NCBI GenBank assembly: GCA_002364615.1
Contig: DEYP01000016.1
Coordinates: 124,001 to 188,000, forward strand
Direction of reading: 5' to 3'
Length of the DNA stretch: 64,000 bases
DNA from: Arsukibacterium sp. UBA3155
GTDB taxonomy: Bacteria > Pseudomonadota > Gammaproteobacteria > Enterobacterales > Alteromonadaceae
Positions within the stretch are counted from its first letter, which is position 1, and each line of letters starts with the position of its first letter. A program made the position numbers and the translations under genes. Below, in pieces: positions 1 through 64,000 of this stretch. The notes beneath the pieces were generated by a model. That model saw only the letters and a list, made by a program, of their open reading frames with translations. It had not been told where the DNA came from and made no database searches.

Positions 1-1692
1 ATACCAGTCAGTGAAATTCAGGATGTGCGCGGCACCGCGGTTATTCGTAAAGAGCCGTTACCGGGCTGGCGCGGGGTGGATTCCACCGCCATTGATAAAA
101 TTGGCAAAATTGATCCGATTTCTAACCCTTACGGCGCCGATGATGTTGGCTGTAGCAGCTATTCTGAATTTGCCAAAGCCGGCATTGATTTAAGCAAACC
201 TGCTGAAGTAGAGGCTAAGCCGATAATGGTGCAGCCAGCGCGGCAAAAACCGTGGGAGCAAACCTACGTTAAGCTGCCGGCGTTTGAGCAGGTAAGCGTT
301 AATAAGCCGTTATATGCCCATGCCTCACGTATTTTACACCAGGAAACCAATCCGGGTTGTGCCCGCGCCATTATGCAGCGCCATGGCGACCGCCATTTGT
401 GGGTAAACCCACCGGCATTTCCGCTTAGCACCGAAGAGATGGACTTAGTGTTTGGCCTGCCTTATCAGCGGGTGCCACACCCGGTTTATGGCAAAGAAAA
501 GATCCCGGCTTACGAGATGATTAAAACCTCGGTCAATATTATGCGCGGCTGCTTTGGTGGCTGCTCGTTCTGCTCGATTACCGAACACGAAGGCCGCGTT
601 ATTCAAAGCCGCTCGAAAGAGTCGATAATGCAGGAGATCAAGGATATTCGCGACAAAGTACCCGGTTTTACTGGCGTTATCTCCGATTTAGGAGGCCCAA
701 CCGCCAATATGTATCGCTTAAACTGTAAAAACCCAAAAGCCGAGCAAACCTGTCGCCGCCCTAGTTGTGTGTACCCGACTATATGCGAGCATATGGACAC
801 CGATCAAAGTCCGACGGTTGAGCTTTACCGTGAGGCCCGTAATTTACCCGGCATTAAAAAAGTACTGATTGCCTCAGGTGTGCGCTATGACTTAGCGGTA
901 GAAGACCCGAACTACGTGCGGGAGCTGGTGCAGCATCATGTTGGTGGCTATTTAAAAATAGCGCCGGAGCATACCGAAGAAGGCCCGTTATCGAAGATGA
1001 TGAAACCGGGCATGGGTGCTTATGACAAGTTTAAAGAAATGTTCGATCGCTTCAGTAAAGAAGCCGGCAAAGAGCAGTATTTAATTCCGTATTTTATTGC
1101 CGCCCATCCGGGTACCACCGATCTGGATATGGTGAATTTAGCGCTGTGGTTAAAAGAGCGTGATTTTAAACTGGATCAGGTGCAAAACTTTTACCCAAGC
1201 CCCATGGCCAATGCGACTACCATTTACCACACTGAAATGAACTCGCTGAAAAACATTAACAAAGCCAATGACGAAGTGGTTGCGGTGCCTAAGGGCGAGC
1301 GGCAGCGCCGGTTGCATAAGGCAATACTGCGCTATCATGACCCCAAAGGCTGGCCGCAAATTCGCGAAGCACTAATTAAAATGGGTCTGAGTCATTTAAT
1401 TGGCCGCAGCAAAGGCTGCCTGGTGCCGGAAGAGGGCAAAGACGAGCAATTTAGAAAACCACTAAAAGGTGGCAAGCCGGCACTGAGTCGCCACACAGGT
1501 TTAAACCCGGCGGCTAAGGCCATTGCTAAAACTACCCAGCACGCCAATAAAGCGGGTAAAAAGCCTGTTGCAGTTAATTCTGACTGGGCTAATGCAGGCA
1601 AGGCAAACAGCAGCAATGCGAATGCCGTTAAGTCTAAGCCAGGCAAAACGCAGAGTAATAGTGTCAGAAAACCGCAGCGGTCGAAAGGCTGA
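1..1692 (+). CDS. ygiQ: YgiQ-family radical SAM protein (5' end missing)
   Basis: The reading frame is open from the first base of the window, so the gene begins upstream and only about 563 C-terminal residues are visible. A radical SAM cluster motif of the form CxxxCxxC (CFGGCSFC) lies near base 550, followed by [13 protein letters not shown], typical of UPF0313/YgiQ. A second cysteine-rich stretch ([15 protein letters not shown]) follows near base 725. The family binds a 4Fe-4S cluster and S-adenosylmethionine, but its substrate is not established. The last 80 or so residues are a low-complexity Lys/Ala/Asn-rich tail that is probably disordered. The gene is separated from the next by 231 bases and looks like the end of its own unit. 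Confidence 0.9.
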
Positions 1693-1728
1693 TGCAGCGG
1701 CTGTTTTTCAGCCTTAAATTTTCAAAAA

Positions 1729-1750
1729 AGCAGCAACAGCAGTTGCTGCT
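1729..1750 (-). terminator. Perfect 9-bp hairpin, minus-strand terminator-like
   Basis: AGCAGCAAC and GTTGCTGCT form a perfect 9-bp stem around a 4-base loop. The stem is preceded on the plus strand by an A-run, so read on the minus strand it is followed by a T-run and looks like an intrinsic terminator. No T-run follows it in the direction of ygiQ. Both flanking genes are on the plus strand, so its orientation is odd. It could simply be a CAG-type repeat. Confidence 0.35.
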
Positions 1751-1923
1751 ATCCCAGCAATCACATCGCATTTCATCACTATAACAACTCTTTACCAGCG
1801 GTTTATTCTGCGCTGTGCAGCAAACTGCTATAGTTCATCAGTGATTAATTTTAGCCGGTTATACTCGGTGTTCTCTGTAATTTTACTGGTGGTTTAAACG
1901 CCATGCTTTAACAAGGATTGGTT

Positions 1924-4900
1924 ATGCCTGCTGTCGGCTCATCTGCTAAAAATGTTTTTCGGTCTGTATTCGGTGCGGTGCAGTGGTCAGCCCCTGAATG
2001 GTTGTTAAGATTAAAGCAGCTTGCGAGAACCCATCCCTGGCGGTTCTGGGGCATTACCCTGCTGGTTCTGGTACTGCTGACAGCCATAGTGGCGGGATAT
2101 CATTACTATCAGCAATTACCCAAACCGTTGCAGGTAAAGGCAGAGGTGGTAACGCCCCAGATTGGCCATTCTCAGGATGATACAGAGCAGCCGACACCGC
2201 TACTGCTGAAATTTAGTTATGATTTAGCCAGTGCAGTAAATCCGGCGCAGGAGCAGGAGCATGAGCCCGAGCTGGAGCCTGTGCTGGGTTCAGAGCAGGA
2301 CCCTTTGCTGAGCTCAGAGCAAGAGATGGCCAGAACATCAATGCCGGCACCCATGCTGTCGGCCGCCCGGCTGGACTTAATTGGTGAAGTATTGAGTGAC
2401 GGTGTTGCTATCAGCCCAGCGGTACCGGGTAAATGGTTATGGCAGGATGACAATATCCTGAGCTTTACCCCAGAGCAGGCCTGGCCTGCTGACCAGCAGT
2501 ATACGGTCAAGCTGGAAAAACGCATTTTTAATCCGGAAATTGAGTTAGCCCGCCAGCATTATAAGTTTACTACCGAGCCGTTATCAGCAGAAATTAACCG
2601 GCTGCGATTTTATCAGAACCCAACCGAGCCCACCCGGCGAAACGTGGTTGCCACCCTTAACTTCAGCCATCCGGTTAAGCTGGAAAGTGTTAAGCAACAC
2701 CTGACGATGGTAATGCAAGCCGATGGCGAAGCGGCTACTGGCAGCCGGCCACAACCCCTGCCATTTAGCTTAAGTGCCGATGAAAGTGGCCGTGAGCTTT
2801 ATCTGCAGTCTGACGATATCAACTTACCCGAGCGTGAGCAGTACTTAACCCTGCAACTGGATGCCGGTATTAACGCCGTGCGGGGCGTGGGTAAAACGGC
2901 GAATGCTGCTAAAGCTCAGCTGCTGGTGCCTGATCGCACTAGCTTTTTAAAAGTTAGTGATTTGAATACCGAGATTGTCAGAAACCCACAGCAGCAACCC
3001 GAGCAGGTGCTGTTGCTAAGTTTTACAGACCGGCTTAACCGCACGGAGCTGGCCACAAAATTACAGCTGTATGTATTGCCCAAACATCCACGGCGTAATT
3101 CAAATTATTGGGCGCCGGGCGAAGTGAACAGTACCGTTTTACAACAAGCCAGCCCGCTCAGTTTTGAACTGATGCCAACGGCACTGGCCCACGATAATGC
3201 CTTTAGTATTAAGCTTGATTTACCACCGGGCCAGCATGTTTTTGTCAGTGTGCCTGCCGGATTGCAGTCGGTTAGTGATTTTACCCTGGCCAATGAATAC
3301 CGGGCCGTGGTGCGGGCGCCGGTTTATCCGAAAGAGGCGAAAATTGTCGGGGAGGGCGCCATGCTTACCTTAAGTGGTGAGCAGAAACTGCAACTGTTAA
3401 GTCGGGGCGTTAAGGGTGTCAGAGTAAAACTGCATAAGTTGTTACCTGAACAACTGAACCATTTAATTACCCAGACTGGCGGCGATATCAGTCAGCCTTA
3501 TTTTCAGCATTATCAGTTTGACCAAAGCAATATCACCAGTTTGCAGCAGCATACTTATTCCGTAAACAATGCAGAGCCGAAACAGGCCAGCTACCAGGCA
3601 TTGGCGTTAACGCCTTACCTTAAGCAAGCTGGAATGGGCCTGTTTTTTATTGAGTTAAGCGAATTTGATCCGGCCGAGCCTGATCGCGAAGGTCAGCAGC
3701 TGGATAAAAGGCTGGTACTGGTAACCGATTTAGGCCTGCTGGTCAAACATAACAGCGACAGTAGTCAGCAGCTGTTTGTCTTATCGCTGGCCGATGGCAA
3801 ACCGGTAGCCGGTGCCGAGGTTGCATTGCTTGGCCGCAACGGCGTGCCATTATTTACTGCCAAAACTGACGGTCGTGGCACGGTCAGCTTTGGTAAAACC
3901 GACGGCTTTAATCGTGAGCGTCAGCCTGTGGTGTACCGGGTTAATCGCAACAGAAATGGCGTAGTGGATACCAGTTTTATTCCATTTGATCGTTACAGCC
4001 GTCAGCTTGATTACTCAAAATTCAATACCAGCGGCCAGTACCAAAGCCCGCAGGACAACAAAAGTTTAACTGCTTATCTGTTTAGCGACAGAGGCATATA
4101 CCGGCCTGGCGAGCAGGTAAAACTGGCGGCGATTATCCGCCATGCCGATTTAACTGCCGGCGCAGCAGAGCTGCCATTAAAAGTTCAGGTTCAGGGGCCT
4201 CGTGGCAATACCTTTTGGCAGCAGAACTTTAACCTGAGTGATCGTGGCATTCACAGCTTTAGTCTGGACACCCTGGCGCATAGTGATACCGGTAACTATC
4301 ATGCCAATGTCAGTTTGCTTGATAGTAAAGGCAATACCCAGCGCCATCTGGGCTCGGTAAGTTTCTCAGTAGAAGAGTTTCAGCCCGATACCATGAAGAT
4401 CAGCAGCCGGTTTCAGCAAGGCACTGCCGCGATTAAAGAACAAGGCTGGTTAAAGCCCGCTGATTTAATGGTGCAGGTGCAGCTGGATAATTTATTTGGC
4501 ACGCCTGCACAGCAAAGAAGCGTTGAGGCCCGGCTGGAACTGATCCCGCGCAGTTTCAGTTTTACCCAGTACCCCGATTATCAGGTGCTAAGCCCGCTAC
4601 AAGCAAATGTGAAAGCAGAGCGGGTGCAACGCACCCTGGATGAACAGCAGACCGATGCCGACGGTCAGGCAACATTTGCGCTGGGGCTGGAGCAATATAG
4701 CGGCGGCACCTATCAGTTAGTGGTCAATACTGAGGGGTTTGATGCGGGCGGTGGCCGCAGTGTCCAGCACCGGCTAAGCACCTTACTATCGCCTTTAGAT
4801 AAGGTGGTTGCGGTAAAAGCGGATGGCGATTTAAGTTATCTTAAAAAACAGCAACAGCGCAGCGTTAATTTTATCGCTATTGATAGCGCGCTCAGCCAGG

Positions 4901-7872
4901 TCACGTTAAACGATCTGAATTTGCAGTTAATTGAAAAACGTCCGGTCACCAGTCTGGTTAAAAAGGATGATGGCACCTATCAGTACCAGAGTATTGTGCA
5001 GGATATTGCGCTTAGTCAAACCCCGTTTAGCATCAGCGAGGACGGTACCGATTACCCTATACCAACTGATACCGCAGGTGATTTTGAACTGCAACTGAGT
5101 GATAGCAGTGGTAACGCGCTTGGCAGCCTGATCTTTAGCGTAGTGGGGGCCGGCAATATCGCTGCTATGCTGGAAAAAAATGCGGCGTTAACTGTCAAGC
5201 TGGACAAAGCCGATTATAAAGCCGGCCAGTGGATAGAACTGAATATTACGGCGCCTTATACCGGTAGTGGCCTAATCAGTATAGAGAGCGATAAAGTGCA
5301 TGCGTTTAGCTGGTTTAGCACTGATAACACCAGCAGCATCCAGCGCATTCAATTGCCAGAAGGCTTAGAGGGCAATGCCTATATTAATGTCAGCTTTGTC
5401 CGCGCTGCGGATTCCGAGGCGTTGTTTGTCAGCCCGTTAAGTTACGCCGTGGTTCCTTTTAATATCGACCGTAGCAGTCGTCAGCTAAGCATTAGCCTGC
5501 AGGCGCCAGCCGAAGTGCGGCCAGGTAAACCATTTAGCGTTAGTTATCAGACCAATCAGCCTGCCGATATGCTGATTTATGGCGTGGACGAGGGAATTTT
5601 GCAGGTGGCTGATTATCAGCTGCCAGACCCGCTTGGCCATTTTTTACAGAAGCGGGCACTGCAGGTACGCAGCATGCAAATGCTGGACTTAGTTTTACCG
5701 GAGTTTAGCAAGTTACAACGCCACCTTGCCGGCATCGGAGGAGATGCCGAGAGGATTATGGTAACGGGCAGTAGGATGATGATGGATAAAAATCTGAATC
5801 CGTTTGCCCGGCGGGCCGAGCAACCGGGAGTATTCTGGTTAGGGTTAGTTAAAGCCGGGCCAAAGCTGCAACAGCAGCAGGTACAGGTACCAGCCAGCTT
5901 CAGCGGTAATTTAAAGCTAATGGCCGTAGCGGTCAGTGATACGGCGCTTGGCGCTGAAAGTGCGGATATTCAGGTGCGGGGTCCCTTTGTGTTAACGCCG
6001 GAAGTATTGCAAAGCGCCGCCCCTGGCGATGAATTTGAGGTCAACATTTCGGTGGCTAATGGCGTTAAAGGCTCAGGTGCTAATGCCGATATTAGGGTTA
6101 GCCTGGCCTTGCCTGAGGGCTTAACAGCGCTAAGCCCGCTTGTGCAACAACTGAATATTAGCGAAGGCAGTGAGCAAAGTGCCCGCTTCCGCTTAAAAGC
6201 GGGTAATACTCCGGGCACCGTTGAGCTTCGTTTCAGCGCCCGCTACCAGCAAGCTGAGCTGCTGGAAGAGTCAAGCCGTGAGGTGAGTTTAAGTATCCGC
6301 CCGGCCAGTCATTACCACACGACGCTAAATGCCGGTTATGCCCGTAAAACGCCGGTAACACTGGCCACCCGCTATCCGCTTTATAGTGAATTTGCCAGCC
6401 TTAACGTCGCCGCCTCGACTAACCCGCTGGTGCTGGCAGAAAGCTTTACAGATTATCTGGCAAATTATCCGCATGGGTGTACTGAGCAGGTGGTATCGCA
6501 GGTGTTCCCATGGCTGGGGCTGGTGCAGCAGCCTGGTTATCAGGCGCGCCTGCCAATGGTACAACAGCAGTTTGCGGTATTGATCCAGAAACTGTCAGAA
6601 CGCCAGCAAAGCGATGGCGGCTTTAGTTTCTGGCCCGGTGGTTATAACAGCGCTGACTTCCCCAGTATTTATGTGATGCACTTTTTAATGGCCGCCCGTG
6701 AGCAGGGCTTAGCTGTACCAGATTATTTGTACCGCCAGGGGCTGGGCTATTTGCAGCAAGTGGCGCGGCAAAGTGGCGGTAATGTGTATCAGGCGAGACT
6801 TCGTGCCAATGCCATTTACCTGCTGACCCGCAGCGGTGAAATAACGACCAACTATCTGGTTGAACTGCATGAGCGTCTGAAAAAGCAACATCAGCAAGCC
6901 TGGCAAACTGATATTACGGCAATTTACATGGCGGCCAGCTATCAGTTGTTACAACAGCCCGAAGTAGCTCGCGGCTTAATAGGAGATTACCGTCTGGGTA
7001 AAGTGTCACCCATACAGCAGGCCTATTTGCAGCGCATTGCCAATCCGTTACCGCCTTTTGCTAATCCGGCGTTTCAGCCGCAGTTAAGTCTGGACGCGCA
7101 ATATGTCTATTTGCTGGCCCGACATTTTCCTGAACAGGCTAAAGCACTTGATGGCGAGCAAATTATTAGTTTGCTGCAACCGGTGTTTGATAACCAGTAC
7201 AATACCATTGGCTCAGCCTATGCGGTGCTGGCCCTGTCGGCCTATGCGCAGCTGGATAATGTCAGCAATACAGCCATGCCTGCGTTTTATCAGCAAACTG
7301 CTGACGGTAAGCGCACTCAATTAAATGCTGCAGATAACCGCAGTAGTCTGCCCCGACTGGCATTTGCTGCTGACGCTGAAAAACTGATCATTGAAAGTGA
7401 CACGGCGCTGTTTTATGCCGTGAGTGAAAGCGGCTTTGCGAAAACACCGCCAAGCTCGAGTAAGGCTGAGCAGCTGGAAGTGGCGCGCGACTATCTTAAT
7501 AGTAAAGGTGAGGTGGTAAGTCAGGCACAGCAAGGTGAAGAACTAACGGTCAGGCTGCGCCTGCGCAGCACCAACAACAGCTGGCACAATAATGTGGCAG
7601 TGGTTGATTTACTGCCAGCGGGTTTTAGTGTCGTGCGCAGCTCTGTTGCCAGAGAGCAAGGGCACTGGCGTGCCGATTACGTCGATATCAGGGAAGACAG
7701 GCTGGTTTATTATGCGACGTTCGGGCCACAAATGGTTGAACTGCGTTATCAGGTAAAAGTAACCGCAGCCGGTGATTTTATGGTGCCGGTGGTAGGGGCA
7801 CAATCAATGTATGATCGCAGTGTTCATGCCCATACTTCAGCTGGTCGTTTTGTGGTGGAGCCGGCCCGCTAA
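1924..7872 (+). CDS. yfhM: Bacterial alpha-2-macroglobulin, thioester type
   Basis: A 1982-residue envelope protein of the bacterial alpha-2-macroglobulin family, which traps proteases through a reactive thioester. The thioester motif CTEQ is visible at about residue 1519 (PHGCTEQVVSQ), inside the terpenoid-cyclase-like alpha/alpha domain. Upstream are MG1/MG2-type beta domains (for example the YLFSDRGIYRPGEQVKL motif near base 4075). The usual YfhM lipobox is absent: the N terminus is a basic segment with a single hydrophobic stretch (about residues 42-60), suggesting an uncleaved inner-membrane anchor. A Gln/Glu/Ser-rich linker follows. The start is set at ATG 1924 because AAGGA lies 7 bases before it; a TTG two codons upstream is less likely. 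Thirteen bases separate it from pbpC, a known partner pairing. Confidence 0.93.
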   Translation: MPAVGSSAKNVFRSVFGAVQWSAPEWLLRLKQLARTHPWRFWGITLLVLVLLTAIVAGYHYYQQLPKPLQVKAEVVTPQIGHSQDDTEQPTPLLLKFSYDLASAVNPAQEQEHEPELEPVLGSEQDPLLSSEQEMARTSMPAPMLSAARLDLIGEVLSDGVAISPAVPGKWLWQDDNILSFTPEQAWPADQQYTVKLEKRIFNPEIELARQHYKFTTEPLSAEINRLRFYQNPTEPTRRNVVATLNFSHPVKLESVKQHLTMVMQADGEAATGSRPQPLPFSLSADESGRELYLQSDDINLPEREQYLTLQLDAGINAVRGVGKTANAAKAQLLVPDRTSFLKVSDLNTEIVRNPQQQPEQVLLLSFTDRLNRTELATKLQLYVLPKHPRRNSNYWAPGEVNSTVLQQASPLSFELMPTALAHDNAFSIKLDLPPGQHVFVSVPAGLQSVSDFTLANEYRAVVRAPVYPKEAKIVGEGAMLTLSGEQKLQLLSRGVKGVRVKLHKLLPEQLNHLITQTGGDISQPYFQHYQFDQSNITSLQQHTYSVNNAEPKQASYQALALTPYLKQAGMGLFFIELSEFDPAEPDREGQQLDKRLVLVTDLGLLVKHNSDSSQQLFVLSLADGKPVAGAEVALLGRNGVPLFTAKTDGRGTVSFGKTDGFNRERQPVVYRVNRNRNGVVDTSFIPFDRYSRQLDYSKFNTSGQYQSPQDNKSLTAYLFSDRGIYRPGEQVKLAAIIRHADLTAGAAELPLKVQVQGPRGNTFWQQNFNLSDRGIHSFSLDTLAHSDTGNYHANVSLLDSKGNTQRHLGSVSFSVEEFQPDTMKISSRFQQGTAAIKEQGWLKPADLMVQVQLDNLFGTPAQQRSVEARLELIPRSFSFTQYPDYQVLSPLQANVKAERVQRTLDEQQTDADGQATFALGLEQYSGGTYQLVVNTEGFDAGGGRSVQHRLSTLLSPLDKVVAVKADGDLSYLKKQQQRSVNFIAIDSALSQVTLNDLNLQLIEKRPVTSLVKKDDGTYQYQSIVQDIALSQTPFSISEDGTDYPIPTDTAGDFELQLSDSSGNALGSLIFSVVGAGNIAAMLEKNAALTVKLDKADYKAGQWIELNITAPYTGSGLISIESDKVHAFSWFSTDNTSSIQRIQLPEGLEGNAYINVSFVRAADSEALFVSPLSYAVVPFNIDRSSRQLSISLQAPAEVRPGKPFSVSYQTNQPADMLIYGVDEGILQVADYQLPDPLGHFLQKRALQVRSMQMLDLVLPEFSKLQRHLAGIGGDAERIMVTGSRMMMDKNLNPFARRAEQPGVFWLGLVKAGPKLQQQQVQVPASFSGNLKLMAVAVSDTALGAESADIQVRGPFVLTPEVLQSAAPGDEFEVNISVANGVKGSGANADIRVSLALPEGLTALSPLVQQLNISEGSEQSARFRLKAGNTPGTVELRFSARYQQAELLEESSREVSLSIRPASHYHTTLNAGYARKTPVTLATRYPLYSEFASLNVAASTNPLVLAESFTDYLANYPHGCTEQVVSQVFPWLGLVQQPGYQARLPMVQQQFAVLIQKLSERQQSDGGFSFWPGGYNSADFPSIYVMHFLMAAREQGLAVPDYLYRQGLGYLQQVARQSGGNVYQARLRANAIYLLTRSGEITTNYLVELHERLKKQHQQAWQTDITAIYMAASYQLLQQPEVARGLIGDYRLGKVSPIQQAYLQRIANPLPPFANPAFQPQLSLDAQYVYLLARHFPEQAKALDGEQIISLLQPVFDNQYNTIGSAYAVLALSAYAQLDNVSNTAMPAFYQQTADGKRTQLNAADNRSSLPRLAFAADAEKLIIESDTALFYAVSESGFAKTPPSSSKAEQLEVARDYLNSKGEVVSQAQQGEELTVRLRLRSTNNSWHNNVAVVDLLPAGFSVVRSSVAREQGHWRADYVDIREDRLVYYATFGPQMVELRYQVKVTAAGDFMVPVVGAQSMYDRSVHAHTSAGRFVVEPAR

Positions 7873-7884
7873 GGCCGGTTCGCC

Positions 7885-10332
7885 ATGCGTAGCATGATCA
7901 GCTTTCAGCTTTGGGCCAACAAATGCATCCGCTACCTTCGATGGCTGACTTTAGCGCTGCTTAGTTTGTTGGTAGCCGGATTGCTGGTCTTTACGCTGCT
8001 GCTTGTGCTATCAGCCAGGCCCGATTTATATGCGGGTTATCAGCAGGGTAGCGCTTACTTTGATAGCAATGGTCAGCTTTTGAGTTTACGGTTAGCACCC
8101 GATCAGCGCTACCGTTTAAAGCTGCCACTGGCTGAGATTGCGCCGGTACTGCAGCAAGCGACCATTTTGTACGAAGATCGCCGCTTTTATCAACATTATG
8201 GTCTTGATATAGCCGCAGTTGGCCGGGCATTCTGGCAAAGTGTGGTGTTAAATGGTCGCCGTCAGGGGGCGTCAACCCTGAGTATGCAATTAGCGCGACT
8301 GCGCTTTGGCCTGAATACCAGTAACATTGGTGGTAAATTGCACCAGTTAGCTTACGCGCTGTACCTTGAGCGTCATTTTACTAAAAGTGAACTGCTGGAA
8401 GCTTATTTTAACTACGCGCCTTATGGTGGCAATATTGAAGGTGTTGCCGCCGCCAGCCTGATTTATTTTGGCAAAGAGGCCAGTCAGCTGACATTAGCTG
8501 AAGCGCTGGCATTAAGCGTTATTCCGCAAAATCCTACTAAACGTAGCCCGTTAAGTATTGAAGGTCAGCAGCAACTGGAGCTGGCCCGGCAGCGACTTAT
8601 TACAATCTGGCACCAGCAGCCGTTTCTGCACGCAGCCAATGACACAGCCGTACAACTGCCGCCGTTAGATTTACCGCTGCGCTATTTAAACCGGGCAGAG
8701 ATACCACAATACGCGCCGCACTTTATTAATCAGTTGCGGGCACAGGGCTTGCAGCGGGGGCGCTTTTACAGCAGTTTACAGTTACCTCTGCAGCAACGCT
8801 TTGAACAGCAGCTAAACCAGTATTTAATACGCCGGCAAGACAAAGGCATTAATAACGGCAGTGTGTTACTGATCAAGCGCAGTACCCTGCAGGTGCAAGC
8901 GTGGCTGGGCTCGGCAGATTTTAATAATGAGGTTATTGCTGGCCAGGTTGATGGTGTTAGCGCCCCCCGCTCGCCAGGCTCCGCCTTAAAACCCTTTGTG
9001 TATGCGCTGGCGCTGCAGCAGGGACTTATTCACCCGAAAACCTTACTGACAGATTTACCACGGCGTTATGGCAGCTTTAACCCGGAAAACTTTGACCGTC
9101 AGTTTGCCGGACCGCTGCCGGCTACCGAGGCGCTGATTAACAGCCGCAATCTGCCTGCGGTACAATTACAGGCAGAGCTGCAGCAGCCCGATTTTTATCA
9201 GTGGCTGCAGACGGCAGGAGTGCCGCTGGAGCAACCCGCCAGCCATTATGGTTTAGCACTGGTACTCGGTGGCATGGAGCTTAGCATGGCACAGCTGGTG
9301 CAGTTATATGCCATGCTGGGTAATGGTGGGGACTGGCAAGCCCTGGCCTGGCAACAGCAACCTGCGCGTGAACGGTTAGCACAGCCTATATTAAGAGAAA
9401 AAGTGTTAAGCGCCGAGGCAGCCTTCTTAACCCTGGATATGTTGCGCCAGCACCCCAGGGTACAAAACGGTTTACTAAGCAAGTTGACGGCGCAAAGGCC
9501 TGTTGCCTGGAAAACCGGTACATCGTATGCGTTTCGTGATGCCTGGGCCATTGCCCTTAGCGGTGATTATGTGCTGGCAGTGTGGTTGGGTAATTTTGAT
9601 GGCAGCAGTAACTCTAATTTAGTCGGGCGCACGGCAGCCGGGCCACTATTGTTTGAGTTGCTGGCGTTATTGCCGGAGAACCCGCAGCATAACCAGCAAT
9701 TATTCAGCCCGGCAATACATTTAAACCTGAAAAAAGTAGAGCTGTGCAGTGTTAGTGGCGATTTGCCTAATAAGTATTGTCCGCAAACCGAGTCAGGCTG
9801 GTTTATTCCGGGCGTATCACCGATTAGGGTCTCTGACATACACCGGGCCGTACCCATTAATATGGCCAGTGGCCTCAGAGCTTGTGTTCACCAGCCCGGC
9901 ATTACCGAGCTGAAGGTTTTTGAGTTCTGGCCATCGGAGATCAGTATGGCTATGCAGCAATCTGGCATTGTCCTGGCGCAGCCACCGCGTTACCTGCAAG
10001 CGTGTTCCGGTAAGCAGATGTTAAACCATCAGGCGCCACAAATTCGCTCACCCCAGGCCCGGCTAAGTTACGTGATAAAACAACAAGATTTGCAGCAACA
10101 CACCTCAGATATAGACTCGGCGACACGCCTTAGCCAAATTGCCCTGCAAGCCAGCTTTGATGGCACCGTAACCCGGGCGCACTGGTTTGCCAATAGTCGT
10201 TACCTTGGCGCAGTAACCCCTGGCGAGACCTTATTCTGGCAAGGGCAGCCAGGCAAGGTGCAACTAACCGTGGTGGATGACTTAGGTGGTGCTGCCAGTG
10301 TCACCATCAACGTTAGCGAGGCCAGCCTTTAA
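7885..10332 (+). CDS. pbpC: Penicillin-binding protein 1C
   Basis: A bifunctional peptidoglycan synthase of 815 residues. It has an N-terminal membrane anchor (about residues 20-43). The GT51 transglycosylase domain has EDRRFYQH with predicted catalytic Glu97 and GASTLSMQLAR. The transpeptidase domain has SxxK at Ser366 (SALK), SRN near residue 416 and KTGTS at Lys543. A C-terminal domain of the BiPBP_C type follows. All active-site motifs are intact. PbpC proteins are commonly encoded next to alpha-2-macroglobulin, and the model is that the two guard and repair cell wall breached by attackers. The gene is convergent with egtD and their ends overlap by 4 bases. Confidence 0.95.
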   Translation: MRSMISFQLWANKCIRYLRWLTLALLSLLVAGLLVFTLLLVLSARPDLYAGYQQGSAYFDSNGQLLSLRLAPDQRYRLKLPLAEIAPVLQQATILYEDRRFYQHYGLDIAAVGRAFWQSVVLNGRRQGASTLSMQLARLRFGLNTSNIGGKLHQLAYALYLERHFTKSELLEAYFNYAPYGGNIEGVAAASLIYFGKEASQLTLAEALALSVIPQNPTKRSPLSIEGQQQLELARQRLITIWHQQPFLHAANDTAVQLPPLDLPLRYLNRAEIPQYAPHFINQLRAQGLQRGRFYSSLQLPLQQRFEQQLNQYLIRRQDKGINNGSVLLIKRSTLQVQAWLGSADFNNEVIAGQVDGVSAPRSPGSALKPFVYALALQQGLIHPKTLLTDLPRRYGSFNPENFDRQFAGPLPATEALINSRNLPAVQLQAELQQPDFYQWLQTAGVPLEQPASHYGLALVLGGMELSMAQLVQLYAMLGNGGDWQALAWQQQPARERLAQPILREKVLSAEAAFLTLDMLRQHPRVQNGLLSKLTAQRPVAWKTGTSYAFRDAWAIALSGDYVLAVWLGNFDGSSNSNLVGRTAAGPLLFELLALLPENPQHNQQLFSPAIHLNLKKVELCSVSGDLPNKYCPQTESGWFIPGVSPIRVSDIHRAVPINMASGLRACVHQPGITELKVFEFWPSEISMAMQQSGIVLAQPPRYLQACSGKQMLNHQAPQIRSPQARLSYVIKQQDLQQHTSDIDSATRLSQIALQASFDGTVTRAHWFANSRYLGAVTPGETLFWQGQPGKVQLTVVDDLGGAASVTINVSEASL

Positions 10333-11315
10333 TTGTGGTTTCGCAGCAGGTACGTAGCGAATAAATCCTTTTCTGCCAGCCAGGTCTGCTCTACGTGCCA
10401 GCCGGCACTTGTGGCCAGCTGGCAAAATTCGTCAGGGGTATATTTGTAAGAATTTTCGGTATGAATACTTTCACCCGCTGCGAACGATACCGCTGTACCA
10501 AACACATCAACCACATGTTCAGCAGTGCTGACCAGATGCATTTCTACCCGGCCCTGTCCGGCATTATAAAAGGCGTAATGCTCGAAGTTCTCCGGCACAA
10601 AGTTGGCGCCAAGTTCACGGTTAATCCTGCTTAAAATATTGCGGTTAAATTTGGCAGTAATGCCATTGGCATCATTGTATGCGCGGTGCAGATAGTACGG
10701 GGATTTTTTAGTATCAACACCGATCAGCAAATGGCTGTCTGGCCCCAGCGTGCAGCGGGCATTTTCTAAAAAGCTGGCAGCCTGGGCAGGACAAAAGTTG
10801 CCAATAGTAGACCCCGGAAAAAAGCCTATTTTTTGTTGATTGTGAAGCGCCGGCAGTTCAACCGGAAAGCAAAAATCACCTACCACGGGCTTAACGGTTA
10901 AATCGGGATAATCAGATTGTAACTGCTGACAGGCCAACTCCAGATGGATGCCACTGATATCAATCGGGATAAATTGCCGAATACCGGGCATGGCGCTTAG
11001 TAATGGTTTAATTTTAATTAGCGAACCGGCACCGAATTCGACGATGGTACAGTCTGTGGGGAAAGTGTTGGCTAAATCTGAGGCAACCTTCGGCAGTAAG
11101 TTGAGCTCAGTTTGATAAGGATAGTACTCTTCAAGCTGACAAATCTGGTCAAAAAAATCGGAGCCTTGCTGATCATAAAAGTATTTGGCATGCAGTTGTT
11201 TCTGAGGCAATGCCAGACCACTGATCACATCATCAGCGAAATTGCGATCCACAGCCGGGATAAACGGGGTGATGTTTAAATCTGAGGCTGGATAAAACGA
11301 GAGTGCTGTTGTCAT
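10329..11315 (-). CDS. egtD: L-histidine N-alpha-methyltransferase EgtD
   Basis: A 328-residue SAM-dependent methyltransferase of the EgtD family, which trimethylates histidine to hercynine, the first step of ergothioneine synthesis. The N terminus carries the family signature KYFYDQQGSDFFDQIC followed by EEYYPYQTE. The SAM site is IVEFGAGSLIK (about residues 92-102), and GVDTKK and YNDANG follow as in other EgtD proteins. The ATG overlaps the egtB stop (TAATG), so the pair should be translationally coupled. It is downstream of egtB in a two-gene unit. Confidence 0.92.
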   Translation of the reverse strand: MTTALSFYPASDLNITPFIPAVDRNFADDVISGLALPQKQLHAKYFYDQQGSDFFDQICQLEEYYPYQTELNLLPKVASDLANTFPTDCTIVEFGAGSLIKIKPLLSAMPGIRQFIPIDISGIHLELACQQLQSDYPDLTVKPVVGDFCFPVELPALHNQQKIGFFPGSTIGNFCPAQAASFLENARCTLGPDSHLLIGVDTKKSPYYLHRAYNDANGITAKFNRNILSRINRELGANFVPENFEHYAFYNAGQGRVEMHLVSTAEHVVDVFGTAVSFAAGESIHTENSYKYTPDEFCQLATSAGWHVEQTWLAEKDLFATYLLRNHN

Positions 11316-12580
11316 TATTGATCCTCCGCCAATCTCAGGCCGCTAAATTGCCAGCGCTGATGTGGATAAAAAAAGTTGCGGTAACTACTGCGTAATTGCT
11401 GGCGGGGTGATGCACAGGACCCTCCGCGCAGCACAAACTGATTTGCCATAAATTTGCCATTATATTCGGCCAGCTCGCCCTGGGCTGCCGTAAAGCCGGG
11501 GTAGCCAGTGTAAGGGCTTTGCGTCCACTCCCAAACATCACCAAACAGTTTGTCAAAGCCGGTCTTACTGGTGCACGCTGTGGGCTGCCAGATATGTTGT
11601 TCCAGAAAATTAGCGCTGTGCAGGTTTTGTGGCTGCTTGGCAGCAACGACTTCCCATTCCTGCTCCCGCGGTAAGCGTTTCCCGGCCCAGCGGGCATAAG
11701 CATCGGCTTCGTAATAACTGATATGGCATACCGGCGCAGCGGGGTTTAGCGGTTGCAAACCATTTAAGCCAAAGCTGAACCAGCGTTGTTGCTGCTGTTG
11801 CCAGTAAAGTGGTGCATGCCAGCCTTGCTGCTGGGCACAATGCCAGCCGTCGGAAAGCCACAATAACGGATTTTGATAACCACCATCATCGATAAACTGT
11901 TGCCACTCGCCATTGGTTACCGGCTGGCTGGCCAGTTTAAACGGCTGCAAATAAACCTGGTGGCGCGGGTTTTCACAATCATAACTAAAGCCTTCATTAC
12001 TGGCACCTATCTGCAGCAAGCCGCCCTGATGGCTTAGCATTAGCGGTGCTGGTGCTTGGCCGTCAGAAAAAGCTGCGGTTTGCTGCTGCAGTGCCGGCGC
12101 CAGCGGGTTAGCTGACAATAAATGCAGTATGTCGGTTAGCATTAATTCCTGGTGCTGCATTTCATGGTGTAAACCCAGGGTAAGTAATGCTGCAACCTCA
12201 GGCAACTGGCGCTCAAGTAAAGCAACCATATGCGTTTCAATATGCTGGCGGTAAGCCAGAATATCTTTTAGCGGTGGCCGGGTCAGTAAACCCCGGGCGG
12301 GGCGGGCATGTCTGGGGCCGACGGCATCATAATAAGAATTGAATAAATACTGATAGTCTGGATTAAACAGCTGATATTCATCATGGTGTTGCTGCAAAAT
12401 AAAATGCTCGTAGAACCAGCTGGTGTGGGCCAGGTGCCACTTTAACGGACTGGCATCTGGCATAGATTGCACCACCATATCTTCAGCGGTTAACCCCTCG
12501 GTTAACGCCAGGGTCTGACGGCGCACCCGCTGAAATTGATTAATGGCGCTGTGTTGCGGATCAGTGCTACTAAAATCCAT
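11315..12580 (-). CDS. egtB: Ergothioneine synthase EgtB (sulfoxide synthase)
   Basis: A 421-residue non-haem iron enzyme of the EgtB family. It joins hercynine to a cysteine-containing thiol as a sulfoxide. The N-terminal DinB-like domain has KWHLAH (His49/His52) and the iron-binding HX3HXE motif HHEMQHQE (His139, His143, Glu145). The C-terminal FGE-sulfatase domain has the conserved GDVWEWTQSPY and VLRGGSCASP segments. GAGGAA lies 7 bases before the ATG. The thiol donor (gamma-glutamylcysteine or cysteine) cannot be read from the sequence. No egtA, egtC or egtE gene is in the window, so sulfur-lyase and donor steps must be elsewhere or use unrelated enzymes. Confidence 0.92.
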   Translation of the reverse strand: MDFSSTDPQHSAINQFQRVRRQTLALTEGLTAEDMVVQSMPDASPLKWHLAHTSWFYEHFILQQHHDEYQLFNPDYQYLFNSYYDAVGPRHARPARGLLTRPPLKDILAYRQHIETHMVALLERQLPEVAALLTLGLHHEMQHQELMLTDILHLLSANPLAPALQQQTAAFSDGQAPAPLMLSHQGGLLQIGASNEGFSYDCENPRHQVYLQPFKLASQPVTNGEWQQFIDDGGYQNPLLWLSDGWHCAQQQGWHAPLYWQQQQQRWFSFGLNGLQPLNPAAPVCHISYYEADAYARWAGKRLPREQEWEVVAAKQPQNLHSANFLEQHIWQPTACTSKTGFDKLFGDVWEWTQSPYTGYPGFTAAQGELAEYNGKFMANQFVLRGGSCASPRQQLRSSYRNFFYPHQRWQFSGLRLAEDQ

Positions 12581-12758
12581 TTTGTTCCTCGCGTCACGCA
12601 GTTATTTTTAAGTTTAGCAGGCATATTGTGTTAATGCAGGGTTGCAATTTTAATTGCCAGACCAATACGCGGTTTTATCAGTTAAAACGATTGGTCTAAT
12701 CGCAGTAATGCAGCTAAGTTGAAACAGAACTTACTAAAAAAATAAACTGAGAGATTTG

Positions 12759-14126
12759 ATGATGCGGTTAATAATTATAACGATAAGTTTATGGCTGATG
12801 GTCTGTGATGTCATGGCCGCAAATACAGCCTTAGTTGGAGGTCGGCTGATTGACGGCTATGGTAATCCTCCTTTGGCCAACAGCGTTATTTTGATAAAAG
12901 ACGATACGATCGTTCAGGTTGGTACGGTAGCAACTTTGCCAATACCTGAAGGCTATCTGGTTATTTCAACTGAGGGGATGGATGTATTACCCGGTTTGTG
13001 GGAAAGCCATGCCCACCTGATGTTAAATGGTCATGCCGATTATGTACATTGGGATAAAACCTATATAAACCGGCTGTCAGATGAAATTATGCCAGCCAGC
13101 GCCTTACAGTTATTATTAGCGGGGGTTACCAGTGCCCGGGACTTAGGGGCTCCGCTTGAAGATTCGATCAATATTAAACAACGAATAGCGTCAGGTAAAA
13201 TACCCGGCCCTCGTTTGTTTGTGTCAGGGCCTTTTTTGCAGCATAAAGCTTATCCTGGTACTGAGGCATTTCGCTGGAGTATTAATAGCGTTAAGGATGC
13301 CCGGCAAAAAGTAGACAAACTGGCCGAGGCGGGTGTTGATATAATCAAGCTTATCGATCAGGACAAAATGAGCCTGCAGGAAGCTCAGGCAATTGTCGAG
13401 CAAGCACACAAACACGGCTTAAAAGTGGTAGCCCATGCACACCGGCCGGATGAGATACGGCGTGGGCTGGCTATTGGCGTGGATAACTTTGAACATACCG
13501 GCCTGACAACCGCTCCGGGATTCCCGGAAGATGTACTCACCCAGCTTAAAGAGCGCACTGCCACCGGTCGTGTGGCAGGGGGGCCCTTGTTCTGGACACC
13601 GACAGTAGAAGGTTTATGGAACTATGATGCTATGGTGGCGAACCCGGAACATCTGGATGCAGATTGCTGGCAGCGTGGCCTTAAGCCCGATACGATCGCT
13701 GATATTAAGCAGTCTTTACAACAGCCAGGCAAGTTGAGTTACATGCAACTAACGCCACTGAGAAAGCCGACATTAAAAAATAAAATTACTCAGTTAAAAG
13801 AAGCTGGTGTGGTATTTTTGGTTGGAACAGACAGTGGTATACCTACTAAATTTCATTGCCAGAGTACCTGGAATGAGCTGGCAGTATGGGTTGAAGTGAT
13901 GGAGATATCCGCTATGGATAGCTTACGGGCAGCAACATACTGGCCTGCTGTAATGATGGGGGTATCAGATAAGTTAGGCACGGTCAGTGAAGGTAAGTAT
14001 GCAGATATTATTGCCGTAAAAGGCGATGTGTTGCGTTATATTAACCGGCTGTCAGATGTCAGCCTGGTCATGAAAAACGGGGTGATTTATAAAAAAGACG
14101 GCCAGGTAGTGGAAAGTGCTTTGTGA
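12759..14126 (+). CDS. Exported amidohydrolase family protein
   Basis: A metal-dependent amidohydrolase of about 455 residues with a clear signal peptide (hydrophobic core LIIITISLWLMVC, then VMAANT), so it is probably periplasmic. Metal-site motifs include ESHAHLM (HxH), Lys in VDIIKLIDQD, KVVAHAHRPDEI, NFEHTG and VGTDSG. The C-terminal GTVSEGKYADIIAVKGD is the standard beta-sandwich closing segment of imidazolonepropionase-like or prolidase-like members. The substrate cannot be inferred; a peptide, cyclic amide or xenobiotic are all possible. ATG 12759 or 12762 both fit the GAGAG ribosome-binding site. It is divergent from egtB and appears monocistronic. Confidence 0.88.
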   Translation: MMRLIIITISLWLMVCDVMAANTALVGGRLIDGYGNPPLANSVILIKDDTIVQVGTVATLPIPEGYLVISTEGMDVLPGLWESHAHLMLNGHADYVHWDKTYINRLSDEIMPASALQLLLAGVTSARDLGAPLEDSINIKQRIASGKIPGPRLFVSGPFLQHKAYPGTEAFRWSINSVKDARQKVDKLAEAGVDIIKLIDQDKMSLQEAQAIVEQAHKHGLKVVAHAHRPDEIRRGLAIGVDNFEHTGLTTAPGFPEDVLTQLKERTATGRVAGGPLFWTPTVEGLWNYDAMVANPEHLDADCWQRGLKPDTIADIKQSLQQPGKLSYMQLTPLRKPTLKNKITQLKEAGVVFLVGTDSGIPTKFHCQSTWNELAVWVEVMEISAMDSLRAATYWPAVMMGVSDKLGTVSEGKYADIIAVKGDVLRYINRLSDVSLVMKNGVIYKKDGQVVESAL

Positions 14127-14201
14127 ATTAACTTCCGCTGTTAATGCTTGGTGGCAACACAATCTGTCGTTAAACTATCTCAATTCGATTTGAGGTTAGT
14201 T

Positions 14202-15347
14202 ATGCATTGCCACCACTTTCATGCTAAACGTTGTCAATCCTGCCAGTGGCTGGCAAAACCTTATTCACAGCAACTGGCCGATAAGCAGCAGCAGCTTGTA
14301 ACCTTGCTGGAGTCTTTTCAGTCAGCACAAGTGCTGGACCCGGTGGCCAGTGAGCAGCAGGGCTTTCGTTATAAAGCGAAAATGGTGGTGCTTGGCAGTG
14401 TTGCAGCACCAACTCTGGGTATTACTAATCCACAGGGTGAGCAGGTCGATTTGGCTGATTGCCCGTTATATCCGGCCAGTTTTGCGCCGGTATTTAGCTT
14501 GTGCAAAGCCTTTATCAGCCGCGCTGGCCTTACCCCTTATGATATTGCCAGCCGCCGTGGTGAGCTGAAATATATTCTGCTTAGCCAGAGCTTGCACAGC
14601 GGCCGCTTTATGCTGCGCTTTGTACTGCGTTCTAAAAACTGTTTGGCAGCGATTATCAAGCATTTACCTTGGTTATCGCAGCAATTGCCTGAACTTGAGC
14701 TTTGTTCGGTGAATTTGCAGCCGGCTGCCGCAGCTATTCTGGAAGGTGCTGAGGAGATAGTCTTAACCGGGCAAACGGTGCTGGCAGAGCAGCTGAATCA
14801 GGTGCCGTTGTACCTGCAGCCGCAAAGTTTTTTTCAGACTCAGCCAGTAGTAGCGGCCAGCCTGTATCGCACAGCAGCACAATGGGCTGAGGAATTGCAG
14901 CAACAGCAAGGACCATTTAGCCAGATCTGGGATTTATTTTGCGGGGTCGGTGGCTTTGGCCTGCATATGGTAAAACCCGGCCAAAGTCTGATGGGAATTG
15001 AGATTGCGCCGGCAGCCATTGCCAGTGCTAAACGTTCAGCGGCTGAACTGGGCTTGCTCAATGTCAGCTTTCAGGCGCTGGATGCGACGGCTTTTGCTAA
15101 AGCAGCCGCAGTCGCACCCGATTTACTGGTAGTAAACCCACCCCGGCGCGGTCTGGGGCAAAAGCTATGTCAGGATATTGAGCGGCTTTCACCACAGTGG
15201 TTAATGTACTCCAGTTGTAATGCGCAGAGCCTGACTCAGGATCTGAAACACCTGACCGGTTATCAAGTGCTGAAAGTACAGCTGTTTGATATGTTCGCCC
15301 ACAGCAGCCATTCTGAAGTTCTGACCCTGTTACATAGAAAGTGTTAG
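14202..15347 (+). CDS. rlmC: 23S rRNA (uracil(747)-C(5))-methyltransferase RlmC
   Basis: A 381-residue m5U methyltransferase. The N-terminal MHCHHFHAKRCQSCQWL aligns in memory with the RlmC start and its cysteines (Cys3, Cys11, Cys14), part of a 4Fe-4S site. The SAM motif is LFCGVGGFGLH, followed by GIEIAPAAI, VVNPPRRGLG, and the catalytic-region cysteine in MYSSCNAQSL. An open frame extends upstream, but ATG 14202 is preferred because TGAGG lies 8 bases before it and it gives the family N terminus. It follows the amidohydrolase by 75 bases and converges with the CigR-like gene, sharing 4 bases at the stops. Confidence 0.92.
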   Translation: MHCHHFHAKRCQSCQWLAKPYSQQLADKQQQLVTLLESFQSAQVLDPVASEQQGFRYKAKMVVLGSVAAPTLGITNPQGEQVDLADCPLYPASFAPVFSLCKAFISRAGLTPYDIASRRGELKYILLSQSLHSGRFMLRFVLRSKNCLAAIIKHLPWLSQQLPELELCSVNLQPAAAAILEGAEEIVLTGQTVLAEQLNQVPLYLQPQSFFQTQPVVAASLYRTAAQWAEELQQQQGPFSQIWDLFCGVGGFGLHMVKPGQSLMGIEIAPAAIASAKRSAAELGLLNVSFQALDATAFAKAAAVAPDLLVVNPPRRGLGQKLCQDIERLSPQWLMYSSCNAQSLTQDLKHLTGYQVLKVQLFDMFAHSSHSEVLTLLHRKC

Positions 15348-15655
15348 CGCTTACCTTCCAAAATTCGGACGATTTCCCGGCTGTGTTCAAATAGCTCAAT
15401 GACTGTGCCTTCAATCTGCACGGTAATAATACCATCGGCATTAGGCTTTCTCAGTACCGTGCTACGACGATAGTAATCATCAGCAAGAAACTGACCAGCA
15501 GAGAGTTTCTTCTGCCAGCCTGGTGGCAGGGGTTTACCGCTTTCCACTTTTTTTGCCAGGCCTGGTGGCAGTGATTTATCGTGATCGGGTTTAGCCATAA
15601 GCGGCTGACTTAACACTAAAGCAAAACTGCAAATAACAAAAATAGTACTTTTCAT
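15344..15655 (-). CDS. Small exported CigR/RcnB-like protein
   Basis: A 103-residue protein with a signal peptide (FVICSFALVLSQPLMA). The mature part has two copies of a Leu-Pro-Pro-Gly motif (SLPPGLAKKVESG and PLPPGWQKKLSAG), as seen in CigR-like and RcnB-related proteins. The tail, with ADGIITVQIEGTVIELFEHSREIVRIL, is typical of RcnB-like folds. It is probably periplasmic. RcnB itself tunes nickel/cobalt export and CigR is a Salmonella virulence modulator; neither role can be assigned here. AGGAGT lies just before the ATG. Confidence 0.7.
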   Translation of the reverse strand: MKSTIFVICSFALVLSQPLMAKPDHDKSLPPGLAKKVESGKPLPPGWQKKLSAGQFLADDYYRRSTVLRKPNADGIITVQIEGTVIELFEHSREIVRILEGKR

Positions 15656-15760
15656 GGTGACACTCCTGTTCGGTTATAACCAAGTTGTAGCCCCCTTGAG
15701 CTTAATGCCAGCTTAATTCTCTGGCTTATCATATTTGCATCTGCCATTTCATTAGATATA

Positions 15761-15776
15761 CTGTATTAATATACAG
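15761..15776. promoter_or_regulatory. LexA (SOS) box upstream of imuA
   Basis: CTGTATTAATATACAG matches the E. coli-type LexA consensus CTG-N10-CAG with an AT-rich alternating core. It ends 17 bases before the imuA ATG, where it would cover the promoter. It predicts DNA-damage induction of imuA-imuB-dnaE2. Confidence 0.88.
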
Positions 15777-15793
15777 TATTTTGGTGGTGGTTT

Positions 15794-16522
15794 ATGTCAG
15801 CGCTTCTAGATCAACTAAGCCGACGTCAGTTGGTATGGCATGACGATAGCCAGCAACTTGCTTATCAGGCGGTTAGCTCAGGCTATCCTGAACTGGATCA
15901 GCAGTTAGCTGGCGGCTTGCCGGCAACCGGCCTGATTGATATCCAAACCGAAGCCGGTATAGGCGAGCTGCGCCTACTGTTACCTTATTTACAACAGCAA
16001 CAACAGCAGAGCCAGCGTTTGCTGGTATTCATTGGCACACCGGCTGAGTTAAGTGCAGATATGCTGGCAGGTGCCGGGCTTGATCTCAGCCAGGTGCTGA
16101 TTATCACGCCAATGAAGCAGCCGGCGGCAAACCAAAAGAACAACCAAAAGCAAAACAACCAAAAGCAAAACAACCAGCAGCAACAAGCGTTATGGGCGGC
16201 TGAGCAGTGTCTGCAAAGTGGCTGTTGCGCCAGTGTGTTGCTATGGCCTGCGGCCATCAGCTTAGCTCAGGCCCGGCGGTTACAACTGGCGGCAGAGCAG
16301 GGCGCTGCCAGCATGATTGTGTTCAGACACTGCAGCCAAACCTTAAGCCTGCCGGTGAATTTAAGTATCAGCCTGCAGCCAGATCCGTTCGGGCTGCAGT
16401 TAACGGTACTTAAACGTAAAGGGAGTTGGCCGGCGGCACCGTTTCGGGTCAGTATGCAACAGCAATGGCCAGCGTTGTGTTTAGCCGACACGACTGCACA
16501 GCCGATGCGACAGGCTGGCTGA
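15794..16522 (+). CDS. imuA: Translesion synthesis protein ImuA
   Basis: A 242-residue RecA-like (SulA/ImuA-type) protein, the first gene of the damage-inducible mutasome. The ImuA-type segment GLIDIQTEAGIGELRLLLP lies at about residues 43-61; this family lacks a canonical GKT P-loop. It is thought to link the ImuB/DnaE2 pair to RecA or modulate RecA filaments. Residues about 113-130 are a low-complexity Asn/Gln/Lys insertion encoded by a 15-base tandem repeat. The gene is 1 base from imuB, so the two are cotranslated. GGTGGT lies 6 bases before the ATG. Confidence 0.88.
   Translation: MSALLDQLSRRQLVWHDDSQQLAYQAVSSGYPELDQQLAGGLPATGLIDIQTEAGIGELRLLLPYLQQQQQQSQRLLVFIGTPAELSADMLAGAGLDLSQVLIITPMKQPAANQKNNQKQNNQKQNNQQQQALWAAEQCLQSGCCASVLLWPAAISLAQARRLQLAAEQGAASMIVFRHCSQTLSLPVNLSISLQPDPFGLQLTVLKRKGSWPAAPFRVSMQQQWPALCLADTTAQPMRQAG
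16129..16178 (+). repeat. In-frame minisatellite in imuA
   Basis: The 15-base unit AACCAAAAGCAAAAC occurs twice in tandem (16143-16157 and 16158-16172), with a shortened 12-base copy before it and a partial copy after. It encodes N-Q-K-Q-N units. Because the period is five codons, gain or loss of units would change length without breaking the frame. Confidence 0.8.
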
Positions 16523-16523
16523 G

Positions 16524-17951
16524 ATGGCGTTGTTTTTATATTTGCATTTTCCGGCGCTGCAGTTAGATCATCTGCAACTTAGTGCCCAAAGCAGCAAGTT
16601 GCCGGTCGCACTGGTTGATCAGCAGCATCAGCTATTACAAATAAATGCTGCTGCAATTAATGCCGGTCTGAAACTGAAAATGGGCCTGGCCAGTGCGGCT
16701 GCGCTGTGCCCGGACTTGCAGCTGCTGCCCTATCAGCCAGAGCAGCAAGCTAAAGTACTGCATAGCGTTGCCCAGCAGCTGTATCAGGTAAGCAGTGATA
16801 TAGCTTTAGATAAACCCGCCGGGCTTATTCTGCGTCTTGATGGCATGTTGCAGCTTTATGGCGGGCTTGAACCTTACTGGCAGGCACTTAGCGCAAAACT
16901 TACTGCACTGACTTACCGCTATCAGTACAGCTGTGGTGCAACGCCTTATGCAGCTAAATGCCTGGCTTATCAGCAGGCGGGGTTAATTACTGCCGATAAC
17001 CGGTTGTTTAATAACGCGCTTAACAGCAGCCCGCTTAGTGCAACAGAGCTCATCCCAGCAATGCAGCTGCAAATGACCCGGCTGGGTATCCATACCCTGG
17101 GCCAGTTACAGGCTTTGCCACCGGCAGAACTGGCCCGGCGCTTCGACAGTCAGTTGCTTAGCTATCTGGGACGATTACGGGGCGATTACTATCATGCGCT
17201 GGAGTATTTGCAACCCGAGCCTGGTTTCAGCCGATATCTGGAACTGCTGTATGACATTAGCGACAGCACTGTGCTGGTTAAACCGTTAGCAACACTGCTA
17301 CAACAACTGGAGCAGCAACTCAGCCAGGCCAACTGTCAGTGCTATCAGTTGCTGCTTAGCTTGTTTTTCCGGGATAATCCTCCGCTTAAGCTGAGTATCG
17401 GTTCGGCCCAGGGCGAATATAAAGCGCAGGCCTGGCTGGCATTATGTCAGCTGCAACTAGAGAACCTGCCTTTGCCCGAACCGGTGTATGGTCTGCAGTT
17501 GGATGTTAATCACTTTGCCGGCCAGCAGCATTCGACTGCAGCATTATTTAATCAGCATCAGGCCAGAATGTCGGCATTACAGCTGATATCGCTGTTGCAG
17601 GCCCGCTTAGGCCGCGCTGCCGTTACCGGTTTAACGATTCTAAACCAGCATTTACCTGAGCATGCCAGCCTGAGGAGCCTGCCGCTGCTAAAAGGCGATT
17701 TGGTTGACAACCAGACTAAAGCACAAGTTCAAGCTCAGGTATTAGCGCTTCGCCCGGCGTTTTTATTCAATAAACCCCAGCCACTGACCGAAGCAGTGAC
17801 CATTAATCAGGGACCGGAACGGCTGTGTCCCGATGGCTGGCAACTAGCGGCGCAGCGTGACTATTTTATTGGCCGCAACCAGCAGGGCCAGTGGTTATGG
17901 TTATACCGCACCGCCAACCAACAATGGTTTGTGCATGGTTTATTTAGTTAA
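16524..17951 (+). CDS. imuB: Mutasome scaffold ImuB (inactive Y-family polymerase)
   Basis: A 475-residue Y-family polymerase homologue of the ImuB type. The residues that hold catalytic metals in DinB/DinP are not conserved: the N-terminal aspartate motif is YLHFPALQLD, and the usual SxDE is replaced by RLDG near residue 107. So it probably does not polymerise DNA. In known systems ImuB binds the sliding clamp and recruits DnaE2. The LGRLRGDYYHAL segment is typical of the family. It is 1 base after imuA and 14 bases before dnaE2. Confidence 0.9.
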   Translation: MALFLYLHFPALQLDHLQLSAQSSKLPVALVDQQHQLLQINAAAINAGLKLKMGLASAAALCPDLQLLPYQPEQQAKVLHSVAQQLYQVSSDIALDKPAGLILRLDGMLQLYGGLEPYWQALSAKLTALTYRYQYSCGATPYAAKCLAYQQAGLITADNRLFNNALNSSPLSATELIPAMQLQMTRLGIHTLGQLQALPPAELARRFDSQLLSYLGRLRGDYYHALEYLQPEPGFSRYLELLYDISDSTVLVKPLATLLQQLEQQLSQANCQCYQLLLSLFFRDNPPLKLSIGSAQGEYKAQAWLALCQLQLENLPLPEPVYGLQLDVNHFAGQQHSTAALFNQHQARMSALQLISLLQARLGRAAVTGLTILNQHLPEHASLRSLPLLKGDLVDNQTKAQVQAQVLALRPAFLFNKPQPLTEAVTINQGPERLCPDGWQLAAQRDYFIGRNQQGQWLWLYRTANQQWFVHGLFS

Positions 17952-17965
17952 GCGCGGAAGAAGCC

Positions 17966-20900
17966 ATGAATTACGCTGAATTGTTTTGCCAGAGCCATTT
18001 TAGTTTTTTGCAGGGCGCGTCTTCTCCAGCTGAATTGGTTACCCAGGCAGCGGCGCTCGGTTATCAGGCGCTGGCTATTACCGATGAGTGCTCGGTAGCC
18101 GGGGTAGTGCGGGCTTATCGTTGTATTAACGAGCAACAACTGGCGCTGAAGTTAATTGTCGGCAGTATGTTTAAACTGGATAAGTTGCAACTGGTGCTGC
18201 TATGTCCCGACAAGAACGCTTATAGTGAACTTTGCCGGGTCATTACCAATGCCAGGCGGCGCAGCAGCAAAGGCGACTACCAGCTAACCGAATGGGATCT
18301 GATGTCGGTTAAGCATTGTTTTATTTTATGGTTTCCCAGTGCTGATGACGACAGTGATCAATACTGGGCAAAGTGGCTGCAAAAGTATCAAACCGGTCGG
18401 CTATGGCTGGCGATGCGCCGGCACTTAAGCCATAACGAACAGGAGTTCAGTGATTATTGTCAGCAGTTGGCTTTGCAATACCAACTGCCGCTGATTTGCT
18501 GCGGTGCTGTGCTTATGCATGTGCCAGAGCGCCTGGCACTACAGCACTGTGTTAGTGCTATCAGGGTTGGTAAACCTATCCGGGAGCTTGGCCGTGAACT
18601 GCTCAGTAATGCTGAGCGCGCGCTTAGGCCCTTAGCCAAGCTGGCAAAATTATTTCCGCAAAATTGGCTTACCGAAACCAGCGCTATTGCTAAGCGCTGC
18701 AGTTTTAACCTGAGTGAACTGAAATACCAGTATCCGGCTGAGCTGGTGCCTGAGGGCGAAACGGCCAGCAGTTATCTGCAGAAATTAGTGCAAGAGGGCA
18801 GTAAAAAACGTTTTGCCGATGGAGTTCCACCACGAGTACAGGCATTAATTGATAAAGAGCTGACCCTGATCCGTGAGCTTAACTATGAATATTTTTTTCT
18901 GACCATTCACGATGTGGTGCAGTTTGCCCAAAGCCGCCAAATTTTATATCAGGGCCGTGGTTCTGCGGCTAATTCGGTGGTGTGCTATTGCCTGCAGATC
19001 ACCGCGGTTGATCCCCGCCAGATACAAGTATTATTTGAGCGTTTCTTATCAAAAGAGCGACAAGAGCCGCCGGATATTGACGTTGACTTTGAGCATGAGC
19101 GGCGCGAAGAAGTGATCCAGTATTTGTATCAGAAATATGGCCGGGAACGGGCAGCTCTGGCAGCAACGGTAATCAGCTATCGGTTTAAAAGTGCCTTACG
19201 TGATGTCGGTAAAGCTCTGGGTTTACCGGTTAGTCAGCTGGATTTTCTGATTAAAAATATTCAGCGGCGTGATTCGGCTACCAGCTGGCAGCAGCAGTTG
19301 GGCGCCCTTGGGTTGGACAGTAATAGCCAGACGACCTGTCAGCTGGTGCAGTTAGTGGAAGAGCTACGTGGTTTTCCAAGGCATTTATCGCAGCATGTAG
19401 GCGGCTTCGTTATCTCCGAAGGGCCGCTGTATGAACTGGTGCCGGTAGAAAATGCCGCCATGGCCGATCGCACCGTGATCCAATGGGATAAAGATGATTT
19501 AGAAACGCTGGAATTGTTAAAAGTCGACATACTGGCACTGGGAATGCTCACTGCCATTCGTAAGTGTTTCAGTCTGGTGCAGCAACATTATCAGCGGTCG
19601 CTCAGTATTGCCGGTATTAATGCACTGGGCGATGATCCGGCGGTGTTTCAAATGATCCAACATGCCGATACCGTCGGTTTATTTCAAATTGAATCGCGGG
19701 CGCAAATGAGTATGTTACCGCGCTTAAAGCCAGCGTGTTATTACGACTTAGTGGTGCAGATTGCCATTGTCCGGCCCGGGCCTATTCAGGGTGATATGGT
19801 ACATCCGTATTTAAAACGGCGAAATGGCATCGAGCCGGTTAGCTATCCATCACCGGAAGTGGAGCAGGTATTAAGCCGTACCATGGGCGTTCCTATTTTT
19901 CAGGAGCAGGTAATAGCGCTGGCGATGGTAGCTGCCGGTTTTACTGGCGGCGAAGCTGATCAGTTACGCCGGGCGATGGCCAGCTGGAAAAAAACAGGTG
20001 AGTTGTTGCAGTTTAAAGATAAGCTGATTAACGGCATGCTAAACCGCGGCTATCAGCTGGAATTTGCCGAGCGAATTTATCAGCAAATTTGTGGCTTTGG
20101 TGAATATGGTTTTCCGGAGTCGCATTCGGCCAGCTTTGCGGTGCTGGCGTATATTTCTGCCTGGTTAAAGCATTATTACCCGGCAGCGTTTTATACCGCA
20201 TTGCTCAACAGCTTACCCATGGGTTTTTACAGCCCTTCGCAACTGTTACAGGATGCAAAAAGGCACAATGTCGCGGTGTTGCCGGTATGTGTTAATGGCT
20301 CATTTTGGGATTATGATTTACAGCCGCAGTCGCAGGAATATGCTATCCGGCTGGGGTTACGCCAGGTTAAAGGGCTAAGTGCGGCTGGTGCTGCTTTATT
20401 GCTTAAACACCGGCCGGCAGCAGGGTACAGCCAGCTTAGTCAGGTACGTCAGGCGGGTTTAAACAGGGCTGATTTACAGGCGCTGGCCAGTGCTAATGCT
20501 TTGATCGCAATAAGTGGCGACAGGTACAATAGTCGCTGGCAACTATTGGATAAACAGCACAGCCTGCCGCTGTTTGCGGATGAAACAGAATGTAACCCAA
20601 TCGCTATAGCTGACGAAACTTTTAATACAAAAGCTCATCCGGCGTTAGCAGAAACATCGTCAGGCTATAACCTATCGACGCTGCAACGTGGCCAGTTAGC
20701 CGCACCTACCGCGATAGAAGAAGTACTGGAAGATTATGCCGCTACCGGCCTGAGCTTGCAGCAACACCCGATAGCGTTATTGCGCCAGGCAGGTAAATTG
20801 CCGCGCTCGGTTCCTGCTGCAGCATTAACTGAAGTGCGACATAAAAGTCCGGTGCGGATTAGCGGCTTGGTTACTCTGCGTCAGCGCCCGGGTACTGCTG

Positions 20901-21127
20901 CTGGCGTGACCTTTTTATCGTTGGAAGATGAAACCGGTACTGCCAATGTGGTGGTCTGGCTTGCTACCGCACAGGCCCAGCAGCAGGCGTTTTTAACCGC
21001 GCAAATACTGCAGGTTGATGGCATTTTAGAGCGGGAGGGCGAAGTGACTCATGTCATTGCCGGCCGCCTTACCGATTTAAGCGCTGAGCTGGCCGCATTT
21101 GCCACTAAGTCGCGGGACTTTCATTAG
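17966..21127 (+). CDS. dnaE2: Error-prone DNA polymerase DnaE2
   Basis: A 1053-residue C-family polymerase alpha subunit of the DnaE2 (ImuC) branch. The N-terminal PHP domain starts at NYAELFCQSHFSFLQGASSP with the ITDECSVAG motif; the His of the second motif (usually CHSxFS) reads QSHFS. The polymerase core carries the catalytic PDIDVDFE near residue 370 and GRGSAANSVVCYCL. GYGFPESHSASFA-like FGEYGFPESHSASFA follows, and the C terminus has an OB-fold (VRISGLVTLRQRPGTA). It performs translesion synthesis with ImuB. It is the last gene of the LexA-controlled cassette. GGAAGAAGCC precedes the ATG. Confidence 0.95.
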   Translation: MNYAELFCQSHFSFLQGASSPAELVTQAAALGYQALAITDECSVAGVVRAYRCINEQQLALKLIVGSMFKLDKLQLVLLCPDKNAYSELCRVITNARRRSSKGDYQLTEWDLMSVKHCFILWFPSADDDSDQYWAKWLQKYQTGRLWLAMRRHLSHNEQEFSDYCQQLALQYQLPLICCGAVLMHVPERLALQHCVSAIRVGKPIRELGRELLSNAERALRPLAKLAKLFPQNWLTETSAIAKRCSFNLSELKYQYPAELVPEGETASSYLQKLVQEGSKKRFADGVPPRVQALIDKELTLIRELNYEYFFLTIHDVVQFAQSRQILYQGRGSAANSVVCYCLQITAVDPRQIQVLFERFLSKERQEPPDIDVDFEHERREEVIQYLYQKYGRERAALAATVISYRFKSALRDVGKALGLPVSQLDFLIKNIQRRDSATSWQQQLGALGLDSNSQTTCQLVQLVEELRGFPRHLSQHVGGFVISEGPLYELVPVENAAMADRTVIQWDKDDLETLELLKVDILALGMLTAIRKCFSLVQQHYQRSLSIAGINALGDDPAVFQMIQHADTVGLFQIESRAQMSMLPRLKPACYYDLVVQIAIVRPGPIQGDMVHPYLKRRNGIEPVSYPSPEVEQVLSRTMGVPIFQEQVIALAMVAAGFTGGEADQLRRAMASWKKTGELLQFKDKLINGMLNRGYQLEFAERIYQQICGFGEYGFPESHSASFAVLAYISAWLKHYYPAAFYTALLNSLPMGFYSPSQLLQDAKRHNVAVLPVCVNGSFWDYDLQPQSQEYAIRLGLRQVKGLSAAGAALLLKHRPAAGYSQLSQVRQAGLNRADLQALASANALIAISGDRYNSRWQLLDKQHSLPLFADETECNPIAIADETFNTKAHPALAETSSGYNLSTLQRGQLAAPTAIEEVLEDYAATGLSLQQHPIALLRQAGKLPRSVPAAALTEVRHKSPVRISGLVTLRQRPGTAAGVTFLSLEDETGTANVVVWLATAQAQQQAFLTAQILQVDGILEREGEVTHVIAGRLTDLSAELAAFATKSRDFH

Positions 21128-21212
21128 CGGCTATTTGGCTATCACATTATTAACTTAGCCAGATAATCTGCTACAGTGCCGGCGTTATATTGTATCCGGG
21201 TGCATCATATCA

Positions 21213-21641
21213 GTGTTAATTCCTTATCTATCGCTTTTTGCCAGCGGCTTTATTGCCGCTACCTTATTACCTGCTTCGTCAGAATTGGTATTACTGGCAT
21301 TGCAGCAGCAGGGCTATGCCGTTTTCGGTCTCTGGCTGGCAGCGACCAGCGGCAATACCCTGGGCTCATGTGTTAACTGGTATCTGGGTAAAGAGTTATT
21401 GCGTTTCCAGCATAAACGATGGTTTCCGGTTAGCCCGGCGCAGTTAGCCAAAGCCGAAACTCAGTTTAAGCGTTACGGCAGCTGGAGCCTGCTACTGGCC
21501 TGGTTACCCATAGTCGGCGACCCGCTAACTCTGGTAGCCGGCACGTTAAGGGTTCGTTTTGGTTTATTTCTACTGCTGGTTACCCTTGGTAAAGGCGCTC
21601 GCTACGCGCTGCTGTTATTTCTGGCTAGCCAACTGGGGTAA
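21213..21641 (+). CDS. YqaA-family (DedA-like) inner membrane protein
   Basis: A 142-residue membrane protein of the YqaA branch of the SNARE-associated/DedA superfamily. Hydrophobic segments cover about residues 1-30, 33-55 and 115-140. The signature includes FIAATLLPASSELVLLAL, GNTLGSCVNWYLG and the glycine/arginine-rich RYGSWSLLLAWLPIVGDPLTLVAG. Related DedA proteins act as lipid carriers or proton-dependent transporters; the YqaA role is unknown. The likely start is a GTG at 21213. It is monocistronic. Confidence 0.8.
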   Translation: MLIPYLSLFASGFIAATLLPASSELVLLALQQQGYAVFGLWLAATSGNTLGSCVNWYLGKELLRFQHKRWFPVSPAQLAKAETQFKRYGSWSLLLAWLPIVGDPLTLVAGTLRVRFGLFLLLVTLGKGARYALLLFLASQLG

Positions 21642-21716
21642 ATGGTTTTTCTGTTGGCTTTATACGGGCAGATCCGTCATCATTAGCACACTTTTTTATA
21701 TTTGCGGGAAACCATT

Positions 21717-22109
21717 ATGGAATATCAATTAAGCCCTGAAGAATTAAACCGGATTGTGGCGCTGGATGCCGAGCAACGATACGACTACTTTATCCAGGCC
21801 GTGGCCGATTTAGAAGAAATCTGGATTTTAACTGATGAAGAAGGTTTTGTGCTGGTCAGCGCCGAAGAAGAGCGCTGCATTCCGGTATGGCCCCATGCTG
21901 AACTTGCACAGCAATGGATTGAAGGGGAGTGGCAACACTGCACTGCCAAGTCGATTGATGTAAAAACCTGGCTGGATAAATGGACTTCAGGTTTAATTGG
22001 TGATGATTTAGCCATTGCTGTATTGCCAGACGCCGATGGCCCGGGCGTAGTTGTCATGCCAGATGAATTGTCTGAAACCTTAATTGATGAAATGAGCGAC
22101 GACGCCTGA
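21717..22109 (+). CDS. DUF2750 domain protein
   Basis: A 130-residue acidic cytosolic protein matching DUF2750 in character: LSPEELNRIVALDAEQRYDYFIQAVADLEEIWIL, then a WPHAELAQQW segment and DVKTWLDKW. It has no membrane segment and no catalytic motif I recognise. ATG 21717 is preferred over a TTG five codons earlier because GCGGGA lies 7 bases before it. Its function is unknown. It converges with the 2-hydroxyacid dehydrogenase. Confidence 0.75.
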   Translation: MEYQLSPEELNRIVALDAEQRYDYFIQAVADLEEIWILTDEEGFVLVSAEEERCIPVWPHAELAQQWIEGEWQHCTAKSIDVKTWLDKWTSGLIGDDLAIAVLPDADGPGVVVMPDELSETLIDEMSDDA

Positions 22110-22138
22110 AGCTAAGGCGCTCGCTTCTGAAACATTAA

Positions 22139-23119
22139 TTATTGTATCAATTCGTTGCCGGTGGTATTACCGCCGGCAAATGCCATTAAATTGTCACTGG
22201 TAATACTGCTAATTTGCTGTAACGCCTCTTTGGTAAAGAAGGCCTGATGGCTGGTGATCAGCACATTAGGAAAGGTGAGTAGCCGCTTAAATACCTCATC
22301 ATCTATAACTTTTTCAGATAAATTTTCAAAAAAGATATCGGCTTCCTGCTCATAAACATCTAGCCCCAAATAACCAATTTTCCGACTTTTTAAACCTTCA
22401 ATTACGGTTTTAGTATTGACCAGGCCGCCGCGGCTGGTGTTAATCAGCATGACGCCATCGCGCATTTTTGCCAGCGAGTCACTATTGATCAGGTGCTTAG
22501 TGGCCGGGTTTAACGGACAGTGCAGACTAATAATATCACTCTGGGCATACAGCTCATTCAGGCTGACATAATGTCCTGCCAGCTCTGCTGCAGGCTCAAT
22601 GTCATAACATAATAGTTTGCAGCCAAAGCCTTTTAAAATATGGCTGGTGGCCAGTCCAATCCGACCGGTGCCAATTATGCCAACGGTTTTGCCATGCATA
22701 TTAAAACCCAGCAGGCCGTCGATAGCGAAGTTATCATCTCGTACCCGGTTAAACGCTTTATGCAGTTTGCGGTTTAGTGTTAGCATCATTGCTACGGTGT
22801 GCTCCGCTACCGCTTCAGGTGAATAGGCGGGCACTCTGGCAATCCGGATACCTAACGCTTTGGCCGTATCCAGATCCACATTGTTAAAACCGGCACAGCG
22901 CAGAGCGACCATTTCAATGCCCATTTCTGACATCTGCTGCAATACCTCTGCTGATAATTCATCGTTTACAAAGGCACAGATAGCATGACAACCCTGAGCT
23001 AACTTCACATTCAACGAGTTTAAGCGACTATCAAAATAACTGAATTGCAGGCTCGGATCCGCCCACTGCGCAAAGCCGTCCTGATCGTATTTTTTGGCAC
23101 TGAACACCGCAACTTTCAT
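22139..23119 (-). CDS. ldhA: D-2-hydroxyacid dehydrogenase (D-lactate dehydrogenase type)
   Basis: A 326-residue NAD-dependent D-2-hydroxyacid dehydrogenase, closest in feel to fermentative LdhA, which reduces pyruvate to D-lactate. The NAD site is VGIIGTGRIGLATSHILKGFG. Catalytic residues appear in INTSRGGLVNT (Arg region), YEQEADIFFE and ITSHQAFFT (His). Substrate specificity within the family is hard to read, so a related 2-ketoacid is possible. GGGAG precedes the ATG by 7 bases. It is codirectional with gpx but 81 bases downstream of it. Confidence 0.85.
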   Translation of the reverse strand: MKVAVFSAKKYDQDGFAQWADPSLQFSYFDSRLNSLNVKLAQGCHAICAFVNDELSAEVLQQMSEMGIEMVALRCAGFNNVDLDTAKALGIRIARVPAYSPEAVAEHTVAMMLTLNRKLHKAFNRVRDDNFAIDGLLGFNMHGKTVGIIGTGRIGLATSHILKGFGCKLLCYDIEPAAELAGHYVSLNELYAQSDIISLHCPLNPATKHLINSDSLAKMRDGVMLINTSRGGLVNTKTVIEGLKSRKIGYLGLDVYEQEADIFFENLSEKVIDDEVFKRLLTFPNVLITSHQAFFTKEALQQISSITSDNLMAFAGGNTTGNELIQ

Positions 23120-23200
23120 CTGTCACTCCCTGCATGCAACCCTTTTAGTTAGGCTAAGTGTAGATCAGCTACCGTTTTGATAATTAGCGCCAGATCAAAG

Positions 23201-23680
23201 TTACAGTAAATCTTCTACTGCCTGAGCAATGCTGGCCGGTTTAGTGCGAGGGGCATAGCGTTTTACGACATCGCCTTGTTTATTAATTAAAAACTTGGTG
23301 AAATTCCACTTAATCGCACGGGTTTTTAACAGTCCGCGGGCACTGTCTTTTAAATGCTCGAACAGGGGCGCCGCTTTTACACCATTGACATTAATTTTAG
23401 CCATAACCGGAAAGCTTAAACCGTAATTTAACTGGCAAAACTGCTGAATATCGCTATTGTCGCCGGGCTCCTGGCTGCCAAACTGGTTACAAGGAAAGGC
23501 TAAAATTTCAAAGTTACGATCTTTATACTGTTGATACAATGCTTCTAATTGCTGGTACTGTGGGGTAAACCCACATTGACTGGCGGTGTTAACAATAAGT
23601 ACTACTTTGCCGCGGTACGATGCCAGATCCACTTCCTGTCCCTGGCCATTTTTAACTGTAAACTGATGAATATTGGTCAT
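23201..23680 (-). CDS. Thiol/glutathione peroxidase
   Basis: A 159-residue peroxidase of the GPX family, BtuE-like. The catalytic tetrad is visible: Cys36 in NTASQCGFTPQY, Gln70 in FGSQEPG, and Trp125-Asn126 in IKWNFTKFL. The peroxidatic residue is cysteine, not selenocysteine, and bacterial members often use thioredoxin. No signal peptide, so cytosolic. GGGGAG lies just before the ATG. It is divergent from the beta-hydroxyacid dehydrogenase at 23801. Confidence 0.92.
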   Translation of the reverse strand: MTNIHQFTVKNGQGQEVDLASYRGKVVLIVNTASQCGFTPQYQQLEALYQQYKDRNFEILAFPCNQFGSQEPGDNSDIQQFCQLNYGLSFPVMAKINVNGVKAAPLFEHLKDSARGLLKTRAIKWNFTKFLINKQGDVVKRYAPRTKPASIAQAVEDLL

Positions 23681-23800
23681 TCTGCTCCCCGATTATGTTT
23701 TAAATTCTGTTATACGTTCCGATTGCTGGATCCGTCTTTCTTTTCCCTGACTAAGTTTGTAAGCTAACAACCTATCATTTCATAGCTATAAGTCATTTTT

Positions 23801-24682
23801 ATGTCAATTAAAAGCAAAGCTAAAGTCGCCTTTATTGGTTTAGGGGTAATGGGCTACCCGATGGCCGGGTATTTACAGCAAAAAGGCTATCAGGTGTGTG
23901 TCTATAACCGCACTGCAACTAAGGCAGCATCGTGGGTTAAACAATACGGTGGCAGTCATGCGGCTACTCCGGCACAGGCTGCAGCAGACGCTGAACTGGT
24001 GTTTTTATGTGTAGGTAATGATGATGATGTTCGTTCGGTGGTCTATGGCGATGACGGTGTGCTGGCGACCATGCAGAGGCAAAGCGTGTTAACCGATCAT
24101 ACAACGGCCTCAGCAGAATTAGCCCGTGAGCTGCACGCGGCCTGTTTAGCGAAAGAAGTTGGTTTTTTAGATGCGCCGGTATCCGGTGGTCAGGCTGGTG
24201 CGCAGAACGGTGCTCTAACCGTTATGCTGGGCGGCAATGCCAGCGATATGGCTAAGGCAGAAGCTGCCATTATGAGTTACTCCCGCTGTGCCAAATTACT
24301 GGGGCCGGCTGGCTCTGGTCAGTTAGCGAAAATGGTTAACCAGATTTGCATCGCCGGCGTGGTACAAGGCCTGGCTGAAGCGCTGAATTTTGCCCAGAAT
24401 GCCGGCTTAGATGGTGCGGCGGTAGTCGAAGTCATTTCACAGGGCGCAGCACAGTCATGGCAAATGCAAAACCGCTCTAACACCATGCTCAATGGCAAAT
24501 ACGATTTTGGCTTTGCGGTAGATTGGATGCGCAAAGACCTGGGCATCGCCTTAAACGAAGCGCGCAAAAATGGCAGCCACTTGCCACTGACCGCCTTAGT
24601 TGATCAGTTTTACAGCGAAGTACAACAACTGGGCGGCGGCCGCTGGGATACTTCCAGTTTGCTGGCCAGGTTAAAGCGCTGA
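23801..24682 (+). CDS. Beta-hydroxyacid dehydrogenase family oxidoreductase
   Basis: A 293-residue NAD(P)-dependent dehydrogenase of the 3-hydroxyisobutyrate/tartronate semialdehyde reductase family. The cofactor site is FIGLGVMGYPMAGYL, the substrate signature DAPVSGGQAGAQNG, and the catalytic-lysine segment GSGQLAKMVNQ. The Asn in CNRTATK after beta-2 (YNRTATKA) suggests NADPH preference, as in GLYR-type succinic semialdehyde or glyoxylate reductases, but this is only an inference. It is a paralogue of mmsB at 47756 and is not in the valine cluster, so a different aldehyde substrate is likely. Confidence 0.85.
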   Translation: MSIKSKAKVAFIGLGVMGYPMAGYLQQKGYQVCVYNRTATKAASWVKQYGGSHAATPAQAAADAELVFLCVGNDDDVRSVVYGDDGVLATMQRQSVLTDHTTASAELARELHAACLAKEVGFLDAPVSGGQAGAQNGALTVMLGGNASDMAKAEAAIMSYSRCAKLLGPAGSGQLAKMVNQICIAGVVQGLAEALNFAQNAGLDGAAVVEVISQGAAQSWQMQNRSNTMLNGKYDFGFAVDWMRKDLGIALNEARKNGSHLPLTALVDQFYSEVQQLGGGRWDTSSLLARLKR

Positions 24683-24771
24683 ATTTATTGTAAATAACTA
24701 AGCTTTTTCTTGCTAATTTTTGTGGCATTCGCCAAGATGTCAGCGTTTTTATTTTCGGTAAGATATAATTT

Positions 24772-25467
24772 TTGACTCAAAGTAACATTATTGACAACAA
24801 AATTGGTATTCAATTGCCAGAGGGCGTTAGTCTTACCCTGGTGCCTGCGGGCATTGCGGTAAGAACGGCGGCTTTTATTATTGATTTTATTTACCGGGCC
24901 TTACTTTTTACCGCTGCGGCGCTGATATTAGGTCAGGTTGGTCAGGCCGGTGAAGGTATCTTGCTGGTAATATTATTTGTCCTTAACTGGTGCTACTACA
25001 TTTTTTTCGAATATCGTACCGGCAGCTCTCCCGGTAAACGAAAAATGAAGCTTAAAGTAGTGGCCGATAATGGGTTACCCGCCGGGTTTTCCGCTATTGT
25101 CCTACGTAATTTACTGCGCCCGGTCGATATGCTGCCGCTTGGCTATGCACTGGGTTTAGTATCGATGGTACTAAGCCAGAACTTCAAAAGACTGGGAGAC
25201 TGGGCCGGTGGCACTATGGTGGTTTATCAGCAGCAGGTGCTACCCCTGCCAAAGATCACGGGACAGGCATTAACTCAGGCACCGCAACCGCTTGCCAGTT
25301 CAGAGCAGGCAGCAGTGTTAGATTTCTGGCTACGTCACGCCAGCTTATCTGAACAGCGACAACAAGAGCTGGCCGAGTTACTGATCAGCGCACTGGATAT
25401 AGAAACGGATGACAAGGTGGCTTATCTCTGTGCCCTGGGCGCCTATTATGCGGGTGAGAAAGCATGA
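24772..25467 (+). CDS. RDD family membrane protein
   Basis: A 231-residue protein with an RDD domain. The family Arg and Asp residues appear in AGIAVRTAAFIIDF, and GSSPGKRKMKLKVV and LLRPVDMLPLGYALGLV follow. It has about three membrane segments in the first 140 residues and a soluble C-terminal tail of about 85 residues. The start is probably the TTG at 24772, since no ATG gives the conserved N terminus. It is the first gene of a six-gene unit and overlaps the next by ATGA. Its function in the unit is unknown; RDD proteins elsewhere are linked to ion transport. Confidence 0.82.
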   Translation: MTQSNIIDNKIGIQLPEGVSLTLVPAGIAVRTAAFIIDFIYRALLFTAAALILGQVGQAGEGILLVILFVLNWCYYIFFEYRTGSSPGKRKMKLKVVADNGLPAGFSAIVLRNLLRPVDMLPLGYALGLVSMVLSQNFKRLGDWAGGTMVVYQQQVLPLPKITGQALTQAPQPLASSEQAAVLDFWLRHASLSEQRQQELAELLISALDIETDDKVAYLCALGAYYAGEKA

Positions 25468-26405
25468 AACAGTCTCAGTTTGTTAAACAGCGCGAGCCAC
25501 TGTGGCTGCAGCTGGAACAGGAGCTGAACGCCGGCAGTTTTACCCGGCCTGAGTTATTTCCCGCGTCGTATCGGCAACTTTGCAGCGATTTAAGCCTCGC
25601 TCGTAGTCGCCAGTATAGCCCTTTACTGATTGACCGGCTGAATCAGCTGGTTGCCGCAGGCCAGCATTATTTATATCAGAATAATCAACCGGTCTGGTTT
25701 GAACTACGCCAGCTTATCGGTATTCGTGCGCTTGAAGCTTGTTATCAGTTTCGCCGCTGGATATGGCTGAACTTAGCATTATTTTATGGCTTGGGACTGG
25801 CAGCAGCTTTATTTGTTTGCAGTTCTGCGGACAATATTAATTATTTTATGTCGGCTGCCGATCTGGAAAAGTTTACTGAGATGTATGATCCCGCCAGCAG
25901 CGGAACCGGACGCAAAGCGCAGTCAGATGTTCTGATGTTTGGCTTTTATATTTACAACAATATTGGAATTGCCTTTCAAACTTTCGCTGGTGGCATGTTG
26001 TTATGCGTTGGTGCGCTATTTTTTATTGTCTATAACGGTCTTTATCTTGGTGCTGTTGCCGGCCACATGATTAATATGGGCTTTAATGAACCGTTTTTCT
26101 CGTTTGTCATTGGCCATGGTTCAGTTGAACTGACCGCCATTGTACTGAGCGGTGCAGCAGGTTGCCGGCTCGGGTTCAGCCTGCTGGCGCCCGGTATTTA
26201 TAATCGCTTTACTTCGTTAAAGCTGGTGGCCCATCAGGTTATGCCAATCGTGGTTGTCGCTTTTGTTATGTTGGTGCTGGCTGCAGGCATTGAAGCGTTC
26301 TGGTCACCCCGTCTGCTTGCTGCTGAAGTAAAGTACACGGTGGGTGCGTTTTGCTGGGCGGCAGTGTGTTACTGGTTGTACCGGGGGACCGTGCTTGGAC
26401 GTTAA
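25464..26405 (+). CDS. SpoIIM-like (stage II sporulation protein M) membrane protein
   Basis: A 313-residue multi-pass protein of the SpoIIM superfamily. The N-terminal KQSQFVKQREPLWLQLEQEL and LARSRQYSPLLIDRLNQLV are the family opening. Five to six membrane segments follow, including FGFYIYNNIGIAFQTFAGGM and the FVIGHGSVELTAIVLSGAAG signature. In non-sporulating bacteria this gene travels with MoxR/DUF58 operons, as here. It overlaps the RDD gene by ATGA and the DUF4129 gene by 11 bases. Confidence 0.88.
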   Translation: MKQSQFVKQREPLWLQLEQELNAGSFTRPELFPASYRQLCSDLSLARSRQYSPLLIDRLNQLVAAGQHYLYQNNQPVWFELRQLIGIRALEACYQFRRWIWLNLALFYGLGLAAALFVCSSADNINYFMSAADLEKFTEMYDPASSGTGRKAQSDVLMFGFYIYNNIGIAFQTFAGGMLLCVGALFFIVYNGLYLGAVAGHMINMGFNEPFFSFVIGHGSVELTAIVLSGAAGCRLGFSLLAPGIYNRFTSLKLVAHQVMPIVVVAFVMLVLAAGIEAFWSPRLLAAEVKYTVGAFCWAAVCYWLYRGTVLGR

Positions 26406-27948
26406 GCAGTTAATTATTGAGCCTCAGGTTCGTAGCCCATGGCAGGTTTTCGATCTTGCTGTGCGTTGCTATCGGCTAATGTGGTGGCCGCTTTGTATAT
26501 TGTGGTTAACCACGGCAATTCCGCTGGCACTGCTGCTGGCGGTTGTTGTTGATCCTTGGCTGGCGGGTTCAATTGTCTGGCTGGCTAAACCCTTACTGGA
26601 GAGACCTTTGCTGCATTATATCAGCAGGGCGGTATTCTCCGAGCAACCCGCCATCAGGTCCTGCTTTAGCGCACTTCGAACCGGCGGTTGGTGGCAGGCG
26701 TTACTCAGTGTTACCTGGTATCGCTTTGCCTGGCGGCGGGCATTTCTGGCACCGGTGTTATTGCTGGAGCAGCAAAGAGGAGACGCCCGTCAGCAAAGAT
26801 GCAGAACATTAACGCGTCTTTATAACGACCGCCAGGGGTTCTGGCTGGCTTTTTGTGTTCATCTTGAACTATTAATTTTGGTTATGATGCTGTTGCTTGG
26901 TTACAATTTTCTACCTGCAGCTCTGGTACCTGACTGGTTGAGTAGTTTGAGTTTATTAGAGAGCCATGTTGGCGGTTATATCGTGCTGAGTGCGACGCTG
27001 GTAGCATACAGCTTAGTGGCTCCGCTTTTTGTCCTGGGTGGCTTTTTGATGTACATCAATCGCCGCATTGTCCTTGAAGCATGGGATCTGGAGTTAACCT
27101 TCCGTAAAATAGCGTTGCGCCTGCAAGCGTTGACCACCGTTGCTGTCATGCTGTTGTGTTTAACCCTTGGTACGTTTCCCGAACCGTTACTGGCAGAACC
27201 GCAGCAACTTATTCCAAACATCAAGCAAGCAACTGATACAGAAAACAGCGCCGAAGCTACGTTAAATCAGAGCAGCGATAGCAACCCGGAAGCTGTAGCA
27301 ACCCCGCTGTACAGTGCAGAATATAAAGCTGAGATAGAACAACAGGTTGAACAGATATATCAGCAGCACGAGTTGCTGGATTATCGTACTCGCTGGGTGA
27401 CTGAAACTACCGAAGAAGTACAGACCGACAGCAGCGACTGGCTTGGTATTTTCAGCGTTATTGCTGATAGCCTTGGGGTGATTGGTTGGGTGTGTATTAT
27501 CGCGCTGACCCTAGGCCTGCTGTATTGGTTATTCCAGAATTATCATCGGTTGATCCAGCCTTTTAGCAAAAAAGTGCCGTTGGCAGCACCAACCATTCCG
27601 ATGATGTTCGCTGATTTACCTGCCGATATCGATAATGATGATTTACTGCTACAGGCAGCGAAATTTCAGCAGACCGGTAACGCCCGGTTAATGGCGGCGT
27701 GTTTACTGCGTTTTGCCCTGCATTATATACAACAGCATTATTCGGTAAAGCTGGCGGCAACGATGACTGAGCAAGAGTGTTTGCGGGCGATTAGCCAGGA
27801 TACACCCGAGCATATAAGCCTTACCATGGCCCGGCTTATTGATTTATGGATAGCGATTGCCTGGGGGCATCAGCAGTTGACGCTTGATAATCTCGGTGTC
27901 ATTTTGCAGCAGCTTAGTGTCTGGCCACAGGAGCAAAGCCCTCGATGA
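26395..27948 (+). CDS. DUF4129 domain membrane protein
   Basis: About 517 residues. An N-terminal set of four or five membrane segments (to about residue 265) is followed by an acidic soluble stretch, another membrane segment (IGWVCIIALTLGLLYWLF) and a C-terminal DUF4129 domain with LADLPADIDNDDLLLQAAKFQQTGNARLMAACLLRFALH and MTEQECLRAI. DUF4129 domains are the usual C-terminal partners of MoxR-operon transglutaminase-like proteins. A longer frame opens at 26344, but TTG 26395 with GGGGGA 6 bases before it fits the coupling of this unit and loses only non-hydrophobic residues. It overlaps the DUF4350 gene by ATGA. Confidence 0.78.
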   Translation: MDVKQLIIEPQVRSPWQVFDLAVRCYRLMWWPLCILWLTTAIPLALLLAVVVDPWLAGSIVWLAKPLLERPLLHYISRAVFSEQPAIRSCFSALRTGGWWQALLSVTWYRFAWRRAFLAPVLLLEQQRGDARQQRCRTLTRLYNDRQGFWLAFCVHLELLILVMMLLLGYNFLPAALVPDWLSSLSLLESHVGGYIVLSATLVAYSLVAPLFVLGGFLMYINRRIVLEAWDLELTFRKIALRLQALTTVAVMLLCLTLGTFPEPLLAEPQQLIPNIKQATDTENSAEATLNQSSDSNPEAVATPLYSAEYKAEIEQQVEQIYQQHELLDYRTRWVTETTEEVQTDSSDWLGIFSVIADSLGVIGWVCIIALTLGLLYWLFQNYHRLIQPFSKKVPLAAPTIPMMFADLPADIDNDDLLLQAAKFQQTGNARLMAACLLRFALHYIQQHYSVKLAATMTEQECLRAISQDTPEHISLTMARLIDLWIAIAWGHQQLTLDNLGVILQQLSVWPQEQSPR

Positions 27949-29102
27949 AAAAATGGGTTCTGGCTGGTGCTGCTGCCTTGCTGGTGTTTATTATCTGGCG
28001 TGTTAGTCAGGGGCAATGGCAACAGATTACTGAAGAGAGTGGCCTGAGCAGAGAGGCTGTCAGTCAACCTTGGTTTGCCACTGCACAGCTATTACAACAA
28101 TACGAAGGTTCCTTGGCTGAGATTTCTGATAGCACTCAGTTGCGACACCTGCTGAAGTCGGCGCCGGCATCTGAACGTATCATCGTTATCAACGAAAATC
28201 TGCTGCGTTTTGAGCCCGAGTTAGCCGAACCTTTGCTGGCATGGACCCGCTCTGGTGGACATCTTGTGTATCAGTTATCTGCCCAAAACCGTAAACAGCT
28301 TGCCAATAACCGCCTGCTTGCTGCTTTTGCTATTGAGATTTCACTGGCAGAAAGTGAGGTGCAACAGTACTGGCACCGTTTCGTCAGATCGACATTCGTT
28401 GAGGCCACCGCTGAGTTTGTGCAAGGTGTGCTGAACGTGGCAGTGATGCCAGATTACCGCATTGAACACTGTGACAATCCGCTGATGACTATTATCGGCC
28501 AGGAGCAGGGGCAGCACGATGGTTATGTCGCGTGCCAGTTTGCTTCAGACAGTGGCAAAGTCACGTTCACCAGCCAGACGGTATTTATGCAAAATAGCTT
28601 GTTGGATAAAGCTGATAATGCCTTGCTTACTCTCTCGCTGATTGGCAACGCCAGCCAGATGCATGTGATGCGGGATCCCGGTACATTACTGTGGTTTCAG
28701 CGGCTGTGGTATTGGAACTGGCCGGCTTGGTTATTATTGTTGCTGACATTCTCTTTGTTAATCTGGCGAGTTGTTCAGCGTCTTTCACCCCCTGAGCAGT
28801 TACTCACTACCCGGGATAATGTTTTTGAACATCATCTTTATGCCTGTGGTAATTTTCTGGATAAACGAATGCCAGATGAATGGCTTAAGCAGCTATTGAT
28901 GCAGGATATTCTGACGATTTGTGATCGGCGTTATCCCGGGTTTTCACGGTTAGCACAGCACGATCAGCAGCAGTTAATCGCAAACTGGTGTGGGCTGTCA
29001 TCGGCGCAACTTAATCATTTTTTTACTCAGCCCTGGCCGGCCAGAGCCGTCGATCTTGCTGAGTATATCGGGTTCTGGCAAAAAATAAGGAAAGCAATAT
29101 GA
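27945..29102 (+). CDS. DUF4350 domain protein
   Basis: A 385-residue protein anchored by an N-terminal membrane helix (residues 3-18) with a large, probably extracytoplasmic domain, then a second membrane helix (about residues 261-279) and a cytoplasmic tail. The domain has the DUF4350 features: a GxF/SWFATAQLL-like opening, IIVINENLLRFEPELAEPLLAWTRSGGHLVYQLS, and GKVTFTSQTVFMQNSLL. The DUF4350 fold resembles a glutamine-amidotransferase-like ThuA fold but without a visible catalytic triad. It overlaps both neighbours by ATGA. Confidence 0.82.
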   Translation: MKKWVLAGAAALLVFIIWRVSQGQWQQITEESGLSREAVSQPWFATAQLLQQYEGSLAEISDSTQLRHLLKSAPASERIIVINENLLRFEPELAEPLLAWTRSGGHLVYQLSAQNRKQLANNRLLAAFAIEISLAESEVQQYWHRFVRSTFVEATAEFVQGVLNVAVMPDYRIEHCDNPLMTIIGQEQGQHDGYVACQFASDSGKVTFTSQTVFMQNSLLDKADNALLTLSLIGNASQMHVMRDPGTLLWFQRLWYWNWPAWLLLLLTFSLLIWRVVQRLSPPEQLLTTRDNVFEHHLYACGNFLDKRMPDEWLKQLLMQDILTICDRRYPGFSRLAQHDQQQLIANWCGLSSAQLNHFFTQPWPARAVDLAEYIGFWQKIRKAI

Positions 29103-30073
29103 CAGAGTTAGGTGTGCAGCAGACTGAGCAAATTCGTCAAACCATCTCGGCAATAAGACAGAATATTCAGCAAGTTCTGGTAGGGCAGCATGAGATTGTA
29201 GACGATGTGATTGCTGTACTGCTCGCGGGTGGTCACGTACTACTTGAAGGGGTGCCTGGCCTTGGCAAAACCTTATTGGTAAGGGCCTTAGCACGTTCTG
29301 TGGATGTTGAATTCAGCAGGATCCAATTTACACCCGATTTGATGCCATCCGATGTGGTAGGGCATAGCCTCTATAATATGGGCAAGGGCGAATTTGAACT
29401 GAAAAAAGGACCAGCCTATACCAATATTCTGCTGGCCGACGAAATTAACCGTGCACCGGCAAAAACACAGTCAGCTTTGCTGGAAGTGATGCAGGAGCTG
29501 CAAATTACCATTGATGGCACCAGCATGAAGCTGCAGGGCCCATTTATGGTAATGGCTACCCAGAACCCGCTTGATCAGGAGGGGACTTATCCACTGCCTG
29601 AAGCCGAGTTAGACCGTTTTATGGTGAAACTAAAGTTGGGATACCCCAGTCTTGAACATGAATTGCATTTGCTGCTACTGAATACTGCCGGTGAATCTAA
29701 TGAATCACAGGTTAGTGGATTAAAAACCGTGATTACCCGCGACCAGCTAATGACAATGCGCAACCAGGCCACTCAGGTTCTGGTGGATGAAAAGCTCTAC
29801 ATGTACGCGCTGGATATCGTCAGAAAAACCAGAAGCTGGCCTGGTGTGCTCCATGGGGCAGGGGTCAGGGCCAGTATCAATATGATCAAACTGGCCAAGG
29901 TCAGAGCGCTGATGAATGGACGGGAGTTTGTAATACCGGATGACTTAAAACTGTCTGCAAAACCTATTTTACGTCATCGGATCATTTTATCTGCAGAAGC
30001 AGAGTTAGAAGGCACCAATGAAGACGATATTATCAGCGCTATCCTGATGAAGACTGAAGTACCCCGCGAATGA
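29099..30073 (+). CDS. MoxR-family AAA+ ATPase
   Basis: A 324-residue AAA+ ATPase of the MoxR group. Walker A is GVPGLGKT (about residues 52-59), Walker B is ILLADEINRAPAKTQ, and sensor 1 is MATQNPLDQEGTYPLPEAELDRF. The C-terminal helical domain has VRASINMIKLAKVRAL. MoxR proteins act as chaperones that mature or regulate partner proteins with DUF58/VWA domains, usually encoded next to them, as here. Start and stop overlap both neighbours by ATGA, which implies fixed stoichiometry. Confidence 0.93.
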   Translation: MTELGVQQTEQIRQTISAIRQNIQQVLVGQHEIVDDVIAVLLAGGHVLLEGVPGLGKTLLVRALARSVDVEFSRIQFTPDLMPSDVVGHSLYNMGKGEFELKKGPAYTNILLADEINRAPAKTQSALLEVMQELQITIDGTSMKLQGPFMVMATQNPLDQEGTYPLPEAELDRFMVKLKLGYPSLEHELHLLLLNTAGESNESQVSGLKTVITRDQLMTMRNQATQVLVDEKLYMYALDIVRKTRSWPGVLHGAGVRASINMIKLAKVRALMNGREFVIPDDLKLSAKPILRHRIILSAEAELEGTNEDDIISAILMKTEVPRE

Positions 30074-31401
30074 AACCGTTAACTATACGTCCGTCAAACC
30101 GACTTTTGCTGGCGTTGGCAGCTTTGGTTGTGCTGAGTATTGTGCTAAAAATACTTCAGAGTAGCCAGGCGGTACAGCTGGCTACGATAGGCGGACTTTT
30201 CGGGTTAATTCTTCTTAAGGGGCGTAGCGACTTTACCCGGCTCAAACGTTTACCGCCATTAACCGTGCAGCGGGAGTTACCCGACAATCTTAATCTTAAC
30301 TGCGAATTTACTTATCAGCTGATTATCGAAAACCATACTGAGCAAACCCTGTTACTCAGTGCTGCCGAGAGAATGCCAGCGCATTGGTTGCGAGAGCAGC
30401 GTCAGTTTAGCAGCCGTTTGGCGGCAAAAGAAAAACTGAAGTTTACTTATCAGGTGAAACCCAGCCGGCGCGGTCTGGTTGAGCTCTCAGGTACCGATTT
30501 TCGCTTACAGCTTCCCGGTGGCTTTTGGCAGAGCAGATACCATGTTTCGGCACAACACCAGGTAAAGGTGTATCCTGATTTTTCGGTACTAATGAAATCC
30601 CCGGGACTCAGTGGTGTTGGTAATTTACCGGTGCCTGGGATTAAAGTGTTTAATAAGCGGGGTAGCGGCACCGAATTCAGGCATCTGCGCGAGTATCGAC
30701 TGGGAGACAGTCAGAACCAGATTGATTGGCAGGCTTCCAGCCGGCGTCTGAAACTGATTGCCAGGGAGTTCCAGGAAGAACAAAGTCAGCAGGTTATCGT
30801 GATGCTCGACAGTGGCCGCAGAATGCATGTGGAAACGGAGATTGGCACCCACTTTGATGCCGCGTTAAGTGCTATTTTGCTATTGGCGCATTCGGTACTG
30901 AAAAATGGTGACTGGTTTAGCATGCAGTCTTTTGGCGCGACTGAGCGCTGGTTACCTAATGTCAGAAGTGTCCGGGATATCTCTAAAGTAATGCAGCATT
31001 TTTATGATTTATATCCGTCAGATATCAGCCCTGATTATCTGGTTGCTGCCAGACAACTTATTTCTAAAAAGCCAAAGCGCGCCTTGGTGTTAATAGTCAC
31101 CACCTTACAGGATGAAGATTTTTCTGATTTATTACCAGCAGTTCGCTTGTTGCAGCAACATCATCTGATAGGGGTAATTCATATTGAGAACGAAGCTATT
31201 CGCCAACAGTTATCTCATAACATAACAGACAGCATTCAGGCTAAAAGTTATCTGGGTGCTGTGCAGCTTAACCAACTGTTTCAGCAGAACTGGCAACGAC
31301 TGCAAAAAGAACATGTGCTTTGTATCAGCAGCAGAGCGAAGGATTTATTACCACAAAGCCTGAACGCTTACTTACGGGTGAAGCGTTCAGGCATGCTTTA
31401 A
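30070..31401 (+). CDS. DUF58 domain protein
   Basis: A 443-residue protein with two N-terminal membrane helices (residues about 11-45) and a cytoplasmic DUF58 domain related to VWA. The signature GTEFRHLREYRLGDSQNQIDWQASSRR is present, followed by VIVMLDSGRRM, which carries DxS of a MIDAS-like site. DUF58 proteins are the standard MoxR partners. It is the last gene of the six-gene unit and ends 2 bases before the convergent DUF4234 gene. Confidence 0.9.
   Translation: MKPLTIRPSNRLLLALAALVVLSIVLKILQSSQAVQLATIGGLFGLILLKGRSDFTRLKRLPPLTVQRELPDNLNLNCEFTYQLIIENHTEQTLLLSAAERMPAHWLREQRQFSSRLAAKEKLKFTYQVKPSRRGLVELSGTDFRLQLPGGFWQSRYHVSAQHQVKVYPDFSVLMKSPGLSGVGNLPVPGIKVFNKRGSGTEFRHLREYRLGDSQNQIDWQASSRRLKLIAREFQEEQSQQVIVMLDSGRRMHVETEIGTHFDAALSAILLLAHSVLKNGDWFSMQSFGATERWLPNVRSVRDISKVMQHFYDLYPSDISPDYLVAARQLISKKPKRALVLIVTTLQDEDFSDLLPAVRLLQQHHLIGVIHIENEAIRQQLSHNITDSIQAKSYLGAVQLNQLFQQNWQRLQKEHVLCISSRAKDLLPQSLNAYLRVKRSGML
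31358..31392. repeat. Perfect 12-bp inverted repeat at the end of the DUF58 gene
   Basis: GCCTGAACGCTT (31358-31369) pairs perfectly with AAGCGTTCAGGC (31381-31392) across an 11-base loop. It lies inside the last 15 codons of the DUF58 gene, just before the convergent DUF4234 gene. No T-run follows, so it is not a classic intrinsic terminator; it may still stabilise the mRNA end. Confidence 0.75.
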
Positions 31402-31403
31402 GA

Positions 31404-31892
31404 CTAACGGTTACTGGTGGTATCTATCGCTTCATTAATTTTGTATTGCAAATAAATGCTGCTAAAAAAGAACGTCAGGATAGGGCCGGTACGAACATGG
31501 TGGCCTTCTTCAATAAAGACATCATGCAGTCGGTTTCTGATGGTAAACGCAGTAATCAGATATAAAACCCAGTAAGCAATACTAAGGCTATTTTCAATAA
31601 CGGCATATTCTTCGCCAGAAAACCCGGCGACAAAACCCAGCGCAAAACTGCCCAGTAATACTGCCACCAGCACATAAATTAATTCCAGGGCAATGGGTCT
31701 GCTTTGGATCTGATTTAAGGTGCTGGCACGAGAGTAGAGCCACCATAACGGGTAAATACCCAGTGTAACGATATTAAGTAAAAATACCCACCAGGCCGAG
31801 AATCGGGGAAGTTGCTTTAACTTGCCATTGTTTAACGGCGCATTCAAATTTGCCGTTGGCGCGGTATAAGGGTTGGAAACTGCATCACTCAT
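31404..31892 (-). CDS. DUF4234-like small membrane protein
   Basis: A 162-residue protein with a Pro/Asn-rich soluble N terminus and three to four membrane segments. The FSAWWVFLLNIVTLGIYPLWWLYSRASTLNQIQ segment is typical of DUF4234, and TFFFSSIYLQYKINEAID closes it. Its function is unknown. It is convergent with the MoxR-DUF58 unit and is followed upstream by the terminator of the liu operon, so it has its own promoter in the 31893-31995 gap. Confidence 0.72.
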   Translation of the reverse strand: MSDAVSNPYTAPTANLNAPLNNGKLKQLPRFSAWWVFLLNIVTLGIYPLWWLYSRASTLNQIQSRPIALELIYVLVAVLLGSFALGFVAGFSGEEYAVIENSLSIAYWVLYLITAFTIRNRLHDVFIEEGHHVRTGPILTFFFSSIYLQYKINEAIDTTSNR

Positions 31893-31995
31893 TTAACATC
31901 CTTTTATTTTTTTGTTAAGAATGAGGATTTTAATGATAACGAAGAAAAAGTAAATGCTAAATTTAGAGTAAAAAGGAACAATATTGGCGGAGGAA

Positions 31996-32038
31996 ATAAA
32001 AAAAACTACCAGCCTCAATGTGGCATAAGGCGGGTAGT
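31996..32038 (-). terminator. Intrinsic terminator of the liu-sco operon
   Basis: On the minus strand ACTACC-c-GCCT pairs with AGGC-t-GGTAGT, followed directly by a T-run (the A-run at 31996-32004 on the plus strand). It begins 21 bases after the scoB stop. Confidence 0.82.
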
Positions 32039-32058
32039 GCTATAGGTGGAAATAAGCT

Positions 32059-32718
32059 TTAGTTAAATACCATCTCTGGTATGTCGCCATTAACCACCAG
32101 CTTGCCGGCTGTTTTCTGCTGAATTTCTTCAACAGTTATTCCCGGCGCGCGCTCTAACAGGTGGAAAGCGCCGTTGCGCACCTCCAGTACGGCTAAATCG
32201 GTAACGATTTTTTTTACACAGCCAACGCCGGTTAACGGCAGCGTGCAGCCTTCCAGCAGTTTACTGTTGCCGTATTTATCGGCGTGGGTCATGGTAACCA
32301 CGATATTCATGGCACCGGCGACTAAATCCATAGCACCGCCCATGCCTTTAACCAGTTTTCCGGGGATCATCCAGCTGGCGATATTACCGTTCTGGTCCAC
32401 TTCAAAGGCGCCCAGTACGGTTAAATCAACATGACCGCCACGGATCATGGCAAAGCTTTCTGCTGAGCTGAATATAGCCGCGCCTTTAATAGCGGTGACC
32501 GTTTCTTTGCCGGCGTTAATCATATCGGCGTCAAGCTCTGCTTCAGTCGGGTAGGGGCCCATACCCAGCAAGCCGTTTTCAGACTGCAGCATCACTTCAA
32601 TGCCCTCTGGCACATAATTGGCTACCAGAGTCGGAATACCAATACCCAGGTTAACGTAGTAACCGTCTTGCAGCTCTTGCGCTACGCGCATTGCTACCTG
32701 TTCACGAGATAAAGCCAT
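32059..32718 (-). CDS. scoB: 3-oxoacid CoA-transferase subunit B
   Basis: A 219-residue beta subunit of the acetoacetate-forming CoA-transferase. NLGIGIPTLVANYVPEG and the catalytic-glutamate motif LQSENGLLGMGPYP are intact, as is SFAMIRGGHVDLTVLGAFEVD. With ScoA it moves CoA between acetoacetate and an acyl donor such as succinyl-CoA, closing leucine degradation. ATG 32718 is chosen because AAGGAGGC lies just before it; a longer frame to 32769 overlaps scoA and is not supported. It is the last gene of the minus-strand operon. Confidence 0.93.
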   Translation of the reverse strand: MALSREQVAMRVAQELQDGYYVNLGIGIPTLVANYVPEGIEVMLQSENGLLGMGPYPTEAELDADMINAGKETVTAIKGAAIFSSAESFAMIRGGHVDLTVLGAFEVDQNGNIASWMIPGKLVKGMGGAMDLVAGAMNIVVTMTHADKYGNSKLLEGCTLPLTGVGCVKKIVTDLAVLEVRNGAFHLLERAPGITVEEIQQKTAGKLVVNGDIPEMVFN

Positions 32719-32728
32719 GGTTGCCTCC

Positions 32729-33430
32729 TTAACCTTGCCGCACCATACGACGTTCGATGCGTTTTTCAAAGCTGCCTTTGATTACGCGCTGCACGTAAAT
32801 ACCTGGGGTATGAATTTGCGACGGTTCCAGCTCACCCGGCTCAACAATTTCTTCCACTTCGGCCACGGTAATTTTACCAGCGGTAGCCGCCATCGGATTG
32901 AAGTTCATCGAGGTGTGACGGAACATCAGGTTACCGTAGCGGTCGGCTTTCCAGGCGCGCACTATGGCAAAATCACCGGTAATGGCAGGTTCTAATACGT
33001 AATGCCGACCATCAATTTCGCGGGTTTCTTTGCCTTCAGCAACGGGGGTGCCATAACCGGTAGCGGTGAAAAAGGCCGGAATACCGGCGCCGCCAGCACG
33101 CATTTTTTCTGCCAGGGTACCCTGCGGAGTAAGCTCTACTTCGAGCTCGCCACTTAGCAGTTGTTTTTCAAACAGGGCGTTTTCACCAACATAAGAGGCG
33201 ACCATTTTTTTGATTTGGCGGTCTTCCAGTAAAATACCCAAACCAAAACCATCGACACCACAGTTATTGGATACCACGGTTAAATCGGTGGTAGCCATTT
33301 TTTTAATCTGGGCAATTAATCCTTCCGGAATACCGCATAAGCCAAAGCCACCGGCAATAACGGTCATGCCGTCTTGCAAGCCGGCCATGGCGTCTTCGTA
33401 ACTATGTACGACTTTATTAAACCCTGCCAT
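32729..33430 (-). CDS. scoA: 3-oxoacid CoA-transferase subunit A
   Basis: A 233-residue alpha subunit of the CoA-transferase. [19 protein letters not shown], the [13 protein letters not shown] segment and [24 protein letters not shown] are family hallmarks. It is 10 bases upstream of scoB and separated from liuE by 323 bases that hold a palindromic repeat. AGGACA precedes the ATG. It acts in the cytosol to activate or release acetoacetate formed by HMG-CoA lyase. Confidence 0.93.
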
Positions 33431-33490
33431 TTGTTGTCCTCTGTTCTTTGCTGAACTTTATTTTAGAGCCGTTCTTCGATTCCGCTGCTG

Positions 33491-33714
33491 CTACGTGTAT
33501 TTTTGTCTGCGACACGCCGTGAACCCCTCCCTGGGGGCTCGTTTCCGCCCGTCCAGGGCTTCAACGGTCTCAGAAAAAATCACATCCGCATCAGCTTACT
33601 TCAAAGTAAAGGGAAGCGCGCTGTACACTTTGGCCGGAACCGTGTTTTTCATGGATGAAAAACAGGAGCCCCCATGGATGGGTTTACGGCGTGTTTCGGC
33701 AAAGTTGTACGGAG
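33491..33714. repeat. Palindromic CATGGATG-family element, long copy 1
   Basis: This fills most of the 323-base gap between liuE and scoA. The outer arms GACACGCCGTGAACCCC (33511-33527) and GGGTTTACGGCGTGTTT are inverted copies, extended by a matching inner pair around GGGGGCTCG and GAGCCCCC. Inside is a hairpin GTTTTTCA-tgga-TGAAAAAC (33644-33663). The core CATGGATG occurs at 33650 and 33673. The rest of the gap is unremarkable. Short open frames across it are repeat-encoded and not genes. Confidence 0.85.
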
Positions 33715-33753
33715 TGCTTACCGTGTCCGAAGAACCTTATTTGCTGCTGTTAA

Positions 33754-34668
33754 CTAATCACCAGTTTGCGTGCACTTCGCCTTAAGTGCCAATCCTACTT
33801 TAGAACTAGGTTGCTTCCCAAGCTTGCCAGTAATAAACCAGCCGGCTTCTGCCAGCGCCGCTAAATCAATGCCGTGCTCAATACCCAGGCCATTTAATAA
33901 GTACACCACATCTTCGGTGGCCACATTGCCCGAAGCACCAGCAGCATAAGGGCAGCCGCCTAAACCGGCCACAGCGCTATCAATAATGCTAATGCCACGA
34001 TTAAGCGCCACGTAAATATTAGTCAGGGCCTGGCCGTAGGTGTCATGAAAATGTACAGCTAATTTTTCAGCAGGTACCATCGATAGCACCGCATCCAGCA
34101 TGGCGTTCACTTTTGTCGGGGTGCCAACACCAATAGTATCGCCCAGAGATATCTCATAGCAGCCCATTTCCAGCAGGGCTTTAGCAACCAGGGCAACCTC
34201 GGTCGGTGCCACATCGCCCTGATACGGACAACCGACCACACAAGACACATAACCACGTACTTTAATGCCATCAGCTTTCGCCGCCTCAACGACCGGCGCA
34301 AAGCGCTCCAGGCTTTCACTGATAGAGCAGTTAATGTTTTTCTGGCTAAACGCTTCTGATGCTGCGCCAAAAATAGCGACTTCGGTGGCACCTGCGGCTT
34401 TTGCTGCTTCATAGCCTTTTAAATTAGGGGTCAGCGCCGCATAAGTCACGCCAGCTTTGCGGGTAATACCGGCAAATACCTCTGCAGAGTCGGCCATTTG
34501 CGGTACCCACTTAGGTGAAACAAAAGCGCCACTTTCAATGTAACTGTGCCCAGCGGCGCTTAGCATGTCGATTAAAGCAATCTTATCGGTGCTGCTAACA
34601 CTTTGCTCGTTTTGCAGGCCATCACGCGGGCCTACTTCCACTATACGGACACGTGCTGGTAAGCTCAT
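33754..34668 (-). CDS. liuE: Hydroxymethylglutaryl-CoA lyase
   Basis: A 304-residue HMG-CoA lyase, which splits HMG-CoA into acetoacetate and acetyl-CoA, the last carbon-carbon cleavage of leucine breakdown. [12 protein letters not shown] at the N terminus holds metal-binding Asp and Arg. [14 protein letters not shown] holds metal His residues, and the signature [19 protein letters not shown] carries the catalytic cysteine. The start overlaps the liuD stop by 4 bases. Length is as usual for the family. Confidence 0.95.
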
Positions 34669-36650
34669 GCTTCCTCCGGACTAAAATCGACCAGTTCGGC
34701 ACCATCTTTTACCAGGTCGCCAGCTGCATAAAACACCTCATTTACCACGCCGTCTTTGGGGGCTTTAATGCTGTATTCCATTTTCATCGCTTCCATAATA
34801 ACCAGCGTATCACCGGCTTTTACATTAGCGCCGGCTTTGGTCATTATCGCCACAATAGTACCGTTCATTGGCGCAGTTAAACTGCCGGCATGCTCGCTGC
34901 CATCCAGCTCCGGAGTGACTTCAGTGCGATAAATAAAGTCATATCGATGATGTTTAATAAAGACACTGATGGTGTCCTGATAACGGCTGACCCGCACCTT
35001 GGTTTTATGATCGCCCAAGGTCGCGCTTAACTCATCGCCATTTAGATCCGCCAGACAGCAAATTTGCTGGCCTTGCAGTTCAATTACATAATGCTGTTGT
35101 TGCTCGCGTATCGTCAATTGCTCAGCGTTATCACCGTGCAGTAAATTAAGAATAACGGTCGGTGTTTCATTTAAACGCCAGCCATGGCTGTATTGCCAGG
35201 GACTCGGGCTGGTGTTACTGGGCCGTGGTGCTTTTTGCTGCTCCATAATAAATAGCGCGGCTAGCACGAGTGCCTGATTATTCTCGCTGTTGGCCGGGGC
35301 GAATAAGGTTGCCTGATGCTGGTTGATAAAGTTGGTATCTAACTCGGCTGCTTTAAAGGCCGGGTGCTCTGTTAAGCTGGTTAAAAAGCTTAAATTGGTG
35401 GTCACGCCGGCGATCCGGTAATCGTCCAGCGCACGCAGCATTCTGGCGATAGCGCGGTCACGGCTTTCGTCCCAGACAATAAGCTTGGCAATCATTGGGT
35501 CATAAAAAGGCGATACTTCGTCATTCTCTACTACGCCGGTATCCACCCGCACATTGCGGCTCTGTTCTGGCTGACGTAAATAAGTCAGCTTGCCGGTGGC
35601 AGGCATAAAATCGTTATCCGGATCTTCGGCATAGACCCGCACTTCAATGGCATGGCCATCAATTTGTACTTCGTGCTGACTAAGGGGCAATTTTTCGCCA
35701 GCCGCCACTAACAGCTGCCATTTAACCAAGTCCTGGCCGGTGATCATTTCCGTAACCGGGTGTTCTACCTGCAGTCGGGTGTTCATTTCCATAAAATAGA
35801 ACGAGCCGTCTTCGTCAAATAAGAACTCTACTGTTCCTGCACCACGATAATCTATGGCTTTTGCGGCTTTTACTGCAGCTTCACCCATCGCTTTACGCTG
35901 TTCTGCGCTGAAATTTGGTGCCGGGGCTTCTTCAATGACTTTCTGATGCCGGCGCTGAATAGAGCAATCGCGCTCGGCTAAATACACTGCGTTGCCGTGA
36001 TTATCACAAAACACCTGAATTTCGATATGACGCGGCTTGGTTAAATAGCGCTCAACCAGCATTTTGTCATTACCAAAACCAGCTTTCGCTTCGCGCCGGG
36101 CACTGGCTAAGGCATCGGCAAACTCTTCTTTTGTCCAGACCACCCGCATGCCTTTGCCACCACCACCATAGGCGGCTTTTAACAGCTGCGGATAACCAAT
36201 ATTGGCAGACTCTTTTGCCAGCAGGTCGTCTGATTGATCATCACCATGGTAGCCCGGCACTAACGGCACGCCGGCGTCAGCCATAATTTTTTTGGCGGCG
36301 CTTTTTGAGCCCATGGCGGTAATCGCACCAACTGGTGGGCCGATAAACACCACACCAGCATCCGAACAGGCTTTGGCGAAATCTTCATTTTCCGATAAAA
36401 ACCCATAGCCCGGATGAATGGCCTCAGCACCACTTTGCTTGGCAATGTCGATTATTTTATCGCTACGCAAGTAAGAGTCTTTACTGGGCGCCGGGCCAAG
36501 CAAATAGGCTTCGTCTGCCATGCGGACATGGCGGGCATTGGCATCGGCTTCGGAATATACTGCCACGCAGCGAATGCCCAGCTTATGAGCCGTGTCGATA
36601 ACCCGACAGGCAATTTCGCCACGGTTAGCGATTAATATTTTGCGAAACAT
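34665..36650 (-). CDS. liuD: Methylcrotonyl-CoA carboxylase biotin subunit (alpha)
   Basis: A 661-residue biotin-dependent carboxylase subunit. Order of domains: biotin carboxylase ([16 protein letters not shown] at the start, the [11 protein letters not shown] loop near residue 163, [18 protein letters not shown] near 285), a linker domain, then a biotinyl domain with EAMKMEYS and biotinylated Lys623. With LiuB it carboxylates 3-methylcrotonyl-CoA. Its place between liuC and liuE supports the leucine pathway over acetyl- or propionyl-CoA carboxylase roles. Confidence 0.95.
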
Positions 36651-36652
36651 AG

Positions 36653-37459
36653 TTAATTATCCTGTGGCTTAGGCGGTAACCAGTTAGGGCGGCGCTTTTC
36701 AAGAAACGCACTCAGGCCTTCCTGGCCTTCATCAGATACCCGAATTTCAGCAATTGCCTGAGTAGTATGTGCTACCACATTGTTGCTGATTTTGCGGTTA
36801 TAAATATTGTGGATCAGTGATTTAGCGGCGCTCATGGCGGCCGGGCTGTTTTGTAGCAGCTGCTCTGCTAACGCATCAGCTTTTTGCGGCAGCTCAGCTG
36901 CACTGACGATTTCGTGCAATAACCCCAGAGATCTGGCAGTGTCGGCGGTAAAGCGTTCGGCGGTTAAAAAATAACGCCGGCTTTGCCGCTCGCCCAAGGC
37001 GCGCATCACGTAGGGGCTGATCACGGCCGGGATCAGGCCAATTTTCACTTCACTTAAACAGAAGCTGGCGGTATCGCTGGCAATAGCGATATCGCAACAC
37101 GCTACCAGGCCAACAGCGCCACCAAAAGCGGCACCTTGCACTAAAGCGAGGGTAGGCTTAGGGAACTTGTCCAGCTTATACATGAGGGTTGCCAACTCGT
37201 TGGCGTCGTCCAGATTTTGCGCATAGTCTTTTTCGGCCATCGAGCGCATCCAGTTAATATCGGCGCCGGCAGAGAAGTTTTTGCCGTTCGCACTTAGCAT
37301 AAGCACTTTTACCTGTTCATTGGCTGCGAGGTTGTCCAGCACCTGGATCAGCTCGGCAATCATCAGATCGTCAAAGGCGTTATGCACCTCTGGCCGGTTG
37401 AGTACCAGGTTGGCCACGCCACGCTGGTCGATAGTTACTTGGGTGTAAACCTGGTTCAT
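36653..37459 (-). CDS. liuC: Methylglutaconyl-CoA hydratase (enoyl-CoA hydratase family)
   Basis: A 268-residue crotonase-fold enzyme. The oxyanion-hole segments are NFSAGADINWM and GAAFGGAVGLVACCDIAIAS. The second Glu region reads CLSEVKIGLIPAVISPYVMRALG, typical of 3-methylglutaconyl-CoA hydratases. It hydrates methylglutaconyl-CoA to HMG-CoA. It is 2 bases from liuD, but 412 bases from liuB because a palindromic element separates them. GAGA precedes the ATG. Confidence 0.9.
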   Translation of the reverse strand: MNQVYTQVTIDQRGVANLVLNRPEVHNAFDDLMIAELIQVLDNLAANEQVKVLMLSANGKNFSAGADINWMRSMAEKDYAQNLDDANELATLMYKLDKFPKPTLALVQGAAFGGAVGLVACCDIAIASDTASFCLSEVKIGLIPAVISPYVMRALGERQSRRYFLTAERFTADTARSLGLLHEIVSAAELPQKADALAEQLLQNSPAAMSAAKSLIHNIYNRKISNNVVAHTTQAIAEIRVSDEGQEGLSAFLEKRRPNWLPPKPQDN

Positions 37460-37532
37460 TTTCTCTCCAAAAAGTGTTGCTGCAAGCTAGGATGTTATAA
37501 ACCGGCAATCCTATGTCTTCGACATCGCGGTC

Positions 37533-37830
37533 GCTGCGTGAATTTTTGTCTGCGACACGCCGTGAACCCATCCATGGGGGCTCGATTCGCCCATCCTGGG
37601 CTGCAACGGTCGCCGAAAAAATCACATCCGCACCCGCTTGATCCACTTAGCAGCAAGCGCACAGTGCACTTTGCTCAGAACCGTGTTTTTCATGGATGAA
37701 AAACAGACAAATTCGTCAGGAACGAATTTGAACAGCGTTCTTTGCTGCCCAAGGGGCAAACTTCACGGATGAAGTTTGTAACCCTACATGGATGTATTTA
37801 CGGCGTGTTCTGACAAAGTTGTACGGCGCG
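37533..37830. repeat. Palindromic CATGGATG-family element, long copy 2 with extra hairpins
   Basis: It occupies the 412-base gap between liuB and liuC. Outer arms GCGACACGCCGTGAACCC and TATTTACGGCGTGTT match the other long copies. Compared with copies 1 and 4 it carries additional stem-loops between the shared GTTTTTCATGGATGAAAAAC hairpin (37685-37704) and the right arm. These are CAAATTCGT/ACGAATTTG (about 37708-37730), a small TGCCC/GGGCA, and CAAACTTCA-cgga-TGAAGTTTG (about 37758-37779). The CATGGATG core, either strand, is at 37569, 37691 and 37787. Confidence 0.85.
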
Positions 37831-37871
37831 ATTGCTGCGTCTTTGCCCGAAGCGACTGACCGATAGCCACA

Positions 37872-39479
37872 TCACATTCTAAATACACCAAACTTTGTCT
37901 CTTCAATTGGCGCATTCAGTGCTGCGGCCAACGCCAGACCGACAGTCATCCGGGTTTGTGCCGGGTCAATAATGCCGTCATCCCACAAACGCCCGCTGGC
38001 GTAATAAGGGTGACCCTGCTTTTCATACTGCTCAATAATCGGTTTTTTCAGTGCTTTTTCGGCATCTGCTGACAAGGTTTCGCCTTTACGGGCTAAGCCG
38101 TCTTTGGTTACCTGCGCCATAACGCCTGCTGCCTGCTCGCCACCCATTACTGATATGCGCGCGTTAGGCCACATCCACATCATGGTTGGGTCATAGGCAC
38201 GGCCACACATACCGTAGTTGCCGGCGCCATAGCTGCCACCAATTAACACGGTAAACTTCGGTACCTTGGCACAGCTTACCGCCATCACCATTTTGGCACC
38301 GTGCTTGGCAATACCTTCAGCTTCATATTTTTTGCCGACCATAAAGCCGGTAATATTCTGCAGGAATAACAACGGAATTTTGCGCTGAGCACACAATTCA
38401 ATAAAGTGCGCGCCTTTTTGTGCAGACTCTGAGAAAAGTATCCCGTTATTGGCGATAATGCCTACCGGATAGCCGAAGATGCGTGCAAAACCGCACACCA
38501 GGGTCGCACCGTACAGCTGTTTAAACTCATCAAAATCAGAGTTATCGACAAGGCGGGCAATCACTTCTTTGACATCAAAAGGTTTGCGTAAATCGGTACC
38601 GACAATGCCGTATAACTCTTTGGCATCGTATAAAGGCTCTTGCGGCGCTTTAACATCCAGTTGCTCTGGTGCCTGGCGGTTTAAGCGCGATACGGCATTA
38701 CGCGCCAGTTGCAGCGCATGCTCGTCATTGAGTGCATAGTGATCCGCCACACCGGAGATTTTACAGTGCACATCGGCACCGCCAAGCTCTTCTGCGGAGA
38801 CTTCTTCACCGGTGGCGGCTTTAACCAACGGTGGGCCGGCTAAGAAAATAGTGCCTTGCTCTTTAACAATAATGCTCTCATCTGCCATGGCCGGCACATA
38901 AGCACCGCCGGCGGTACACAGGCCCATTACTACAGCAATTTGCGGAATACCTTTGGCAGACATATTGGCCTGATTAAAGAAAATTCGGCCAAAGTGCAAT
39001 TTATCCGGGAACACATCGTCTTGCCGCGGCAAGTTAGCCCCGCCAGAATCGACCAGATAAATACAAGGCAGGTGACAGCGCTCGGCGATTTCCTGCGCTC
39101 GCAGGTGTTTTTTTACGGTAAGCGGATAGTAGGTGCCGCCTTTAACGGTGGCATCGTTAGCGACAATCATGCACTCAACACCACTGACCCGGCCAACACC
39201 GGCGACCACGCCTGCGCAGGGCACATAATCTTCATAGCATTCCCAGCCGGCAAATTGGCCCACTTCTAAAAAGGGCGAACCCGGGTCAAGCAGCTTTTGA
39301 ATACGCTCACGCACAAACAACTTACCGCGGGCGGTATGACGGGCAATTAATGCTTCGCCGCCACCGAGCTTAATTTGCTGCACCTTAGCGTTCAGATCGT
39401 CGACCACGGCCTGCATGGCATCCGCGTTTTTCAGAAACTCGTCGCTACGGGGGTTAATTTTACTTACGATCTTGGTCAT
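37872..39479 (-). CDS. liuB: Methylcrotonyl-CoA carboxylase carboxyltransferase subunit (beta)
   Basis: A 535-residue carboxyltransferase subunit of about the usual MCC beta length. Features include [23 protein letters not shown], the oxyanion segment [17 protein letters not shown], and in the C-terminal half [17 protein letters not shown] and [11 protein letters not shown], typical of methylcrotonyl rather than propionyl enzymes. It is 1 base after liuA. It transfers the carboxyl group from LiuD-bound biotin to 3-methylcrotonyl-CoA. Confidence 0.95.
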
Positions 39480-39480
39480 A

Positions 39481-40650
39481 TCAGTTCGACTCTGTAAATA
39501 ACTCGCGGCCGATTAACATGCGGCGGATTTCAGAGGTGCCCGCACCAATTTCATACAGTTTGGCATCGCGCAGTAAGCGGCCGGTAGGGTACTCATTAAT
39601 GTAGCCATTACCGCCTAATAACTGAATGGCATCCAGTGCCATTTTGGTGGCTAGCTCAGCGGAATATAAAATAACCGCTGCGGCGTCTTTACGGGTGGTT
39701 TCGCCACGGTCACAGGCTTTCGCTACTGTGTAAACATAGGATTTGGCGGCATTCATCTGAGTGTACATATCGGCCAGTTTGCCCTGGACCAGCTGGAATT
39801 CACCAATGGCCTGGCCAAACTGTTTACGGTCGTGAATATAAGGTACTACCACGTCCATACAGGCCTGCATAATGCCCAGCGGGCCGGCTGCCAATACCAC
39901 GCGCTCGTAGTCCAGGCCGCTCATTAATACTTTAACGCCACCGCCAATCTGGCCAAGGATATTTTCGGCCGGTACTTCGCAATCTTCAAATACCAGCTCA
40001 CAGGTATTAGAGCCTCGCATGCCAAGCTTATCCAGCTTCTGAGCAGTGCTAAAACCTTTAGTGCCGCGTTCAACAATAAAAGCGGTAATGCCTTTGCTGC
40101 CGGCATTAATATCGGTTTTGGCATAAATAACATAGGTGTGTGCATCCGGGCCGTTGGTGATCCACATTTTATTGCCATTTAAAATGTACATATCGCCTTT
40201 TTTCTCGGCGCGCAATTTCATACTCACCACGTCAGAGCCGGCATTGGGCTCACTCATTGCCAGCGCACCAATATGCTCGCCAGAGCAAAGTTTTGGCAGG
40301 TACTTCATTTTTTGCGCTTCAGTACCGTTTCGGAAAATCTGGTTAACACACAGATTAGAGTGGGCACCGTATGACAGGCCAACAGAAGCGGAAGCACGAC
40401 TGATTTCTTCCAGTGCCACCACATGTTCTAAATAGCCGAGGCCTGAGCCGCCGTATTTTTCATCAACGGTAATGCCGAGCAGACCTAAGTCACCAAATTT
40501 GCGCCATAATTCATTTGGGAATTCGTTTACCTGATCAATGTGTTCAGCCCGTGGGGCTATTTCTTCGCGCGAGAAAGCATTAACCTGCTCGCGGATCATA
40601 TCGACGGTTTCGCCTAAATCGAAGTTAAGGCCTTTGTAACTGCTTATCAT
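39481..40650 (-). CDS. liuA: Isovaleryl-CoA dehydrogenase
   Basis: A 389-residue acyl-CoA dehydrogenase. The catalytic base is at the isovaleryl-CoA position: Glu249 in [15 protein letters not shown]. The usual C-terminal Glu site reads [19 protein letters not shown] with Gly in its place. This combination is diagnostic of isovaleryl-CoA dehydrogenases. It oxidises isovaleryl-CoA to 3-methylcrotonyl-CoA with FAD, passing electrons to ETF. It is the first catabolic gene after liuR, 34 bases away; GGGGAT precedes the ATG. Confidence 0.95.
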
Positions 40651-40684
40651 GGTAAATCCCCGTTTGCTAAATGCTGAAAACCGC

Positions 40685-41089
40685 CTAAGCGGTTTTGGAT
40701 TGTTTGGCGTCTGCTAAGGTGTCGAGGCAACGTTTTTCAACGGTAACCAGTTCCATTAGCACTACTTTAATGTCGTCCAGTTGCTGATGCAGTTCGCTTT
40801 TCTTCTGCTCGATTAGTCTCAGCATGGTATTTAATTGGGTAACACTGCTTTTATCAGCGTCGTACAGTTCAAACAGTTGACCGGTTTCTGCCAGACTAAA
40901 GCCCAGCCGTTTTCCGCGCAAAATCAACTTCAGGCGAACCCGATCACGTTTGCTGTAAATGCGGGTCTGGCCGTTTCGCAGGGGCGTAAGCAGCCGCTGA
41001 TCTTCGTAAAACCGAATGCTGCGGGTAGTAATGTCGAACTCTTTTGCCAGCTCGCTGATACTGTAGGTTTTTTCTTCTTTTTCTGTCAT
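40685..41089 (-). CDS. liuR: MerR-family regulator LiuR
   Basis: A 134-residue MerR-type regulator. The winged-helix N terminus [28 protein letters not shown] is followed by a coiled-coil dimerisation helix (about residues 80-120). There is no metal-binding cysteine cluster, as expected for LiuR, which responds to pathway CoA intermediates. It is the first gene of the operon it is expected to control and is divergent from the thiolase gene, with operator-like sites between them. Confidence 0.92.
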
Positions 41090-41127
41090 AACCGCCTTCC
41101 CAAAAACGCCATCAACTATAAGTGAAG

Positions 41128-41144
41128 TTTACGTAAAGGTAAAG
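41128..41144. promoter_or_regulatory. Putative LiuR operator, liuR side
   Basis: TTTACGTAAAGGTAAAG lies 39 bases upstream of the liuR ATG. It shares the block CGTAAA-s-GTAAA with a second site near the thiolase gene. The half-site spacing and ACGT core look like LiuR operators described for Shewanella-type bacteria, as I recall them. Autoregulation is likely. Confidence 0.6.
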
Positions 41145-41289
41145 CTAGTGGCTGGGGGTTAAAATCAATAGAAGAGCGTTTTGGCAGGCTTTGTAAAGCA
41201 AAAATGCCAGATTTTTCTGCTCAGACTGTACAGTTTACTGCACCATTTTCCGAACTATAAACAGTAGTCACTACCATAGTGTTAGATAG

Positions 41290-41312
41290 TTGACGTTGGC
41301 GTAAACGTAAAT
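41290..41312. promoter_or_regulatory. Putative LiuR operator, thiolase side
   Basis: TTGACGTTGGCGTAAACGTA, with AAT following, contains the paired ACGT/CGTAAACGT blocks and ends 52 bases before the thiolase ATG. It matches the first site in the CGTAAA-s-GTAAA block. Its place between the divergent arms fits joint control of leucine and valine/isoleucine catabolism. Confidence 0.65.
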
Positions 41313-41364
41313 TTGGTGTAGGCTCTTGGGCATCTTTTCAGGCCAACCTTGATAGGAGAGTAAA

Positions 41365-42558
41365 ATGGATTCTGACAATACCGGACACAATATTGTAATT
41401 GTTGCAGCAAAACGCACCGCGATGGGCGGCTTTATGGGCGGTTTAACCGAAGTTGACGCCACTGTGCTGGGTGCTACTGCGATTAAAGCGGCGCTAGAGC
41501 AAGCCGGTGTTAGCGGCGATAAGGTTAGTGAAGTGATAATGGGTAATGTGCTGCCTGCCGGTATAGGTCAGGCCCCGGCGCGCCAGGCTACTTTAAAAGC
41601 TGGATTGCCCCTAAGTGCTGGGGCAACCACCATTAATAAGGTGTGTGGTTCGGGCTTAAAAGCGGTAATGCTTGCCAGTGATTTACTGAAAGCCGGCAGT
41701 GCTGATCTGGTGGTTGCCGGTGGTATGGAGTCAATGAGCAACGCACCGTACTTGTTGCCAAAAGCGCGGGCAGGCTATCGGATGGGTCATGGTGAGATTA
41801 AAGACCACATGATGTTAGACGGTCTGGAGAACGCTTACGATGGCAAAGCCATGGGCTGTTTTGCTCAGGGTACCGCCGATGAAAAAGGCATTACCCGCGA
41901 GCAGATGGATGCTTTCGCGGTGCAGTCAACTACCCGCGCTCAGCAAGCCATAAGCAGTGGTGCTTTTGAGTCAGAAATTGCCCCGGTAAGCTTTCAAACC
42001 CGCAAAGGCGAAGTAACCTTCAAGGTAGATGAGCAGCCAGGCAATGCCAAACTGGATAAAATCCCAAGCTTACGGCCGGCCTTTGCTAAAGACGGCACCA
42101 TTACCGCGGCCAACTCCAGCTCTATTTCAGATGGTGCAGCAGCCCTGATATTAATGCGCGAGTCAGATGCCAAAGCTCAGGGCTTAACACCACTTGCAAA
42201 AGTGGTAGCCCACAGCACCAACTCAATGGAGCCGGCATTGTTTACTGTGGCCCCGGTTGGCGCTATGCAAAAAGTACTGCAAAAAGCCGGCTGGGATAAA
42301 GAGCAGGTCGATCTTTGGGAAATTAACGAAGCCTTTGCCATGGTCACCATGCTGGCGATAAATGAATTGGGTCTTGATGCAGCCAAAGTTAACGTAAACG
42401 GCGGTGCCTGTGCCTTAGGTCACCCGATAGGTGCTTCAGGCGCCCGTATTCTGGTGACCCTGATTCATGCCCTGCGAAACCGTGGCCTGAGCAAAGGCGT
42501 TGCCTCGCTGTGTATAGGTGGCGGTGAAGCCGTTGCCTTGGCAGTTGAAGTTCTGTAA
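41365..42558 (+). CDS. Acetyl-CoA C-acyltransferase (thiolase)
   Basis: A 397-residue thiolase. The acylated cysteine is Cys94 in TTINKVCGSGLKA; the other catalytic residues are in NEAFAMV, the GGACALGHPIGASGAR histidine, and the CIGGGEA cysteine near residue 383. It may cleave acetoacetyl-CoA from leucine and 2-methylacetoacetyl-CoA from isoleucine. Its position as first gene of the plus arm fits the ivdA or atoB role in related bacteria. AGGAGAG precedes the ATG. Confidence 0.93.
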   Translation: MDSDNTGHNIVIVAAKRTAMGGFMGGLTEVDATVLGATAIKAALEQAGVSGDKVSEVIMGNVLPAGIGQAPARQATLKAGLPLSAGATTINKVCGSGLKAVMLASDLLKAGSADLVVAGGMESMSNAPYLLPKARAGYRMGHGEIKDHMMLDGLENAYDGKAMGCFAQGTADEKGITREQMDAFAVQSTTRAQQAISSGAFESEIAPVSFQTRKGEVTFKVDEQPGNAKLDKIPSLRPAFAKDGTITAANSSSISDGAAALILMRESDAKAQGLTPLAKVVAHSTNSMEPALFTVAPVGAMQKVLQKAGWDKEQVDLWEINEAFAMVTMLAINELGLDAAKVNVNGGACALGHPIGASGARILVTLIHALRNRGLSKGVASLCIGGGEAVALAVEVL

Positions 42559-42585
42559 CTGCGTTAAAAACAAGAACAAGTGTGA

Positions 42586-42672
42586 GGTTGGAATCCCGTT
42601 AGCGCAGCCACAGAGTGTCTGAGTGAGCGAAAGCAAGCGAGTTGCTGTGGCGAGCACAACGGGAGTTGCAAC
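42586..42672. repeat. 87-nt symmetric hairpin downstream of the thiolase gene
   Basis: Three paired blocks are arranged symmetrically: GGTTG/CAACC, CCCGTT/AACGGG and GCCACAG/CTGTGGC, separated by internal loops of nearly equal size (4 and 6 bases). The apical loop is a 31-base G/A-rich segment with GAGCGAAAGCAAGCGAG. It has no T-run and no CATGGATG core, so it is a different element from the repeats nearby. Confidence 0.75.
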
Positions 42673-42781
42673 CGGTAACGTTGCACTGAATGAACAAGCT
42701 TTAAATTACAGTGTGCCAGCTTATTTTAATAATTAAATCTATTTGCGCTGGCAACACCCCCTAACAACCGGGAGAAGCAAT

Positions 42782-44278
42782 ATGACACAACAGGTTAAAC
42801 ATTTTATCGACGGCGAGTTCGTCAGCTCAAACAGCGACAAACTGATCCCCGTCACCAACCCGGCTACCCAGGAAGTGATTGCCCAGGTTCCTTGCGCTAC
42901 CCAGGAAGAAATGACCCGGGCAGTAGAGTCGGCCAAAGCCGCTTTTTTAACCTGGAAAGAAGTTCCGGTATCAGAGCGCGCCCGTTTAATGATGCGTTTT
43001 GCTCACTTATTAAAAGAACACCAGGGCGAAATTGCGGAGATTATCTGTCAGGAACTGGGTAAAACCGTTGAAGACGCTAAAGGCGATGTCTGGCGTGGTA
43101 TCGAAGTTGTTGAGCAGGCGGCCAATATTCCGTCATTAATGATGGGCGAAACGGTAGAGAACGTAGCGCGCAGCATTGATACCTACAGCTACATTCAGCC
43201 GTTGGGTGTCTGTGCCGGCATTACCCCGTTTAACTTCCCGGCGATGATCCCATTGTGGATGTTCCCGATGGCCATTGCCTGCGGCAATACCTTTATCTTA
43301 AAACCGTCTGAGCAAGACCCGATGACGGTTAACAAAATTGCCGAGTTATTTGTTAAAGCCGGCGCGCCAAAAGGCGTGTTGCAAGTAGTGCATGGCGCCA
43401 AAGAGCAGGTAGATGCCATATTGCATCACCCGGATATTAAGGCGATTTCATTTGTTGGCTCGGTCAATGTGGGCCAGTACATCTACAAAACCGGTACCGA
43501 CAACCTAAAACGCGTACAGGCCTTCGCCGGTGCCAAAAACCATATGGTTATTATGCCTGATGCCAATAAACAACAGGTGGTTAACGCTCTGGTGGGTGCT
43601 TCAGTCGGCGCTGCCGGTCAGCGCTGTATGGCAATTTCTGTTGCAGTGTTTGTGGGTGCCGCTGCAGAGTGGATCCCGGAAGTGGCAGCCGCCATTGGTA
43701 AAGTACGCCCGGGCGTTTATACCGACCCGAATGCTGCTTATGGCCCGCAAATTAGCCCGCAAGCCCGTGCCCGTGTACTGTCACTGATTGAGCAGGGTAA
43801 AAAAGAAGGCGCAACCTGTGTGCTGGATGGCTCGGACTGCAAAGTTGAAGGCTATCCGGACGGTAACTGGGTAGGCCCAACGGTATTTAGTAATGTTAAA
43901 ACCGATATGGAAATCTATAAGCAAGAAATCTTTGGCCCGGTATTAACCACTATGCATGTTGATTCACTGGCTGAAGCATTAAAAGTGGTTAACGACAGCC
44001 CCTACGGGAACGGTACCTCTATATTTACTGCCAGTGGTGCGGCTGCCCGTAAGTATCAACATGAAGTGGAAGTGGGTCAGGTAGGTATCAACATTCCTAT
44101 TCCAGTACCACTGCCGTTTTTCTCGTTTACTGGCTGGAAAGGTTCGTTCTATGGCGACCAGCATGCCTATGGTAAACAGGCAGTACGTTTCTATACTGAG
44201 ACCAAAACCATTACTGCCCGCTGGTTTGATGACGATATTCCGGTATCTGGCCCGAATATGTCGATTAACTTGCGTTAA
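42782..44278 (+). CDS. mmsA: CoA-acylating methylmalonate-semialdehyde dehydrogenase
   Basis: A 498-residue aldehyde dehydrogenase of the MMSDH group, which turns methylmalonate semialdehyde into propionyl-CoA in valine breakdown. The NAD site segment is [21 protein letters not shown] and the catalytic cysteine lies in [14 protein letters not shown]. The C-terminal [22 protein letters not shown] is specific to the group. ATG 42782 is preferred over an upstream frame opening because GGGAGAAG lies 6 bases before it. Confidence 0.95.
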
Positions 44279-44302
44279 GCGCGGGGCTTAGAATAACAAG
44301 GC

Positions 44303-44402
44303 GGGTGGGAGACTTTACTTAGCCGACCGTTGTAGGCCATGGATGGCCGGAAACGAGTCCCAGGGAAGTTTATAGCGTGTCGGCTTGTAAAGTGTGCCAC
44401 CC
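44303..44402. repeat. CATGGATG-family element, short copy, inverted orientation
   Basis: It sits between mmsA and the acyl-CoA dehydrogenase. Its interior is the reverse complement of the left arm of the long copies: GGCCATGGATGGCC at 44335-44348, then CCCAGGGAAG and TATAGCGTGTCGGC. Nested outer stems are GGGTGG/CCACCC, ACTTTAC/GTAAAGT and GCCGAC/GTCGGC. The first two stems have no sequence match to those of the other short copy, although both pair. Confidence 0.82.
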
Positions 44403-44471
44403 AGCCCATCATAAGTTTTAACTACATTTAGTAGCAGGGTGTCAAACACCAGAACCTGTAAAGGTGTATCA

Positions 44472-45629
44472 ATGAATTTCAATTTAACAGAAGACCAACA
44501 AGCCTTTGTCGATGTGGCCAAACAGTTTGCCGAACAGGAACTGGCGCCACATGCCGCGCAGTGGGATCGCGATCACCACTTCCCGAAAGACGTCATTCAA
44601 AAAGCCGGTGAGCTGGGTTTTTGCTCGCTGTATACCGCTGAAGATGACGGTGGTATGGGCTTATCACGCTTAGACTCATCTATTATTTTCGAGCAACTGG
44701 CCATGGGCTGTACTGCCACCACGGCCATGTTAACCATTCATAATATGGCCACCTGGATGATTGCCACCTGGGGTACCAGTGATGCGAAAGCCGAATGGGT
44801 AGAGCATTTGGTCACCGGCCAGAAACTGGCGTCGTACTGCTTAACTGAGCCGGGCTCAGGCTCGGACGCTGCCGGCCTTCGAACCAGTGCCAAAAAAGAC
44901 GGCAGTGACTACATTCTAAACGGCTCGAAGATGTTTATCTCTGGTGCCGGTTCTACCGAAGTACTGGTAGTCATGGCCCGTACCGGTGAAGCTGGTCCTA
45001 AGGGCATTTCTGCCTTTATCGTGCCAGCCGATGCTAAAGGCGTTATATACGGCAAAGCGGAAGAGAAAATGGGCTGGAATGCTCAGCCAACCCGCCTTAT
45101 TACTTTTGAAGATGTTCGTGTTCCTGCCCATTACTTATTGGGTAACGAAGGTGAAGGTTTTGGCTTTGCCATGAAAGGCCTGGACGGCGGTCGGATTAAT
45201 ATTGCTACCTGTTCAATTGGTACCGCCCAGCAGGCACTAAATACTGCCCGCAATTATATGCTGGAGCGGCAGCAGTTTGGTAAGCCACTGGCGGCGTTTC
45301 AGGCGCTGCAGTTTAAACTTGCTGATATGGCAACTGAGTTAGTTGCTGCCAGGCAGTTAGTGCGCTTAGCCGCCTTTAAACTGGACCAGAAAGACGGTGA
45401 AGCGACTGCTTACTGCGCGATGGCCAAACGTTTCGCGACTGATGTCGGCTTTCAGGTGTGCGACCAGGCACTGCAGCTGCATGGTGGTTATGGCTACATT
45501 AAGGAATATCCGCTGGAGCGGCATTTCCGTGATGTGCGGGTGCATCAGATTTTGGAAGGCACCAACGAGATTATGCGGCTGATTATCGGCCGGCGGTTAC
45601 TGGATGAAGCTGCTGGCGATATTCTGTAA
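44472..45629 (+). CDS. Acyl-CoA dehydrogenase (isobutyryl/2-methylbutyryl-CoA type)
   Basis: A 385-residue acyl-CoA dehydrogenase. The catalytic base is at the standard C-terminal position, Glu362 in HQILEGTNEIMR, unlike LiuA. FAD-site segments SYCLTEPGSGSDAAGLRT and QLHGGYGYIKEYPLERHFRD are intact. Its place between mmsA and the hydratase points to isobutyryl-CoA, and perhaps 2-methylbutyryl-CoA, as substrates. ATG 44472 follows AAAGGTG; an upstream in-frame opening at 44439 is not supported. Confidence 0.92.
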   Translation: MNFNLTEDQQAFVDVAKQFAEQELAPHAAQWDRDHHFPKDVIQKAGELGFCSLYTAEDDGGMGLSRLDSSIIFEQLAMGCTATTAMLTIHNMATWMIATWGTSDAKAEWVEHLVTGQKLASYCLTEPGSGSDAAGLRTSAKKDGSDYILNGSKMFISGAGSTEVLVVMARTGEAGPKGISAFIVPADAKGVIYGKAEEKMGWNAQPTRLITFEDVRVPAHYLLGNEGEGFGFAMKGLDGGRINIATCSIGTAQQALNTARNYMLERQQFGKPLAAFQALQFKLADMATELVAARQLVRLAAFKLDQKDGEATAYCAMAKRFATDVGFQVCDQALQLHGGYGYIKEYPLERHFRDVRVHQILEGTNEIMRLIIGRRLLDEAAGDIL

Positions 45630-45665
45630 CTTAATCAACGGATAATGTTCGTGGTTTAGCGAAAA

Positions 45666-45771
45666 GGTGAACCAGGTTTGTTCACGCCGACACGCCGTAA
45701 ACCCCTCCCTGGGGGCTCGTTTCCGCCCGTCCAGGGCTTCAACGGTCGGCTTAGAACAAACCTTATTCACC
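45666..45771. repeat. CATGGATG-family element, short copy, direct orientation
   Basis: It lies between the acyl-CoA dehydrogenase and the enoyl-CoA hydratase. The interior CACGCCGTAAACCCCTCCCT and GGGGGCTCGTTTCCGCCCGT match long copy 1 almost exactly, though this copy has CGTCCAGGG instead of the CATGGATG core. Nested outer stems are GGTGAA/TTCACC, AGGTTTGTTC/GAACAAACCT and GCCGAC/GTCGGC. An in-frame extension of the hydratase reading frame runs through it, but it is not coding. Confidence 0.85.
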
Positions 45772-45810
45772 TCATTCAACTTCCGAGTATTGCCAACAAA
45801 GGAGACATTA

Positions 45811-46584
45811 ATGGCTCAACTAAAACTGGAAAAGCGCGGTCACACAGCGCTTATCACCATGGCAAACCCGCCAGCCAACACCTGGACCCACGCCAGCTTA
45901 ACCGAGCTGCGCGATACGGTTCAAAGCCTTAGCAACGATAAAAATATTTATGCGTTAGTCATCACCGGCGAAGGCGAAAAATTCTTCTCGGCCGGTGCAG
46001 ATTTAAAAGTGTTTGCCGATGGTGACAAAGGTGTTGCCAGCGATATGGCGCGGATTTTTGGCGAAGCATTTGAAACCCTGAGTGCGTTTCGCGGTGTGTC
46101 TATTGCAGCGATTAATGGTTATGCCATGGGCGGCGGTTTAGAAGTCGCATTAGCGTGTGATATCCGCATTGCCGAGCAACAAGCACAGATGGCTTTGCCT
46201 GAAGCGAAAGTAGGTTTATTACCCTGTGCCGGTGGCACGCAGAATCTGGCGTGGCTGGTCGGTGAAGGCTGGGCAAAACGGATGATTTTATGTGGCGAGC
46301 GGCTTAGTGCCGAAAAAGCACTGCAAATTGGTCTGGTAGAAGAAGTGGTACCTACCGGTAGCGTATTAGAAGCCGCGTTGGCGCTGGCCGATAAAGTTGC
46401 CGGGCAAAGTCCGGTAGCGGTAGCCGCGTGTAAGAAACTGATCCAACAAGGTCGCAGTGGCAGCATCAATGCCGCATTACCGTTAGAGCGCGAGTTATTT
46501 GTTGGGTTGTTTGATAGTAAAGATCAGGTCGAAGGGGTGCAGGCCTTTTTAGAGAAGCGTCAGGCTAAGTGGATTAACGGGTGA
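45811..46584 (+). CDS. Enoyl-CoA hydratase (methacrylyl/tiglyl-CoA)
   Basis: A 257-residue crotonase-family hydratase. The oxyanion segments are FFSAGADLKVF and GYAMGGGLEVALACDIRIAE; the catalytic Glu regions are the latter and ALPEAKVGLLPCAGGTQNL. It probably hydrates methacrylyl-CoA (valine) and tiglyl-CoA (isoleucine). The frame is open upstream to 45667 through a palindromic repeat, but ATG 45811 with AAAGGAG 7 bases before it is the clear start and matches family length. Confidence 0.9.
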   Translation: MAQLKLEKRGHTALITMANPPANTWTHASLTELRDTVQSLSNDKNIYALVITGEGEKFFSAGADLKVFADGDKGVASDMARIFGEAFETLSAFRGVSIAAINGYAMGGGLEVALACDIRIAEQQAQMALPEAKVGLLPCAGGTQNLAWLVGEGWAKRMILCGERLSAEKALQIGLVEEVVPTGSVLEAALALADKVAGQSPVAVAACKKLIQQGRSGSINAALPLERELFVGLFDSKDQVEGVQAFLEKRQAKWING

Positions 46585-46589
46585 GCAAT

Positions 46590-47726
46590 ATGAGTACAGA
46601 CGTAGTGTTATATCAGGAACTGACGGCTGACAATGGTAAAAAAATTGCGGTTGCCACTCTTAATTCAGAGAAGTCATTAAATGCGCTGAGTTTACCGATG
46701 GTGGAGTCGTTACTGCCAAAACTACAGGCTTGGAAAAACGACCCGGCTATTGCCATGGTGCTATTGCAAGGCGCTGGCGATAAAGCATTTTGTGCCGGTG
46801 GTGATATACGTGACTTATATCAGGCAATGAAAGAAAGCCCGGATTACTATCACCCCTATGTTGAAGAGTTTTTTACCAAAGAATATACCCTGGATTACCT
46901 GATCCATACCTTCGATAAACCTTTGCTGGTATGGGGCAACGGTATTGTAATGGGTGGCGGTTTAGGCCTGATGGCGGGCGCGTCACACCGTGTGGTTACC
47001 GCAACCAGCCGGATCGCGATGCCGGAAATGGCGATTGGTTTATACCCGGATGTTGGCGCTAGTTGGTTTTTAAACCGAATGCCGCCGGGCTGTGGTATTT
47101 TCTTAGGGTTAACCGGCGCTTCTATCAATGCAGCTGATGCCAAATTTATTCATTTAGCGGATCATTTTATCGAACACGAAAGCAAAGCCGCCTTGGTTGA
47201 TAAACTAATGACGGTGAAGTGGGGCGAAACCATTGCCCTTAATCATCAGAAATTATCCGATGTGTTACGAAGTGCAGAAGAGCAGTGCCGTACCAAAATG
47301 CCGCTAAGCCAGATCCGGCCGCATCAGAGTGCTATCACTGCCCTTAACGACATCAGCAGCCTGCCGCAGGTTATTAGTGCTATCAACGCAATCGAAGGCG
47401 ATGACAAATGGCTGATTAAAGCCAAACAGTCGCTTGCCTACGGCAGCCCGATTACTGCGCATATTGTGTTTAAGCTGTTGCAACTGGGCCAGAGCAAAAT
47501 ACTGGCTGACAGCTTCCGGCTGGAGCTGGGTATTAGTGTCCAGTGTGGACAGCTGGGCGAGTTTCAGGAAGGCGTGCGGGCACTGCTGATTGATAAAGAC
47601 TTAAAACCAGACTGGAAATATAAGCAGGTGGATGAAGTACCTGCAGATGTTATTGAGCTGCTGTTCAGTTCACCATGGCAGGATAACGAGCATCCATTAA
47701 AAGATCTGGGCTTGTTAGATAGTTAA
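46590..47726 (+). CDS. 3-hydroxyisobutyryl-CoA hydrolase
   Basis: About 378 residues of the crotonase superfamily, longer than hydratases, as usual for HIBCH. Key segments are NSEKSLNALSLPMVESL, KAFCAGGDIRDLYQ, WGNGIVMGGGLGLMAGASHRVVT and MPEMAIGLYPDVGASWFLNRMP, the last with the acidic catalytic residues of hydrolases. It releases free 3-hydroxyisobutyrate for MmsB. A GTG at 46581 overlaps the hydratase stop; ATG 46590 has GGTGAG at better spacing, and both are possible. Confidence 0.92.
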   Translation: MSTDVVLYQELTADNGKKIAVATLNSEKSLNALSLPMVESLLPKLQAWKNDPAIAMVLLQGAGDKAFCAGGDIRDLYQAMKESPDYYHPYVEEFFTKEYTLDYLIHTFDKPLLVWGNGIVMGGGLGLMAGASHRVVTATSRIAMPEMAIGLYPDVGASWFLNRMPPGCGIFLGLTGASINAADAKFIHLADHFIEHESKAALVDKLMTVKWGETIALNHQKLSDVLRSAEEQCRTKMPLSQIRPHQSAITALNDISSLPQVISAINAIEGDDKWLIKAKQSLAYGSPITAHIVFKLLQLGQSKILADSFRLELGISVQCGQLGEFQEGVRALLIDKDLKPDWKYKQVDEVPADVIELLFSSPWQDNEHPLKDLGLLDS

Positions 47727-47755
47727 TTTACCAGGACAACTGCAAGGAATTTATT

Positions 47756-48646
47756 ATGGCTAAAGTTGCGTTTATCGGTTTAGGAAACATGGGTGGCCCA
47801 ATGGCTACTAACTTATTAAAAGCCGGCCACGATGTTATCGCCTTTGATTTATCAAAAGATGCGCTGGCACAGATAGCAGCAGAAGGCGCTAAGGTAGCGA
47901 GCTCTGCCAGAGAGGCGGTAGGTCACACTGATTATGTTATTTCTATGCTGCCGGCAGGCAAGCATGTGATTGACCTGTATCTGGGCGAGCAGGGCATTGC
48001 CAGTGCGATCAGCAAGCAGGCGTTGGTCATTGACTGCTCTACCATTGATGCTGAAAGTGCCCGCACGGTAGGTACTGGCCTTGCTCAGCAGGGTATCGCT
48101 TTTATCGATGCACCGGTATCTGGTGGGGTAGGCGGTGCTAAAGCTGGCACTTTGACCTTTATTGTTGGCGGTGCAGCGCAGGATTTTGAAAATGCCCACA
48201 CTGTGCTGAGCAATATGGGTAAAAACCTGTTTCATGCCGGAGCCATTGGCGCAGGGCAGGTCGCAAAAATCTGTAACAATATGCTGTTAAGTATTTTAAT
48301 GGCAGGTACCTCTGAAGCGCTGCAAATGGGCATCAATAATGGGCTGGATCCGAAAGTGTTATCAGACATTATGCTGAAAAGCTCAGGTCGCAACTGGACG
48401 CTGGAGCTGTATAACCCTTGCCCGGGTGTGATGGACAATGTGCCGGCTTCGAATAACTATCAGGGCGGCTTTATGGTTGATTTAATGGCCAAAGATTTAG
48501 GGCTGGCGCTGGAGTCTGCTAAGCAAAGTGGCAGCAACACGCCTTTGGGTGAACTGGCGCATAAATTATATGTACAGCACCAGCAGGACGGTAATGGCAA
48601 ACTGGATTTCTCCAGCATTTTTAAGATGTTGGCTAAAGACGCCTAA
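47756..48646 (+). CDS. mmsB: 3-hydroxyisobutyrate dehydrogenase
   Basis: A 296-residue NAD-dependent dehydrogenase. The cofactor site is FIGLGNMGGPMATNLLKAGH, followed by Asp in AFDLSK, which favours NAD. The substrate signature is DAPVSGGVGGAKAGTL, and the catalytic Lys is in GAGQVAKICNNM. It oxidises 3-hydroxyisobutyrate to methylmalonate semialdehyde, the MmsA substrate, so the valine branch is complete in this operon. CAAGGAA precedes the ATG. Confidence 0.95.
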   Translation: MAKVAFIGLGNMGGPMATNLLKAGHDVIAFDLSKDALAQIAAEGAKVASSAREAVGHTDYVISMLPAGKHVIDLYLGEQGIASAISKQALVIDCSTIDAESARTVGTGLAQQGIAFIDAPVSGGVGGAKAGTLTFIVGGAAQDFENAHTVLSNMGKNLFHAGAIGAGQVAKICNNMLLSILMAGTSEALQMGINNGLDPKVLSDIMLKSSGRNWTLELYNPCPGVMDNVPASNNYQGGFMVDLMAKDLGLALESAKQSGSNTPLGELAHKLYVQHQQDGNGKLDFSSIFKMLAKDA

Positions 48647-48713
48647 GTCTTAATAGATATGCAAGTACTCCGAATGTTTTGGTTAAGTATTTGTTCAGGT
48701 AGTAGGTAATCGC

Positions 48714-48966
48714 TGCTACTGCGTACATTTTTGTCTGTGACACGCCATAAACCGTCCCTGGGGCTCGGTTCCGGCCATCCATGGCCTACAACGGTCTCAG
48801 AAAAAAGTACATCCGTATCCGCTGCTTCGGTGTTCTTTGCGATCTCGATGTTACACTCGAGACAGACGCGGATGTACTTTTTGGCGGACCGTGTTTTTCA
48901 TGGATGAAAAACAGGAGTCTACAGGGAAGTATTTACGACGTGTCCGACGAAAAATGTACGCAGCGG
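48714..48966. repeat. Palindromic CATGGATG-family element, long copy 3, best-preserved fold
   Basis: It dominates the 450-base gap between mmsB and the SDR gene. The outer arms CTGCGTACATTTTTGTC and GACGAAAAATGTACGCAG are near-perfect inverses, continuing into GACACGCC/ACGTGTC. Inside lie three side arms: GGCCAT-cc-ATGGCC (48773-48786); a long arm with AAAAAGTACATCCG paired to GCGGATGTACTTTTT, capped by TCTCGA/TCGAGA; and GTTTTTCA-tgga-TGAAAAAC (48893-48912). Drawn out, it is a cloverleaf. The rest of the gap (48647-48713, 48967-49096) shows nothing else apart from the SDR ribosome-binding site. Confidence 0.88.
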
Positions 48967-49096
48967 CTGGCGGGTTGCCAGGTCACTGCCAAATTAGAAT
49001 TAAGCAATAACAAAGCTTTTAGCTTTGTTTCTAAGAGAAAATAAGCTTACGCGCAGATTAAATGTACATAGTAATCGCGCCTACGGAGAAAGTGGT

Positions 49097-49855
49097 ATGA
49101 ACCTGCAAAACAAAACCATCGTTATCACTGGCGGTGCCCAAGGCTTAGGCCTGGAAATGGCCCGCATGTGCGCCGCTGAAGGCGCCAAACTGGCAATAAT
49201 TGATATGAATGCCGAGCAGCTAGCGGCAGCTAAAGCAGAGCTGTCAGCCAACACCACCGTGCATACCTATAGCGCCAATGTGGCAGATGAAGCTCAGGTT
49301 GAAGAAATTTTTGGCCAAATCGATAACGACTTTAACGGTATCGACGGCCTGATTAACAACGCCGGAATTTTACGTGATGGTCTGCTGCTGAAATACAAAG
49401 ACGGTGAGCTGCAAAGCAAAATGTCTTTGGCCCAGTTTCAGTCAGTTATTGATGTTAACCTGACCGGCGTATTCCTGTGTGGTCGTGAAGCGGCAGCCGT
49501 AATGGTTAAGCGTGGCACTAAAGGCGTTATTATTAATATGTCGAGCGTCGCCCGTGGCGGCAATATGGGTCAGACCAATTATGCGGCATCAAAAGCCGGT
49601 GTTGTGGCCATGACAGTAACCTGGGCGCGCGAATTAGGCCGTTATGGTATCCGGGTTGGTGCAATTGCCCCTGGCGTTATCCGCACCGCTATGACTGATG
49701 CCATGAAGCCAGAAGCGCGCGATCGCTTAGAAAAAATGAAACCGGTAGGGCGGCTTGGTGAAGCCAGCGAAATTGCCCACACCGCCAAATACATTTTTGA
49801 AAACGATTTCTTCACAGGCCGTGTCGTCGAAATTGATGGCGGCATCAGCATGTAA
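49097..49855 (+). CDS. SDR-family 3-hydroxyacyl-CoA dehydrogenase/oxidoreductase
   Basis: A 252-residue short-chain dehydrogenase. The cofactor site is VITGGAQGLGLEMA, followed by Asp in AIIDMN, which indicates NAD. NNAGI and catalytic Ser-Tyr-Lys appear in INMSSVARGGNMGQTNYAASKAG. It resembles the SDR of the isoleucine branch in related ivd operons, which would oxidise 2-methyl-3-hydroxybutyryl-CoA. ATG 49097 with ACGGAG fits; the frame is open upstream but without support. It is last in the plus arm, followed by a terminator. Confidence 0.88.
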   Translation: MNLQNKTIVITGGAQGLGLEMARMCAAEGAKLAIIDMNAEQLAAAKAELSANTTVHTYSANVADEAQVEEIFGQIDNDFNGIDGLINNAGILRDGLLLKYKDGELQSKMSLAQFQSVIDVNLTGVFLCGREAAAVMVKRGTKGVIINMSSVARGGNMGQTNYAASKAGVVAMTVTWARELGRYGIRVGAIAPGVIRTAMTDAMKPEARDRLEKMKPVGRLGEASEIAHTAKYIFENDFFTGRVVEIDGGISM

Positions 49856-49875
49856 GCTGTTGGTTGTTGAAAACA

Positions 49876-49897
49876 AAAAGGCGCCGCGGCGCCTTTT
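49876..49897. terminator. Intrinsic terminator after the valine/isoleucine arm
   Basis: AAAAGGCGCC-GC-GGCGCCTTTT forms a perfect GC-rich hairpin flanked by A and T tracts, 20 bases after the SDR stop. Symmetry allows it to act in both directions, which would also serve the convergent minus-strand gene ending at 49944. Confidence 0.9.
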
Positions 49898-49943
49898 CTG
49901 ATGGGGTGAACTACCTGATAAGAAAGTTTCATCCTATTTAATG

Positions 49944-50414
49944 CTAATTAGTCCAATGTTTTTGCTCGCCTGATACAGAACAAGCAGTTAGTTCTGAATT
50001 TGTATCAGACTCCTCAGATTTGATGTAAATGAGGCTTTTACCCCTGGAAACCCTGGATAAGGACTCAGGGGCATCGCAAGCGAGATAACTGGCTTCTTCT
50101 AACCTGCTTTTTTGCACAATTGAAATGCTGTAAGCGATAGCCAAACTAGCAACGAACCACCCCACTAAAAACACACTGGCATGCCGGTATATAGTATTTT
50201 CACTCTTTCTCAATCCAAGGTATTGAATTAAGCTCAGTGCCCAAAATACAGAAGATAGCAGTAAGAAGCTAATTCCGGAGTCGTAAAAAACTATCTCTTC
50301 TTGCTTTGCTATGGCCTGTTCAACCCGGTATATGTCAAATACCAGGTAACCAACACCTAAACAGGCTAACAAGTTAAAGCCAACAAAGATTATCTGAGCT
50401 GGTTTGGGCGACAT
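49944..50414 (-). CDS. Small multi-pass membrane protein, possible immunity partner
   Basis: A 156-residue protein with predicted membrane helices near residues 6-24, 42-64 and 77-97, then a soluble C-terminal tail with three cysteines and an acidic Ser-rich stretch. I do not recognise a family. Its ATG overlaps the stop of the upstream membrane protein gene (TAATG), so the two are cotranslated. A longer frame to 50453 would overlap that gene further and is not needed. Position and topology resemble membrane immunity proteins that protect against pore-forming effectors, but this is inferred from context only. The stretch is AT-richer than the catabolic genes. Confidence 0.6.
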   Translation of the reverse strand: MSPKPAQIIFVGFNLLACLGVGYLVFDIYRVEQAIAKQEEIVFYDSGISFLLLSSVFWALSLIQYLGLRKSENTIYRHASVFLVGWFVASLAIAYSISIVQKSRLEEASYLACDAPESLSRVSRGKSLIYIKSEESDTNSELTACSVSGEQKHWTN

Positions 50415-51211
50415 TAAAAACCTCTGATGCCTGCACAGGGACCAAATAAGCAAGGAATAAATTGTGGGTTGCGTTCAAGAAAATTAAGGTTGCGATTGAC
50501 TTCATATTTTGCAGCCTCAATATCACTTTTTATTTCTTCAAGCGTATGACCAAGCCTGCTATAGGCTCGGATTAAGGCTTGTGTAGCGCCAAAATGCTCA
50601 TCAATTTTGTCTAAAGCGAAACCAACTAGTACCCCAACTGCTATAGCAGCAATTATAGGTGCAGCGGCAGTGGTACCAATGATTGCGGCACCCCCAACAG
50701 CGATACCGGCTGCTAAACCTGCAATGCTGCTTAGGCCTATTTTAATCAAATCACCGGTAATTGTGCCTAATAGCTCTGATAACAAAGCAGTGTCACGAAT
50801 TATGTAGTCAAAAATTTCAATGCCTACACACAGAACAGCGGTTAATACAAAACCACCTTTTGCAGATTTAATTATGGCCTTTGGTCCTACAGCCATTCTC
50901 ACTACTGTGGGGTGATCTGTTAAATAGCGCGAGCCTTTAAAAATCTTTCTCTCTCCAGGCCGACCTTTAAATACTACATACTGTTTATTAGCATATTGTT
51001 TTATTTTTATCTGTCCGGGAGTGATACCCCCAACTTCATAAATTAGCCGGGCAGCCCATGCAGCATCTTTTGTTGGCCCAATATGTTGGGCAACGGTTTT
51101 TAAATTTCTTTTATATTCAAGATATTCTTTTTCAAGCGCTTCCACCGATAAAACATGAATGATGTGCTCGTTTTGCTGTAATTCGTTTATAAGCTCTTGC
51201 TTTCTATTCAT
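50414..51211 (-). CDS. Glycine-zipper membrane protein resembling membrane-acting effectors
   Basis: A 265-residue protein. Residues 1-115 are soluble with a KQYVVFKGRPGERKIFKGSR and YLTDHPTVVRMAVG segment. A hydrophobic helix spans about residues 120-137. Residues 160-200 form two Gly/Ala-rich helices (GLAAGIAVGGAAIIG and APIIAAIAVGVLVGFAL), and a charged amphipathic tail follows. This order resembles proteins I associate with membrane-disrupting secreted effectors of type VI secretion bacteria, but I could not search. No signal peptide. It is coupled to the small membrane protein downstream and lies 12 bases after the Sel1 gene. Confidence 0.55.
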   Translation of the reverse strand: MNRKQELINELQQNEHIIHVLSVEALEKEYLEYKRNLKTVAQHIGPTKDAAWAARLIYEVGGITPGQIKIKQYANKQYVVFKGRPGERKIFKGSRYLTDHPTVVRMAVGPKAIIKSAKGGFVLTAVLCVGIEIFDYIIRDTALLSELLGTITGDLIKIGLSSIAGLAAGIAVGGAAIIGTTAAAPIIAAIAVGVLVGFALDKIDEHFGATQALIRAYSRLGHTLEEIKSDIEAAKYEVNRNLNFLERNPQFIPCLFGPCAGIRGF

Positions 51212-51223
51212 TAATAATCTTCC

Positions 51224-51955
51224 TTAATCTTCGCATTTTGTGATCAAGTTGCCTTTCGCTGCCCAATATTCAGCCGTCTCAAGGTCTTTATCGCCGACGA
51301 TACCTCGGCAGTAAAAATAGCTGGTTATATAAGAAGCTCTTATATGACCGCTTTGGGCCGCGGTCAAATACCATTTAAAGGCAGCGCTACGGTCAACCGA
51401 GGTAAGGTGCCCTTTGTCATATAGAGTAGCAACAATGAATTGAGAATCTGTGTCGCCTGCCTGAGCCTTCAGTAGCAGATGTTCAAAGTACTTTGCTGGT
51501 TGATATTCGGTGAGTGTCCCATCTGACCCGGTTATAAAAAAGACAGAATCATCTGGTGGGGTAGAATGCTGTTCTGACTTTCTAAACCAATCCATCGCAA
51601 TAAATTGATTCTGACCAACGCCATCTCCTGCCTCATAAGCAATGCCAAGCTCCCACATAGCAAGAGAATGACCAAGGCTTGCCGCTTTTTTAAAATGCGC
51701 CAGCATGTTTTTATTGTTCTGTTGCTTAGCACTCGACATTTTATCGATCAGACCGAGGTAGTAGTGAGCATTTGGGTCTTCAGTTTGTGCTAATTCAGCA
51801 TAATAGTTTTTTGCAACAATAAGATCGCCTGCATAAAAAGCTTGCTCGGCTTTAGTGGCTAAGTCTTCAGAATTTGCTAGAAGTGGGATAAAGAGAGCAC
51901 CTATTGCGAATATTGCTTTAGACATGAAGCTTAAGACAGAATCTTGTATGCGCAT
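51224..51955 (-). CDS. Exported Sel1-repeat protein
   Basis: A 243-residue protein with a signal peptide (FAIGALFIPLLANSED) and at least three Sel1-type (TPR-like) repeats: NAHYYLGLIDKMSSA, GHSLAMWELGIAYEAGDGVGQNQFIAMDWFRK, and DSQFIVATLYDKGHLTSVDRSAAFKWYLTAAQSGH. It is probably periplasmic and binds a protein partner. ATG 51955 or ATG 51925 could be the start; the second gives a tidier signal peptide but neither has a strong ribosome-binding site. It is the first gene of the three-gene unit. Sel1 proteins occur as immunity or accessory proteins beside some effectors. Confidence 0.75.
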   Translation of the reverse strand: MRIQDSVLSFMSKAIFAIGALFIPLLANSEDLATKAEQAFYAGDLIVAKNYYAELAQTEDPNAHYYLGLIDKMSSAKQQNNKNMLAHFKKAASLGHSLAMWELGIAYEAGDGVGQNQFIAMDWFRKSEQHSTPPDDSVFFITGSDGTLTEYQPAKYFEHLLLKAQAGDTDSQFIVATLYDKGHLTSVDRSAAFKWYLTAAQSGHIRASYITSYFYCRGIVGDKDLETAEYWAAKGNLITKCED

Positions 51956-52327
51956 TCAGTTGTTACCTGCCCGATTAGATTACTGAAATTTATATTATTT
52001 GTTTATATTTTGCAAATTAAATGGGCTTTTCTTGCAGGCTTTTCAGGATTTGGCCGACTTATTATTGTTTATTAAGGGGGTTTTAATTAGGGTTAATTGA
52101 AGGGTTTCAGAAAACTATCGCCCATCCGGCAGCGCCGGAGTTGCACCGACAATCACTTTCACAACCAGTGGTTGCTAATGTTTTACTTTGGGAAAGTAAA
52201 AATAATGCAATTTATTCAGTCGATTAAGTATTAGAAGCGCAATTTCAGGGCTTTCTACTATACTTTGCTGGCTCTTTGTTTTTCTCTGATGTGAGCAGTA
52301 ATTATCATTCTTATAAGGAAATTTAAA
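51956..52327. other. 372-base intergenic region with three consecutive hairpins
   Basis: It separates two divergent genes, so promoters for both are expected but none is clear. Three perfect inverted repeats follow one another: CCGGC-agc-GCCGG (52126-52138), CAACCA-g-TGGTTG (52162-52174) and TTTTACTTT-ggg-AAAGTAAAA (52181-52201). The last is a 9-bp stem that could end transcripts in either direction. The rest is AT-rich. No ORF of note. Confidence 0.7.
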
Positions 52328-52777
52328 ATGAAAAATATACTCATCACACTCTCTTTTCTGGTTCTCAGTTTTGCAATAAACGCAAAAGACAGGCTAGAGG
52401 TATATGAAGATTACGATATTGGTAAAGAAATCATGGTGGTAACAACTGTAAAAGTTGATCCCAACATGGGTGACGTTTATTTAGCCGGACTGAAAGACAG
52501 TTGGGTTAAAGCCGTTAAGATCCAAAAAGAGCTGGGATATATTAAAGACTGGAAAATTTATGGCAGCGATATGCCTAACAGCGGCAACTTTAATATGTTG
52601 TTAATAGTTACATTTAACAATAGTGCCGATTTAGAACCCAGCAAGAAAAAATACGATGCCTTTATGAAAAAATGGAGTGAGGCAGATGAAAAAATGTCGA
52701 ACGAAATTTCGGCTAAATACCCCGAGGTAAGAACCATAACGGGTGAATATCAGCTACGTGAGATTATGATGAAATAG
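52328..52777 (+). CDS. Small exported protein of unknown function
   Basis: A 149-residue protein with a signal peptide (ILITLSFLVLSFAINAKD). The mature part alternates beta-rich and Lys/Glu-rich helical stretches (VVTTVKVDPNMGDVYLAGLKDSW, NFNMLLIVTFNNSADLEPSKKKYDAFMKKW) in a way that could fit a ferredoxin-like alpha/beta barrel. I do not recognise the family. AAGGAA precedes the ATG by 7 bases and a good terminator follows, so it is a single-gene unit. Confidence 0.75.
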   Translation: MKNILITLSFLVLSFAINAKDRLEVYEDYDIGKEIMVVTTVKVDPNMGDVYLAGLKDSWVKAVKIQKELGYIKDWKIYGSDMPNSGNFNMLLIVTFNNSADLEPSKKKYDAFMKKWSEADEKMSNEISAKYPEVRTITGEYQLREIMMK

Positions 52778-52844
52778 TTTAGCTAGCCCCTGTATTTTAG
52801 TTATTATTGACCAAATAGGCTTAAACAAATTGTGTTAATAATAT

Positions 52845-52877
52845 AAGCGCCTGACTTCGCTGTTCAGGTGCTTTTTT
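52845..52877 (+). terminator. Intrinsic terminator
   Basis: AAGCGCCTGA pairs with TCAGGTGCTT, with one G-U pair, around a 9-base loop and runs into TTTTTT. It ends the 52328-52777 transcript. Confidence 0.85.
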
Positions 52878-52964
52878 ATTTGTTTAATATCAATTGATTA
52901 ATTTAGACCTAAAGTTTGTGGTAGCTTAACTTTTAAAAATCCGATGCAGAACAGGAATCTATTG

Positions 52965-53414
52965 ATGAAGACCCGTTTACTACTTACCACCTTGTTACTA
53001 AGCTCGGCCGTGCTACTCCCAACCTTTGCCATTGCCATTGCCGATGACAAAGCCGAACTTACCGCCTTACTTAGTGAGTTTTTAGATGGCGCTACCCGCA
53101 ACGATGCGGCTATTCATAATAAATACTGGGCAGATGAGCTGATATATACCAGCTCCAACGGCACCCGTTTTGGTAAAGCTGAGCTAATGCAAGGGGTGAA
53201 CAGCAGTGCCAAGCTAAAACCCGATGAAATAGATACCGTTTATAGCAGCGAAGATGTGCGTATTTTGCAATACGGCGACACTGCTGTTGTGGCGTTTACC
53301 CTGGTAGGCACCTCTGAAACGGAGACCTTGCGCTTTCTAAACAGCGGTACCTTTATTCGCAAAAATGGTAAATGGCAGGCCGTGAACTGGCAGGCTACAA
53401 AGAAGGCGCAATAG
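52965..53414 (+). CDS. Exported SnoaL/DUF4440-like protein
   Basis: A 149-residue protein with a signal peptide (LLLTTLLLSSAVLLPTFAIA). The mature region follows the NTF2-like pattern: ELTALLSEFLDGATRNDAAIHNKYWADELIYTSSNGTRFGKAELM, then YGDTAVVAFTLVGTSE and GTFIRKNGKWQAVNWQAT. Such folds bind small ligands or act as ketosteroid-isomerase-like enzymes; the ligand is unknown. ATG 52965 is chosen because AGGAA lies before it and it gives the best signal peptide; the frame opens 21 bases earlier. Confidence 0.8.
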   Translation: MKTRLLLTTLLLSSAVLLPTFAIAIADDKAELTALLSEFLDGATRNDAAIHNKYWADELIYTSSNGTRFGKAELMQGVNSSAKLKPDEIDTVYSSEDVRILQYGDTAVVAFTLVGTSETETLRFLNSGTFIRKNGKWQAVNWQATKKAQ

Positions 53415-53440
53415 TACATAAGCACCCTCTATAGATATAC

Positions 53441-53496
53441 CATACGGCGGCCGATGATTTGTTGCGCCGCTTTGTATTTCGCTCAGCCCGTATGGC
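53441..53496. repeat. Imperfect palindrome between convergent genes
   Basis: CCATACGG (53441-53448) pairs with CCGTATGG (53489-53496), with an inner GCGG/CCGC pair. It is followed by a T-run at 53516-53520 after GGTATGCCGG. It may act as a terminator for the SnoaL-like gene, but the fold is not clean. Confidence 0.4.
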
Positions 53497-53533
53497 ACAT
53501 AAACGGTATGCCGGTTTTTGTTTACTACAAAGA

Positions 53534-54094
53534 TTACTTATCTAGTCCAAATTTTTTCCGGAAGCGTTTTGCCCATGCTGGTCTTTGAATTTTGTAGCCA
53601 TAAACCTTTTCCGGGACGATGATGTTCGGATTAGCCAATACAAGGGCGTCGAAAAAGGCTCGACGATCAAATCCACGATAACTCCCATACATTAGCTGCT
53701 TCTTCTCTCCGTTTTTGAGCACTATTAAGTTAGTAGCGTAATCTTGCGTTGTATCAGTTATTTGCTTCAACTCTGTAATATCTGAAATATTGACCTGCCA
53801 GCTTACATCACCAAAGGTAGGGTCAAAATAGGATAATGTCGTCGGCGTAACACAAACTCTAATTTCTTTGTTTTCAAACCAAAACCAGAGTGCTAACCCA
53901 AGTATAAAAGCTTCAACAAACCAAATAGCGATGTTCAAAATATTAAGAAGCTGCGATAGCGCGTTTCTATCGTTCGTCAAATCAGGAAGATATTTATGTG
54001 CGGCCAGGTATAGAAAAAATACCACGCACGCATTTAAAACAAGTATCATCGAAGAAGAACGTTGTTTTTTTGTATAAATGAAGTAATTTGCCAA
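53534..54094 (-). CDS. Membrane protein of unknown function
   Basis: A 186-residue protein with two membrane helices (about residues 17-34 and 51-72). A soluble domain follows whose strand pattern (VCVTPTTLSYFDPTFGDVSWQVNISDITELKQI then NLIVLKNGEKKQLMYGSYRGFDRRAFFDAL) resembles bacterial PH-like domains of membrane proteins. The C terminus is strongly basic. No family name assigned. AT-rich, monocistronic. Confidence 0.65.
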   Translation of the reverse strand: MANYFIYTKKQRSSSMILVLNACVVFFLYLAAHKYLPDLTNDRNALSQLLNILNIAIWFVEAFILGLALWFWFENKEIRVCVTPTTLSYFDPTFGDVSWQVNISDITELKQITDTTQDYATNLIVLKNGEKKQLMYGSYRGFDRRAFFDALVLANPNIIVPEKVYGYKIQRPAWAKRFRKKFGLDK

Positions 54095-54335
54095 ATTTAT
54101 CCTCTGCTAGCTTTTATCATTTGTTCGCAGTGTTAATCTTACTCGCTAAAGCCGATCTTCACTACCTGCGACGTAGTCTTCTGTTATTAGCTCACAGCAC
54201 GCCAATTGTTCAGGTATGAGTCAGCCGTTGACGTAAGCGCTATATGTTGTAATGTATTTATGTTTTATTAACTTAAGAAATGGCTGAGAAAAATGTTGAT
54301 GGCATTTCTTTAATACAATACTGGTGAGCACAACC

Positions 54336-54791
54336 ATGCGTAACATAACTAAAATACATTTCAGTACTGTCATTAACGCCCCGGTAGAGCTTGTATGGCA
54401 GCGAATGTTTGGTGATGCCGGTTTTCGCAACTGGACGTCGGCTTTTTGCGAAGGCTCTTATTTTGAGGGAAGCTGGCAGCAGGGCGAACCTATCCGGTTC
54501 TTATCACCATCGGGCGATGGTATGGTGGCGACTATTGCTAAGCTTGAACCGCTTAAATCTGTGTCAATTAAACACCTCGGTTTCGTGGTTGCTGGTAAAG
54601 ATGATTTAAGCAGCGAGCAGGTGATTAGCTGGGCGCCGGCATTTGAGAATTATTATTTTAAAACGGTCGCTCAGGGCACAGAAGTAAAAATAGAGCAGGA
54701 AATTGACCCATCATACCAGCAATTTATGACAGATAAGTGGCCAGTGGCGCTGCAGAAACTAAAAGCCTTGTGCGAGCAGAACGGAACTTGA
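54336..54791 (+). CDS. SRPBCC (START/Bet v1-like) family protein
   Basis: A 151-residue cytosolic protein of the SRPBCC fold: KIHFSTVINAPVELVWQRMFGDAGFRNWTSAFCEGSYFEGSWQQG at the start, then LEPLKSVSIKHLGFV and KPVALQKLKAL-like WPVALQKLKALCEQ at the C-terminal helix. These proteins bind hydrophobic ligands; activity here is unknown. ATG 54336 is preferred to a GTG 12 bases upstream. No operon partner. Confidence 0.8.
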   Translation: MRNITKIHFSTVINAPVELVWQRMFGDAGFRNWTSAFCEGSYFEGSWQQGEPIRFLSPSGDGMVATIAKLEPLKSVSIKHLGFVVAGKDDLSSEQVISWAPAFENYYFKTVAQGTEVKIEQEIDPSYQQFMTDKWPVALQKLKALCEQNGT

Positions 54792-54887
54792 TTACATACC
54801 GTAAGTCTGACCAACAGCTTACAAGGCTTGGCGGCCGTCGGCGGTTAATTAATGTATAGACTGCGGGCCATTAAAACAGAGGATGTT

Positions 54888-55559
54888 ATGAATAAACTTA
54901 AGAAGTTTTGGCGCAACAACCGCGGTTTTGTGCTGTTTATCGGGTTAATGCTGGTATTTCGCAGTGCGGTTGCCGACTGGAACGATGTGCCTTCAGGTTC
55001 AATGCAACCAACCATTGAAATTGGCGACCGTATTTTAGTGAATAAAATGGCTTACGATCTGCGGGTGCCGTTTAGCACGGTTTCGTTGCTGAAGCTGGCC
55101 GATCCGAAGCGCGGCGATATTGTTATTTTTGCCTCTGAAGCGGCTGACAATCGTTTGGTAAAACGGGTGGTGGGTGTGCCAGGTGATGTAGTGGCAATGC
55201 AGCAAAATGTGTTAACCATTAATGGCAAAACGCTGGCATACACTGAAGTTGATGAGCCTACCGAGGCGATGGCAACAAATTCCAGTAGTGAAATACTGCT
55301 GACCGAGCAGCTCGGCAGTGTGGCCCACCCGGTTAAGTTGGCACCATTGTCCAGTGCTCTGGCTAATTTTGTCCCAGTACAGGTGCCGGCCGGCCATTAT
55401 CTGGTGCTGGGTGATAACCGTGATAACAGCGCGGACTCACGGGTCATTGGTTTTGTACCACGGCACGAGATTATTGGCAGGGCCGGGAAAGTATTATTTT
55501 CGCTGGATTATGACAATTATTATTTACCGCGCAGCGAACGCTTCCTGGCCGCTTTGTAG
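54888..55559 (+). CDS. lepB: Signal peptidase I
   Basis: A 223-residue type I signal peptidase. There is one N-terminal membrane helix (about residues 13-26). Catalytic Ser38 is in VPSGSMQPTI, general-base Lys92 in RLVKRVVGVPGD, and GDNRDNSADSR closes the active site. It removes signal peptides on the outer face of the inner membrane. It is not next to lepA or rnc, where the housekeeping copy usually is, and has only one membrane helix, so it may be an additional peptidase. GAGG lies 7 bases before ATG 54888. Confidence 0.92.
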   Translation: MNKLKKFWRNNRGFVLFIGLMLVFRSAVADWNDVPSGSMQPTIEIGDRILVNKMAYDLRVPFSTVSLLKLADPKRGDIVIFASEAADNRLVKRVVGVPGDVVAMQQNVLTINGKTLAYTEVDEPTEAMATNSSSEILLTEQLGSVAHPVKLAPLSSALANFVPVQVPAGHYLVLGDNRDNSADSRVIGFVPRHEIIGRAGKVLFSLDYDNYYLPRSERFLAAL

Positions 55560-55607
55560 CGGCTCATGCTATTACGGGGTGATTGAAACTATTCAGTATG
55601 CGTACCT

Positions 55608-57260
55608 TTAGCTATTGGCTTTGGGCCGGCGGGTACGGACCACCAATTGCGGATACTGCTCACATAATAACGTGACATAATGCTTAAATTTATCCTGAAT
55701 GGATTTCTCAAGCACGCTGGCTTTTAGTAACTTTATCGCTTGCTTGCAATAACGAAGGTATTTTACCGGCAAGCTATCGCATTTGCTTGCCGTTTGCAGA
55801 ATATTCATCGCCAGTATGGTGTTAGTCGGCATCAGGTCAAACGTTTCACAAAACAAGCTGACCGCCTGAATAAAAAAACCATTTTCGTAAGCATCGCCAG
55901 CTTCACCACTAATTTGTTTAATGGCTGCTTTTAGCTCCTCATGCCTGATCTTTTCCATCTTCAGCATAATTTTCTGCGTTTCGGTCAGATAATCATCGTT
56001 AATTAAATAACTGGCCAGTTTGTCGATATAAAACTGACTGCTATGAATATCGCCCAATTCAAAATAAGCTTTGGCCGCATCCATGCAGCTGTCGATCGTC
56101 ATTTTTTCTGCTTTATCGGCTACGCCGTTATCAAGCAGTGGCTGCCTTGCTTCAATAAGTAAGCCTTTCGCTGCCAGAATGCGACTGCGGACAACATTCA
56201 CCGCTTTATTCCAGCCGTTATCTATTGACCGTTTTGCCACACTATCGACCAGCTGACTGGCATTTTGCAAAATAATCGTTCGCTCCAGAGGGTTCTTGCT
56301 GTAAGCGACATCAATTAAGCTTCGGGCATGGTTTAAATAGTTTTCGGGGCTTTCGTCAACGGAATAGCGAGCCGTGGCGACCAGTTTGCCATTAATTCGC
56401 GCTGCGGCCTCTTTATCGCCAATAATGACGTTCAGGTTGCTAAGTGTGCGTTGGCGATCAATATTTTGTGGTGATAACAACACCGCTTGATATAAGGTTT
56501 GCTGCGCACTGTCGTAGCGGCCATATTTCACCATCAGATGCGACAGCCAATCCAGTGCTTCCACTTTAGTAATGTCAAACTGAGTTAAATCGGCTAACTG
56601 TAGTTCAGTATCATCCCAGCGCTCCAGATAAAAAGCAGCAATAGCCGCGCCCAGTCTGGCCCAGGGTAATGCTTTCTGGGTTAATACTTGCTTATAAAAC
56701 TGTTCTGCCTGCTGATATTTTCCGGCTTTTAGTAATAATTCACCTTTAATTCGCATGGCCTGAAAAGCAAATTCGGATTTGTTTCTGGCTACGCTGTCGC
56801 ATTCTTTAATGGCGTCGCTGAAGTTATGTTCAAACAGATTTAAATGGACTTTTCTTAAGGCAATTTTCTGTCTGACCGCCCGAATAATCCGCTCGTTTAA
56901 TATTGGAAAGGTGAACGGTTTTAAAATGTAGTCATCAGGTTGCAGTTCTATGACACCATGTACCAACTGGCGCTGGCTTTCAGCACTGATAATAATAAAA
57001 CAGCACAGCGGTGGCATCAGTGCTTGTTGTTTGAGTATCTCGAACAATTGATAACCGTCTTTACCCTCTCCAAGATTGAAGTCGCACAGAATAAAGTCAA
57101 ATGGAATATTTTGGCAACGGCTTATAGCATCGTTGGCGTCCCGGCTTAGGTGAATCGACTCAAACCCTATTGTTTGCAGCATGGCTTTGACCGATGCACG
57201 CACTGGTGAGCTGTCTTCAACAACAAGAACCTGTTTACAACGAAAAAAACTGGCATCCAT
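55608..57260 (-). CDS. Response regulator with TPR repeats
   Basis: A 550-residue protein. The N-terminal receiver domain has VLVVEDSS (acidic pocket), phosphoacceptor Asp60 in FILCDFNLGEG and ILKPFTF with the conserved Lys. It is followed by about 400 residues of TPR-like helical repeats (AFQAMRIKGELLLKAGKYQQAEQFYKQVL, KVEALDWLSHLMVKYGRYDSAQQTLYQAV). There is no DNA-binding or enzymatic output domain, so it probably signals by protein contact. No histidine kinase is adjacent. Its partner is unknown. Confidence 0.9.
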   Translation of the reverse strand: MDASFFRCKQVLVVEDSSPVRASVKAMLQTIGFESIHLSRDANDAISRCQNIPFDFILCDFNLGEGKDGYQLFEILKQQALMPPLCCFIIISAESQRQLVHGVIELQPDDYILKPFTFPILNERIIRAVRQKIALRKVHLNLFEHNFSDAIKECDSVARNKSEFAFQAMRIKGELLLKAGKYQQAEQFYKQVLTQKALPWARLGAAIAAFYLERWDDTELQLADLTQFDITKVEALDWLSHLMVKYGRYDSAQQTLYQAVLLSPQNIDRQRTLSNLNVIIGDKEAAARINGKLVATARYSVDESPENYLNHARSLIDVAYSKNPLERTIILQNASQLVDSVAKRSIDNGWNKAVNVVRSRILAAKGLLIEARQPLLDNGVADKAEKMTIDSCMDAAKAYFELGDIHSSQFYIDKLASYLINDDYLTETQKIMLKMEKIRHEELKAAIKQISGEAGDAYENGFFIQAVSLFCETFDLMPTNTILAMNILQTASKCDSLPVKYLRYCKQAIKLLKASVLEKSIQDKFKHYVTLLCEQYPQLVVRTRRPKANS

Positions 57261-57478
57261 GGCAGTACCTAAAGGCGATAAGCGTTATCGCAACGGCCGA
57301 ATAAAACATTCCCGATAGTAGCTTTTTTTTAACCTGTAGGTAAAGTAATGAATGCTCACCGTCTTGACATGCTACTTGCCATTTTTATTGGTTGAAAATT
57401 AATCTATAACGGAATGCGTCGCGTAACAGATTAAGGTCTAAACACAGGACATAAATAATAACTAATTGGAGCCTTGTT

Positions 57479-57790
57479 ATGCATTATCATCGTGTTGCTC
57501 ATTTGAACCGGCAGGAAGTGCGGATTGATGAACTAAAAATCCATTCCCTTGAAATGGGTATTTATCTGGTTGAAGTCGATTTCGACAGCCGTAAAGGCTT
57601 CATTGTTGATAACAATAACCGCCCCCAGCAATTCCACAGCGTGGAAGAAGTGAAACTGGCGTTTAACGAGTGTGTCGTGCGTGAGGCATTTCTGGTTCAC
57701 CAGTCAGCTTATGATGAAATGTGCGGCGGGCCGGAGACAGTAGACAACACCCTTAGCGTAGCGGTCCACTTTAGCCGTACCGTAAGTTAG
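57479..57790 (+). CDS. DUF6482-like small protein
   Basis: A 103-residue cytosolic protein with LKIHSLEMGIYLVEVDFDSRKGFIVDNNNRPQQFHSVEEVKLAF and EAFLVHQSAYDEMCG, the pattern of DUF6482. Its function is unknown. TTGGAG lies 8 bases before the ATG. Divergent from the REC-TPR gene and convergent with the pyruvyl transferase gene. Confidence 0.7.
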   Translation: MHYHRVAHLNRQEVRIDELKIHSLEMGIYLVEVDFDSRKGFIVDNNNRPQQFHSVEEVKLAFNECVVREAFLVHQSAYDEMCGGPETVDNTLSVAVHFSRTVS

Positions 57791-57817
57791 CCAAGTTATC
57801 AGACGGTAATGAACTGG

Positions 57818-57837
57818 CGGGTAACTTTAGTTACCCG
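57818..57837. terminator. Perfect hairpin between convergent genes
   Basis: CGGGTAAC-TTTA-GTTACCCG is an 8-bp perfect stem covering the stop of the pyruvyl transferase gene and lying 28 bases after the DUF6482 stop. No T-run, so terminator function is only possible. Confidence 0.45.
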
Positions 57838-58993
57838 GCGTCAGATGCGGCCATAAATGCTGCCACATCTGTTGATTACGCTGTTTTAATTGTGCTGCGC
57901 TATCGGCCAGCTGCGGCAGAATGTCAGTTTTACTGGCCAGCAGCAAATCAATAGTCAGGCATAAGCTGCCCGCTGTAAGATCTTGTACACAATAATCAGC
58001 CATACCGAAATCACTCATCATGGCATGGTACTTATGGCTCCAGCTGGTAGCAATACAGGGCACGCCCTGGCTTAACGCATTTACCGCGCCATGAAAGCGC
58101 GAGCTGATCACCAGCTCAGCGCCACCGATAAAAGCTTTGACTGCTAGCGGGTCTTCAATCTGGACCAGACCACAGGGTGATAATTTGGCAATTTCAGCGC
58201 ATAGCTCAGCATCTTCACGCCCCTCATGATTAACCAGTACCACCTGGTATCCCAACACCGTAAGTTTATCTGCCGCAGCGGCAAAAGCGCCGACGTAGCT
58301 TGCCCGCATGGCTTCTGCATCAGCATGATTATACTTTGACACAACTTTGGAGTTTGGTATCAGTGCAACGTAAGGCTTACTGACCTCAGGTAACTCATGA
58401 TTAGCCAGCGGAGTTAGCCCCACGGTAAAATCCGGAGTTAAAATTACACTGTCAGGTAGCGGGTTTACGCAACTTTGTAAGTGAGCCAGAGACACGGGGT
58501 CACGTACAAAAATAAGCCTGGCATGGTGAATAATGTCTCGCATCGCTGCTTTGCTCTGCTCACTGGCAAAAGGACCGAATGCTTGCGGCATAAAAACGAA
58601 AGGCTTGCCGGCATGATGAAAACGCTTCACTTCTTTGGCAGTATTTTGCAAAAACTGCAATGGCCACTGATCACCATAAGCAAAGCCGCTGGCTTCCAGT
58701 ACGATATCGATGTCGCGTTCGGTTACCATGCCGTAGCGTTTAAACAGCCGTTGCAGGGCAGCCGGCAGTTTGGCTATCACACCTGTTAAATCCAGTCCTT
58801 TACGCCGGAATGCCAGTTTTTGCCAGGCGCCAAGCCGGGCCCGCTCCGGGTAAGGTAAGTTCGGCCCCGGAGAGAGCACTAACTGATAATCTGGCAGGCC
58901 TTTTAAACCGTCCAGACAAGCCAGTAACATCAGATAGGCGCCTTTATTGCGAAACTGGACACCTTTAATTTCAACCAGCAGCGGCTTGTTCAT
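57827..58993 (-). CDS. Polysaccharide pyruvyl transferase family protein
   Basis: A 388-residue member of the WcaK/CsaB polysaccharide pyruvyl transferase family, which adds pyruvate ketals to sugars from phosphoenolpyruvate. Segments include VEIKGVQFRNKGAYLMLLACLDGL, FVFMPQAFGPFASEQSKAAMRDII, ARLIFVRDPVSLAHL and the C-terminal ELVISSRFHGAVNALSQGVPCIATSWSHKYHAMM with the conserved His. The frame opens upstream, but ATG 58993 with AAAGGG gives the family N terminus and lies 11 bases after the flippase stop. Confidence 0.9.
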   Translation of the reverse strand: MNKPLLVEIKGVQFRNKGAYLMLLACLDGLKGLPDYQLVLSPGPNLPYPERARLGAWQKLAFRRKGLDLTGVIAKLPAALQRLFKRYGMVTERDIDIVLEASGFAYGDQWPLQFLQNTAKEVKRFHHAGKPFVFMPQAFGPFASEQSKAAMRDIIHHARLIFVRDPVSLAHLQSCVNPLPDSVILTPDFTVGLTPLANHELPEVSKPYVALIPNSKVVSKYNHADAEAMRASYVGAFAAAADKLTVLGYQVVLVNHEGREDAELCAEIAKLSPCGLVQIEDPLAVKAFIGGAELVISSRFHGAVNALSQGVPCIATSWSHKYHAMMSDFGMADYCVQDLTAGSLCLTIDLLLASKTDILPQLADSAAQLKQRNQQMWQHLWPHLTPGN

Positions 58994-59004
58994 ATAAAAC
59001 CCTT

Positions 59005-60318
59005 TTAACGTTGACCAGCATGACGTGCGGTTATTAGCTGCCAGAGCTGTGCACGGGTACTGGCGAAGAAGAATAAGAAAAAAAATGAGGCAAAAGCATA
59101 GGAAATTAAAGTAGCCCAGGCGGCACCTACAATACCCATGGTTGGAATTAACCACAGGTTAAGCCCAATATTGAGTAGTGCGCCAATGCTATGGCTTGCC
59201 AGTGATAGGGGTTCCTGTTCGGTTATAATTAAATGCTGGCTAATCAGGTAGCGCACAAAAATAAAGCATCCGGCCCAGATATGGATACGCAGCACTTCAA
59301 TGGCCGCGGTAAACCCCTCACCAAATAATAGTGTTATTAACCACGGGGCTGCCAGTGTCATGGCCAGAGCGATACAAAATGCGGCACTGAAGAACAGCAA
59401 ACCAAACCGGCGTAATTTTAAATAGTACACGGTTAAACCATGGTGATAGCTTTTTAACATGTCCGGATAATAGCGGGTGGCTAAAGTTGCCGGAAAGACA
59501 TACCAAAGTTCTGATAAACGACTGGCGGCTGCGTATATACCGGCCTGCTCGCTACCCGCCATCGCGCCGAGCATAACAATATCAATTTTAAGATATACCA
59601 CAGCAACAATACCCGACACCCACAGCCAGCTGGAGCGCTTTAATAGTGGTTTAATTTGCTCAGCGTCGAACCAGCGTGGGTGATAAGCGGGCCAGGGGGC
59701 TTCACCGGGTATAAAAGGTTGTTGTTTGTAGCGGTATAACAAATATTGCCCGACGCCTACCAGCATAAACTCGATGCCGGTGATCAGGATCAAACTGGCA
59801 ATGCCAAAGCCGCTATACAGCAATGCCAGTTTTGCGATAAAGCTGACAAGTGTAATAACGGTTTTGGTGTAGGCGGTGCTTCGAAACGTACCTTGATAAT
59901 TCAGGTAAAACTCAAATAACAATAAGCCAAAAAAGCTTTGCAGTAAAAACAATACCGGTATAGCAATGCCCTTATTACCACTGAGCATATCCGGATACAG
60001 TAAATAAAAACCCAGCAGCATCAGGCTGCCACCAAGTAACCCCAGGGCTAGACGAACCGTTACTGCACTGTACAGCAGGGTCATTGCTTGCTGACTACTT
60101 TGCTGCTGCACGATGCGCCGCACTACATTATTGTTAAGCCCCATGCTGGTTAGCGGCACCAGAAAGGTGCTCCACGCCATCACAATAGAGAAAATACCTA
60201 ACTCACTGGCTCCCAGTACCCGGGCAACAAAAATGGTTAATACCGCTGCAGCGACTAATTTAACCAGACGGTCTCCTAACATCGCTGTTGCTCTGGCAAC
60301 TAAGATTTTTTTTAGCAT
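59005..60318 (-). CDS. Wzx-type polysaccharide flippase
   Basis: A 437-residue protein with about 12 membrane helices, of the oligosaccharide flippase (MATE-like) superfamily. The opening AMLGDRLVKLVAAAVLTIFVARVLGASELGIFS is characteristic. It is expected to move undecaprenyl-linked oligosaccharide across the inner membrane. It is cotranscribed with the pyruvyl transferase downstream and follows the WecA-like gene by 36 bases. Confidence 0.9.
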   Translation of the reverse strand: MLKKILVARATAMLGDRLVKLVAAAVLTIFVARVLGASELGIFSIVMAWSTFLVPLTSMGLNNNVVRRIVQQQSSQQAMTLLYSAVTVRLALGLLGGSLMLLGFYLLYPDMLSGNKGIAIPVLFLLQSFFGLLLFEFYLNYQGTFRSTAYTKTVITLVSFIAKLALLYSGFGIASLILITGIEFMLVGVGQYLLYRYKQQPFIPGEAPWPAYHPRWFDAEQIKPLLKRSSWLWVSGIVAVVYLKIDIVMLGAMAGSEQAGIYAAASRLSELWYVFPATLATRYYPDMLKSYHHGLTVYYLKLRRFGLLFFSAAFCIALAMTLAAPWLITLLFGEGFTAAIEVLRIHIWAGCFIFVRYLISQHLIITEQEPLSLASHSIGALLNIGLNLWLIPTMGIVGAAWATLISYAFASFFFLFFFASTRAQLWQLITARHAGQR

Positions 60319-60354
60319 AGTAGGCTCATATAAAACGATTATTGAAAATCAAGA

Positions 60355-61419
60355 CTAGCGTCGATTGGCTAAGCTGTGGCGAATGGCTGAGATAATGCGC
60401 CAGATATTTTGCATCAGGCCGATATACAAGGCAAACACCAGGAAAAACAGGGCTAACATTGCCGGTTCGGGTACCAGCAAATATTCACCAATAATACCGA
60501 TGCAGGCAAACACCCAGGCCAGCGCCGTGATCAGAATGAGTGACTCGCGGGAGTTCAATCCAAGTCGCAACGAGATATGATGCAGATGCTCACGGTCAGC
60601 CAGAAATGGCGACTGACCTTTTAGTATCCGGCGTAGCATTATTGCCACCATATCCATTAGGGGTATGGCAATCAACCACAAGGCAGTCACGGGCCGGAAG
60701 CTGGCGGTTTCGCTTTGGGTGCTTATCAGCAACAACCAAATTACCGACAAACCGATTAACATGCTGCCGGCATCGCCCATAAATATTTTTTTCTGCTTAA
60801 CCCAGCCCAAATTAAACGCCAGGTAAGGGAGTAATGCAGCAATAAATACCAGCGGCAACAGCGCTTGGCTGGCCTGGCCCCACAACAACATGAATACGGC
60901 AACACTACTAAAACTTACCATGCTGAGCAGTCCGGCTAAACCGTCTATGCCGTCGGTCATGTTAAAGGCATTAATTGCCGCAATTACCGCAATTAAGGTT
61001 ACAGGAATACCCAGCACGCCTAACCCGACGTCACCTAAGCCAAAAAGATTACCTAAATTACTAATATGCAGTTCCAGGCTGTATATCATTGCCAGGCCAA
61101 CAGCAAGTTGCACGACAAGACGCAATTTAACACTTAAATCCAAAGCATCATCAAATACGCCAAGGATAACAATAACCGCCGAGCACGCCAGATAGTAGCC
61201 AAGCATCGGGTCTGTAGAAAGCTGACTACTCAAAACCAGCAATAGGGTGATATAAATTGCCAGGCCACCAATTAACGGCACTGCGCCGCTATGCTGTTTA
61301 CGGCCATGTGGGATGTCCAGCAAACCCACTTTCCCCGCCAGCGGTCGTAATGAAATGATTGCCAGCAGACTGGTTATCATCGCCAGGATTAAAATTAACG
61401 TTAATTCAGCTATCGGCAT
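60355..61419 (-). CDS. wecA: WecA-like undecaprenyl-phosphate sugar-1-phosphate transferase
   Basis: A 354-residue MraY/WecA-family membrane enzyme with about 11 helices. Catalytic motifs are FDDALDLSVKLRL, NAFNMTDGIDGLAG and FMGDAGSMLIG, and the DREHLHHI motif near the C terminus is typical of WecA/Rfe rather than MraY. It starts polysaccharide synthesis by attaching a sugar-1-phosphate, usually GlcNAc, to undecaprenyl phosphate. First gene of the three-gene minus unit. Divergent from the GT4 gene over 155 bases of promoter DNA. Confidence 0.92.
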   Translation of the reverse strand: MPIAELTLILILAMITSLLAIISLRPLAGKVGLLDIPHGRKQHSGAVPLIGGLAIYITLLLVLSSQLSTDPMLGYYLACSAVIVILGVFDDALDLSVKLRLVVQLAVGLAMIYSLELHISNLGNLFGLGDVGLGVLGIPVTLIAVIAAINAFNMTDGIDGLAGLLSMVSFSSVAVFMLLWGQASQALLPLVFIAALLPYLAFNLGWVKQKKIFMGDAGSMLIGLSVIWLLLISTQSETASFRPVTALWLIAIPLMDMVAIMLRRILKGQSPFLADREHLHHISLRLGLNSRESLILITALAWVFACIGIIGEYLLVPEPAMLALFFLVFALYIGLMQNIWRIISAIRHSLANRR

Positions 61420-61574
61420 TTTTGTTCCGCATTGACGTTATTCAGCCTGTCGTCAGCTGAAATCGGTTTATAATCTGTGTTAAGTACATACAAAACTGGT
61501 TTGTTTAAGCTAATTAGCTATAAACTAAGTACTTTTAATGGCCTTGTGCCTATTGTAGTCAGGAATAGCGGCTT

Positions 61575-62651
61575 TTGGACAGTAAAACGTTACGTAACGA
61601 ACCCAGCGTATTAATTATTACCAATATGGGCCCGAAACCGTCAGCACCATTTCAGGGCCAGTTTGTAACTGCGCAAGTTAATGGCCTGGCTGCAATTAAC
61701 CCTGGTTATCATTTTATGCGCTGGCATGCTGACTCAATGCTGAACCGGTTACTGAAATATCCGGTATTTTTATTAGATTTTATCTGGCGGTTTATTCTTA
61801 GCCGGCGCACCTACTCGGTTGTTCATGTTCATTTTTTCTATCCGACGATTTGGCTGGCGCTGTTATACCGGTTATTGCGAAACCCCAGGGCAAAAATTAT
61901 CGTGACCTGCCATGGTAGCGATATCTATAAATATCAGCCACCAGGACCCTGGTATCGCTGGTGTGCTGATAAAGTGCAGCACTGGATTTTCACCAGTGAC
62001 GCGCTGAAAAGTCGGTTTAGCTTACCGTGTTCGCCCAATTCGGTACTATCTGCCGGTATCGCAGATAGTTTTGCAGAGCAAACACCGCTTGAACTGGCTA
62101 GCAAGCCTATAGACTTACTGTATGTCGGCAGCCTTGATTTTAACAAAGGTATCGATCGTTTAATCGGGTTATTACCGGGATTAACTAATAAGAAAATTGT
62201 TATTGCCGGAACTGGCCCCTGGTTGTCTAAACTACAGCAAGCTGCTGCGGTATTTCCTAACGTCAGCATACTGGGGCCGCAAACGGCCAGTGAACTGGCG
62301 GGTTTATACCGGCAAGCCCGCTGTTTTATCAGTACCTCGCGCCATGAGTCATTTGGACTGGTTATGGCAGAAGCGATGGCTTGCCATACCCCGGTAGTTG
62401 CCACCTATACTGATGGTGCTGCGGCCCAGATCCAACATGGCGTAAATGGTTATCTGGTCGCACAGCATAGTGAAAGCGATAGCCAAAATGAGCAGCGGGT
62501 AGTGGCGGGTTTATTAGCGGCACTGGAGCAACTGTGGCAATTACCTGCTTCGGACTATCAGCAAATGCAGCTTGAGGCCAGAGCGTGGGCAGAGCAGTGT
62601 TTAGTCAGTGATGTGGTTTCAAAATTAATTTGTCTTTATCGGAAAGTGTGA
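61575..62651 (+). CDS. Glycosyltransferase, GT4 family
   Basis: A 358-residue GT-B fold transferase. VLIITNMGPKPSAPFQGQFVTAQVNGL opens the N-terminal domain; the donor domain has KPIDLLYVGSLDFNKGIDRLIGLLPGL and SRHESFGLVMAEAMACHTPVVAT, with the ExxxxxxE motif of GT4. It probably adds a sugar to a lipid-linked glycan at the cytosolic face. The start is the TTG at 61575; no ATG lies upstream in frame. It is 3 bases from the WecG-family gene. Confidence 0.88.
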   Translation: MDSKTLRNEPSVLIITNMGPKPSAPFQGQFVTAQVNGLAAINPGYHFMRWHADSMLNRLLKYPVFLLDFIWRFILSRRTYSVVHVHFFYPTIWLALLYRLLRNPRAKIIVTCHGSDIYKYQPPGPWYRWCADKVQHWIFTSDALKSRFSLPCSPNSVLSAGIADSFAEQTPLELASKPIDLLYVGSLDFNKGIDRLIGLLPGLTNKKIVIAGTGPWLSKLQQAAAVFPNVSILGPQTASELAGLYRQARCFISTSRHESFGLVMAEAMACHTPVVATYTDGAAAQIQHGVNGYLVAQHSESDSQNEQRVVAGLLAALEQLWQLPASDYQQMQLEARAWAEQCLVSDVVSKLICLYRKV

Positions 62652-62654
62652 ACT

Positions 62655-63407
62655 ATGTCAGATATGATGCAAACAGCACAGCAAACAGCGATGCCAGAGC
62701 AGGTAAAGATTGGCGTTATTGATGTGGCAGCTTTTAAAGATATGACCGCGCTGCTGGAGTATATTGTGCCCGCCAACGGACCTGTTTTTGCAGGCTCTGC
62801 CATTGCAGTAAATCCGGAAAAGGTACTCACTGCCAGTCACAACACGTCACTTCGTCAGGTGATTGAGGCAGCAGATATCCGCTATGCCGACGGTATTGGC
62901 GTAGTCAAAGCCATGCGCCGTCGTCTGAAGCGTCATGTAGCGCGGATACCAGGCTGTGAACTGTGGCAAGCGCTGATGTTACGTGCGGCGAAATATCAGG
63001 TGCCGGTATTTATTGTTGGCGCAAAACCACAGGTTTTAGCCCAGACCCATGACAAACTTATTGCCGGGGGCACGTTAGTGGTGGGGGCTGTTGATGGGTA
63101 TTTTAAAGATGAAGCTGCCCTTATTGCCCAGATTAAACAGTGTGATCCGCGTATCATTACTGTTGCCATGGGATCACCAAGGCAAGAACTGCTAATCCAG
63201 CGGCTGCAGCAAGCACATCCTGATTGTTTTTATATGGGGGTGGGTGGCACCTATGATGTGTATACCGGCAACGTAAAACGGGCGCCGGCACTGTGGTGTA
63301 AACTGAACCTGGAATGGGCTTATCGGCTGGTATTGCAACCGAGTAGAATAGGCCGCCAGCTCGGCTTAATGCGCTATCTGTGGTGGTATTGGACAGGCAA
63401 GGTGTAA
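62655..63407 (+). CDS. WecG/TagA/CpsF family glycosyltransferase
   Basis: A 250-residue GT26 transferase. Family features are VNPEKVLTASHNTSLRQVIEAADIRYADGIGVV, VFIVGAKPQVL, ITVAMGSPRQELLIQRL and the C-terminal RAPALWCKLNLEWAYRLVLQPSRIGRQ, which anchors to the membrane. WecG and TagA transfer ManNAcA or ManNAc to undecaprenyl-PP-GlcNAc, the product of WecA-type enzymes, so its closeness to wecA is consistent. The donor sugar here cannot be read. Confidence 0.92.
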   Translation: MSDMMQTAQQTAMPEQVKIGVIDVAAFKDMTALLEYIVPANGPVFAGSAIAVNPEKVLTASHNTSLRQVIEAADIRYADGIGVVKAMRRRLKRHVARIPGCELWQALMLRAAKYQVPVFIVGAKPQVLAQTHDKLIAGGTLVVGAVDGYFKDEAALIAQIKQCDPRIITVAMGSPRQELLIQRLQQAHPDCFYMGVGGTYDVYTGNVKRAPALWCKLNLEWAYRLVLQPSRIGRQLGLMRYLWWYWTGKV

Positions 63408-63420
63408 CAGGATGACAAAC

Positions 63421-64000
63421 ATGAGCGCTAAACAAGACTGGCCGTTAATTAGTGTCTATATGCCGACTTATAACCGGGTGCAAATGGCTATCCGGGCCAT
63501 TGATTCGGTGCTGGCACAAGACTATCCCCACTTTGAACTACTGGTGGTCGATGACGCTTCTAAAGACGACACCTGGGTGACGCTGACCAATAAATATGGC
63601 AATGACGACAGGGTACGGTTTTTTCGCCAGAGCGAAGGCAAGGGAGCCTGTGCCGCCCGCAACCTGGCTATTTTCAATGCTAAGGGTGAGTTTGTTACCG
63701 GCATTGACGATGACGATGAGTTTTTGCCTCATCGTCTTAGCAGCTTGTACCGGGCTTACGATGCCCAGTATAGCTGTGTAAGTTCCGGTTATATCTGGGA
63801 TTATGGCAGCGTGCAGAAAACTTTATTTGCCAAAGATGAGATGGTGACCCTGAGCAGTTTGCTTGATTTACATACCTTATCGAATCAGGCTCTGGTAACG
63901 CGAGACAGGATGCTGCAATTACAGGGTTTTGATGAAAACCTGGCCGCGTTTCAGGACTATGATATGTGGGTAAGAGTGGTCGCACAGTTTGGGCCGGCGC
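63421..64000 (+). CDS. Glycosyltransferase, GT2 family (3' end missing)
   Basis: The first 193 residues of a GT-A transferase. ISVYMPTYNRVQMAIRAIDSVLAQDYPHFELLVVDDASKDDTW holds the nucleotide-sugar site, and VTGIDDDDEFLPHR the DxD metal motif. The FDENLAAFQDYDMWVRV segment is typical of GT2. ATG 63421 has AGGA at good spacing; ATG 63412 is the alternative. It follows the WecG-family gene by 13 bases and runs off the window. Confidence 0.9.
   Translation, partial: MSAKQDWPLISVYMPTYNRVQMAIRAIDSVLAQDYPHFELLVVDDASKDDTWVTLTNKYGNDDRVRFFRQSEGKGACAARNLAIFNAKGEFVTGIDDDDEFLPHRLSSLYRAYDAQYSCVSSGYIWDYGSVQKTLFAKDEMVTLSSLLDLHTLSNQALVTRDRMLQLQGFDENLAAFQDYDMWVRVVAQFGPA

Follow-up and report, generated by a model that had tools for sequence, protein, structure and literature searches.

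Intercistronic hairpins of the Arsukibacterium liu/mms clusters as probable members of a YPAL-like repeat family

What are the strongly folded elements that occupy five gaps between the liu/mms genes of Arsukibacterium sp. UBA3155? We analyzed a 64,000-nt stretch of this genome (the window), in which a first-pass annotation had described a modular palindromic family. All five elements were found at the positions given there, between co-directional genes of two divergent arms, and the sequence is consistent with a single modular family whose members would lie inside transcription units, as had been proposed. Folding yielded z scores against dinucleotide shuffles of -6.65 (33491-33714), -6.15 (37520-37850), -7.06 (44290-44410), -5.72 (45655-45785), and -8.23 (48690-48980), and for each of the five elements the number of shuffles folding as well as the native sequence was 0. 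The flanks were included for elements 2 to 5, while element 1 was folded as 33491-33714.

The building block of all five is a unit of about 75 nt, present as two single units and three inverted pairs. Element 1 (33491..33714, no single strand), between scoA and liuE (both minus strand), is a composite of two facing units. The first, U1, comprises the cap and inner stem (33505..33577, plus strand; 92.2 bits with model R1; C30:157505-157577), and the second hairpin of the inverted U2 (33630..33701, minus strand; R1 51.2 bits; C30:157630-157701) is TTTTTCATGGATGAAAAA. Element 2 (37533..37830, no single strand), between liuC and liuB (both minus), is also composite; its U1 (37548..37619, plus; R1 84.4 bits) faces an inverted U2 (37670..37818, minus; 32.1 bits with model R2) that bears an extra hairpin cassette, AAATTCGTCAGGAACGAATTT plus AAACTTCACGGATGAAGTTT. 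The single units are element 3 (44303..44402, minus strand; R1 64.2 bits at 44317-44387), between mmsA and an acyl-CoA dehydrogenase gene, and element 4 (45666..45771, plus strand; R1 99.7 bits at 45683-45755), between the acyl-CoA dehydrogenase and an enoyl-CoA hydratase gene, all of these genes being on the plus strand. Element 5 (48714..48966, no single strand), between mmsB and an SDR gene (both plus), combines U1 (48733..48804, plus; R1 68.2 bits) and an inverted U2 (48879..48950, minus; R1 38.6 bits, R2 63.1 bits). The inverted arms that had been ascribed to all five elements exist in the three composites (33491, 37533, and 48714), where they are two facing unit copies, and are absent from the single units at 44303 and 45666. 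As claimed, CATGGATG occurs in four of the five. Every one of the 8 units that model R2 detected across the whole window falls within these five places, so the statement that the other 48 kb or so are free of elements holds.

The unit consists of a palindromic stem topped by a three-way-junction cap, with the near-invariant core ACGCCGTRAA-hairpin-GGCTC-hairpin-ACG. In aligned copies, the unpaired cap nucleotides are kept across the class. The stems are paired in 91.6% of cells among the 75 aligned copies of set A2, compared with 61.4% when shuffled and 31-48% when slid, a score that is partly a product of selection since entry into A2 demands a paired stem. That set was derived from 131 pattern matches at 119 loci, of which 126 had enough flank, 105 passed the pairing step, and 76 remained after thinning; 72 of the latter and three window units make up the final set. 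Set A1 comprised 13 units, leaving out the U2 units, L014, L023, and L024.

YPAL is a Yersinia repeat, described by De Gregorio and colleagues in 2006. The first-pass annotation had seen a likeness to dispersed gammaproteobacterial hairpin repeats, and this likeness proved exact: the core ACGCCGTRAAYNCNTCCNTGNRGGCTCG occurs once, as an identical string, in the published 168-nt RU-2 form of YPAL, the exact class pattern lies within RU-2, and the window units align with it. RU-2 itself shows 98.2% identity across 167 nt with a Yersinia similis locus, L144. Like YPAL, the elements are dispersed, intergenic, multicopy hairpins (at least 19 loci in their own genome; at least 11 to 55 R1 matches per genome in 31 genomes of the genus). 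In contrast, the outer ends and the full 168-nt length of RU-2 are not matched; the window units have arms of two types that differ from those of RU-2, some units form facing pairs, and the extra cassette is present. Because the arms and outer ends differ, we call the elements YPAL-like rather than YPAL. According to two reviews (Delihas 2007, PMC2759123; PMC2229807), YPAL was first reported at about 168 bp, targets sites of dyad symmetry with duplications of 3-26 bp, and is cotranscribed with upstream genes. Neither target-site duplications nor clean insertions were seen in the filled and short gaps that we compared, whose flanks have strongly diverged.

The Rfam family RF02770, Ysr224 (Yersinia sRNA 224), matches the element exactly at L144 and L093 in the cap orientation; judged by sequence, this sRNA is the same element as the YPAL-like repeat. 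The family was built from Yersinia, and the window copies are beyond its reach, with no match to RF02770 even at E<=1; an Rfam search of the window gave no match. REP, BIME, and REPIN sequences are dispersed palindromes after stop codons, often arranged as facing pairs. The window elements share with them the facing pairs, the dispersed palindromic form, and the position 3' of stop codons described in PMC3733652. They differ by a longer unit, by the three-way-junction cap, and by having no linked RAYT. BOX elements are intergenic repeats of modular or folded structure that are transcribed together with their neighbors. PMC2229807 describes ERIC and NEMIS/Correia in the same terms; the likeness of the window elements to BOX, ERIC, and NEMIS/Correia lies in their modular, folded, intergenic form and in their presumed transcription along with adjacent genes, the sequence relation having been checked through Rfam.

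How far does the family extend? R2 units were detected, with a patchy spread, in at least 49 of 274 sampled Gammaproteobacteria genomes, including the genome of origin, and four other genomes gave at least 107, 128, 124, and 70 R2 matches. As 17 candidates were scored per genome in the class survey and 150 in the own-genome and four-genome scans, the copy numbers are lower bounds. A single 58-nt core query found no match in Escherichia coli or phages and three plasmid records, one from a Marinobacter plasmid at 4e-6 and two at 0.1; since three YPAL matches from E. coli appear in a table of PMC2847712, we do not claim its absence from that species.

The genome of origin contains at least 19 loci, 18 identified by R1 at E<=2e-5 (150 candidates scored) and one, C14:76270, by blastn. 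Five are in the window and the other 14 follow hisF, ilvD, psd, and other genes, so that the supposed confinement to branched-chain catabolism operons was not borne out. The units lie just 3' of stop codons, with a stop codon within 100 nt of 18 of the 19 copies and within 70 nt of 17, and none of the 19 is located between divergent genes. They are nevertheless clustered, as 5 of 19 loci fall within 15.5 kb (P = 1.5e-5 for any 15.5-kb stretch, in a simulation with random loci).

All 31 genomes of the genus that were searched contain copies. Among 30 relatives, the same five gaps of the liu/mms clusters are filled in at least 108 of 143 instances, compared with 0 of 232 for eight other gaps. 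R1 misses cassette-bearing units, making the fill counts lower bounds; the liuC/liuB gap of L229 (277 nt) was counted as empty although the core is present. Control sites after hisF, psd, and ilvD were picked because they are filled in the own genome, as are the liu gaps. Of 30 loci at each site, with the own genome counted among them, 16, 19, and 17 contain units. Since this frequency is close to that of the liu gaps, an individual liu site is nothing special: the clustering stands, and special retention in liu is not supported. The gaps have kept their units for long, with in-place flips (the acd/ech gap in the own genome versus L213, and the composite order in the scoA/liuE gap), gains and losses of the cassette, and deletions. 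In 16 of the 143 instances the gap is reduced to 14-69 nt; such short gaps may be deletions, which cannot be told there from original absence. No readable empty site was available in these genus gaps or among 30 loci at a Stenotrophomonas locus (3 empty extracts, 2 with one anchor only). Single units in the liu gaps of the genus showed no strand preference (26 on the same strand, 29 on the opposite one), weakening a strand-specific RNA role there.

Flanking genes, in the own genome as in the class-wide sets, were called by custom ORF scripts in place of a gene finder, and some of these calls will be wrong; both flanks were called for 106 of 126 class-wide copies. Gene 3' ends were nearer than 5' ends (median 69 versus 141 nt, and 55 versus 118 nt in a second set), a proximity not visible in 20 regions of Stenotrophomonas maltophilia D457 (211.5 nt to 3' ends, 167 nt to 5' ends). 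The cap strand was the coding strand of co-directional genes in a ratio of 37:18, and of 24:9 in an independent set (pooled 61:27, P = 3.7e-4).

On balance, the elements probably represent, in this genome, a YPAL-like family of non-autonomous palindromic repeats that extends across the class, and are kept as intercistronic or 3'-UTR hairpins that would protect or process the upstream mRNA. As we infer it, a trans-acting mobility system would spread the units, with the cap as its recognition signal; no mobilizer of the units was found. A unit inserted 3' of a gene would then be cotranscribed, and its hairpin would stop 3'-5' exonucleases or offer a processing site, shifting stability in favor of the upstream cistron over the downstream one. 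Where an operon such as liu/mms has several co-regulated cistrons that are loosely packed, it may tolerate and keep several units.

The repeats might instead be purely parasitic, the place after a stop codon being one of low-harm insertion and their persistence the result of slow loss and repeated local copying. We consider this unlikely, yet a serious contender. Orientation bears on it in both directions, being random in the genus, as expected of such DNA, but biased toward the coding strand in both of the class-wide sets, which are independent of each other. Likewise, the flips, the losses, and the similar filling of unrelated control sites agree with selfish DNA, whereas the retention of the same five gaps in 30 relatives and the class-wide conservation of unpaired cap nucleotides argue against it.

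The idea of retained mRNA-protecting hairpins could be taken further, although we offer this extension as rather doubtful speculation. The unit might be a strand-aware 3'-end module across Gammaproteobacteria, its cap having some 10 unpaired nucleotides that do not vary and sitting on a perfect stem whose sequence changes freely, moved by an unnamed enzyme that reads the folded cap and preferring the coding strand just after stops. It would thus be a portable mRNA-stability device in many hosts, for which YPAL and Ysr224 are local names. 

Beyond the window, repeats seemingly unrelated from genus to genus come together as one family with a defined cap, the models supplied here can find YPAL-like units, and an Rfam "sRNA" is shown to be a dispersed repeat. 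An operon whose gaps are conserved across 31 species, but hold an element in some and none in others, also provides a natural experiment on the effect of such hairpins on operon mRNA.

It is quite improbable that the elements act on the operon as intrinsic terminators or attenuators, and the attenuating role suggested by the first-pass annotation has little support. The hairpins between cistrons are highly stable, and elements 2 and 5 each contain a weak terminator-like pattern on the transcribed strand (37730-37708 and 48820-48832), the region having 30 such patterns versus 18.8 (sd 5.0) in shuffles. Despite these internal patterns, a T-run directly 3' of the stem is missing: TTTT occurs within 14 nt beyond the element in 0 of 5 window elements and within 8 nt in 3 of 96 class stems of at least 15 bp. 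Moreover, essential cistrons are found downstream of each element.

Mobilization as REP/REPIN-type repeats by a domesticated Y1 (RAYT) transposase is highly improbable. The hairpins are dispersed, form inverted pairs, and occupy 3' positions, and Y1 genes are present in 24 of 31 genomes searched, with two in the own genome. However, no unit lies within 5 kb of either of these two genes (L297, L298) or in eight further Y1 loci with 1.5-kb flanks, the nearest elsewhere being at 1.3 kb (L300). Two genus genomes without Y1, G007 and G012, carry 44 and 23 units, Y1 and unit counts are uncorrelated in 19 genomes (rho -0.03), and the unit does not have the GTAG/CGTC-tagged 20-40-nt REP form. With no Y1 gene adjoining the repeats at the loci covered and no correlation, we rejected this link.

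CsrB-type RNAs are hairpin arrays with GGA in their loops, and every hairpin loop of the unit reads NGGA on the reverse strand, which would make that strand a CsrB-like decoy for CsrA/RsmA. Stem mismatches on the cap strand (C.A:G.U 45:6 in 98 named-set copies) favor G.U on the GGA strand; three more sets gave a smaller excess (17:9, P = 0.17; 9:4; 9:5; pooled 35:18, P = 0.027), and we therefore draw no claim on the folded strand from it. Such decoys are scarcely credible given the orientation of the units, since the GGA loops are not consistently on the transcribed strand: the genus has no strand preference (26:29), and in co-directional copies the message carries the other strand more often (61:27).

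All five elements were found in the liu/mms gene cluster where the first-pass annotation had described them, at 33491-33714, 37533-37830, 44303-44402, 45666-45771 and 48714-48966 (elements 1 to 5). Its gene identities agree with a gene check of the window: the minus strand carries scoA, liuE, liuC, liuB, liuA and a gene for a MerR regulator, and the plus strand carries thiolase, mmsA, acyl-CoA dehydrogenase (acd), two enoyl-CoA hydratase/hydrolase (ech), mmsB and SDR (sdr) genes. Each element is found 25 to 68 nt past the point where translation of its upstream gene stops. Their folding z-scores ranged from -5.72 to -8.23, and no shuffled sequence folded as well. A single unit of about 75 nt is common to the construction of all five, a palindromic stem with a three-way-junction cap. 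From the outside in, it comprises the stem, the single-stranded ACGCCGTRAA, hairpin 1, GGCTC, either hairpin 2 or several hairpins in succession, and ACG. The outer stem is variable in sequence, with an inner end GAC...GTC, and the hairpin loops include TCC on the cap strand and GGA on the opposite strand. One unit makes up each of elements 3 and 4, and a facing pair each of elements 1, 2 and 5.

Searches of the source genome with blastn and R1, a model of the unit, yielded 19 loci, of which five belong to the window and 14 to the rest of the genome, leaving out a weak match at C4:31252 (E=0.11). The genes upstream of the outside copies, named from our reading of Pfam matches, include those for fumarylacetoacetate hydrolase, a NUDIX protein, prolyl oligopeptidase, an antiporter, LD-carboxypeptidase, an alpha/beta hydrolase and a ComM-like protein, as well as hisF (before hisIE), psd, zapD, bamE, gltD and ilvD (before ilvA). 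For thirteen of these 14 copies, a gene oriented towards the copy has its stop codon at most 98 nt away; the sole exception (C25:205536) is located ahead of an acetolactate-synthase-like gene. With the window included, 18 of 19 copies lie within 100 nt of a stop codon; 15 occupy co-directional gaps, 4 convergent gaps and none a divergent gap.

R1 matched all 31 genomes of the genus, with 11 to 55 matches per genome, and 8 of the 29 other genomes in the same search. Thirty relatives gave 169 matches in their liu/mms clusters, all of them in the same five gaps, scoA-liuE (filled in 21/29), liuC-liuB (23/30), mmsA-acd (18/30), acd-ech (19/24) and mmsB-sdr (27/30). None of the 232 instances of the eight other liu/mms gaps was filled, including 80 instances of at least 80 nt. 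Among the 35 unfilled instances at the five sites, 16 measure less than 80 nt, which looks like absence of the entire element. At acd-ech, the window unit has the opposite orientation to that of locus L213, with similar arms, and L230 retains the arms but has lost most of the cap. The order of the facing pair at scoA-liuE in the window is reversed in L209, L211, L212, L218 and L223. Thus, the shared gaps, the flips and the short or cap-less gaps indicate that the insertions are old, fixed in place, and changing by flips and deletions. A single liu gap is not unusual, since sites after hisF (16/30), psd (19/30) and ilvD (17/30) are similarly filled; what is unusual is the presence of five elements together in one cluster.

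The core pattern was detected by pattern scan in at least 119 stretches of named genomes, those listed including Stenotrophomonas, Xanthomonas, Yersinia, Sodalis, Rheinheimera, Idiomarina, Alteromonas, Shewanella, Marinobacter, Haliea, Halopseudomonas, Methylomonas, Methylotuvimicrobium and Microbulbifer. R2, a model of the unit derived from 75 copies, matched 49 of 274 class genomes and 44 of 222 genera. The 168-nt sequence that Delihas gives for the Yersinia dispersed repeat RU-2/YPAL (PMC2759123, Table 1b) contains the exact class core once, and it aligns at 98.2% with Y. similis L144 and at 85.6% with Y. proxima L093. At both loci the match of the Rfam sRNA family Ysr224 (RF02770) falls on the YPAL repeat itself, which would explain why a review lists Ysr224 as temperature-responsive and among the most prevalent sRNAs (PMC9029176). 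YPAL is described with target duplications of 3-26 bp, dyad-symmetry targets and both filled and empty sites (PMC2229807), and most Yersinia are reported to have 37 to 144 copies of it (PMC2847712). The freely readable papers searched included none that connects YPAL with the other genera.

Class-wide, the copies showed a slight excess of 3' over 5' flanks (123:89 for the 106 copies from named genomes, 47:45 for a second set of 46 copies; pooled 170:134, P=0.045). In both sets the 3' flanks were the nearer ones, with median distances of 69 versus 141 nt for the named set and 55 versus 118 nt for the second. Convergent gene pairs outnumbered divergent ones (pooled 41:23, P=0.033). Between co-directional neighbors the cap strand was mostly the coding strand (37:18 in the named set, 24:9 in the second; pooled P=3.7e-4). 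Convergent neighbors in the named set gave 19:15, and the liu gaps of the genus 26:29. The 20 regions of S. maltophilia D457, 9 with facing pairs (all plus then minus) and 11 with single units, did not show 3' proximity.

We favor a model in which a non-autonomous palindrome, moved by a mobilizing enzyme and probably still mobile today, would settle 3' of genes and then be kept in the message as a stabilizing or processing hairpin, with an effect on the mRNA. The analysis itself establishes the family, its position, its retention and its structure. A serious rival is that the palindromes are purely parasitic, because of the flips in place and the pairing pattern of the stems. In the aligned stems 91.6% of cells were paired versus 61.4% in shuffles, and in the outer helix 313 cells departed from the commonest pair at both partners and 5 at a single partner. 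Where stems differ between copies, they therefore do so by complete Watson-Crick pairs and G-U is nearly absent, a pattern that would fit arms held identical at the DNA level, e.g., by palindrome template switching. RAYT-linked REPs (repeats served by a Y1 transposase), CsrA decoys, simple terminators and chance arrays fit less well than the favored model.

In the cap strand of 98 named-set stems, C.A mismatches and G.U pairs stood at 45:6, a bias weaker in other sets. Hairpin 2 of the unit can house a cassette of extra hairpins, as in element 2 (37670-37818) and at the named Rheinheimera loci L091 and L128. Its presence varies among close relatives (L209 versus L211 and L212; L217 versus L216), the loci concerned including L218 and L221, as if the cassette were self-moving. 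A second palindromic family, AACACGCnnnCCCG...CTCCC...TTTTGATCGTCTGCTTAGTT, occupies neighboring gaps in relatives, namely, liuB-liuA (L214, L215, L217 and L222) and mmsA-acd (L221, L215, L223, L224 and L229); its outer signature, CACGC...CTTAG, is also that of the main family's single-unit type. In Stenotrophomonas L240-L264, other hairpins lie between two facing units, including GTAGATCCACGCCATGCGTGGAT, which we take to resemble a GTAG-type REP; thus, repeat families nest in each other. The ilvD locus of one genus genome (L390, G019) carries a tandem array of six R1 matches in one orientation, spaced by about 118 nt.
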